Positions 1-35,680 of a stretch of 35,680 nt of DNA are shown here, piece after piece (positions within the stretch are counted from its first letter, which is position 1; every line of letters starts with the position of its first letter). The notes under the pieces were generated by a model. That model was not told the origin of the DNA. It saw only the letters and a program-made list of their open reading frames with translations, and did not search any database. The stretch is from NCBI GenBank assembly GCA_009838735.1, contig VXQZ01000053.1, forward strand, positions 1-35,680, written 5' to 3'. Position numbers and translations under genes: made by a program. The DNA comes from Chloroflexota bacterium. Lineage in GTDB: Bacteria > Chloroflexota > Dehalococcoidia > Bin125.

Positions 1-65
1 AGGCGACAGGTGGAAGCCCGGTAACGGGTGCAGCTGAGTCGTACTAATGGCCGAATGGCTTGACC
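1..65 (+). rRNA. rrl: 23S ribosomal RNA, 3' end (partial)
   Basis: The first ~65 bases match the conserved 3' end of bacterial 23S rRNA: the run CAGCTGAGTCGTACTAATGG and then GGCTTGACC, the counterpart of the E. coli ending ACTAATGAACCGTGAGGCTTAACC. The gene enters from outside the window and only its end is present. It is followed by a 150-base spacer and an initiator tRNA on the same strand. I see no 5S rRNA in the spacer. The exact mature end is uncertain by a few bases. Confidence 0.9.
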
Positions 66-78
66 TGCCCTACGCCAC

Positions 79-159
79 GCGCAGCAACTGCAGCGCAGAC
101 GCAATGCGCAGCAACTGCGGCGCAAACCTCACGCGCAGCAACTGCGCCGGCGACAGGCA
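79..159 (+). repeat. three tandem 27-nt hairpin repeats in the 23S-tRNA spacer
   Basis: The core GCGCAGCAACTGC occurs at 79, 106 and 133, exactly 27 bases apart. Each core folds as GCAG-CAA-CTGC. In the third copy the stem extends to 6 bp (GCGCAG/CTGCGC, loop CAA), and the flanks add GCGC complementarity in the other two. The units diverge after about base 15. They fill most of the spacer where a 5S rRNA would normally lie. They may be transcribed with the rRNA and act as processing signals, but that is inference. Confidence 0.75.
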
Positions 160-213
160 GCTCGAAGCAGCGTCAGACAACACGCGTACGCATCTCTTCA
201 CTATCTCCCGCGT

Positions 214-288
<75 letters not shown>

Positions 289-298
289 CACCCAAGCC

Positions 299-328
299 AA
301 ACGGCCGATGCCCGAGCATCGGCCGTTT
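299..328 (+). terminator. rRNA/tRNA terminator hairpin, possibly bidirectional
   Basis: A perfect 12-bp inverted repeat AAACGGCCGATG / CATCGGCCGTTT encloses the loop CCCGAG, followed by GCCGTTTCC. It lies 10 bases after the tRNA CCA end and 27 bases beyond the convergent ktrA stop codon. It probably ends the rRNA-tRNA transcript and could also stop the ktrBA transcript arriving from the other side. The trailing T run is short. Confidence 0.75.
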
Positions 329-354
329 GCCGTTTCCGGTGTCCGCAGCAGGCG

Positions 355-1005
355 CTAGGTCCGTCGCTGGCCGTCCAGCGGTTCCCCGAGCTGTTGGTCC
401 GGCGCAGAAAACACGAACCGATCGCCCACCTGCACCTCTTCTGTCATGACCGGACTAATCAGCACTTCGTCACCACGAACGATGGCAATCATCCGGCGAT
501 TCCCCACCCGCTCCATCACCCAGCCAACCGTCTGCCTGACCCAGGTCGCGGGGATGGGAAAGATGCCGATGCCGTAACTGTCGGTCAGGGGCAGAAAGTC
601 GCTGGCCGAGGCGACCTGGATGATGTGGGCGAAGCGCTCCGCCCCGTCGCGTTCGGGACGGATGACCCGTTTCGCGCCCAACAGGCGCAGGATGCGTTGG
701 TGGCGGTCGGACGACGCCTTCGCGTAGACCATCTCGACGTTGAGTTGCTTGAGGTTCATCATCGCCAGCACCGACGCTTCGAGATCGGCCGTGGCAACGA
801 CAGCGACATCCACTTCGGCCAGTGCCAGCGCTCGCAGCGCGTCGATGTCGGTAATGTCCGCGATTCTGGCGTCGGTCACCCTGGGCGCCAGTTCATGGAC
901 GTTGCTCTCGTCGAGGTCGATGGCCAGCACCTCATGGCCCAGATCATCGAGCGCTTCGGCCAGGTGCGAGCCAAAGCGTCCCAGACCCAACACGGCGACC
1001 TGCAT
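355..1005 (-). CDS. ktrA: TrkA/KtrA-family potassium uptake regulatory subunit
   Basis: A 216-residue RCK protein, the full length of KtrA/KtrC. It begins directly with a Rossmann nucleotide-binding strand (GLGRFGSHLAEAL, residues 7-19), the GxGxxG loop that binds NAD(H)/ATP/ADP, with acidic residues following (AIDLDE). The RCK_N domain covers roughly residues 1-125 and a C-terminal RCK_C (TrkA-C) domain roughly 135-210. It should form a cytoplasmic octameric ring that gates the membrane subunit encoded immediately upstream (stop at 1014, 8 bases away). The pair is one transcription unit, ktrB then ktrA. ATG start. Confidence 0.93.
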   Translation of the reverse strand: MQVAVLGLGRFGSHLAEALDDLGHEVLAIDLDESNVHELAPRVTDARIADITDIDALRALALAEVDVAVVATADLEASVLAMMNLKQLNVEMVYAKASSDRHQRILRLLGAKRVIRPERDGAERFAHIIQVASASDFLPLTDSYGIGIFPIPATWVRQTVGWVMERVGNRRMIAIVRGDEVLISPVMTEEVQVGDRFVFSAPDQQLGEPLDGQRRT

Positions 1006-1013
1006 CAGGGCTC

Positions 1014-2438
1014 CTAACCGATTCGGACCGCTTCAGTGGGGAAGCGGAAGCGTTCGCGCGGCCGGTCCGGGATCAGGCTGGCAATCACCAGCGGACCCAG
1101 GCGGCCGACGAACATCATCATGATCAGGATATTGGCCCCGGCTTGCGTGGCGGCCTGCGACGCTCCCTGAGACCAACCACAGTTGGCCAACGCCGACATG
1201 ACGTCGAAGGCAGCCGGCAACACATCGATGTGCGGGTCGACGGCGATGAAGAAGAGCAACCCAAACACGTACCCGGACAGTGCGATCAACACCAGTGCGT
1301 TGGCCCGCAAGACGACCGAGGCCGGGATTTCTCGCCCAAACGCCACCACTCGGGCCGAACCGATCAACGCGGAGACCACTCCGAACGTCACCACCATGAA
1401 TGAGCCGATTTTGATGCCCGAAGCAGTCGAGGTCGAGGCGCCGCCGATGAACATCATGATGATCATCGCCAGCGATGTGTCGTCGCTGGCCTGATCGAGA
1501 GGGGCGGTGGTCATGCCTGTCGTGCGGTTGACGGAGAGGAACAACGAATTGACCAGCTTCGATCCAACGCTCTGATCGGCGAACAGCCTCGACCAGTCGG
1601 CGATCAGGAAGAAGGCCATGCCCACTACCAATAGCCCTGCCATGCCGGTAATCACCAGCTTCGTGTCCAGCGTCCAGCGTCGCCGCGGCTGTCTGAGGTT
1701 GAAGACGGTGAGGAAGGAGAGCGAGCCAAGAAAGGCCGAAATGCCCATCACGATCATGGGCCATCCGTCATGTGCCTGACCGGCGAAGCTGCGGCTGCCG
1801 CCCATCAGGTCAAAGCCGGCGTTGTTGAAGGCGGAGATCGCGTGATATCCGGCCAGCCAGACCGCCCGACCCAGAGAGATGTCGCCAGGCTGCTCGATCA
1901 TGAACCAGGGCAAGAGCAGGATGAACGTCGTGAATTCGATGATCGCGGTGTAGACCATCACCCGCCGCAAGAGGACCGAGGCGCCGGACCCGTCTACTCC
2001 GGTCGTCATTAGTTCAAGACCGAAGAACGCGCGCCCGCGGATCCCCAGCCGCTGACCGGCCAGCACGATCAGGACGCCCGCGTAGATGGTGACGCCCAGT
2101 CCGCCCAACTGGAACAGCGCCAGGGTGATGAACTCCCCGACATGGGAGAACGTCTCCTCGGTATCGAAGCGAGTCAGTCCAGTGACGCTGACCGCGGAGA
2201 CTGAGGTAAACAGCGCATCCAGGAAGGGAACACGCTCACCGCTGGCCGAAGAGAACGGCATATGCAGCAGCAGACCGCCGAACAGCATGACGAGGGCGAA
2301 GAGGACGACGACCATCCAGGCGCGGGGAGTGATCCGAATCCGTCGTTGCGGTCTGGCCCGAATTCGTTCCGGTTGCAATCTGACCCGTCGCAGCACCACA
2401 TCACCGGGCCGCCGACGATAGCCGCGTCGCTGGCTCAT
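1014..2438 (-). CDS. ktrB: TrkH/KtrB-family potassium (or sodium/potassium) channel-like transporter
   Basis: A 474-residue polytopic membrane protein with a basic cytoplasmic N-terminus (about 38 residues, rich in Arg) and the four pore-loop repeats of the SKT superfamily. The selectivity-filter segments are visible: SAVSVTGLT (near 81-89), SAFNNAGFD (202-210), NRTTGMTT (304-311) and SALANCGWS (415-423). The conserved intramembrane loop FIGGASTSTASGIK lies at about 330-343. All four filter glycines are present, which in this family favours K+ selectivity. It forms an operon with the RCK subunit 8 bases downstream. The ATG at 2438 is used. The gene is divergent from arsC. Confidence 0.93.
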   Translation of the reverse strand: MSQRRGYRRRPGDVVLRRVRLQPERIRARPQRRIRITPRAWMVVVLFALVMLFGGLLLHMPFSSASGERVPFLDALFTSVSAVSVTGLTRFDTEETFSHVGEFITLALFQLGGLGVTIYAGVLIVLAGQRLGIRGRAFFGLELMTTGVDGSGASVLLRRVMVYTAIIEFTTFILLLPWFMIEQPGDISLGRAVWLAGYHAISAFNNAGFDLMGGSRSFAGQAHDGWPMIVMGISAFLGSLSFLTVFNLRQPRRRWTLDTKLVITGMAGLLVVGMAFFLIADWSRLFADQSVGSKLVNSLFLSVNRTTGMTTAPLDQASDDTSLAMIIMMFIGGASTSTASGIKIGSFMVVTFGVVSALIGSARVVAFGREIPASVVLRANALVLIALSGYVFGLLFFIAVDPHIDVLPAAFDVMSALANCGWSQGASQAATQAGANILIMMMFVGRLGPLVIASLIPDRPRERFRFPTEAVRIG

Positions 2439-2578
2439 CCACAGCCCTCCAAGTCGGAGTGTATGCCTCGCAACGGGACAGAGCGCGTCGAGTCATAAGT
2501 CGGCATCGACATGTACCATCCGTGTGGCCTGTAGCGGGGACTAGCGGCGGACTATCGAACAGCACGAGGAGGGAACAC

Positions 2579-3010
2579 ATGACCTCGGCCGACCAGTTCC
2601 GCATTCTCGTGATCTGTACCGGCAATCGCGCGCGATCGCAGATGGCGCATGGTTGGCTGCGTCAGCTGGGCGGCGACCGCGTCGTCGTGTCAAGCGCCGG
2701 CATCGAGCCGAAGGGCGTGCATCCGATTGCCATTCGCGTCATGAACGAGGTTGGCGTTGACATCTCGAATCACACGTCCGACCACGTCGACCGGTATCTC
2801 GAAGACGATTTCGAGCTGGTCCTCACCGTGTGCGACTCGGCGAAGGAATCGTGTCCGGTGTTTCCTGGTTCTGCGCGGACGATTCATCGCGCGTTCGAGG
2901 ATCCTGACTATCCCGAAATGAGCGAAGAGGAATTGACAGCGGTCTTCCGCTCCATCCGCGACGAGATCGAATGCTACGCACGAGCGTTGCTTGAGGAAGT
3001 GCTGGAGTAG
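2579..3010 (+). CDS. arsC: arsenate reductase, thioredoxin-coupled (ArsC, LMW-phosphatase fold)
   Basis: A 143-residue protein that reduces arsenate to arsenite with electrons from thioredoxin. The phosphatase-type P-loop CTGNRARS starts at Cys13, and the redox relay pair is Cys85 and Cys92 in VCDSAKESCP. The Cys13-Cys85-Cys92 spacing (72 and 7) equals that of the S. aureus pI258 enzyme (Cys10, 82, 89). The second cysteine in that enzyme's P-loop is Ala here. The ATG at 2579 is chosen because GAGGAGGG lies 5 bases upstream; the open frame reaches back to 2459 without a supported start. No arsR, arsB or acr3 is adjacent, so it is a solitary detoxification gene. Confidence 0.9.
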   Translation: MTSADQFRILVICTGNRARSQMAHGWLRQLGGDRVVVSSAGIEPKGVHPIAIRVMNEVGVDISNHTSDHVDRYLEDDFELVLTVCDSAKESCPVFPGSARTIHRAFEDPDYPEMSEEELTAVFRSIRDEIECYARALLEEVLE

Positions 3011-3052
3011 CCTGCCCGAGAGACCCCGAGACGGTGATTCGGAGGGAAGACG

Positions 3053-4240
3053 ATGGCAGTTGCGGCGGACATTCAGCGCGCGATGGAGGACAGTTCCTGG
3101 ATCCGCCGGATGTTTGAGCTTGGCATCCAACTACGCCAGGAGCGCGGCGCCGAGAACGTCTTTGATCTCTCGCTGGGCAATCCGATTGCGGAACCACCGC
3201 CGCAGTTCTTCGAACAGTTGCACCGCTTCGCCGCGGACGATGCGCCGGGAGTCCACCGGTACATGCCCAATGCCGGATACGTCGAAACCCGGCAGGCCGT
3301 CGCCGACGCACTATCCGACGAGACCGGGCTGTCGTATGGCGCCGACCAGGTTGTGATGACGGTGGGTGCGGCTGCGGCGCTCAATGTGGTCGTGCATTCG
3401 CTCTGCGATCGTGACGACGAGGTTGTGATCCTTACCCCTTACTTCGCTGAGTACCTGTTCTACGCGACCAATCACGCTGCGACGCCTGTCGTGGTCGGTT
3501 GTGACGATGACTTCATGCCCGATCTGGAGGAGCTGGAGGAGAAGCTCTCAGACCGCACCAAGGTGGTGATCGTCAACTCACCAAACAATCCTTCGGGCGC
3601 CATGTATCCGGCGTCGTTCATTGAGGCGCTTGGTCATTTGCTGCGCGCCAAGTCGGCAGAATTCGGGACCGAAATCTTCCTCGTCAGCGACGAGCCGTAC
3701 CGCAAGATCCTGTTCGACGAGCACGTCTACCCGTTCCCCCAACTGGCCTACGAGCGGACCATCACAGTTACATCGCACGCCAAGGACCTCGCCTTGCCCG
3801 GCGACCGGATTGGCTACATCGCCGTTCATCCGGACTACGACGACGGTGGGCAGCTGATGGACGCGTTGATTTTCTGCAACCGGGTGCTTGGCTTCGTCAA
3901 CGCACCGGCGATTATGCAGCATCTGGTCCGGGAGTTACAGACCGTCTCGATCGACACAGCCGACTACCAGCAGAAGCGCGACTACCTTAACGACGTGCTG
4001 ACTTCGGCGGGCTACGACGTGCGCAAGCCCGAGGGAGCGTTTTACATGTTCCCGAAGTCCCCGGTCGAGGACGAGATGCAGCTGGTTGCGGCGCTGCAGC
4101 GTCAAGGCGTGCTGGTCGTTCCGGGCCGTGGCTTCGGTCTCGAGGGATACTTCCGCATCTCTTACTGCGTGGAGCAGAGAGATTTGGAGGGGGCAGCACC
4201 GGGCTTTGCCGCCGCGATGTCGGAGTTGACAGGCCGATAG
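3053..4240 (+). CDS. pyridoxal-phosphate-dependent aminotransferase, class I/II
   Basis: A 395-residue fold-type I aminotransferase. Visible motifs are VNSPNNPSG (PLP and substrate binding), SDEPYRKILFD (Asp and Tyr contacting PLP), SHAKDLALPGDRIGY (Schiff-base lysine, about residue 244), and a C-terminal YFRISYC with the carboxylate-binding arginine. It should be cytosolic and transfer an amino group between an amino acid and a 2-oxo acid. The substrate cannot be read from sequence; aspartate- or alanine-type is possible. The start ATG has GGAGGG 6 bases upstream. It follows arsC by 42 bases on the same strand. The order probably reflects a short shared transcript rather than related functions. 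Confidence 0.9.
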   Translation: MAVAADIQRAMEDSSWIRRMFELGIQLRQERGAENVFDLSLGNPIAEPPPQFFEQLHRFAADDAPGVHRYMPNAGYVETRQAVADALSDETGLSYGADQVVMTVGAAAALNVVVHSLCDRDDEVVILTPYFAEYLFYATNHAATPVVVGCDDDFMPDLEELEEKLSDRTKVVIVNSPNNPSGAMYPASFIEALGHLLRAKSAEFGTEIFLVSDEPYRKILFDEHVYPFPQLAYERTITVTSHAKDLALPGDRIGYIAVHPDYDDGGQLMDALIFCNRVLGFVNAPAIMQHLVRELQTVSIDTADYQQKRDYLNDVLTSAGYDVRKPEGAFYMFPKSPVEDEMQLVAALQRQGVLVVPGRGFGLEGYFRISYCVEQRDLEGAAPGFAAAMSELTGR

Positions 4241-4245
4241 CCAAG

Positions 4246-4284
4246 CCGGTCTGGCATGCAGAACGGCATGTAAGCTGAGACCGG
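4246..4284 (+). other. stem-loop between aminotransferase and tRNA-Glu
   Basis: A nested inverted repeat: outer arms CCGGTCT (4246-4252) and AGACCGG (4278-4284), inner arms CATGC (4255-4259) and GCATG (4266-4270). It starts 5 bases after the aminotransferase stop and ends 2 bases before the tRNA. There is no T run. It could be a terminator or a tRNA 5' processing structure. Confidence 0.35.
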
Positions 4285-4286
4285 TC

Positions 4287-4362
4287 GGCCCCATCGTCTA
4301 GAGGCCTAGGACGCCAGCCTTTCAAGCTGGTAGCACGGGTTCGAATCCCGTTGGGGCCACCA
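4287..4362 (+). tRNA. tRNA-Glu (anticodon TTC)
   Basis: A full cloverleaf with encoded CCA. The acceptor stem is GGCCCCA/TGGGGCC, the anticodon arm is CCAGC-CTTTCAA-GCTGG giving UUC, and the T arm is ACGGG-TTCGAAT-CCCGT. The D arm TCGTCTAGAGGCCTAGGAC is typical of bacterial tRNA-Glu. Confidence 0.96.
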
Positions 4363-4523
4363 CGCTGGACAACATCGAGAACCTTCGAGTTGCGGTTCCC
4401 GTCACCGACGGGGACGAGTATCGTGACCCGAGATGACGCCGACGCTTGCCCCAGGTCAACCTGGAGCTGAGACTCTCGGTCCGATTCGATGTGTGATGTT
4501 GTCCTGGATCGAGACACCTGACT

Positions 4524-5336
4524 ATGCCGACCGTGGAGCTCAACGGAGTCGAACTTCACTACCAGGAGTATGGAGAGGGACCCGCGGTCGTCTTCTTACA
4601 TGGAGCCGGCGGCGGAACGCAGATCGCCTGGTTTCAACAGTTACCCCATTTCAGCAAGCACTATCGCTGCATTGTGATCGATCACCGAGGATTTGGCTCT
4701 TCGACCGATCCGGAGAGCGAGGGGCCGACGCGGTTTGTTGACGACCTGGAGGGCCTGCTGGACCGGTTGGGCATCGAGCGCGCAGCCTTGGTCGCACAGT
4801 CGATGGGTGGGTGGACCGCTCTCGGATTTGCGGTCCGCAATCCCAATCGCACCTCCGCCCTGGTGATGTGTGATTGCGTCGGGGATCTCGATTGGCCGGA
4901 GTTGCACAGCGTGATGGAGAGGCTGGACGAACAGAGCCGCGACATCCCAGGTCTCGACAGGGCCTATGCAGCGGACTTCGCTGATCGCGATCCAGCCATG
5001 GCACTGCTGATGCGAATACGCCTCAATGCCGAGAACTTCCCGTTGCCGGAATGGTTGTCGTTCAATATGACTGAGTCCCGTTCGAATCTGAGGTACATGC
5101 CGACCGGCATTCGCATCGGCCAGGACGACCTGCAGGCGATCAGCGTGCCGACGATGTTCCTGGTCGGAGAACAGGACAAGATTGTCTATCCGGAGGTAGT
5201 TCGCATGGTTCACGGGCAGATTCCGGGGTCTGAGTACGTAGAAGTCGAAGGCTGCGGCCACTCCGTGTACTGGGAGCGACCGGAGGCATTCAATCATGTT
5301 GTGGGTGCATTCTTGAGACGACATCTGTTGAGTTGA
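4524..5336 (+). CDS. alpha/beta-fold hydrolase
   Basis: A 270-residue single-domain alpha/beta hydrolase without signal peptide. The oxyanion-hole motif FLHGAGGG is near residues 24-31. The nucleophile elbow is AQSMGGW with Ser93. The acid is Asp218 in FLVGEQDK, and the base is His246 in GCGHSVYW, so the catalytic triad is intact. It resembles the non-haem haloperoxidase / 3-oxoadipate enol-lactonase / carboxylesterase group; the substrate cannot be assigned. The ATG at 4524 has no strong ribosome-binding site. It converges on the sterol operon, with 58 bases between stop codons, and is probably not part of that pathway. Confidence 0.85.
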   Translation: MPTVELNGVELHYQEYGEGPAVVFLHGAGGGTQIAWFQQLPHFSKHYRCIVIDHRGFGSSTDPESEGPTRFVDDLEGLLDRLGIERAALVAQSMGGWTALGFAVRNPNRTSALVMCDCVGDLDWPELHSVMERLDEQSRDIPGLDRAYAADFADRDPAMALLMRIRLNAENFPLPEWLSFNMTESRSNLRYMPTGIRIGQDDLQAISVPTMFLVGEQDKIVYPEVVRMVHGQIPGSEYVEVEGCGHSVYWERPEAFNHVVGAFLRRHLLS

Positions 5337-5394
5337 GCCTTTGCCCAGCGTGCGCCGGCGAGCTCCGTTCTCGCGATCTGCCGTCCGGGAGGAA

Positions 5395-8300
5395 TCAGTT
5401 TCGGCGACTCTTGCGCCGCTGCTCGTACAGTCCAAGCGCGTGCAAGGGGAAGTACTGGCGATAGAGGACGTAGTCGAGGAGCGCCGTACGGAAGAACACA
5501 CCGGCCATGTCCTGCGTTGGCCAGGTGCCATCCGGGTTCTGCGTGTCGATCAGAAAACGGATGCCCAGCGAGATCGCCGTCCAATCCGACTCGCCAGCCT
5601 CGAGCAGGGCCATCAGCGCCCAGGCGGTCTGGATCACCTGGCTCTGGTCATGCGCGACGTATTGTCCGGTCATGCATCCGCTGTGGTGTTCGCCCCAGCC
5701 GCCGTCTTCGCGCTGGCGTTCCAACAGCCACCGACAGGCCGAACGAAGCGCGGGATCGCCCGGCTGGGCTCCGCCCGCAACCAGGCCCCGGATTCCGAAG
5801 AAGGTGCCGTAGATGTATTGAACACCCCAGACGCCGCGCCACGATCCGTCGCTCGCCTGGGTGCGGCGAAGCGAGACGTCGGCCCGAGCCATCGCGTGCT
5901 GTGCCACCTCATCGATGACTTCGGGGAAGTGTTCGCGGCAGGCAGCCAGCGCGGCGAGGCAGGACGCCGTGCATTCGACATAGGAATGCTCAGTCATCGA
6001 CTCGCCGAACATCTCCGCCGGATTGATTCGTTCAAGATCGATTCCCGAACGCTGGGCCTCATAACTGCCAAACCCGCCATCGCGGTTCTGTGCGCGCAAC
6101 ATAAAGCGAACCGCATCGCGGAGGGCGCCTGCGCTCGTTGACTGCGGCTCGGCCTCGAGAATCCCGAGCACCGCTTCCGCGGTGCAGTCGCTGACCGGCC
6201 AGCCGTGCCACTTTGCTGCGAAGCACCAGCCGCCCTTCGGGTCGTTGCGGTACGCGTCGCGGAAGCCGGGAAAGCTCTCGTCGATCTGTTGCCGCTGCAG
6301 GTAGGCGGCCCCGCGCTCCACTGCCTCCGACACCCCATCAAGTTCCGGCGCAGTCGCCAGGGCCTGCAGCGCAAAGCCGGTATCCCACGAAGCGCTTCGC
6401 GCGCCCGTCAAGCGTGCGCCGCGTTGTTCGTCCTCCCAGAACCAGAGTTCAGCCTGATCGAACGCTCGCCGTCCGTCCTCGTCATTGGGAACATGCAGCC
6501 ACAGGGCGATGATGTTGAGCAGACCGCTGACCGGGGAGATGCTCGTATGGTCGGTCGTGTTCAACTCCCATTTGATTTGACTGACCAGCTCGTCGACCGA
6601 TTTCTTGCGCAGGCCCTTGCCATGAAGTCTCTCAACCAGACCAGCTGCGCCGTAGAGTGCGCGGAGCCAGGCGGTCGGTTTGGCGAACAGGTCGCCCCGG
6701 CGCAGGTGACTTCGATGAGCCGGGAAGTCGATCGCCTCGAACCCCTGTGGGAACAGCTCCTCGCGCAGAGAAGAAATCAGCGGAGTGACCGGCGCCTGGA
6801 ATCTACGCGCGTAGATCGAGGCCATGGCCATGTAGATCAGCCGGGTGTGGCAGTACCAGTTCGAAGGATGGAACGGCAGACGTTGCGGCAGGCTCCACAA
6901 CTCTGGGAGGACAGGGTGCAGTCCGTTCCAATCGTAGAGATTGAGCAGCGCCAGCCAGAACTTGCCCCAGCTTGGGATGCCGAGCACGTCTTCCGCTTGC
7001 AGAAAGCGTCGCGCCGGCTCGACCAGCGGATCATCCCGTTCGACACCGAGCAATCGCGAAGCGACATACACGAGTGTGGTCACGAACAGATACGGCTGAG
7101 AGTGGTCGTGCAGGCCCCAGGTACCATCGGCGAATCGGGAACTCTCGAAATAGCGCAGCACCTGTCGCCGCCGCTCGGGGTCAATGGGTCGTCCGATGAT
7201 GTGGTGAAGCAAGACCCACTGCGCGGTGATCATTGGGCACCAGACCATCTCTCCTTCCCAGCCGCCATCCTCGTCCTGGAGGTCCAGCAGGCGGACGGCG
7301 GCGCGTTGTAGCGCCGGACCCGCATCGGGCGAGGTGGCCTCTGTCCGCCGAGATTCGTCGGCGCGTTGAGGCCCGGGCGAACCGGATGGCATCGATGTCA
7401 AGAAGGCGCGGGCCAGGGCTTCGGTGGGGCGCTCGTTCTCCGTCCCGCCGGCACGTCTGACGTTGTAGAGGTGCCAGGCGGCTCGCAACAGCCAGGCCAG
7501 ACGATTACTGAGTCCACGAGCGATGTTGCGGTAGCGGCGCCAGGCCAGTCGGTTCAGTGACCTTGGGGCCGTCGCCCCGAGCGCCCAAAACACCGTGGTT
7601 GAGAACTCGCGACTCAGGCTGCGGATCGAGGTGTCTTCACAGCCAAGCAGGCGCATGGTACGGCCGCGGACTCCCGAACTTGCGCGCCAGCGACTGTACA
7701 TCGCCTGCCGCATCGCGGCCCCTTCATCCCGGGGATCGGCGAAGGCCTCGTAGAGTCCCATCGCCAATAGCTCAGGAACTCGCGTCGCCTCGAACCGATG
7801 GTTCCTGAAGTCGCTGAACTTCTCGCCTTCGGCCAACGCGAGGGCATCGCCGAACCCCAGCGTGATCCCGGTAGCGGTCAGCGGATGGTAGTGTCCTGCG
7901 GCGTCTCCGATCAGTACTCGACGCGAGGTTCCGTACGTGAGACGCGGACTAATCACATTGGCTGCCGCCTGAACCCCCTGCTCGGACCAGGCTTCGATAA
8001 ACGCGGAGCGAAGCGTCTCGGGCACCCAGCGTGCATAGGAGTCCGAGAGCAATCCCTTCCACTCCTGAGGAGCGTGGTCAAGCGGGATATCAATGACTGC
8101 CCGGACACGATCCTCGCTCAGTCGGTAGAGGAGCATCGGACCGGGGGCCCCGCTGACGACGTGACCGTAGCCTTCGAAGGGCAAACTCACATCCTTCAGT
8201 GTCAGCCCGATCATCCGCGAACAGGTCCTCGTCTGGGTGTCCAATCCCAGCGATCGCCGGACGATGGAAGAACGCCCATCGGCTCCAACGATCCTTTCAG

Positions 8301-8751
8301 CTTCAACCGTGTGGCTCACGTCGTCCTGCGTGAACGTGATTCGCCCGTCTTCGACCGTTCGCACACGGGCGTGAAGCAACAGGTCAATGCCTGGGTCGTC
8401 GCCCGCCACCAGGCGCAGGTGTGAGACAAGGGCTGCGTGGTCGCAGACCAGGCTGCGCGATCCGTCGGAATACGGGAGCAGGATTGGCTCCAGACCGTCT
8501 TCCGGCAACACGGCGAAGCCTTCGCCGGAGTTACTCGGTACCTCTCCCTCGACTGAAATGCCAAGCTCATTCAACACTTGCACCGCCGGAGGATGCAGCC
8601 ACTCGCCGGCCAGTCGTTTGGACGCCGACGGATTCGCTTCGAACAGCGCGACCCGATAGCCCTTGCGCGCGTGGGCGATCGCGCACACACAACCGACCGG
8701 TCCCGCGCCGACGATCGCCACGTCGTAGCGTCGTTCGGTCGTGTCGATCAC
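5395..8751 (-). CDS. squalene epoxidase - oxidosqualene cyclase fusion protein
   Basis: One uninterrupted frame of 1118 residues. Residues ~1-395 are an FAD-dependent squalene monooxygenase: AIVGAGPVG (12-20), an epoxidase-like LAGEWLHPPAV, ADGRSS, and the GDAAGHYHPLTATGIT flavin motif (~282-297). After a basic helical stretch and a Pro/Ser/Glu-rich linker (~440-480) comes a ~635-residue triterpene cyclase. It has the oxidosqualene-type catalytic motif VSDCTAE (Asp855), not the DxDD of squalene-hopene cyclases. IPSWGKFW, the WCHCR-like YCHTR, YVECT (partner Cys927), YIYGTFFG, repeated QW motifs and the terminal AGVF...YFPLHALGLYE are also present. The fusion would make 2,3-epoxysqualene and cyclise it. 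I chose the GTG at 8751 because it overlaps the cyp51 stop as GTGA; an ATG at 8820 is also open. Confidence 0.92.
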   Translation of the reverse strand: MIDTTERRYDVAIVGAGPVGCVCAIAHARKGYRVALFEANPSASKRLAGEWLHPPAVQVLNELGISVEGEVPSNSGEGFAVLPEDGLEPILLPYSDGSRSLVCDHAALVSHLRLVAGDDPGIDLLLHARVRTVEDGRITFTQDDVSHTVEAERIVGADGRSSIVRRSLGLDTQTRTCSRMIGLTLKDVSLPFEGYGHVVSGAPGPMLLYRLSEDRVRAVIDIPLDHAPQEWKGLLSDSYARWVPETLRSAFIEAWSEQGVQAAANVISPRLTYGTSRRVLIGDAAGHYHPLTATGITLGFGDALALAEGEKFSDFRNHRFEATRVPELLAMGLYEAFADPRDEGAAMRQAMYSRWRASSGVRGRTMRLLGCEDTSIRSLSREFSTTVFWALGATAPRSLNRLAWRRYRNIARGLSNRLAWLLRAAWHLYNVRRAGGTENERPTEALARAFLTSMPSGSPGPQRADESRRTEATSPDAGPALQRAAVRLLDLQDEDGGWEGEMVWCPMITAQWVLLHHIIGRPIDPERRRQVLRYFESSRFADGTWGLHDHSQPYLFVTTLVYVASRLLGVERDDPLVEPARRFLQAEDVLGIPSWGKFWLALLNLYDWNGLHPVLPELWSLPQRLPFHPSNWYCHTRLIYMAMASIYARRFQAPVTPLISSLREELFPQGFEAIDFPAHRSHLRRGDLFAKPTAWLRALYGAAGLVERLHGKGLRKKSVDELVSQIKWELNTTDHTSISPVSGLLNIIALWLHVPNDEDGRRAFDQAELWFWEDEQRGARLTGARSASWDTGFALQALATAPELDGVSEAVERGAAYLQRQQIDESFPGFRDAYRNDPKGGWCFAAKWHGWPVSDCTAEAVLGILEAEPQSTSAGALRDAVRFMLRAQNRDGGFGSYEAQRSGIDLERINPAEMFGESMTEHSYVECTASCLAALAACREHFPEVIDEVAQHAMARADVSLRRTQASDGSWRGVWGVQYIYGTFFGIRGLVAGGAQPGDPALRSACRWLLERQREDGGWGEHHSGCMTGQYVAHDQSQVIQTAWALMALLEAGESDWTAISLGIRFLIDTQNPDGTWPTQDMAGVFFRTALLDYVLYRQYFPLHALGLYEQRRKSRRN

Positions 8752-10136
8752 CTGAAGACTCTGCCCTGCGCTCTGCGCCGATAGCGGAGCCGGCAGGGGG
8801 TTACAGGACCGGTCACCCAACTGCCGTAGTTGGGTTCGGGGAATTCGGCCTCGAGACTGAAATCAAACCGATCGAGCAGCACGGTCCAGATTGCCTTCAC
8901 TTGCATTTCTGCAAAGTGCTTGCCCATGCAACGGTGTTTGCCGCCGCCGAATCCGACCAGTGCATAGTGGTGCTGCTTGTCCTCGCGAGCCGGCGGACCG
9001 AACCGGTCTGGGTTGAAACGGTCGGGATCGGCGAACAGATCAGGAAGCCGGTGGGAAACTGCAGGCGACACCATGGCGAGCGACCCTGCAGGTACAACAT
9101 GGTCGCCATAACGCATCGGTTTGAGCACCTTGCGAATCAGGATGATCAATGGAGGGTGAAGTCGCTCGCACTCGCGGACGGCGTGTTCCATGGTCACCTG
9201 TTGCTTCAGGCCATCCAGATTCATACTCCCGTTCTCGCCGTAGACGGTAAGTGTCTCGCTTCTGACCCGATCTGCGTATGAGGACGCTCTCAGGAGTTCC
9301 AGGCCGGTCCAGGTTGCCAGCACTGCGCTGGTGTGCTGACCGGCAAACAGCACCGTCAGGAGGATGCCCGTGACCTCGTCGTCATCCAGGGCGCGGCCAT
9401 CGCTGTATCTGGCATCCATCAACGACTGCATGAAGTCGTCGGGACTGGCCCCGTCGCGACGTCGCTCCGCCATGATCCGGCTAAACATCTCCGCCACCTG
9501 GATACGCGCCCGGTCGCGGCTGCGATGGGCTGGAGTGGGCAGCCTGGGCAGGAAAAACCCCAGGGTATTGATGCCCTTCTGAAGATCGTGGTACGCATCG
9601 GCGAATCCGGCGTCCACCTGGTCCCGCACCTCTTGGCCAATCAGGCTCCGGCTGGCAATCTTGACCGTCAGTTCGTTCATCGCGGTCGGCAGATCCAACA
9701 CGCCTTCTTCGCCCAGTGAGTCGGCAAGCAGCGAGGTTTCCTCGTACATGATCCGGGCAAACTTCTGCATCGCGGCTTCACGGAGTGCCGGATAGAGAAA
9801 CCCGAGCTGCTCGTCCATGACCTGTGGCGCGACATCGTACGCAACGCCTCGCCCGAAGATGGGGACGGTGAACTGATAGACGGCCTTCGCGTTGAGTTCA
9901 TCCTCGGGCGCGCTGAAAAACGCGTCGTGGGCTTCGGGTCCGCCGAACAGCACGAACTGGCGTGGACCCAGCCGAAATCGGTACAGATCGCCCAGCTCTT
10001 GCCGGCCGCGGTTCAGCATGGCTACCGGGTCACGCTGGAACTCCAACAGATGGCCCAGCAGCGGCAATCCGCCGTCAAGGCAGGGAATCTCCCGCACCTC
10101 ATTTGAGATTGTCGGATTGTTACGCAACTGAACCAT
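8748..10136 (-). CDS. cyp51: cytochrome P450 sterol 14-alpha-demethylase (CYP51)
   Basis: A 462-residue P450 with CYP51 hallmarks. The B-C loop signature YQFTVPIFGRGVAYD is at ~87-101. The I-helix is FAGQHTSA (~264-271), with the His-Thr pair characteristic of CYP51 in the oxygen-activating position. The ExxR is ECER (~322), and the haem ligand is FGGGKHRCMG (Cys403). It removes the 14-alpha-methyl of the cyclised sterol. There is no N-terminal membrane anchor and no fused ferredoxin (unlike the Methylococcus protein), so electrons must come from a partner encoded elsewhere. The ATG at 10136 has GAGGA 6 bases upstream; a TTG at 10148 is less likely. The stop overlaps the fusion gene's GTG by 4 bases. 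Confidence 0.95.
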   Translation of the reverse strand: MVQLRNNPTISNEVREIPCLDGGLPLLGHLLEFQRDPVAMLNRGRQELGDLYRFRLGPRQFVLFGGPEAHDAFFSAPEDELNAKAVYQFTVPIFGRGVAYDVAPQVMDEQLGFLYPALREAAMQKFARIMYEETSLLADSLGEEGVLDLPTAMNELTVKIASRSLIGQEVRDQVDAGFADAYHDLQKGINTLGFFLPRLPTPAHRSRDRARIQVAEMFSRIMAERRRDGASPDDFMQSLMDARYSDGRALDDDEVTGILLTVLFAGQHTSAVLATWTGLELLRASSYADRVRSETLTVYGENGSMNLDGLKQQVTMEHAVRECERLHPPLIILIRKVLKPMRYGDHVVPAGSLAMVSPAVSHRLPDLFADPDRFNPDRFGPPAREDKQHHYALVGFGGGKHRCMGKHFAEMQVKAIWTVLLDRFDFSLEAEFPEPNYGSWVTGPVTPCRLRYRRRAQGRVFR

Positions 10137-10168
10137 CGTTGTCCTCAAACGACCCTGATCCCACGACC

Positions 10169-11266
10169 CTAGTAGACCCGCGGGATCAATGCATAGGGTA
10201 CCCGCTGCGTGTAGCGTTCCCAGAGTTCGCCATACTTCGTCCTGCAGCGGCGGTCATCGCGCCTCGAACGGTGCCACAACAGCGCCGTCAGCCAGAGAGG
10301 CAGGACATACGGGATCCAGGACGAGAAGCCGGCCGTCAGCGCGAATGCAAAGTACACGCAGATCTCGCCGGAATAGTTCAGATGGCGCCCCACGCCCCAG
10401 AAACCTGATACCAGCAGTCGACCGTCCAGCGACTCGGCCGGCCGCCCCCAGATTGAAGCGTCTGCGTTCTGCTTGAACCGGTGCTTTTGTTCGTTCGCTC
10501 CGCGGAACATACAGAATCCAACTACGAACAGCACGCAGATCACTGCGGCAGCGGCTGCTGGCAGCGAGTCTGTAGATTCCATCACCCACCAGCCCCCCAG
10601 GCAATAGAAGAATGGCACCAGCACATAGTCGCCCCAGGCCAGCATCCAGCCGAAACGCTCGGAGACAATGTCCCAGGTAAAGATCATTCCGTACTCGAAC
10701 TGAAAGTAGTTCAGCACATAAATGAAGGTGAACACCTGGTAGAGAATCATCTGCAGCGTGAGTTCGCCCCGCGTGTCATATTGCACGACGGCAAACGACA
10801 CATTGAACAGTGCTAATGCGATCAGTGACGGCCGGTAGCTGAACAGCTTCAGATCGACCCCGAAACAGGTGGGATTGAGCTGGCGGCCAAAGAACACTCC
10901 CCGCCAGAGCCCAGTCGATTCACTTCCGGCTCGGGAGGCTTGCCAGTACAACCCTGCAGAGAGCGCGAAGGCGAACACGTTTGCCACGATGAACAGCTCG
11001 GCAAAATGTGTGTGAAGGACGGAGAGCGAAAACAGGCCGAACACGTCGCCGAGCACCGCGACGAGCATGACGATCAGGAACAGCGCGAGGCCGTTGAGTT
11101 TGTAGGTGCGGGTGATGCCATCCGCATCAGGTCTGCCCACCGCCCGGCGTCCCGGCAGCCACCTCGAACCCAGTAGCAACAGGCCGACAAACACGAGAAA
11201 GATCGCTGCCGCCTCCAACAGATGGAGGCCGGACAACGTCGTCCAGGCGGAAGGGATTTCAGGCAT
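10169..11266 (-). CDS. sterol C14 reductase (ERG24/ERG4 family)
   Basis: A 365-residue multi-pass membrane reductase of the ERG4/ERG24 family (relatives TM7SF2, LBR, DHCR7). Conserved blocks are FFGRQLNP (~125-132), the FGWMLAWGDYVLVPF region (~205-219), GFWGVGRHLNYSGE (288-301), and the C-terminal HRxxRDxxRCxxKYGxxWxxYxxxVPY signature (332-358). These residues bind NADPH and the sterol. Family members reduce the C14, C7 or C24(28) double bond. The neighbouring CYP51, which creates a delta-14 double bond, makes C14 reduction the best call. Its ATG overlaps the end of the Rieske gene by 8 bases (ATGCCTGA), so the two are translationally coupled. Confidence 0.9.
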   Translation of the reverse strand: MPEIPSAWTTLSGLHLLEAAAIFLVFVGLLLLGSRWLPGRRAVGRPDADGITRTYKLNGLALFLIVMLVAVLGDVFGLFSLSVLHTHFAELFIVANVFAFALSAGLYWQASRAGSESTGLWRGVFFGRQLNPTCFGVDLKLFSYRPSLIALALFNVSFAVVQYDTRGELTLQMILYQVFTFIYVLNYFQFEYGMIFTWDIVSERFGWMLAWGDYVLVPFFYCLGGWWVMESTDSLPAAAAAVICVLFVVGFCMFRGANEQKHRFKQNADASIWGRPAESLDGRLLVSGFWGVGRHLNYSGEICVYFAFALTAGFSSWIPYVLPLWLTALLWHRSRRDDRRCRTKYGELWERYTQRVPYALIPRVY

Positions 11267-12368
11267 CGGTCAGATGCGCGGCGTCCTCGCGGTCCAGGTG
11301 CTCCCGCCACTTCCTGACGGTTACTTGCTGGAAGGAGCGGACCACCGGATTGACCTCGATCGGAGCGGCGCCCCAGTTGTGTTCGTAACCGGTCTGCTCC
11401 GCCTCAACCGCCCAGCGATCCTGGGAGAGCAACGGACCAATCAGCATGCGGTTTGCGAGCCGTAGGACCGTGGTCATGGCCCAGCGAGGAATTCGGACCG
11501 GCAGCAAGGGGATTTTGAGCGATCTGAAGTAGAAGAGGAAGAAGGTTCGCGTCGTGCGCTCATCAATGGGCAGCACGAACAACCAATGCTTGATCTCGTC
11601 GTCTGTGTTCGATCGCTGGTAGGGATACTCGTAGCAGAGCTCCATGTGGTTGGTGTTGAGACGTCCGTGGTCGACGAACTTTCCTGAGATACGTCCGCGT
11701 CCCACCCGCGTTTCGTAGGCGAGATGCACGTTGTCGCCGATGGTCTCGTGCCGAGTGAGGGTCGCACCATCGAACGGCCGATATTGACGATGCAGATAGG
11801 CGTGAGAGAAATCGCTCACGTTGTCGATGATGATTGAGTGGTGCGCCTCGAGGTCGAAGGTCAGCGGCACACAGGCCCAGCGCCCCGGTCCCTCGAGCTC
11901 GGGGATTTCCGGGATCTGACGCTGATCAGCCTTCGCTGGATCCCCGGGGAAAATCCAGACCAACCCATACCGGACCTGCACGGGATAGGTCCGGACAGAG
12001 AGCCGCGGGACCTGTTTGCGGCCGAACAGATCGGGAATCTCGACGACCTGGCCGTCCTCGTCGTACTCCCAGCCGTGGTAGCCGCATACGAGTCGGCAAC
12101 CCTCAACCTCGCCCAGAGAGAGTTTGATCTGACGGTGCAGGCAACGATTCTCGATCGCGTGAAACGATCCGTCTTCCGATCGAAACAGCGCGATCGATTG
12201 CTTCCAGAACACGACCTCGGTCGCCGTGCCCGGCTCAACCTTGCGCACTTCCTCAACGGCGTACCAGTAGTCCGGGTTCATACCCGCCGCGCGAGCTTGC
12301 TGGCGCAGGTTTTCGGCATTCGCGAGACCGGGCGGCTCGGCCCGTGGCGACTTGATCTCGACGCTCAT
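11259..12368 (-). CDS. sdmA: Rieske non-haem iron oxygenase, SdmA-like sterol C4 demethylase
   Basis: A 369-residue oxygenase. The Rieske [2Fe-2S] site is CLH (Cys76, His78) and CGYH (Cys95, His98), with 16 residues between His78 and Cys95. A mononuclear iron site follows in DNVSDFSHAYLH. The architecture resembles 3-ketosteroid hydroxylase KshA. In Methylococcus capsulatus the Rieske protein SdmA oxidises a C4 methyl of sterols; the identical gene context and the dehydrogenase immediately upstream support the same role here. The ATG at 12368 is preceded by GGGAG at 8 bases. The frame stays open to 12656 but would run into the upstream gene, so I rejected the longer form. Confidence 0.88.
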   Translation of the reverse strand: MSVEIKSPRAEPPGLANAENLRQQARAAGMNPDYWYAVEEVRKVEPGTATEVVFWKQSIALFRSEDGSFHAIENRCLHRQIKLSLGEVEGCRLVCGYHGWEYDEDGQVVEIPDLFGRKQVPRLSVRTYPVQVRYGLVWIFPGDPAKADQRQIPEIPELEGPGRWACVPLTFDLEAHHSIIIDNVSDFSHAYLHRQYRPFDGATLTRHETIGDNVHLAYETRVGRGRISGKFVDHGRLNTNHMELCYEYPYQRSNTDDEIKHWLFVLPIDERTTRTFFLFYFRSLKIPLLPVRIPRWAMTTVLRLANRMLIGPLLSQDRWAVEAEQTGYEHNWGAAPIEVNPVVRSFQQVTVRKWREHLDREDAAHLTDA

Positions 12369-12414
12369 GTCAGCTTGCTCCCGGAAACTGCGCTCGTTGT
12401 TCGACTCGGCACGA

Positions 12415-13509
12415 CTAACCCTCCGCCGGGACGGTTGCTTCCGGGCGCCTGGCGCGCGGATTGCTGATCGCGTTGCGCTCATAGTGAAATGCGTAGGCGT
12501 CCTCGACCGCTGCGCGGATCGTCGTCGGCTGAAAGCCCAGTTCCTCCTTCGCCTTGCTGGTATCGGCGTGACGGCACTGCTGCAAGAGCCGGATCGCTCC
12601 GGGCGTGAAACGCTGGGGATAGCTCGGCCAGAGGCGGCTGAGGCTATAGCTCGCAATCTCCGAGAACGGCAGCATCAGACCCAGCGGGATCTGCCGGCGC
12701 GGTCGCTTGACGCCCGACACCGCCTGGAAGTGATCCAGCATGTCTGAGATCGTCTGGTACTTGGAACTGAAGATGTACTTCTGTCCCGACCGCCCGCGCT
12801 CCATGCAGAGCAAATGTCCCTGCACGATGTCTGCTGCCGCGACGAACTCGAACCCGCCATCGACGTAGGCGTGGAGCTTGCGGTTGGCGAAGTCGCACAA
12901 CGTCCTCCCCATCCGCGAGGGGAAGAAGTCATTGCCCCCAACAACCGCGCAGGACGTGGCCACGACGACCTCCTGGCCGCCCGCCGCAGCATGCCAGCAC
13001 TCGGTCTCGACCATTGCCTTGCTGCGCTCGTAGGGCATGGTCCGTTCCATTGGATAGAACGGCATCGACTCCTGGGTGGGAGCAGATGTGTCGTCCAGGT
13101 CGTAGCCCACGGCGCTAAACGAGCCGGTCACCACCACCTTGCCTGCGTCCGCGTCTCGCGCAGCCTGGAGCACATTTCGAGTGCCGATCACGTTGGATTC
13201 GTAGACATCCCGCCGGTGCGCATCGGTGCCGTCAATCGTCGAGACCAACGCCGCGACGTGAAAGACACCGTGACAGCCCGCTACCGCCTGTCTGGTCGCG
13301 TCGAGGTCTCGAACGTCGCCGTAAACACGTTCAACGTCGAGCCCATCTACTGCTTCGTTGTTGTCATCGTTTCTCAGCAGCACCCGGACGCGAGCGCCGT
13401 CGTCGAGCAATCTGCGCACCAGATTGGCGCCCACGTGCCCGGCCGCGCCTGTCAAGAACACGGGCGGCTGTGATGTGCCGGAGAGACTTTCGGACAACTG
13501 TGAAGCCAT
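12415..13509 (-). CDS. sdmB: NAD(P)-dependent 3-beta-hydroxysteroid dehydrogenase/epimerase family, SdmB-like
   Basis: A 364-residue extended short-chain dehydrogenase. The nucleotide-binding motif is TGAAGHVG (20-27), and the catalytic Tyr160-x3-Lys164 lies in PYERSKAMVE, with a serine-rich TGSFSAVGY upstream. This is the 3-beta-HSD/NSDHL-type family that decarboxylates and oxidises 4-carboxysterols. In the bacterial C4 demethylation pathway SdmB works with SdmA, encoded 46 bases downstream. It is the first gene of the five-gene sterol operon. GGGAG lies 5 bases upstream of the ATG, and a promoter candidate lies at 13556-13584. It is well conserved and complete. Confidence 0.88.
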   Translation of the reverse strand: MASQLSESLSGTSQPPVFLTGAAGHVGANLVRRLLDDGARVRVLLRNDDNNEAVDGLDVERVYGDVRDLDATRQAVAGCHGVFHVAALVSTIDGTDAHRRDVYESNVIGTRNVLQAARDADAGKVVVTGSFSAVGYDLDDTSAPTQESMPFYPMERTMPYERSKAMVETECWHAAAGGQEVVVATSCAVVGGNDFFPSRMGRTLCDFANRKLHAYVDGGFEFVAAADIVQGHLLCMERGRSGQKYIFSSKYQTISDMLDHFQAVSGVKRPRRQIPLGLMLPFSEIASYSLSRLWPSYPQRFTPGAIRLLQQCRHADTSKAKEELGFQPTTIRAAVEDAYAFHYERNAISNPRARRPEATVPAEG

Positions 13510-13555
13510 ATAGCTCCCACATTACGCAATTGGCGGAAGAAAGGAGAATGAGGCA

Positions 13556-13584
13556 ACCGTAGTCCGTGGCCGTCGGAGTTGCAA
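13556..13584 (-). promoter_or_regulatory. predicted sigma70-type promoter of the sterol operon
   Basis: Read on the minus strand: -35 TTGCAA (13584-13579), 17-base spacer, -10 TACGGT (13561-13556). It lies 47 bases upstream of the sdmB ATG. The spacer contains the 12-mer GTCCGTGGCCGT (13562-13573), repeated in the opposing promoter. Confidence 0.45.
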
Positions 13585-13602
13585 TATCGCGCCACGCTCT
13601 CC

Positions 13603-13630
13603 CTGACGTCCGTGGCGGTGTCGCTATGAT
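13603..13630 (+). promoter_or_regulatory. predicted sigma70-type promoter of the EBP-like gene
   Basis: -35 CTGACG (13603-13608), 16-base spacer, -10 TATGAT (13625-13630), giving a leader of about 30 bases before the GTG at 13667. The spacer contains GTCCGTGGCGGT (13608-13619), an 11/12 match to the repeat in the divergent sterol promoter. Confidence 0.45.
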
Positions 13631-13666
13631 GCACTCCTGATTCGACCAGGCCAATCGGTTCGAGCT

Positions 13667-14413
13667 GTGACGCAAGAACAGTCACCAGGTGTGAGCACCG
13701 CGAGCGAGCGAACGGGCGGGTGGGGCGCGCCGGCGGGTCTGCTCGCGGTCCTGGCGATCGGACTTCTGGCCGTGCCCGGCCTGGTCGCCAGTTACTGGCT
13801 CCAGGGGCAGTTGAACGCGTTCTACTGCCTGTTTTGTCTGTTCTTCTCGACCAATCTGGTGATCTGTTACTGGGAAATGTGCCTGTTCTTCCGCAGGGAT
13901 GAGATCGAATCGCGAGTGGATCACTGGCGTAGGTGGCAGACCGACACGGGCAGAACCCCGGCAGTGGAGTTCCTGACCGCCAGAGTTCCCTTGAAGCGGA
14001 TCCTCTCTCCCACCGTCTGGGCAGATGTCTGGGCGACCTACTCGATGTTCGATTCGGCGTATGCAGATCGCAACACATACGGATTCAACATCGACATCGC
14101 CAACGGGTTCACCACTCCGGCATCCACAGTGTTTCTCTATGCGGCCTACACCTCGGGAGAGGTGCCGGCGCTCGCGACGGGCATCGTTGGCGCCATGCTG
14201 TTCTGGCAGTGGACCTACGCGTCAACGCTCTACCTGGTCAGCTTTTTCGTAGGCCAGAAGCAACGCCGCGTAACGACGCGTGAGTTCTACGTCTACATAT
14301 TCGGGCCGAACGCCATCTGGATCCTCATTCCGATCGTCGGCCTCTACGTCTCCATACGCCTGATCCTCGACGGCGATTACAGCGTCCTGGGCATCAATTC
14401 GCTATTGCCCTGA
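13667..14413 (+). CDS. multi-pass membrane protein, candidate EBP/EXPERA-like sterol isomerase
   Basis: A 248-residue protein with about five membrane segments (near 24-44, 50-75, 148-163, 171-196, 207-232). It shows ordered similarity to mammalian emopamil-binding protein (sterol delta8-delta7 isomerase) as I recall that sequence. A glutamate sits in the second helix (VICYWEMC, Glu70). VWATYSMFDSAYADRNT aligns with LWKEYAKGDSRY, and DIANGFTTPASTVFLY with the ETITACLWGPLSLWVV segment. FWQWTYASTLYL aligns with GQIYGDVLYFL, and FGPNAIWILIP with FVFMNALWLVLP (Asn215 and Trp218 match the active-site Asn193/Trp196). The catalytic His76 is not evident, and Glu122 may be Asp143. It is divergent from the sterol operon, 157 bases away. 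GTG start; a second GTG is at 13691. Confidence 0.6.
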   Translation: MTQEQSPGVSTASERTGGWGAPAGLLAVLAIGLLAVPGLVASYWLQGQLNAFYCLFCLFFSTNLVICYWEMCLFFRRDEIESRVDHWRRWQTDTGRTPAVEFLTARVPLKRILSPTVWADVWATYSMFDSAYADRNTYGFNIDIANGFTTPASTVFLYAAYTSGEVPALATGIVGAMLFWQWTYASTLYLVSFFVGQKQRRVTTREFYVYIFGPNAIWILIPIVGLYVSIRLILDGDYSVLGINSLLP

Positions 14414-14688
14414 TCCCCCGAATCGTCCGACCCCCGCTGCATCCGGTATGGAGACTGCCCTCTGCGGGTGACGGTACGAGAGCGCTGAGCGGGCGGTTGT
14501 CAGCTTCGTAAAATCCCAATCACTTCGCTCACCTACACATTGATTACACAGATACCTCGTTGGTTATCCACGCTGTTTCTACGGCGCCTGCGACAGAGTC
14601 GGCGAGGATCCTTCCTGCAGTCGGGTGCAGCGGAAAACCGATCCGAACGCCGCTGCGTAACGCGTAGTCACAGTGTTGGGCTGAGATT
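14414..14688. other. intergenic region, mostly featureless
   Basis: 275 bases between the EBP-like gene and the surface protein. The middle (14505-14580) is AT-richer than its surroundings. The only promoter-like pair I see is TTGATT (14540-14545) and TTATCC (14564-14569), spaced by 18 bases on the plus strand, which could serve the surface protein with a long leader. No convincing small gene or RNA is visible. Confidence 0.4.
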
Positions 14689-17655
14689 GTGAGCCTTCCA
14701 GTGAGTTCGATGATTCGTCGCTCGTCAGAACAGAACGTGAGCCCTTCCCGTTCAGCCTCATTTGCGGGGGCCTGGCGGATCGGCCTGCTGGCGGCGTTGA
14801 TCGCCGCCGCCGTGTGTCTGCCTCACTCCAATGTTGCGCAGGCCCAGACCGCGCCGAGCGTGACCGCCGTCGCGATCACGTCCAGCGCGGGCTCCGACGC
14901 GACCTACGCGCTGGGCGAGACCATCCGCGTCACCCTCAGCTTCAGCGAAGCAGTTGAGGTCAGCGGTGCGCCGAGCCTGGCGATCGATATGGACCCCGCG
15001 CACTGGGGCACGAAATGGGCCGCCTACGCGAGCGGCGGCGGTTCCAGCAGCGTCGTCTTCGCTCACACCGTGGTCGAGCCCAACTACTCCAGTCAGGGCA
15101 TCGCCGTGCTCGCCGACAGCCTCAAACTCAACGGCGGCACGATTGCGTCCTCCTCGTCGGGGACCGCAGCGGCGCTGTCCCACAACGGACTCGGCCACAA
15201 CGCCAGCCACAAGGTCGACTGGCAGCAGTCGCCGCCGCCGCCGCCGCCACCTCCACCACCTCCACCGCCGCCGCCCGCGCCGACCGTGCTCGCCGTCGCG
15301 ATCAGCTCCGATCCCGGCGACGACGACACCTACGCCATGGACGACGTGATCGAGGTCACGGTCAGCTTCAGCGAAGCCGTGGCGGTTGGCGGGACGCCGC
15401 AGATCGCCATCGACATGGACCCTGCGAACTGGGGCACCAAGTGGGCCGCCTACGCGCGCGGCAGCGGGTCCAACGCGCTGGTCTTCGCGCACACCGTGGT
15501 CGAACCTAACTACTCCTCCCAGGGTGTCGCCGTGCTGGCCGACAGCCTCAAGCTCAACGGCGGCTCGATTGCGTCGGCCGCCTCGCAGGCCAACGCCGAC
15601 CTGTCGCACTCGGGACTCGCCCACAACGCCGGCCACAAGGTCGACTGGCAGCTCGCGGCCGAGGCCGACTGTGAACAGGTCGCGCCCTCCTCCGTCTCGG
15701 CCCTGACCATCGGCCAGGGCGCGGTCGTCTCCTGGACCCTGCCCAGCGACATGTCCGACGCCTGCGAGGTGACCGGCTTTATCGTTACCGCCGCCAACGA
15801 GGCGGAAGGCCTCAGCCTCGATGCCACCATTCCCGACCCTGAGGCGCGCTCGCATACCATGCGCGGCCTCACACCCGGCGGTTACACCTTCGCCGTCCGT
15901 ATCGAGTACGCCGAGGGCGCATCCGACGACCTCGTGACGATGGAAGCGAACAACGTGCCCGACGCCTGCATTTCGCTGACCGTCGAGCCGTACGCCTTCA
16001 ACGCCGTGAGCGGTCGGATCACCAGCGTCAACGGCACCGGCTGCATGACCCGCCAGATGTTCAACTTCGAGTTCAAGCGCACGGCGGACGACTACTGGTA
16101 CCACTACGGCCGCTTCCCCTGGTCGCTGGTCAGTGAGCAGACCGACGCCAACACGCCTGACTTCATCCTCTACGATCTGCTGGAGCCCTTCGTCAGCTAC
16201 GACTTCCGCATCCGCGCCTACGACGCCTCCGACAGCGAGTACACGACCAGTCCCGAGAGCATCACGCTCAATGCCCAGGATCCCGACGAGACCGCCGACC
16301 TGAACAGTCCCACCGGCGTGCGCGCGCTGCCCGACAACAACAACGGCTTCCTGGTCGATTGGAGTGCCTACACCGCTCCTTCGGGACGGACGTGGCTCGG
16401 CATGGTCGTCGAGTGGAAAACGTGTAGCAACGCCAACTCTGTGACCGACCCTGTCCACTGCGACGGCTTTCCGGCGAATAGAACTTTGAACGTTACCTCG
16501 GACAGTGTCCCGAGTTCGCACCGCATCACCGGGTTGACCCGCGACCAGTACTACGTGGTTCGCGTGGCCGCGCGCACCCACCTGAGCAGCCAACCGGCCT
16601 CAACCGCCACCAACGCCTGGTCGGTCTGGACCCCGGCCCTCAGGACGTGGTTCGAGCCAACCCAGATCTGGTTTGTCGACGATACGCCGAACAGCAACGC
16701 CACCATCGGGCGCACGTTCATGCTGGTCCAGAGCAACAAGAGTTGGGTAGGTCCCGAGTGTCACACCGACAGCGACGAACCCGACGGAACCATCAACTGC
16801 CCGGTCGGAACCCTCGTCAGCCTGGACACGTCAGGAGCGATCACGGTGCATGCAACCGTTTCCGGCGAGGTGACCGGGCGCTCCTCGACACACGTGACAG
16901 GCATCGACAACGGACCGCCTGCATTCCAGGTCCGCGGGTCGGCCGGTGCGGCGGAAACCGACAACGACCCCGCCACGCACGAGGGCCGGATTGTCGTGAA
17001 CTGGGACGCGGCCGGAACCGGCAGCGACGGCGGAAACATCGTCGGCTACGAGTTCCAGAATCGCAAACAGGACGACGACGGGACCTGGCCTGACTGGCCA
17101 ACCTCCTGGGAGTCGAAGACGACGCTCTTGGACGACCGCTTCTACACCTTCGATGGACTGGAAGACGGCACCTACGAGGTCCGCCTCCGCGCCCGCAACG
17201 ACAAGATCCACGACCACGACAACGACCCCAATACGCCCGATATCCGCTCCACCCGCTTCGGCTTCACCAGTGAGGTACTCACCCTCACGGTCGACGCCGC
17301 CCACACCGACACAACCTTCCCCGATCCGATCACGGTGACGCCCGGCGACAGCCAGTCGCTGATCGTCGAGTGGGAAGTGCCCGACGGAGACTCGGTGCCG
17401 TATGCCTACCAGGTTCGCCACCGGGAGTCGGGAACCACCGCCTGGACCGAGAGCGCCGAGCTGTATCCCCGGGCGACGCACCGCGTGTGTGGCGAAGAGG
17501 GATGCACCAATCCGAGGAGCTACGAGATCACCGGCCTCACCGGGGGTACGCGCTACGAAGTGCAAGTCCGCGCCAAGAACGCCAACGGCTGGAGCGCAAA
17601 CAGCAAAGGCAACGACGTGTGGTCCCACACTCGCGCGGCCAGGCCCAACGACTAG
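14689..17655 (+). CDS. secreted surface protein with duplicated adhesion-like domain, polyproline hinge and fibronectin III modules
   Basis: 988 residues. An N-terminal signal peptide has its hydrophobic core at about 30-46 and a likely AQA cleavage site near residue 53. Two copies of a ~125-residue beta-rich domain follow (about 55-180 and 199-323). Both contain TYAxxDxIxVTxSFSEAV, WGTKWAAYA, FAHTVVEPNYSSQG, AVLADSLKLNGG and HKVDWQ. They are separated by a run of 15 prolines. The remainder (~330-985) reads as four or five fibronectin type III-like modules (ITGLTRDQYYVVRVAAR, ITGLTGGTRYEVQVRAKNANGWS). There is no LPxTG or C-terminal membrane segment, so attachment is unclear. The GTG at 14689 or ATG at 14710 may start it; neither has a strong ribosome site. 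Confidence 0.85.
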   Translation: MSLPVSSMIRRSSEQNVSPSRSASFAGAWRIGLLAALIAAAVCLPHSNVAQAQTAPSVTAVAITSSAGSDATYALGETIRVTLSFSEAVEVSGAPSLAIDMDPAHWGTKWAAYASGGGSSSVVFAHTVVEPNYSSQGIAVLADSLKLNGGTIASSSSGTAAALSHNGLGHNASHKVDWQQSPPPPPPPPPPPPPPPAPTVLAVAISSDPGDDDTYAMDDVIEVTVSFSEAVAVGGTPQIAIDMDPANWGTKWAAYARGSGSNALVFAHTVVEPNYSSQGVAVLADSLKLNGGSIASAASQANADLSHSGLAHNAGHKVDWQLAAEADCEQVAPSSVSALTIGQGAVVSWTLPSDMSDACEVTGFIVTAANEAEGLSLDATIPDPEARSHTMRGLTPGGYTFAVRIEYAEGASDDLVTMEANNVPDACISLTVEPYAFNAVSGRITSVNGTGCMTRQMFNFEFKRTADDYWYHYGRFPWSLVSEQTDANTPDFILYDLLEPFVSYDFRIRAYDASDSEYTTSPESITLNAQDPDETADLNSPTGVRALPDNNNGFLVDWSAYTAPSGRTWLGMVVEWKTCSNANSVTDPVHCDGFPANRTLNVTSDSVPSSHRITGLTRDQYYVVRVAARTHLSSQPASTATNAWSVWTPALRTWFEPTQIWFVDDTPNSNATIGRTFMLVQSNKSWVGPECHTDSDEPDGTINCPVGTLVSLDTSGAITVHATVSGEVTGRSSTHVTGIDNGPPAFQVRGSAGAAETDNDPATHEGRIVVNWDAAGTGSDGGNIVGYEFQNRKQDDDGTWPDWPTSWESKTTLLDDRFYTFDGLEDGTYEVRLRARNDKIHDHDNDPNTPDIRSTRFGFTSEVLTLTVDAAHTDTTFPDPITVTPGDSQSLIVEWEVPDGDSVPYAYQVRHRESGTTAWTESAELYPRATHRVCGEEGCTNPRSYEITGLTGGTRYEVQVRAKNANGWSANSKGNDVWSHTRAARPND

Positions 17656-17672
17656 CGCGGATCCCTCCAATC

Positions 17673-17719
17673 CCCTCTCCCCTCGGGGAGAGGGTGAGGG
17701 CCCGCCCCGCGCAGGCGGG
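17673..17719 (+). repeat. REP-like palindromic element, copy 1
   Basis: A perfect 10-bp inverted repeat CCCTCTCCCC / GGGGAGAGGG with a 2-base centre (17673-17694), then GTGAGGG and a second stem CCCGCC / GGCGGG (17701-17719). Its core matches a second copy at 29937-29957, including the adjacent GGTGAGGG. Such GC-rich palindromes are typical of intergenic repetitive elements and can act as terminators. Confidence 0.65.
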
Positions 17720-17919
17720 GGAGGGGTGGGAGCGGCTCCCCATCCCCAAACGTCATCCACCACACTTCCCAGCCAATCACGCCCCTCCAACTGAACATCC
17801 GTCCGCATACAATCGCTCGACAACCAGGAGCGAGGTACCCCGATGCGCCGACCAACAATCAACCAGGACCGACCATTTCCGACCACTTCCAACCACCCGG
17901 AAATCCACGAACCCCAGTG

Positions 17920-17969
17920 TTTTCCGCGGTTAGGCCCTGGTTTTTCTCCACCCCGCCTAACGGAGAAAA
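17920..17969. terminator. imperfect hairpin between convergent genes
   Basis: Arms TTTTCC-GC-GGTTAGGC (17920-17935) and GCCTAAC-GGAGAAAA (17955-17969). GTTAGGC/GCCTAAC pairs perfectly and the outer TTTTC/GAAAA arms pair after a small bulge. Lying between two genes that face each other, it could stop transcription from both sides. Confidence 0.4.
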
Positions 17970-18083
17970 TTCCGCCGACCACCCCTCCACCGGCGACTGG
18001 CCCGTCCGAACACAGCCGAACAGACCCGAACACGATTCAGCGGCGAACGCAGCCCACAGCAGCGAAAGAGTCTGCCCGACGCG

Positions 18084-20315
18084 CTACTCGAACGGCGCTG
18101 GGTCGAGGAAGCGGTCCAGCACGTTGCGGGTCATCCGCGAGACGTTGTTGTCGTGATCGTTGTGGAACAGCGCCGAACTCCAGCCGATCGAGCCGGTCGA
18201 GAAGACCGCGCCGCCGCGTGGCGTCTCGAAGAAGACCACGTCGGCATGCACCTGCGGGTCGTCCTGCCCGCCGATCGAGAGCAGCATGTGCCCGATGTCC
18301 TCGTTGACGCGGATGTAGCAGTCGGTGTGCTGCTCGGAGGTAGCGACAGTGAGCGCGTGCGGTGGAGTCCCATAGCCGCGGCTGGCCGAGTCCAGCTCGA
18401 GGCCGGCCGCGCCGCCGCCAATCAGGCCGAAGTCGCCGATGATCTCGTCGTCAATGCCGTCGAAGATGAACTTGGCGCGCGGGTCGTGACTGTCGGCAGT
18501 GCGGCGGAAGTAGGAGGAGTGGTCAAATCCCTGGGCAATGAAGCCGTTGCCGACGAGGGACTGCGGCGTGCGCCCTGCCCGCCACCAGAGCCCGCCGTAC
18601 TCGCCCGTGAAGGCCATGAAGTACTCGCCCGGCTCGCTGGCCCAGGAGCGCGATCCATCCTCTGTGCGGCGCATCTCCATGGCGCCGGGCTTGTCGTCGC
18701 GGTAGGCGACGCGCCAGTAGAAGCCGTTGCCGCCCATGTACATCAGCCGTCCGCCCCGCTGAGTGAAGGCATGCACGGCGTCCCACATGTTGGTCGAGTA
18801 GTACTCGGGGTGGCTGCAGGTCATCACACAGGAGTAGCGCTCCAGCAGCGAGACGCCGTCCTGATGCATGTCCTCGTCGGTGATCACGTCGAAGGCGATG
18901 CCCTGTGCTTCGAGCCACTCAACCAGGTGCATGTCGGCGCTCAGCTGCCAGAGCCAGTGGTGGGTCGGGCGGATGTTGATCAGCGGCCGCAACCGAGACG
19001 AGTAACAGACGCCCGTCCCGTCGTTGTGGTTGTCATACATCGAGTTGCCGTACTCGGGGTGGCGATTGAGGTAGCGCTCCTCAGGTCCGATGACCGCAAG
19101 GTGATTGGAAAGCAATTCATTGCCGAATTCGATCCCGCCGCGGGAGTTCCCGTAGGCCATGTAGCTGGCGGTGGGGATCAGCAACGCCAGCGACGCAGTG
19201 GCCCGGTCGCGAGGCGGCCGCACAACGAACGTGACGTGGTCTTCCTGATCTCCGGCTGTCAGGCGTGCGGCGTATAGGCCGCTGGGCGTGTCGGCGGGGA
19301 CTTCCAGTTCAAAGTCGGCGTCCCACTCGCAGTCGTAGAGCGAGTCGTCGAGGAAGTGGATCGCGGCGTACTGTTCCGGCGCGTGATTGAAGTCCAGCTC
19401 AGCTCCGGTCCAGTTGGAACCGCGTACGGCGCGAATCGGTAGATTGATCAGCCGGCCGTGAGCGCGGTTAGGAGAGATGTCGATGATGTCGTCTGTCTCC
19501 ATCGCGCGCGAGAAATCCCAGGCGGCGCAGATGTCCGTGCGCAGACCACGCGGAACCGCGTCGCTGCGCAGGGATTCCATTTCACTGCGTTCCAGGACCC
19601 GGGAAGCAACGACCGGACGCTCGATCCGACCGTTGAAGATCATTTCTCCGACAGGCTTCCCGCGGGCCTCCTCGCGGCTGGCGGCGGCGATCAGCAGCGG
19701 CGCGTTGCAGCCAACGACTGCACTTCTCTCGCTGTCGTGTCTGGCCTCTCCGCTCGAGGTGTCGCGAGCGTAGGAGTCCAGCAGTTGTTGCCGCAGGCGA
19801 ACCTCACCGCTGGAGCTGTCGTACGTCGCGCTGACCAGGTACCACTCGCGGGCGACAAGGGGCTGTCCGAGCGCGAATTCCGCCAGACCGCCCTGGCCGT
19901 CGCCCAGCTGCAGGACGAGACCGTTATCGGGGTCGGTCCAGAGAGCAAATCCGCAGCCGGCGTCGATATCCATCTTCGAGATAACGGAGGCCCGACGAAG
20001 AGCCGGGAGCGTGGGAAAGATGACAGCCTGCAAGCTGAGATCACTGAGAGCGTCGAATGCGGGTCCGTCCGGAACGACGGCATAAGAGCCGCAATAGGTC
20101 TCCTGACTGCGTCCGGGATACTCGCCGCTCACCGACGTTGGCAGGAGCTCATCCCGGTAGCCAGGCCCCTCGGGCTGGCGATCTCCCGAGATCAGGCGGA
20201 CGATGTCCGCCCGGTAGCGGTCGACACCGGGTTCGCAGCTGACCATGAAGCGGATGCGCTCGCCGGGGGCGACGCTGATCTCATCGCTGTAGCCAGCAAT
20301 CTTCTTTTCGAGCAT
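18084..20315 (-). CDS. dmfA2: N,N-dimethylformamidase-like large (beta) subunit
   Basis: 743 residues, close to the ~760 of the characterised DMFase large subunit. The N-terminal part contains a LamG/concanavalin-like region (about 95-320; for example GFALWTDPDNGLVLQLGDG). The C-terminal part (~370-740) is the DMFase beta-subunit catalytic domain. Candidate ligands for the mononuclear iron (two Tyr and one Glu in the known enzyme) are Tyr385/Tyr388 in TASYMAYGNS, Tyr438 in TGVCYSSRL and Glu504 in SHPEYYS. The known reaction is amide hydrolysis of N,N-dimethylformamide to dimethylamine and formate; relatives may act on other small amides. The ATG at 20315 follows GAGGG and lies 22 bases after the small-subunit stop. 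A longer frame overlaps the small subunit and is rejected. Confidence 0.85.
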   Translation of the reverse strand: MLEKKIAGYSDEISVAPGERIRFMVSCEPGVDRYRADIVRLISGDRQPEGPGYRDELLPTSVSGEYPGRSQETYCGSYAVVPDGPAFDALSDLSLQAVIFPTLPALRRASVISKMDIDAGCGFALWTDPDNGLVLQLGDGQGGLAEFALGQPLVAREWYLVSATYDSSSGEVRLRQQLLDSYARDTSSGEARHDSERSAVVGCNAPLLIAAASREEARGKPVGEMIFNGRIERPVVASRVLERSEMESLRSDAVPRGLRTDICAAWDFSRAMETDDIIDISPNRAHGRLINLPIRAVRGSNWTGAELDFNHAPEQYAAIHFLDDSLYDCEWDADFELEVPADTPSGLYAARLTAGDQEDHVTFVVRPPRDRATASLALLIPTASYMAYGNSRGGIEFGNELLSNHLAVIGPEERYLNRHPEYGNSMYDNHNDGTGVCYSSRLRPLINIRPTHHWLWQLSADMHLVEWLEAQGIAFDVITDEDMHQDGVSLLERYSCVMTCSHPEYYSTNMWDAVHAFTQRGGRLMYMGGNGFYWRVAYRDDKPGAMEMRRTEDGSRSWASEPGEYFMAFTGEYGGLWWRAGRTPQSLVGNGFIAQGFDHSSYFRRTADSHDPRAKFIFDGIDDEIIGDFGLIGGGAAGLELDSASRGYGTPPHALTVATSEQHTDCYIRVNEDIGHMLLSIGGQDDPQVHADVVFFETPRGGAVFSTGSIGWSSALFHNDHDNNVSRMTRNVLDRFLDPAPFE

Positions 20316-20337
20316 GGATTGCTCCCTCGGCGCTGAA

Positions 20338-20652
20338 TCAGTCGAGTACGAGTGGGGTTCCGGTGATTGATTCCCAGCGCATTTTGAAGACGGCGCGCTC
20401 TGCGTCTTCGAGGGACGTGAAGACCTGATCTTCAAGCAGCGTGAGATCAACGCCGCGTTGGCCCGAAAGCTGGGCGAGACCCCACTCCTGGTACGGAACG
20501 CGGGTGACCAGGACGTAGCGTCCGGCTGCTTCGGTGTCGCGCATGCGTGTGACGATGCGCTGCAGCGCGGCGCTATGCGGGCCCATGGGGTTGCCCATGA
20601 ACTCCCTGGCAAGATCAGTTCGGCTGGGATCGATCGGATATTGAGACGGCAT
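20338..20652 (-). CDS. dmfA1: N,N-dimethylformamidase-like small (alpha) subunit
   Basis: A 104-residue soluble protein with no membrane segment, placed directly before the large subunit as in the known DMFase operon (alpha then beta). It has an acidic and aromatic centre (VPYQEWGLAQLSG) and an alpha/beta pattern. The known small subunit is about 130 residues, so this one is shorter. The call depends mainly on the pairing with the large subunit. The ATG at 20652 is preceded by GGGGGTG. Confidence 0.72.
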   Translation of the reverse strand: MPSQYPIDPSRTDLAREFMGNPMGPHSAALQRIVTRMRDTEAAGRYVLVTRVPYQEWGLAQLSGQRGVDLTLLEDQVFTSLEDAERAVFKMRWESITGTPLVLD

Positions 20653-20678
20653 TCACACCCCCGTGGGTTCGATGGCGC

Positions 20679-20707
20679 AGTCTAGGCTCGCTGCGGAGTC
20701 GATGCAA
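20679..20707 (-). promoter_or_regulatory. predicted promoter of the dimethylformamidase genes
   Basis: On the minus strand: TTGCAT (20707-20702), 17-base spacer, TAGACT (20684-20679), 26 bases upstream of the small-subunit ATG. Spacing is ideal; the hexamers are only moderate matches to the consensus. Confidence 0.35.
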
Positions 20708-20807
20708 TCGAGAAGGCCAGGCACGCGGTGGCCGTACGAAGCGCCCGGGCTGCCGCTGGTAGCCTGCGGACTCGTGGCTGGCTGCTCGGAGGAGATGTGA
20801 GGACGAC

Positions 20808-21728
20808 GTGTTGCGGCCAGGATTGATTTGGCTCTCGAGACAGGAGTGGGCCGAGCGCGGCGCCCGCACGGCAGGCGTCGAACGTCTGTTGGTGCGCCGA
20901 TTTGTCGCCGGCGATACGAGGGCTGATGCGCTGGCGGCAGCGCAACAGCTGTCGATTGTCCTGCCGGGGACGACTGCGATGTTCTCGCTGTTGGGCGAAG
21001 CCGTAACCGATCCCGCAGAGGCCGATCAGGCGGTCGCAGAGTATTGCGCACTGGCGGCTGCGCTTGGTGACTCGCCCCGGCTTGACGCGCGGATTGCGGT
21101 TAAGCCAACGCTGTTGGGGCTGGATATCTCGCAGCAAACAGCCGAGCGGGGCCTCTTGAACATCATCGAGACTGCCGCTGAACACGGAGTCTGGGTCGAG
21201 CTGGATATGGAAGCATCGAACACTGTGGATGCAACTCTGGAACTGTTTCGTGCCGCGGCGGCGAAGTCGGAACGAACCGGAGTCGCATTGCAGGCCTATC
21301 TGCGGAGGACTCCGGAGGACGCCCAGGCGTTGATCGATGATGGCATCGCCCGGGTGCGACTGGTCAAGGGCGCGTATAGCGAGTCTGGACGGATCGCGCA
21401 CAGCGGCACGGACGCGATCCGGCGGGCGTACATCGAGTTGCTGGAACAGCTGTGGCGCGCTGGCGCTGATCTGGGCGTGGCCACCCACGATCCGCTTTTG
21501 CATCAAGCGGCGCAACGACTGGCCCGCGGGTTCCCCACCGCCAGCCGATGGGAGTTTCAAATGCTCTACGGGGTGCGAACGGAGATGGGATCGGCGATTC
21601 GTGCGCGTCAGCAGCGACTGCGCGTGAGCATCCCCTACGGAGAGCACTGGTATCCGTATCTGATGCGTCGGATCGCCGAGCGGCCGGCGAACGCCTGGTT
21701 CGCCCTGCGCGCCGCGCTCGGCCAATAG
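20808..21728 (+). CDS. proline dehydrogenase (PRODH, FAD-dependent)
   Basis: A 306-residue single-domain enzyme of the monofunctional PRODH type. It oxidises proline to delta1-pyrroline-5-carboxylate, passing electrons to quinone through FAD. Signature segments are VRLVKGAY (FAD/substrate lysine), LGVATHDP, EFQMLYGVR, and the C-terminal PYGEHWYPYLMRRIAERP, whose arginine pair binds the proline carboxylate. No P5C dehydrogenase is adjacent. The GTG at 20808 follows GAGG by 6 bases. It is divergent from the dimethylformamidase genes, with 155 bases between the starts. Confidence 0.92.
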   Translation: MLRPGLIWLSRQEWAERGARTAGVERLLVRRFVAGDTRADALAAAQQLSIVLPGTTAMFSLLGEAVTDPAEADQAVAEYCALAAALGDSPRLDARIAVKPTLLGLDISQQTAERGLLNIIETAAEHGVWVELDMEASNTVDATLELFRAAAAKSERTGVALQAYLRRTPEDAQALIDDGIARVRLVKGAYSESGRIAHSGTDAIRRAYIELLEQLWRAGADLGVATHDPLLHQAAQRLARGFPTASRWEFQMLYGVRTEMGSAIRARQQRLRVSIPYGEHWYPYLMRRIAERPANAWFALRAALGQ

Positions 21729-21895
21729 ACGATCCCGCCTTCTGCTGCGCATTCCCATGAGGGATTGACTGACATTTAGGTCCAGTCTTTCGGTCTGAAG
21801 AGATAGGTCTCTGCCCACCCGCTAGCATGACTTGACAGCGGCTCGAGTGCGAAACAACCGGGCGGCGCACACGTTTGTCACGACGGTACAGGCAC

Positions 21896-23233
21896 ATGAA
21901 GCGGACGTCGGCGTACGGGGTGGAGGCCGCGATCGATCCCGGTAGGGCGGTCAGCGCGATCCGCCGCACAATTCTGGATCGAGCTGCGCGCGGATCTGGC
22001 TGGAGCGTCTCCGGCTCCGGCGGCCTCCGGCAGACGCTCACGACCTGGGCAAGAGGCCTATTGGAGTGCAATCCCAGCGACAACTACGTCATCGCCAGGA
22101 TGTCGATCTGGGGGCGCTGGCTGCTCTGGCTGACGGCGTTGTCCTACTGGGCCTCGCGTCCCGACTTCACGATCAGCGGGAACGAGGCCTTGTTCGCGCT
22201 AGCGGTCGTCTTTGCCCTCTCCAACGCTGCGTTTCATTGGCGACTGCTCTCGAAACGCTTCATCACGGCCAGGTGGCTTTTGACCTTCGGCGCGATCGAC
22301 ACCGCCGTGATCATTGCCGCGATCTGTACCGAAAGTGTGTTTCAGCCGTACGTGCATCTTGGTCTCTTTCCGGCGCTGGCCAGCGTGTCGGTCGCCTTTA
22401 GCTCGTTTACGTTCTGCGTCCTGTGGACTTCGTTGGTCACCGCAGGCTATGCGGGAGCCACGCTCGGAGTCGCTGCCGGGGCAGGTCTGGTGACGCCGGA
22501 CGCAGCGACCCTGGTGGCCCAGATCATGATGATGGTTGCCGTGACATTCGTCGTGAACATGGTGACCGGCTATGAGCGAACCGAACGGCTGAAGGCGCTC
22601 GAACGTGAGCAAGAACTGCATCACGAACGGATTGAGCTGTCGCAACAGATTCACGACACCGCGGCGCAGTCGGCCTACATGATCGGGTTGGGCATCGACA
22701 ATGCCCTCGCACTGGCCGATGACGATCCTGCAAATCTGCGCCGAACCCTGATCGCCACATCGGAGCTCTCCAAGTCCGCGATGTGGGAGCTGCGTCAGCC
22801 CATCGATATGGGCCTCATCTACGAAGGGCGGGAACTGTCACAGGTTCTCGGCGCGCACGCGCGCAACTTCACAACGATCACGTCGGTACCGGCCGAGTTG
22901 GTGCAGATCGGTACCGAGCCCAAACTCGCACCGCAGCAACGGGCCCGCATCATGTCGATCGCCCATAATGCACTGACCAACGCGCACCGCCACTCCGGCG
23001 CGTCTTCCGTCGTGATCAAGCTCGAGTTCGCCGCCGATCGGATCTGTCTCTCGATAGTGGACGATGGCATCGGACTGCCCGACAATTATCAAGAACGGGG
23101 ACACGGATTCCGAAACATGCGATCTGAGGCGGAGCGACTAGGCGGCGTACTGGAGGTCGACTCGGGCGGCGCTGGAACTGGAACCAGCGTGACCTGCCAT
23201 ATTCCGTTCAGCCACTCTAGGACAGGTGAATGA
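21896..23233 (+). CDS. membrane sensor histidine kinase, NarL/DesK type (HisKA_3)
   Basis: About 445 residues. A 70-residue cytoplasmic N-terminus precedes five or six membrane segments (about 72-215), with no extracytoplasmic sensor domain. The dimerisation/phosphoacceptor helix is LSQQIHDTAAQ with His253. A HATPase domain follows with the N box HNALTNAHRHSGA, G1 VDDGIGLP, and a final GTGTSVTC. It should phosphorylate the response regulator encoded next, whose start abuts this stop (TGAGATG). Nothing in the sequence reveals the signal; membrane-embedded sensing is likely. ATG at 21896 chosen; a TTG at 21875 is in frame and neither has a strong ribosome site. Confidence 0.9.
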   Translation: MKRTSAYGVEAAIDPGRAVSAIRRTILDRAARGSGWSVSGSGGLRQTLTTWARGLLECNPSDNYVIARMSIWGRWLLWLTALSYWASRPDFTISGNEALFALAVVFALSNAAFHWRLLSKRFITARWLLTFGAIDTAVIIAAICTESVFQPYVHLGLFPALASVSVAFSSFTFCVLWTSLVTAGYAGATLGVAAGAGLVTPDAATLVAQIMMMVAVTFVVNMVTGYERTERLKALEREQELHHERIELSQQIHDTAAQSAYMIGLGIDNALALADDDPANLRRTLIATSELSKSAMWELRQPIDMGLIYEGRELSQVLGAHARNFTTITSVPAELVQIGTEPKLAPQQRARIMSIAHNALTNAHRHSGASSVVIKLEFAADRICLSIVDDGIGLPDNYQERGHGFRNMRSEAERLGGVLEVDSGGAGTGTSVTCHIPFSHSRTGE

Positions 23234-23234
23234 G

Positions 23235-23909
23235 ATGACCACGACCAAGCAAATCCGAGTGATGATCGTTGATGACCACGCGATCGTGAGAGATGGCCTG
23301 CAGCTTGTTCTGGAACAGGCAGGCGACATGACGGTAGTTGGCCAGGCCGTCGACGGAGAAGAAGCGTTGAGAGTGGCGCGAGAAGTCGAGCCAGATGTGG
23401 TGGTCATGGACCTGATCATGCCCAACAAGGATGGGGTCGAGGCGTGTAGCGAAATCATGCAGACGCTGCCTCAGACTCAGGTCCTGGTGTTGACCGCCTC
23501 GACGGCGGACGACGCCATCATGAACGCCCTGGCCGCGGGCGCCACAGGCTACCTGCAGAAGTACTCGGGTCGCGACGACTTGCTAACCGCTGTGCGTGAC
23601 GCGGCAGCCGGTCGCTCGCAGATCCCGGTCGATATGGTCCGTCGAGCATTGGAGTCGGTGCGCGAGGCGCCGGCTCGCGGTGACGACGCCCCGGCAGATG
23701 TGCTGACGGCCCGCGAGCGGGAAGTGCTCAGGCTCTTCGCGGAGGGCAACTCGTACGCGCAGGTCGCGGGAGTCATTGGAAACAGTCCCATCACGGTGAG
23801 GAACACTATCTACCGGATCGAGCAGAAGCTCGGCGTGACAACCAAGCAGGAGATCGTCGTCTGGGCGGTGAGACACGGTCTGCTGGACGAGGACGTCGAG
23901 CAAGACTGA
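23235..23909 (+). CDS. NarL/FixJ-family response regulator
   Basis: 224 residues. A receiver domain has the acidic pair VDDH (Asp13, Asp14), phosphoacceptor Asp59 in VVVMDLIMP, the switch Thr in LVLTAST and a Lys in YLQKY. A LuxR-type helix-turn-helix follows (LTAREREVLRLFAEGNSYAQVAGVI, given as its two halves around residues 155-180). It is the DNA-binding partner of the kinase just upstream. The ATG at 23235 is one base past the kinase stop with AGGTGA upstream; a GTG at 23226 overlapping the kinase is the alternative. Confidence 0.92.
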   Translation: MTTTKQIRVMIVDDHAIVRDGLQLVLEQAGDMTVVGQAVDGEEALRVAREVEPDVVVMDLIMPNKDGVEACSEIMQTLPQTQVLVLTASTADDAIMNALAAGATGYLQKYSGRDDLLTAVRDAAAGRSQIPVDMVRRALESVREAPARGDDAPADVLTAREREVLRLFAEGNSYAQVAGVIGNSPITVRNTIYRIEQKLGVTTKQEIVVWAVRHGLLDEDVEQD

Positions 23910-23962
23910 GCTGCTCGGAATTTGTCTCGCTGAGCCGTGCCCGCAGCTGGGCCTCGCTCGCG

Positions 23963-24286
23963 TCAGTCGCCTGACCAGTAGCTCTGTTGAGATGGGAACA
24001 CCGTCGAGGTCCGCGTGATCTCGATATCCCCCTCTAGCGTGTCGGCGGCGGCCGACCAGACGGCGTAGTGCGGCGCTGCCCGGTGGGCGTCGAGCGCGGC
24101 CTCGTTTTCATAGACCTCGTAGAAGTAGTAGGTCAGGTCGTCCGACGCGTCCTGGAGCACGTTGAAGCGGTAGCAGCCTGGCTCATCACCCTCGGAACCG
24201 AGACAGTCGACCTCAATCGCGTGGAGAAACTTCTCCCGCCCCTCCGGCTTGACCTTGACTTTGACCCAGATTGCGATGTTGCTCAT
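23963..24286 (-). CDS. antibiotic biosynthesis monooxygenase (ABM/YgiN-like) domain protein
   Basis: A 107-residue single-domain ferredoxin-like alpha+beta barrel of the ABM superfamily. It shows the typical VKVKPEGREKFLHAI start, a GCYRFNVLQD strand, a YFYEVYENEAALDAHRAAPHY segment (given in part), and a final short strand. Members act as cofactor-free quinol/quinone monooxygenases or small regulators; the substrate is unknown. It is transcribed away from the esterase at 24388, with 101 bases between starts, and converges on the response regulator. Confidence 0.82.
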   Translation of the reverse strand: MSNIAIWVKVKVKPEGREKFLHAIEVDCLGSEGDEPGCYRFNVLQDASDDLTYYFYEVYENEAALDAHRAAPHYAVWSAAADTLEGDIEITRTSTVFPSQQSYWSGD

Positions 24287-24387
24287 GTGACTGGCTCCGA
24301 TGTTGCTGCTTCGATGGTCGGCGGTCAGGCTACCTGCTGACTGCTAGCTTGTCGCTGACTCCAGTGCACAGCGAGGAAGTGAACCTC

Positions 24388-25419
24388 ATGAGCAAGCTCT
24401 CAGAAGATCGACGGATCGACCCAAGAATCAAGGCGCTGTTCGGCGGGTTCGATCTGCCCGCGGCTGAAGATGTCGCGAGCCGCGAAGAACTGATCGAGCG
24501 GGCGAACAGCGCGGAATCCCGCGCGCAGTTCGAAGGGCTGATGGGTTTCATGGCGATGTGCGACACAGAAGAAATCGCGCCGTCAACCGGCCTGACCGTG
24601 ACAACCGAGACGTTCACATCGTCGCCCGACGGCAACACCGTCAACATCCAGTACATTCGCCCGGACTCAGATGAGCCGTTGCCCTGCGTCTACTACATCC
24701 ACTTTGGCGGGATGGCGCAGATGTCCTGCTACGACCCCAACTACAAGGCCTGGGGCCGGATCATCGCGCAGAATGACGTTGCCGTGACGATGGTCGACTT
24801 CCGTAACAGCGTCGTGGCCTCGTCTGCGCCTGAGGTAGAGCCCTATCCGGCTGGATTGAATGATTGCGTGTCCGGCTTGAAATGGGTCTCGGAGAACGCC
24901 GATGCGTTGGGCATCGATGGCTCGCGGATTGTGATCGCGGGTGAGAGCGGCGGCGGCAACCTCACGCTGGCGACAGGGATGAAGCTGCTGCGCGACGGCG
25001 ATATCGATCTGATTCGCGGACTATACGCGCTCTGCCCGTACATCGCCGGAAGCTGGCCGCGAGACGACCTGCCATCAACCACCGAGAATGACGGCATCCT
25101 GCTCAACCTGCACAACAACAACGGAGCGATGGGTTACGGGATCGAAGCGTTTGAGGCGGAGGATCCCCTGGCCTGGCCGCTGTTCGCCTCCTCCGAGGAC
25201 GTGATCGGCCTGCCGCCGACGACGATCTCGGTCAACGAGTGCGACCCGCTGCGGGACGAGGGGATCGCGTTTTACCGCCTGCTGCTCGACTCAGGCGTGC
25301 CGTCCCGCTGCCGTCAGGTAATGGGCACGATCCACGGAACCGAAGTCTTCCCAATGGCCTGCCCCGACGTGTCGAGAGACACCGCCAGAGATCTGGCGGC
25401 GCTGGCGATTGGCAACTGA
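24388..25419 (+). CDS. alpha/beta hydrolase, HSL-type esterase/lipase
   Basis: A 343-residue carboxylic-ester hydrolase of the hormone-sensitive-lipase family. An ~85-residue cap region precedes the oxyanion motif HFGG (105-108, a variant of HGGG). The nucleophile is Ser187 in AGESGGGN, the acid is Asp286 in NECDPLRDEG, and the base is His316 in TIHGTEVF. It is cytosolic with no signal peptide. The ATG at 24388 is chosen with GAGGA about 10 bases upstream; the frame extends upstream to 24271 but overlaps the divergent gene. A GTG at 24379 is possible. Confidence 0.9.
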   Translation: MSKLSEDRRIDPRIKALFGGFDLPAAEDVASREELIERANSAESRAQFEGLMGFMAMCDTEEIAPSTGLTVTTETFTSSPDGNTVNIQYIRPDSDEPLPCVYYIHFGGMAQMSCYDPNYKAWGRIIAQNDVAVTMVDFRNSVVASSAPEVEPYPAGLNDCVSGLKWVSENADALGIDGSRIVIAGESGGGNLTLATGMKLLRDGDIDLIRGLYALCPYIAGSWPRDDLPSTTENDGILLNLHNNNGAMGYGIEAFEAEDPLAWPLFASSEDVIGLPPTTISVNECDPLRDEGIAFYRLLLDSGVPSRCRQVMGTIHGTEVFPMACPDVSRDTARDLAALAIGN

Positions 25420-25435
25420 ACGTCTCTGGCAGGGT

Positions 25436-26248
25436 CTAGAACGGCTTGTCGCCCTTGACCGTGACCCTGATGCCGCTTCTCGACTCGGGGTAGTAGTCCC
25501 AGATCGCCATGTGCTGCGTGCAGCGGTTGTCCCACAACGCGACCGAATGCGCGTCCCACTTGAAGCGGCACTGGAAATTGACGTTCTTGACGTGCTCGAA
25601 GAGAAATCCGAGCAAGGCGTCGCTCTCTTCAATCGGCAGGCCGTTGATGCGCTTGGTGAAGCTCGAGTTGACGAACAGCGCTTTGCGACCGGTCACCGGA
25701 TGCGTCCGCGCAATCGGATGGACGGCGCGTGGCGATTCCCGCTGCGGCTTGTGGTCGCCGTATTGACCGGAGTAGTCGGACGCATGCAGCGCGCTCAGGG
25801 GCTCGAGTAGCGTCTGCATCTGCGGGGAGAGGCCATCCCAGGCCGCGTACATGTTGGACCAGCAGGTATCGCCGCCTTTGGTCGGAATGCTCTTGATGTG
25901 CAGGATCGAGGCCATCGGCGGCTCTTCGTCGGCCGAGACATCCGAGTGCCAGCGTTCTCCGTTGTTGCGGAACGAGTCCTTGTCGGTGTGAATCCGCATT
26001 AGCTCGGGGTTGCCGTGCTCGTAGGGCGCAGCCGGGTGGATGTGCAGGTCGCCGAACATCCGCCCGAAGGTCAGGTGTTGATCCGGAGACATCGGCTGGT
26101 CGCGGAAGAACAGCACCAGGTGGTCCATCCAGGCGTCGTGGATGAACTGGAAGGTCTCCTCATCGATCGGCTGGGTCAGGTCGACGCCGTGGACCGTGGC
26201 GCCAATCGTCGGGGTCAGTGGTTCAATCGAAATCGCTGATGTCGTCAT
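25436..26248 (-). CDS. TauD/TfdA-family 2-oxoglutarate-dependent dioxygenase
   Basis: A 270-residue non-haem Fe(II) enzyme. The iron ligands are the His101-x-Asp103 pair in ERWHSDVS and distal His246 in RCTQHMAIW. The 2-oxoglutarate arginine is in SRSGIRVTVKG (Arg257/Arg261). It is full length for the TauD group (~280). The substrate may be an organosulfonate, an aryloxyacetate or another small acid; no transporter beside it settles this. The ATG at 26248 is preceded by CCAGGAC; the frame to 26509 overlaps the divergent carboxyltransferase and is rejected. It converges on the esterase, with 16 bases between stops. Confidence 0.9.
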   Translation of the reverse strand: MTTSAISIEPLTPTIGATVHGVDLTQPIDEETFQFIHDAWMDHLVLFFRDQPMSPDQHLTFGRMFGDLHIHPAAPYEHGNPELMRIHTDKDSFRNNGERWHSDVSADEEPPMASILHIKSIPTKGGDTCWSNMYAAWDGLSPQMQTLLEPLSALHASDYSGQYGDHKPQRESPRAVHPIARTHPVTGRKALFVNSSFTKRINGLPIEESDALLGFLFEHVKNVNFQCRFKWDAHSVALWDNRCTQHMAIWDYYPESRSGIRVTVKGDKPF

Positions 26249-26345
26249 GTCCTGGCTCCGCTCCGTTGGCCCGACCAACAGTTGATGTTGAATCGAAGAT
26301 AGCGCCGATTCTGCGCGATACTCGGTAGAGCGCTTGGAGCGAACA

Positions 26346-27971
26346 ATGACTGAGCAGAACAGCGGACCACGAGAAGCTACATGGCAGCCGGAGATCGAAC
26401 AGATCGCATTGCGGCGGGATCTTGCCCGGGAAATGGGCGGCGCTGACCGGGTCCAGGAGCAGCATGACCGCGGCAATCTGACCGTCCGCGAGCGCATCGA
26501 ACTACTCACCGATGACGGCTCGTTCAGGGAACGAGGCGTCTTGTCGGGCGCGGGCTACTACGACGAGTCGGGAGATCTGGTCGGATTCCATCCTTCGGCC
26601 ACGGTCACAGGGACAGCGAGAATCGGCGGTCGGCCGGTTGCCGTCTCGGGCGGGGACTTCACCGCGCGGCCGCGCAGTGGCTCGGCTGCGGAGCGCACCC
26701 GCGGCGGCAAGGTTCGAATCCACAGTGGCGGCGACAAGTCGGGTCACATCGAGTCGCTGGCGATTGAGCTGAAGGTTCCCATGATCCGCCTGATCGACGG
26801 TTTCGGCGCCGATATTCGCGCAACCGCCGAAATGGGCCGGACGTATCTGCCTGAGCTGTATTGGCCTGAGCGCTGGGGCAAGCTGATGGCGGAGGTCCCC
26901 GTCGTCTCGGCGGCGCTGGGTTCCGTCGCCGGTCTGCCGGCGGCCGAGATTCCGGCCTCGCACTTCTCGGTCATGGTGCGTGGGACGTCACAGGTGTTTG
27001 CTGGCGGTCCGCCGCTGGTCGAGCGGTCAATGGGCGAGAAGCTGACCAAGGAGGAACTGGGCGGTTACGAGGTCCACGCGCGCAGTAGCGGAGTCGTCGA
27101 CAACGACGCCGCCGACGAGGCCGACGCAATCTCGCAGATCCAACAGTTCCTGTCGTACCTGCCGACCAACGTGCATCAATTGCCCCCGGTGATCGACTGC
27201 GACGACCCGGTCGAGCGTCGAGACGACCGGTTGGCCTCTGTGGTGCCGAAGCACCGCAATCGCGGCTACAACGTGCGGCGAATGCTGGAGATGGTCGTTG
27301 ATCTCGGCTCGTTCTTCGAGATCGGGCGCTACTTCGGGCGTTCGCAGGTGACGGGATTGGCGCGAATCGGCGGGATGCCGATCGGCGTGTTGGCCAACGA
27401 TCCCATGCACTACGGCGGCGCGATGGGTGCCAAGGAAGCGCGCAAGTTCGAAAAGTTCGTCGACGTCTGCGACGTCTTTCACCTGCCGATCGTGAACTTC
27501 GCCGATCAGCCCGGATTCCTGATCGGCCGTCCGGGCGAAGGCGCCGGCACCCTGCGCGCCGGCGTCAAGGCAGCTGCCGCGATCAACGACTCCCAGGTGC
27601 CCTGGGCGACGGTCGTGGTGCGCCGCCTCTACGGAGTCGCCGGCGGCGCGCATCAGGACTTCAGCCGCTTCTGCTTCCGCTTCGCCTGGCCCTCGGGCGA
27701 GTGGGGATCGCTGCCGATCGAGGGTGGCGTCGCGGCGGCATACCGCCGCGAGATCGAGGCCGCCGAAGACCCGATCGCGCATCGAACCGCGATCGAGGAC
27801 CGGCTAATCGCCCTGCGCGATCCCTTCGCAGCGGCGGAAGCGTTCGCAGTCGAAGACATCGTCGATCCGAGAGAAACCCGTCCCATGCTCGCCGAGTGGC
27901 TCGCAATGGCCTACGAGACGGAACTCCCCAGCCAGCTGGGCCTCAGGGTCAGATATGGGATGCGCCCCTAG
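26346..27971 (+). CDS. carboxyltransferase-domain protein, divergent acyl-CoA carboxylase beta subunit-like
   Basis: A 541-residue protein with the two crotonase-like carboxyltransferase halves typical of PccB/AccD5. The N half has LTVRERIELLTDDGSF and GGRPVAVSGGDFTARPRSGS; the C half has GAMGAKEARKFEKFVDVCD, PGFLIGRPGE and RRLYGVAGGAHQD. The usual glycine motifs are altered: the N-half DSGGAR is DGFGAD, and the C-half PGFLPGxxxE is PGFLIGRPGE. It may therefore not be a classical biotin-dependent carboxylase; a methylmalonyl-CoA decarboxylase-like or unknown transfer reaction is possible. No biotin carboxylase or BCCP is adjacent. ATG with GGAG 7 bases upstream; TTG 26334 is the alternative. 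Confidence 0.82.
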   Translation: MTEQNSGPREATWQPEIEQIALRRDLAREMGGADRVQEQHDRGNLTVRERIELLTDDGSFRERGVLSGAGYYDESGDLVGFHPSATVTGTARIGGRPVAVSGGDFTARPRSGSAAERTRGGKVRIHSGGDKSGHIESLAIELKVPMIRLIDGFGADIRATAEMGRTYLPELYWPERWGKLMAEVPVVSAALGSVAGLPAAEIPASHFSVMVRGTSQVFAGGPPLVERSMGEKLTKEELGGYEVHARSSGVVDNDAADEADAISQIQQFLSYLPTNVHQLPPVIDCDDPVERRDDRLASVVPKHRNRGYNVRRMLEMVVDLGSFFEIGRYFGRSQVTGLARIGGMPIGVLANDPMHYGGAMGAKEARKFEKFVDVCDVFHLPIVNFADQPGFLIGRPGEGAGTLRAGVKAAAAINDSQVPWATVVVRRLYGVAGGAHQDFSRFCFRFAWPSGEWGSLPIEGGVAAAYRREIEAAEDPIAHRTAIEDRLIALRDPFAAAEAFAVEDIVDPRETRPMLAEWLAMAYETELPSQLGLRVRYGMRP

Positions 27972-28057
27972 GATTTCCAGCGCGTCGATGGCCCGACTCG
28001 GACTTGCAATCCGCTATCTTTGACGCGCAAACCAGAGCGTTGGTGAAGGGAACGATC

Positions 28058-29920
28058 ATGGCACTTGGCGGATTTGCAAATCATGTGGCGCGGGTCGATC
28101 TGACCGACCGCAGCGTGAGCTACGAAGGAATCAACGAAGACGACGCCCGCAAGTACATCGGCGCTCGTGGACTGGGTGTCAAGTACCTGCTCGACAACGG
28201 CCCAGAAACCGACCCGATGTCGGCCGACAACATGTTGGCCCTCGTCAACGGACCGATGACCGGCACCGAAGTGACGATGTCTGGACGCCTAGCGTTCGTG
28301 ACCAAGTCGCCGCTGACCGGCACCGTGACCGACTCGCACATGGGCGGATGGTCCGCGGCGCGCCTGCGCTGGGCCGGCTTCGACGCGATCCTGATCACAG
28401 GTAAGGCCGACTCGCCGGTCTACCTGGAGGTCGAGAACGGCGAGGTCGAGATCAAGGACGCCTCAGAAATCTGGGGCAAGGGCATCCATGACACCGTCGC
28501 GCATTTCGGCTCCGACAGCGGCAACAAGACCGACGTGTCGGTCATGTCGATCGGTCAGGCCGGCGAGAATGGCGTGCTGTTCGCCTCGTTCCTCAACGAG
28601 GACGACCGCGCGGCCGGTCGCGGCGGTACCGGCGCCGTGGCGGGGATGAAGAACCTCAAATGCGTCGTCGTGCGCGGCACTCGCGATGGCCGCTGGCGAC
28701 CGGAGCAGGGCGAGGCGCGGCAGAAGTTCCGCGAGGCGCAGGGACAGCACCTCAAGCTGATTATGGAGTCACCAGTCACGGCGCCGTCTTCCGTCAATGA
28801 CGACGGCACGCTCAAGGACGGTTCAGGAGCGCTCTCGGCGTTCGGGACCAATGTCTTGATGAACGCGGTCAACTCGATCGGTGGACTGGGCACCAAAAAT
28901 TCGCAGCTCACGCAGACCACCCCGGAAGCGGCAGACGCCGTCTCGGGCGAGACGATGCGCAACGAGTACCTGACGGCCGAGCCGACGTGTCACGCCTGCC
29001 CGGTCGCCTGCAAGAAGGAAGTCGAAATCACCGAGGGTCCGCACGCCGGCCTCAAGATGGAATCGTTCGAGTACGAGCCGGCCTGGTCGCTGGGAGCCAA
29101 CTGCGGTAACGACGACCCGGCCGTGATCGCCAAGGTCATTGACCAGTGCAACGACTACGGCATGGACGCGATCGAGATCGGCAACGTGATCTCGATGTAC
29201 ATGGAGGCCTCGGAGCGCGGCTATGTTGATACGCCGCTCGACTGGGGCGACGGCGCGGGCATGGTCCGCGTGACCGAGGAAATGGCAACGGGTTCGTCGT
29301 CGATCGGACAGACGCTGGGCCAGGGCACGGCCAAGGCCGCGGCCGCGTGGGGCCACTCCGAGATCTCGATGACGGTCAAGGGTCAGGCAGTGCCGGCCTA
29401 CGACCCGCGAGGGATCAAGGGCGAGGGTCTGGGCTACGCCACTTCGAACCGAGGCGCTTGCCACCTGCGCGGCTACACGCCGGCGTCCGAGTTGCTCGGC
29501 ATCCCGGTCAAGACCGACCCGCTCGACTGGGACGGCAAGGGTCCGCTGCTCAAGATCTTCCAGGACCTCCACGCCTTCTCCGACTCGCTCGACCTCTGCA
29601 AGTTCTCGGCCTTCGCGGTCGGCGCTCCCGAATACGCGGCGCTCTACGAGAACGTGGTCGGCCTGCCGATGTCCGAAGAGGACGTCATGGTCGCCGGCGA
29701 GCGGATCTACAACCTCGAGCGCCACTTCAACAACCTGGCCGGATTCGACGGCAGCGATGACTCACTGCCCGAGCGCTTCCTGACCGAACCGGCAAGCGGT
29801 CCGGCAGAAGGCCACATCTGCGAACTCGACCAGATGAAGGAGCAGTACTACGAGGCTCGCGGCTGGGACGACGGCGTCGTCGGCGAAGCCAAACTGCGCG
29901 AGCTCGAGATCATCTCGTAA
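28058..29920 (+). CDS. tungsten-containing aldehyde:ferredoxin oxidoreductase (AOR) family
   Basis: A 620-residue protein, the normal length for AOR (about 605). The N-terminal ~210 residues are the tungstopterin-binding domain (YIGARGLGVKYL, LVNGPMTGTEV, SPLTGTVTDSHMGG). The [4Fe-4S] ligands are CHACPVAC (Cys310, Cys313, Cys317) and a later Cys in SLDLCKFSAF (near 513). It oxidises aldehydes to acids with ferredoxin, in the cytosol. The ATG at 28058 has GAAGGGA 6 bases upstream; a longer frame (from 27701) runs inside the previous gene and is rejected. A MoaD-like gene follows, consistent with pterin-cofactor supply. Confidence 0.93.
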   Translation: MALGGFANHVARVDLTDRSVSYEGINEDDARKYIGARGLGVKYLLDNGPETDPMSADNMLALVNGPMTGTEVTMSGRLAFVTKSPLTGTVTDSHMGGWSAARLRWAGFDAILITGKADSPVYLEVENGEVEIKDASEIWGKGIHDTVAHFGSDSGNKTDVSVMSIGQAGENGVLFASFLNEDDRAAGRGGTGAVAGMKNLKCVVVRGTRDGRWRPEQGEARQKFREAQGQHLKLIMESPVTAPSSVNDDGTLKDGSGALSAFGTNVLMNAVNSIGGLGTKNSQLTQTTPEAADAVSGETMRNEYLTAEPTCHACPVACKKEVEITEGPHAGLKMESFEYEPAWSLGANCGNDDPAVIAKVIDQCNDYGMDAIEIGNVISMYMEASERGYVDTPLDWGDGAGMVRVTEEMATGSSSIGQTLGQGTAKAAAAWGHSEISMTVKGQAVPAYDPRGIKGEGLGYATSNRGACHLRGYTPASELLGIPVKTDPLDWDGKGPLLKIFQDLHAFSDSLDLCKFSAFAVGAPEYAALYENVVGLPMSEEDVMVAGERIYNLERHFNNLAGFDGSDDSLPERFLTEPASGPAEGHICELDQMKEQYYEARGWDDGVVGEAKLRELEIIS

Positions 29921-29936
29921 GCTCCGCTCCTGAACA

Positions 29937-29957
29937 CCCTCTCCTCGTGGGAGAGGG
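29937..29957 (+). repeat. REP-like palindrome, copy 2
   Basis: CCCTCTCC / GGAGAGGG with a 5-base centre, followed by CCGGGGTGAGGGG. It shares the CCCTCTCC...GGAGAGGG...GGTGAGGG layout with the element at 17673. It lies between the AOR stop and the MoaD ribosome-binding site, so a transcript through both genes would carry it. Confidence 0.6.
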
Positions 29958-29983
29958 CCGGGGTGAGGGGCTGCGAGGAGACG

Positions 29984-30256
29984 ATGCAAATCCGCTTCTA
30001 CGCAACGCTGCGGCCGCTCGTGGGCGGTCGCAGCGTTGACCTGATCGACCCGCCTGACACGGTCAGCGGCATCCTCGAACGCCTCGCCTCCGAGTACGAA
30101 GGCCTGCACGATCAGCTCTTCGACGAAGATGGCACGGTCCGTCGCTTCGTCGCGATCATGGTCGATGGCCGCGACATCCGACACATTGACGGCCTCGAAA
30201 GCCGCGTCAGCCCCGAGAGCGAACTGGACATCTTCCCGCCGGTGGCTGGCGGCTGA
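29984..30256 (+). CDS. MoaD/ThiS-family ubiquitin-like sulfur carrier
   Basis: 90 residues with a beta-grasp pattern and the C-terminal diglycine (PPVAGG) needed for adenylation and thiocarboxylation. The start MQIRFYATL and DIFPPVAGG end are typical of MoaD, which donates sulfur for the dithiolene of molybdopterin/tungstopterin. Directly after an AOR this implies a role in making that enzyme's cofactor. The ATG at 29984 has GAGGAG 3 bases upstream; the frame extends 7 codons further back. Confidence 0.88.
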   Translation: MQIRFYATLRPLVGGRSVDLIDPPDTVSGILERLASEYEGLHDQLFDEDGTVRRFVAIMVDGRDIRHIDGLESRVSPESELDIFPPVAGG

Positions 30257-30285
30257 TCCGGGCAGAGCTTCATACCATCGGTCGC

Positions 30286-30696
30286 ATGAGACTCAGGTTG
30301 CCAGGCCTGCTCGACGCTCGATCCTGGCCACTGGGCCTGCGCGCCTTTCTACTGGGTTTCACGCTGGTGGCAGTCGCGGTCGCCATCCTCGGCGCTGTGG
30401 CGACTCCGTGGCCGAGCGGAATTCCCGAGACCCTTCGCGTTCAAGTCGAAGCGTCCGGAGAAGCTCGGGGCCGATACCTGGCCCAGCAGGAGGCGAAGCA
30501 AAACGCCATCGATGAAGCACGCCAGCAAGCCGCCGCGAAGATCGCTGACCTGGTCGCGGTCGGCAGCTTTGACTCTGGATACCAACCCACATATCGCTAC
30601 GCCTGGAACGACGCCATCGAGCAACTCAGTCGGCAGGTGCCCAGACAGCGACTCCACGAGGAACAACACACCCAGTGGATCGAGCTGCTGCGATGA
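30286..30696 (+). CDS. small membrane-anchored protein, WNxA family member A
   Basis: 136 residues, no known family recognised. A short basic N-terminus (Arg2, Arg4, Arg12, Arg19) precedes one hydrophobic helix (about 20-38). The rest is helical and charged, with EARGRYLAQQEAKQNAIDEAR in the middle (residues 59-79) and the motif GYQPTYRYAWNDAIEQL at 98-114. The next three genes share the layout and the WN[DEA]A[IL][ED] motif. The first of four genes; its stop overlaps the next start as ATGA. Function unknown. Confidence 0.6.
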   Translation: MRLRLPGLLDARSWPLGLRAFLLGFTLVAVAVAILGAVATPWPSGIPETLRVQVEASGEARGRYLAQQEAKQNAIDEARQQAAAKIADLVAVGSFDSGYQPTYRYAWNDAIEQLSRQVPRQRLHEEQHTQWIELLR

Positions 30697-31178
30697 GCCT
30701 CGGAGCTCCGCTCACCCCTCCGCCACACGGTCCGCGCAATCTCGTCAGATTGGTCATGTGGGAGCCGCAGCATGAAGCGCTCAAGCGAACGCTGACCTGG
30801 TTCACAATCGGCGCAGCCACGGCCGCCTTGATGGGCTGGGCCCTGTTGGAAATCTTGCCCAGCACGATGCAGACATCCGCGAGCGATATCCGCGAGATCA
30901 CACAACAGGCGCTCAGCGCGGCCTACATCGCCGAATACGACGATGCCTATCCGGCCGCAGTGACCGAGCGACTCACATACGAGCTCGCGCAGCTCGTGGT
31001 CGGGTCCGACGCGGATGTCGAGTCAGCATGGGCTGAAGGCGTCCGCCGCGGATGGGCGGACGGTTGGAACGATGCCCTCGATGCCATGCGGGCAGCGTCA
31101 ACTGAAGCGAGCACGGCCACTGGCTCGTCGGAACTGAAGGCGTTGAACGCGGCGCCGCGCCGCGATCCCGTTCACTGA
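30693..31178 (+). CDS. small membrane-anchored protein, WNxA family member B
   Basis: 161 residues. A cytoplasmic N-terminus of ~34 residues rich in Pro and basic residues precedes a membrane helix (about 36-54). A helical domain follows with ALSAAYIAEYDDAYPAAV (residues 73-90) and the motif EGVRRGWADGWNDALDAM at 115-132 (Trp125-Asn126). The low-complexity tail is Ser/Thr/Ala-rich. The start ATG overlaps the previous stop by 4 bases (ATGA), supporting coupled translation. No known family recognised. Confidence 0.6.
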   Translation: MSLGAPLTPPPHGPRNLVRLVMWEPQHEALKRTLTWFTIGAATAALMGWALLEILPSTMQTSASDIREITQQALSAAYIAEYDDAYPAAVTERLTYELAQLVVGSDADVESAWAEGVRRGWADGWNDALDAMRAASTEASTATGSSELKALNAAPRRDPVH

Positions 31179-31222
31179 CCCGAATCGTCGACTGCTTGGA
31201 AACCGCTGGATAGGCTGACGCA

Positions 31223-31618
31223 ATGTCTGCCGTCCGAAGTCTCTGGAGATACGACCTCCCCCGTCAGACGCTGATCGCATTTCTGGCAGCCGTGGCAGTG
31301 ACGGCGGCGATCGGCTGGCTGATATCCGTTCTGGACCAGGTGACGCCGGAAGAGATCGCGAAGTCGGAGGTCCGCGGCGCGAGAGAGGGGCGGATTGACG
31401 GTTACGAGGCGGCGTTCGAGCGAGGTCGCCTCGACGGCGCCGGGCGCGCCGCGCTTGTACTGGATGAGTTGTTGAGATCGGGTGATTCCGTAGAGGGGTA
31501 TCGCACCGCATATGTTTTCGCCTGGAATGAAGCCATCGATACAGCTTTGGAACGAGCCAAGCGCGACAAGCTGGAGGTGAACTCGGCCTTCGACGCCTGG
31601 GAAGCGCTCAGGCGATGA
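31223..31618 (+). CDS. small membrane-anchored protein, WNxA family member C
   Basis: 131 residues: basic N-terminus, one membrane helix (about 16-36), then a charged helical domain with GAREGRIDGYEAAFERGRLD (52-71) and the motif EGYRTAYVFAWNEAIDTAL at 91-109 (Trp101-Asn102). It starts 44 bases after member B, and its stop overlaps the start of member D as ATGA. No known family recognised. Confidence 0.6.
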   Translation: MSAVRSLWRYDLPRQTLIAFLAAVAVTAAIGWLISVLDQVTPEEIAKSEVRGAREGRIDGYEAAFERGRLDGAGRAALVLDELLRSGDSVEGYRTAYVFAWNEAIDTALERAKRDKLEVNSAFDAWEALRR

Positions 31619-32073
31619 GCGAGCGACCACGCCGCCTCGAGGGCTGGGGCACCGAAGACCGGGAACGTTCCTGGTGGCGACGAGGCTACGACCCCATCGG
31701 CCGTCACACTATGGTGGCAGCGGTTCTGGGCGTTCTCATTGCGGCGCTGGTCGGCGCAACGGCGGATCCATTCAACCTTCGCACCGCAGACGACCTTCGC
31801 CGTGCGGAAGCATTGGCCTACGAAATCGCCTTTGCCGACGTTCACGACGCAGGGTATGCGGCGGGCGTTCCGTACGGCGAGGTCGAATACCTCGGAGAGG
31901 AAATCGTCGGCGAGGGAGCGGGCGAGGACAGCCTGTACGCCCAACAATTCCGTGTTGGCTGGACTGAGGGCTGGAACGCGGCGCTGGAGGCACTGCGAGC
32001 AGCCGCCGTCGCCGAGGGGCTGCCGCCGGAATACACGGAGTTTCGAGTCCTGGATTCGTTGCCGGTCCGTTGA
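31615..32073 (+). CDS. small membrane-anchored protein, WNxA family member D
   Basis: 152 residues. An Arg/Trp-rich N-terminus of ~30 residues precedes a membrane helix (about 33-50). An acidic helical domain follows with ALAYEIAFADVHDAGYAAGV (66-85) and the motif QFRVGWTEGWNAALEAL at 111-127 (Trp120-Asn121). The start overlaps the previous stop by 4 bases. It is the last of the four-gene run; 65 bases then separate it from the next gene. No known family recognised. Confidence 0.6.
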   Translation: MSERPRRLEGWGTEDRERSWWRRGYDPIGRHTMVAAVLGVLIAALVGATADPFNLRTADDLRRAEALAYEIAFADVHDAGYAAGVPYGEVEYLGEEIVGEGAGEDSLYAQQFRVGWTEGWNAALEALRAAAVAEGLPPEYTEFRVLDSLPVR

Positions 32074-32138
32074 ACTCAGTTGACACTCTCATTTCGCCTC
32101 AGTGAAGACAGCCGACGCACTCGCGGCATACTGGACTC

Positions 32139-33611
32139 ATGACGCGGATCCTGACTCTCGGTGCGAGCGGCTACGTCGGCGGTCATCTGGCACCGAGGCT
32201 GGCCTCCGAGGGCTTCGAAGTCCGAGCCGCGGCGCGGCGGATCGAAGCGCTCCGCGCTCGAGGTTGGGGCAATATCGAGTGTGTGCACGCCGACGCCCTT
32301 GATTCCGATTCCCTGCGTGAAGTCCTTGAGGGAGTCGATGTCGCCTACTACCTGGTCCACTCAATGGCCTCGGGCAGCAAGTTCTCTGAACTGGACCGGC
32401 GTGCGGCGGCCAACTTTCGTGATGCGGCCGCCGACCAGGGACTCGCGCGAATCATCTATCTCGGCGGCATTCAGCCAACTGACGGCGCCTCTCCCCACCT
32501 GGCGTCGCGCATGGAGACCGGAGAAGTGTTGCGCGCCGGGCCAGTGCCCGTCACCGAACTGCGGGCTGGAATCGTCGTCGGCCCAGGCTCGGCCGCGTTC
32601 GAAGTGATTCGAGACCTCGTCTACCACCTGCCGCTGATGCTGGCGCCGCGCTGGGTGAGTTCGCGCAGTCAACCAATTGGCCTGGAAGATCTGCTCGATT
32701 ATCTGGTTGGTCTCTTGCGTCTCGACGACGATGGCGAACACCACGTGTACGACGCCGTCGGACCCGAAACCCTGAGCTACGGCGACCTGCTGCGCCAGTT
32801 CGGACAGGTCGTGGGCCGGACAGTTCGGATTGTGCCGCTACCGGTGCTGACCCCGAGGCTATCGTCGTACTGGCTCGATCTCGTCACCGCGGTACCGGCG
32901 AGTATCGCCCGTCCGTTGATCGACGGCCTCAAACACGATCTGATCTCGGAACGTGCCAACGAACTCCACGACCTGATTCCAATCCGCCAACGCTCCTATC
33001 GGGATGCAGTCAGACAGGCGATGGCTGAAGAGGAGTCAGCGGCGCTCACGGTCCGCTGGACCGAGGGTGGATTCCGCTATCGCCGCCAGCGCCATGATGT
33101 GTCCTGGTACGACAAATCAGTCCGAGTATCCGTGCACAGCGAGCGCCCGGCCGAGGAAGTCTGGCGCGATATCAGCTCGATCGGCGCCGATCGAGGCTGG
33201 TACTTCGCGACCTGGATCTGGAAGCTGCGCGGCCTGATCGATCGTGCGATCGGCGGCGTCGGCATGCGACGCGGCCGCCGGCACCCGACCGACCTGCGAG
33301 TAGACGATCCGCTCGACTTCTGGCGCGTCGCCGCCGTCGAGCCGGGCCGCAGCCTGACCCTGGTCGCCGAGATGAAGCTGCCCGGATCCGCGGTGCTTGA
33401 GCTGTCGGTCGAAGCTGAAGGCGCCGGCAGTGTGGCAACCCTTCAGGCCCACTTTCATCCCGCAGGCGTGGCGGGGTTGCTCTACTGGTACGGCCTGTGG
33501 CCGATCCACATGGTGATGTTCCGACGCCTGGCCGAGGTATTGGCGACCGGCCCTACGCGCCCCGCAGGCGAGGATCGAGCACGTCGCGCAGCGCGTCGCC
33601 AAGCAGATTGA
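32139..33611 (+). CDS. NAD(P)H-binding protein with C-terminal DUF2867
   Basis: 490 residues. An atypical short-chain dehydrogenase N-half (~1-250) has GASGYVGGHL (8-17), YYLVHSMASG and IIYLGGIQPT, as in YbjT-like proteins. A DUF2867 C-half (~320-470) has VHSERPAEEVWRDI, GWYFATWIWKLRG and DLRVDDPLDFWRV. Members are linked to redox or lipid metabolism but have no firm function. Its last 59 bases overlap the convergent ABC permease gene on the other strand; either the stop at 33611 or the permease end at 33553 would be unusual for unrelated genes, but both frames look genuine. Confidence 0.85.
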   Translation: MTRILTLGASGYVGGHLAPRLASEGFEVRAAARRIEALRARGWGNIECVHADALDSDSLREVLEGVDVAYYLVHSMASGSKFSELDRRAAANFRDAAADQGLARIIYLGGIQPTDGASPHLASRMETGEVLRAGPVPVTELRAGIVVGPGSAAFEVIRDLVYHLPLMLAPRWVSSRSQPIGLEDLLDYLVGLLRLDDDGEHHVYDAVGPETLSYGDLLRQFGQVVGRTVRIVPLPVLTPRLSSYWLDLVTAVPASIARPLIDGLKHDLISERANELHDLIPIRQRSYRDAVRQAMAEEESAALTVRWTEGGFRYRRQRHDVSWYDKSVRVSVHSERPAEEVWRDISSIGADRGWYFATWIWKLRGLIDRAIGGVGMRRGRRHPTDLRVDDPLDFWRVAAVEPGRSLTLVAEMKLPGSAVLELSVEAEGAGSVATLQAHFHPAGVAGLLYWYGLWPIHMVMFRRLAEVLATGPTRPAGEDRARRAARRQAD

Positions 33612-34533
33612 ATCCCAGCACGATCATCATGATCGCGCCGCCGGCGAACACCGTCTGCCACGGATGCAGGTCGAGCGATCCACGCCCGGCCTGGACCATC
33701 TGACCCCAGCTGGGAATGCCCTGCGGCCCCGCGCCGAGGAAGGAGATCGAGGCCTCGGCCAGGATGTAGGCACCAATGCCGATGCTGAATGCAATGATCA
33801 GCACCGCGACGCAGTTGGGCAACACGTGACGAATCATGATCCGCAGATCGCTCGCGCCGACCACACGCGCAGCCAGCACGAACTCGCTCTCACGCACCTG
33901 GAGCACCGCCGACCGAATCAGCCGCGTTGTAATCGCCAGCCCGGCGACTCCGAGCCATAAGACCACATTCAGAACGGAACGCTCCGTGATCTGGGTGAAC
34001 ACGAGCACCAGCACCAGGAACGGAATCGCCTGCAACATGTCGACAATCCGCTGGATGAGCAGGTCAACGATCCCCGCGTAGTAGGCCGAGATCATCCCGA
34101 TGATCAATCCGCCAACCACGGCGATCACCGACGCCCCCAGTCCCACAATCAGACTCAGCCGCGAGCCGTGAATCACCTGTGACCAGATGTCGCGGCCGAA
34201 CTTGTCTGTCCCGAACCAGTGACCGCCGCCCGGCTCTTCAAATTGCGAGACCAGGACCGGCGAACCGATATCCGGATTGCGGGCCAGTTCCAGGGTGGAT
34301 GGATTGGCCTTGTAGTCGGGATTGGGTGTCTCGAAGATCTGGTCCGGATCGTGCCGCTCAATCACCGACGCCAGTACGGCCACGAGGATGAATACAACCA
34401 CCAGAATCAGGCCGGATCCCCCCAACGGCTTGGTCCGCAGGAATCGACCGAGTGAACGCGATGCGCCGCTGACCCGGTCAAGAACCGTGGGATCGCGAAG
34501 CGGGACGACAGTGGGGTCAACAATCTGACTCAT
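33553..34533 (-). CDS. peptide/nickel-type ABC transporter permease (DppC/OppC)
   Basis: A 326-residue inner-membrane permease with an N-terminal OppC_N helix (about 40-60), a periplasmic segment ending in FGTDKFGRD, and the BPD_transp_1 domain with five further helices. The EAA motif region is ARVVGASDLRIMIRHVLPN (near residues 222-240). The C-terminal end NLLGDALRDVLDPRLRGA is typical for DppC. It follows the DppB-like gene by 12 bases; the ATPase and binding-protein genes are not in the window. Substrate unknown: peptides, nickel or sugars are all possible. Confidence 0.93.
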   Translation of the reverse strand: MSQIVDPTVVPLRDPTVLDRVSGASRSLGRFLRTKPLGGSGLILVVVFILVAVLASVIERHDPDQIFETPNPDYKANPSTLELARNPDIGSPVLVSQFEEPGGGHWFGTDKFGRDIWSQVIHGSRLSLIVGLGASVIAVVGGLIIGMISAYYAGIVDLLIQRIVDMLQAIPFLVLVLVFTQITERSVLNVVLWLGVAGLAITTRLIRSAVLQVRESEFVLAARVVGASDLRIMIRHVLPNCVAVLIIAFSIGIGAYILAEASISFLGAGPQGIPSWGQMVQAGRGSLDLHPWQTVFAGGAIMMIVLGFNLLGDALRDVLDPRLRGA

Positions 34534-34545
34534 GAGCGTCCTTCC

Positions 34546-35502
34546 CTACGACAGCCGGATTCGCGGGTCGATCACGCCATAGAGGATGTCGACCACCAGG
34601 TTGGTGAGCACCGTGAAGACCGCGATGATCAGCACGACTGACTGGAACACGGGATTGTCGCGGGCAAACAGCGCAGTCAGCACCTTGTTGCCGATCCCCG
34701 GGATGTTGAACATGTTCTCGAGAATCACCTGTGAACCGATGATCGTGGCAATGGTGACGCCCATCACGGTCAGCACCGGCAAGAGCGCGTTGCGCAGCGC
34801 GTGCCGCGTAATCACGACCGACTCGCGCAACCCCTTGGCGCGGGCCGTGCGAACGTAATCCTGGCGCAACACCTCAAGCATCTGCGATCGCAGGAGACGC
34901 ATCGTCGTCGCCGTGCCGGCGAATCCGCCCGCGAACATCGGGATCAGATACCAGGTGATCGCCTTACCCGGATCCTCCCAGAGATGTGGTTGCCCGATCA
35001 CGTCGATCAGAAACAGATCCCACTGCAGCACCACCAGCGAGGCGATCGCCGCCGTCCAGAAGACGGGCGCAGCCAGCGCCAGAATCGCCAGACCCCTCAG
35101 CGAGTAGTCAAGCGCCTTGTCCTGGAAAATCGCCGAGATCAGTCCCACCGGAATGGCCACCGTAAACCCGACAATCATGATCAGTACACCGAGCTCGATC
35201 GAGTACGGCAGAGAACGCCCGATCTCGTACCAGACGGTGTTCTGAGTCAGGAATGAATCACCAAGATCCAGCCGGACCGTGTCCCACAGCCAGGTGGCGT
35301 ACTGCTCGCCGATCGGCTTGTCGAGACCAAGGTCGGCTTCACGTTGCGCGATCGTGTCTGCGCTCGCGCTGCCCGCGTCGAGTCCCAGCGAGGCCGTGGC
35401 AAAGTTGCCCGGCAACACCCGAATGGCGAAGAACGAGAACGTGCCGACCAGGAAAACGACGAAGACGGCGCCGAGGATTCTGCGAATGATGTAGGCCTGC
35501 AT
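34546..35502 (-). CDS. peptide/nickel-type ABC transporter permease (DppB/OppB)
   Basis: About 318 residues. The N-terminal MQAYIIRRILGAVFVVFLV helix and the RVLPGNFA segment are typical for DppB. Six membrane helices, the EAA loop DYVRTARAKGLRESVVITRH (about residues 205-224), and the C-terminal YGVIDPRIRLS follow. The ATG at 35502 has AGGTGAGG upstream; a GTG at 35526 is in frame. It is the first of the two permease genes and is probably preceded by a binding-protein gene beyond the window. Confidence 0.93.
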   Translation of the reverse strand: MQAYIIRRILGAVFVVFLVGTFSFFAIRVLPGNFATASLGLDAGSASADTIAQREADLGLDKPIGEQYATWLWDTVRLDLGDSFLTQNTVWYEIGRSLPYSIELGVLIMIVGFTVAIPVGLISAIFQDKALDYSLRGLAILALAAPVFWTAAIASLVVLQWDLFLIDVIGQPHLWEDPGKAITWYLIPMFAGGFAGTATTMRLLRSQMLEVLRQDYVRTARAKGLRESVVITRHALRNALLPVLTVMGVTIATIIGSQVILENMFNIPGIGNKVLTALFARDNPVFQSVVLIIAVFTVLTNLVVDILYGVIDPRIRLS

Positions 35503-35574
35503 TGCCTCACCTGTCACCCCGGTCACACAGGGTGGCCGACTCGAAGTCTAACTGGATGGCGCCAAGCGAGCGCC

Positions 35575-35680
35575 CGCTCCGGGGGGGGGCGGGGCGGCGG
35601 GGGGGGGCCGGCTCGGCGAGGGGTGTGTGATTCGTGGAGATGGGAGGGAAGCGGAGCGCACACACACACGGAACTCGCGG
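35575..35680. other. low-complexity contig end, possible sequencing artefact
   Basis: After the permease gene the sequence has runs of nine G at 35581-35589 and nine G near 35599-35607, a G/C-only stretch, and CACACACACAC at 35659-35669. Composition is unlike anything else in the window and no gene is seen. Long G runs at a contig edge commonly reflect base-calling or assembly error. Confidence 0.6.

Follow-up and report, generated by a model that had tools for sequence, protein, structure and literature searches.

The window, that is, the whole stretch of 35,680 nucleotides analysed here, carries four adjacent genes encoding proteins of 136, 161, 131 and 152 residues, just as an earlier note on this DNA had described them. 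Judged by sequence comparison, these genes are two tandem copies of a cassette composed of a type A and a type B gene, an alpha pair (A1 and B1) being followed by a core pair (A2 and B2). The genes, their neighbours and the features discussed below are as follows, all on the forward (+) strand.

28040..29920, +, aldehyde:ferredoxin oxidoreductase (AOR; PF01314, PF02730), upstream neighbour
29984..30256, +, MoaD/SAMP1-like ubiquitin-fold protein, upstream neighbour
30273..30278, +, TACCAT, promoter-like but weaker, located seven bases upstream of the start codon of A1
30286..30696, +, A1 (136 aa), the alpha-pair protein of type A, with its membrane helix at about residues 20-40
30457..30531, +, deca-GX3-like ridge (small-xxx) with seven repeats in A1, residues 58-82
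30604..30615, +, WNDA motif of A1 (W107)
30693..30696, +, ATGA overlap of the A1 stop and B1 start
30693..31178, +, B1 (161 aa), the alpha-pair protein of type B, with its membrane helix at about residues 36-56 containing GAATAALMG
31065..31076, +, WNDA motif of B1 (W125)
31211..31216, +, TAGGCT, promoter -10-like, located six bases upstream of the start codon of A2, a leaderless spacing
31223..31618, +, A2 (131 aa), the core-pair protein of type A, with its membrane helix at about residues 15-37
31376..31450, +, deca-GX3-like ridge (small-xxx) with seven repeats in A2, residues 52-76
31523..31534, +, WNEA motif of A2 (W101)
31615..31618, +, ATGA overlap of the A2 stop and B2 start
31615..32073, +, B2 (152 aa), the core-pair protein of type B, with its membrane helix at about residues 27-49 containing GVLIAALVG
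31972..31983, +, WNAA motif of B2 (W120)
32139..33611, +, SDR with a C-terminal DUF2867, downstream neighbour

The four ORFs are real and coding. Against their closest orthologues, the dN/dS values were 0.19 (A) and 0.22 (B) for the first pair (compared with genome G001) and 0.21 (A) and 0.09 (B) for the second (compared with G011), from which we conclude that all four ORFs are under purifying selection; the range over all comparisons made was 0.04-0.29. The ATGA overlaps at the first and third junctions and the WN[DEA]A motif common to the four proteins, both pointed out in the earlier note, were also found. The motif was said there to end each protein, but its Trp residue is located 29-36 residues before the C-terminus.

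The A–B pair and its relatives

A profile search of the fetched loci retrieved 58 full-length members, which constitute 29 pairs in 16 genomes. Conserved gene order in relatives, suggested in the earlier note as a check, was indeed observed: the short A gene precedes the long B gene in all of the 29 complete pairs, and in 28 of them the A stop and the B start overlap by four bases (ATGA, or GTGA in two), the exception having a gap of 1 nt. No intact A or B gene on its own was found at the loci searched. In a joint tree, furthermore, A forms one clade and B another with support of 100 each; the tree was built by a quick method, which gave warnings of long branches for some rows. When clustered at 45% identity, A and B fell into nearly identical types (alpha, beta, gamma, core and singletons), so that the type of A predicts that of B. 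The separate clades and the matching types suggest that the split of A and B came first and that the later duplications copied the A–B pair as a whole. The four genes are therefore not the equal sisters that they had been taken for; genes 1 and 3 are of type A, and genes 2 and 4 are of type B.

The distance matrices of A and B are closely correlated (Mantel r 0.97, with 0/5000 permutations as high), and this evolution in lockstep suggests that the two proteins probably work as a joined pair; correlated trees are, however, also expected from the shared descent of linked genes, and direct A–B contact is hence what we infer. A single complete pair only was found in 7/16 loci, one of these being cut by a contig edge, so that a four-protein complex is not required, and we rejected it as the basic unit. 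Co-production and a likely hetero-oligomer, both proposed in the earlier note, stand, with two A–B pairs instead of a set of four as the arrangement.

Composition-adjusted BLAST relates gene 2 to gene 4 (E 4e-10) and gene 1 to gene 3 (E 7e-9), and the similarity between genes 3 and 4 is weak (E 0.012). When the A profile was aligned with the B profile by hhalign, a probability of 97.3 and an E-value of 2.3e-11 were obtained, the membrane helix being placed on the membrane helix and the WN motif on the WN motif. By these comparisons A and B are old paralogs of each other, in line with the old duplication suggested in the earlier note from the low overall identity. Alternatively, the likeness might have arisen by low-complexity convergence among Ala/Gly/Arg/Glu-rich membrane proteins of a GC-rich genome, in which case A and B would not be a family; indeed, unrelated proteins that combine a membrane helix with an Ala-rich stretch do give weak profile matches (E 1e-3 to 1e-5). 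We regard convergence as scarcely credible, because the E-values above were obtained despite the composition adjustment or between whole profiles, W and N are invariant in A and glycines are invariant in B, and the members occupy a single conserved locus in 16 genomes; for the A–A and B–B likeness, convergence is already contradicted.

In agreement with the earlier note, which had recognised no known family, none of the A and B proteins matched Pfam or NCBIfam above the curated cut-offs, and PHROGs, PADLOC and PDB sequence profiles gave nothing significant. The lowest E-values for a family assignment cover membrane helices (e.g., 0.00018 for a lysyl-tRNA synthetase membrane region, 3/21 B proteins). 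Foldseek returned no matches for the A model and a best E-value of 3.4 for the B model, and a second look with VIA-align gave Z <= 3.4, which is meaningless for helical models. No family member was found in the viral contigs searched, and literature searches found no papers dealing with AOR in SAR202 or with duplicated pairs of a comparable kind. The A/B family is accordingly undescribed in the libraries searched, and it is taxon-restricted.

Indeed, the family is present in all 15 genomes searched from the genus of the window and in one from a sister genus, whereas it is absent from four other genomes (three genera) of the same taxonomic family. The B profile detected no further convincing relative in 393 genomes of the class, and the A profile detected none in 400 genomes of the phylum beyond weak half-length matches; those in other families of the phylum (E 7e-5 to 9e-4) were not accepted as relatives, nor was a 394-aa protein outside the locus, whose common part is the membrane helix and an Ala-rich stretch alone. 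In a contig scan, a single B protein (P0002) as the query gave no loci, and nine core B sequences gave 14. Among the named records that match, all of them MAGs of Dehalococcoidia or Chloroflexi, bin125 (MPNM) originates from the sponge Aplysina aerophoba (PMC5649159). The MAG prefixes RHO and IRC, judging from the names, would correspond to Rhopaloeides odorabile and Ircinia ramosa, both among the sponges of another sampling study (PMC8163846). Among the genomes searched, the family is thus restricted to one Chloroflexota group that includes sponge-derived genomes.

Predicted anatomy of the proteins

Every member has one membrane helix with no indication of a second one, and the charge bias predicts the N-terminus to be inside in A (29/29) and B (28/29). 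The single-chain AlphaFold2 models of A2 (pLDDT 73, pTM 0.30) and B2 (pLDDT 71, pTM 0.41), both of moderate confidence, consist of a membrane helix and a helical hairpin, and the WN motif lies within the second long ectodomain helix in both models, and hence inside the predicted structure. The layout given in the earlier note (a basic N-terminus, a single membrane helix and a helical soluble domain) matches the one hydrophobic helix with a basic N-side in each of the four proteins and the hairpins modelled for genes 3 and 4. A and B are thus predicted to be bitopic membrane proteins with an N-in/C-out topology and a helical-hairpin ectodomain containing the WN motif, while the N-terminal helices may instead be cleaved signal peptides and not anchors.

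In A, every fourth residue of the helix after the membrane is Gly or Ala (GAREGRIDGYEAAFERGRLDGAGRA in A2), and this small-xxx ridge comprises 7.2 repeats on average, with p <= 0.006 versus shuffles in 26/29 proteins; also, all 29 A proteins have a C-terminal W-x-x-L-x-[RKQ]. In B, [GAS]xxx[GAS]xxxG is found in the membrane helix of 22/29 proteins versus 2.4 expected, these being counts over related sequences, and the small-xxx chain in the ectodomain of core B is not beyond chance.

Locus context and cassette turnover

Wherever the contig reaches, the genes are arranged in the order of AOR–moaD–(A–B)n with n from 1 to 3, and the gap between moaD and the first A gene is often a few bases or an overlap; the contig of G012 starts at its sole pair. 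Downstream lie two Opp-type permeases in the convergent orientation, and either the SDR or the permeases are missing here in some genomes. Two sister genera (g2 and g5) are equipped with orthologous AOR and MoaD (AOR 65-73% identical) without the pairs, and the link to AOR is therefore positional only. In these pair-less genera, MoaD is followed with an ATGA overlap by, or is fused to, a domain of ~85 residues (L096:1381-1647, L098:1652-2203), for which no Pfam match was found.

TA[CG]GCT-N6-start precedes 13/14 core A genes, which suggests that the second pair can be transcribed alone, with a putative leaderless transcript starting from this promoter-like element. In the case of alpha, TANNNT-N7-start was found before 3/6 A genes. 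The SDR gene of the window has a similar CATACT-N6-ATG, and leaderless spacing may be general in the group.

When the presence of the alpha pair was mapped on the AOR tree, five changes were needed. In genome G010, the 3' end of moaD occurs twice and flanks the first A–B pair (L036:9800-9943 and L036:10828-11097; 133/144 nt identical), which suggests that this pair was inserted by recombination in moaD. Genome G003 retains a decayed beta-type pair (L029:727-1233), in which the A reading frame has an internal TAG; a short ORF in this remnant resembles A up to the WN motif and B beyond it, as though a deletion had joined the two there. Between the core pair and the SDR gene, G010 alone has a gene with an AIPR domain (L036:6664-7887; PF10592, E 1.5e-17); the name of this domain refers to abortive-infection phage resistance, and PADLOC gave no match to the gene. 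The beta and core pairs of G014 are 913 bases apart, with no clear gene in the gap (L040:7979-8891).

A proposed A–B complex and comparison with known systems

The explanation that we narrowly favour as a whole is that one A–B gene pair would specify one obligate membrane heterodimer, or a small A/B hetero-oligomer, which would serve as an extracytoplasmic scaffold or adaptor. Its parts are not equally secure: A and B quite probably form a complex, which we infer to be a dimer, and the role as a scaffold or adaptor, argued by analogy, is put forward tentatively as somewhat less than an even chance. In this mechanism, the four-base overlap would supply A and B in balanced amounts at the same place, both proteins would insert N-in/C-out, and their membrane helices would pack via small residues, most B having GxxxAxxxG there. 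In the ectodomain, A would pack on B through the small-xxx face of its first helix as a putative interface, with the WN helices lining the A–B joint, and the cassette types alpha, beta, gamma and core might each engage different partners.

Alternatively, A and B might be separate homo-oligomers encoded in a shared operon, their lockstep divergence reflecting linkage and joint duplication. Linked genes indeed share their history, so that the matrix correlation alone cannot separate co-inheritance from contact, and the strong small-xxx ridge of A, which the core B ectodomain lacks, could make A–A dimers. We nonetheless consider separate homo-oligomers unlikely, given that neither gene was found alone in an intact form and that the short overlap is kept in 28/29 pairs; also, A and B are paralogous, as heterodimer subunits often are. 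The position of the pairs, directly downstream of AOR–moaD and often within a few bases of it, raises another alternative, in which they are accessory subunits of this operon, either anchoring the tungsten enzyme to the membrane or serving as adaptors in its maturation, somewhat as Yae1–Lto1 does for Rli1. AOR is an iron-sulfur enzyme. Pairs of deca-GX3 proteins, furthermore, can act as iron-sulfur adaptors (PMC4523923). Against such subunits, however, AOR and MoaD orthologues do without the pair in two sister genera, the predicted ectodomain is across the membrane from a cytosolic AOR, a promoter-like element of its own precedes the core pair, and the number of pairs varies from one to three while AOR–moaD is constant. 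We thus find this alternative improbable, even more so than the homo-oligomers, and it is to the same slight degree that we would expect AOR or MoaD to be the partner of the A–B pair.

Returning to the A–B heterodimer, its evolution may be read, on balance doubtfully, as that of a taxon-restricted paired membrane family that arose in one Chloroflexota branch, split once into obligate A and B, and gained and lost cassettes at one locus, resulting in sets of heterodimers that are insulated from one another and have different extracytoplasmic targets. The locus would be a small natural example of heterodimer duplication, in which one gene gave A and B and the pair was duplicated several times with the partners in register. 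Partner specificity between paralogous pairs, such as whether A1 joins B2, is directly testable with these small proteins, which define a new membrane protein family of no known function from an uncultured Chloroflexota branch.

Several known systems resemble the A–B pair. Like A and B, WXG100/ESAT-6-type proteins are encoded by adjacent paired genes and form helical hairpins, but WXG100 proteins have no membrane helix and carry W-x-G in the hairpin turn, whereas A and B all have one membrane helix and place W-N inside the second ectodomain helix; profile comparison gave an E-value of only 0.29, to esxR, and we rejected membership in WXG100/ESX. FliH of bacterial flagellar export, a dimer with a GX3-type repeat helix (PMC4523923), shares the GX3 repeats, but the A–B locus has no flagellar neighbours and A/B have the membrane helix. 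Membership in FliH was also rejected, TIGR03825 giving E 0.086 and 12.4 bits versus a cut-off of 148.9 for P0002 (a B protein) only.

A likeness in design is also seen to Yae1–Lto1 of eukaryotes (PF09811, Yae1_N), which likewise comprises two small proteins with a GX3-repeat helix and a Trp residue near the C-terminus; in Yae1–Lto1, heterodimer formation is mediated by the deca-GX3 motifs, and the Trp residue is functionally important (PMC4523923). A and B differ in having the membrane helix, the C-terminal Trp of A is six residues from the end and not terminal (29/29), and 7-8 repeats (Gly or Ala) are present in most A, with core B at chance, instead of the expected ~ten GX3 repeats in both partners. 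The Yae1_N profile gave a best E-value of 0.083 in 1/19 A proteins and matched zero B proteins; with this insignificant match, the non-terminal Trp and the short, one-sided repeats, we do not place A/B in the Yae1/Lto1 family. Yae1–Lto1 may nonetheless serve as a precedent for the role of the ridge in A–B, as an analogy of the working principle.
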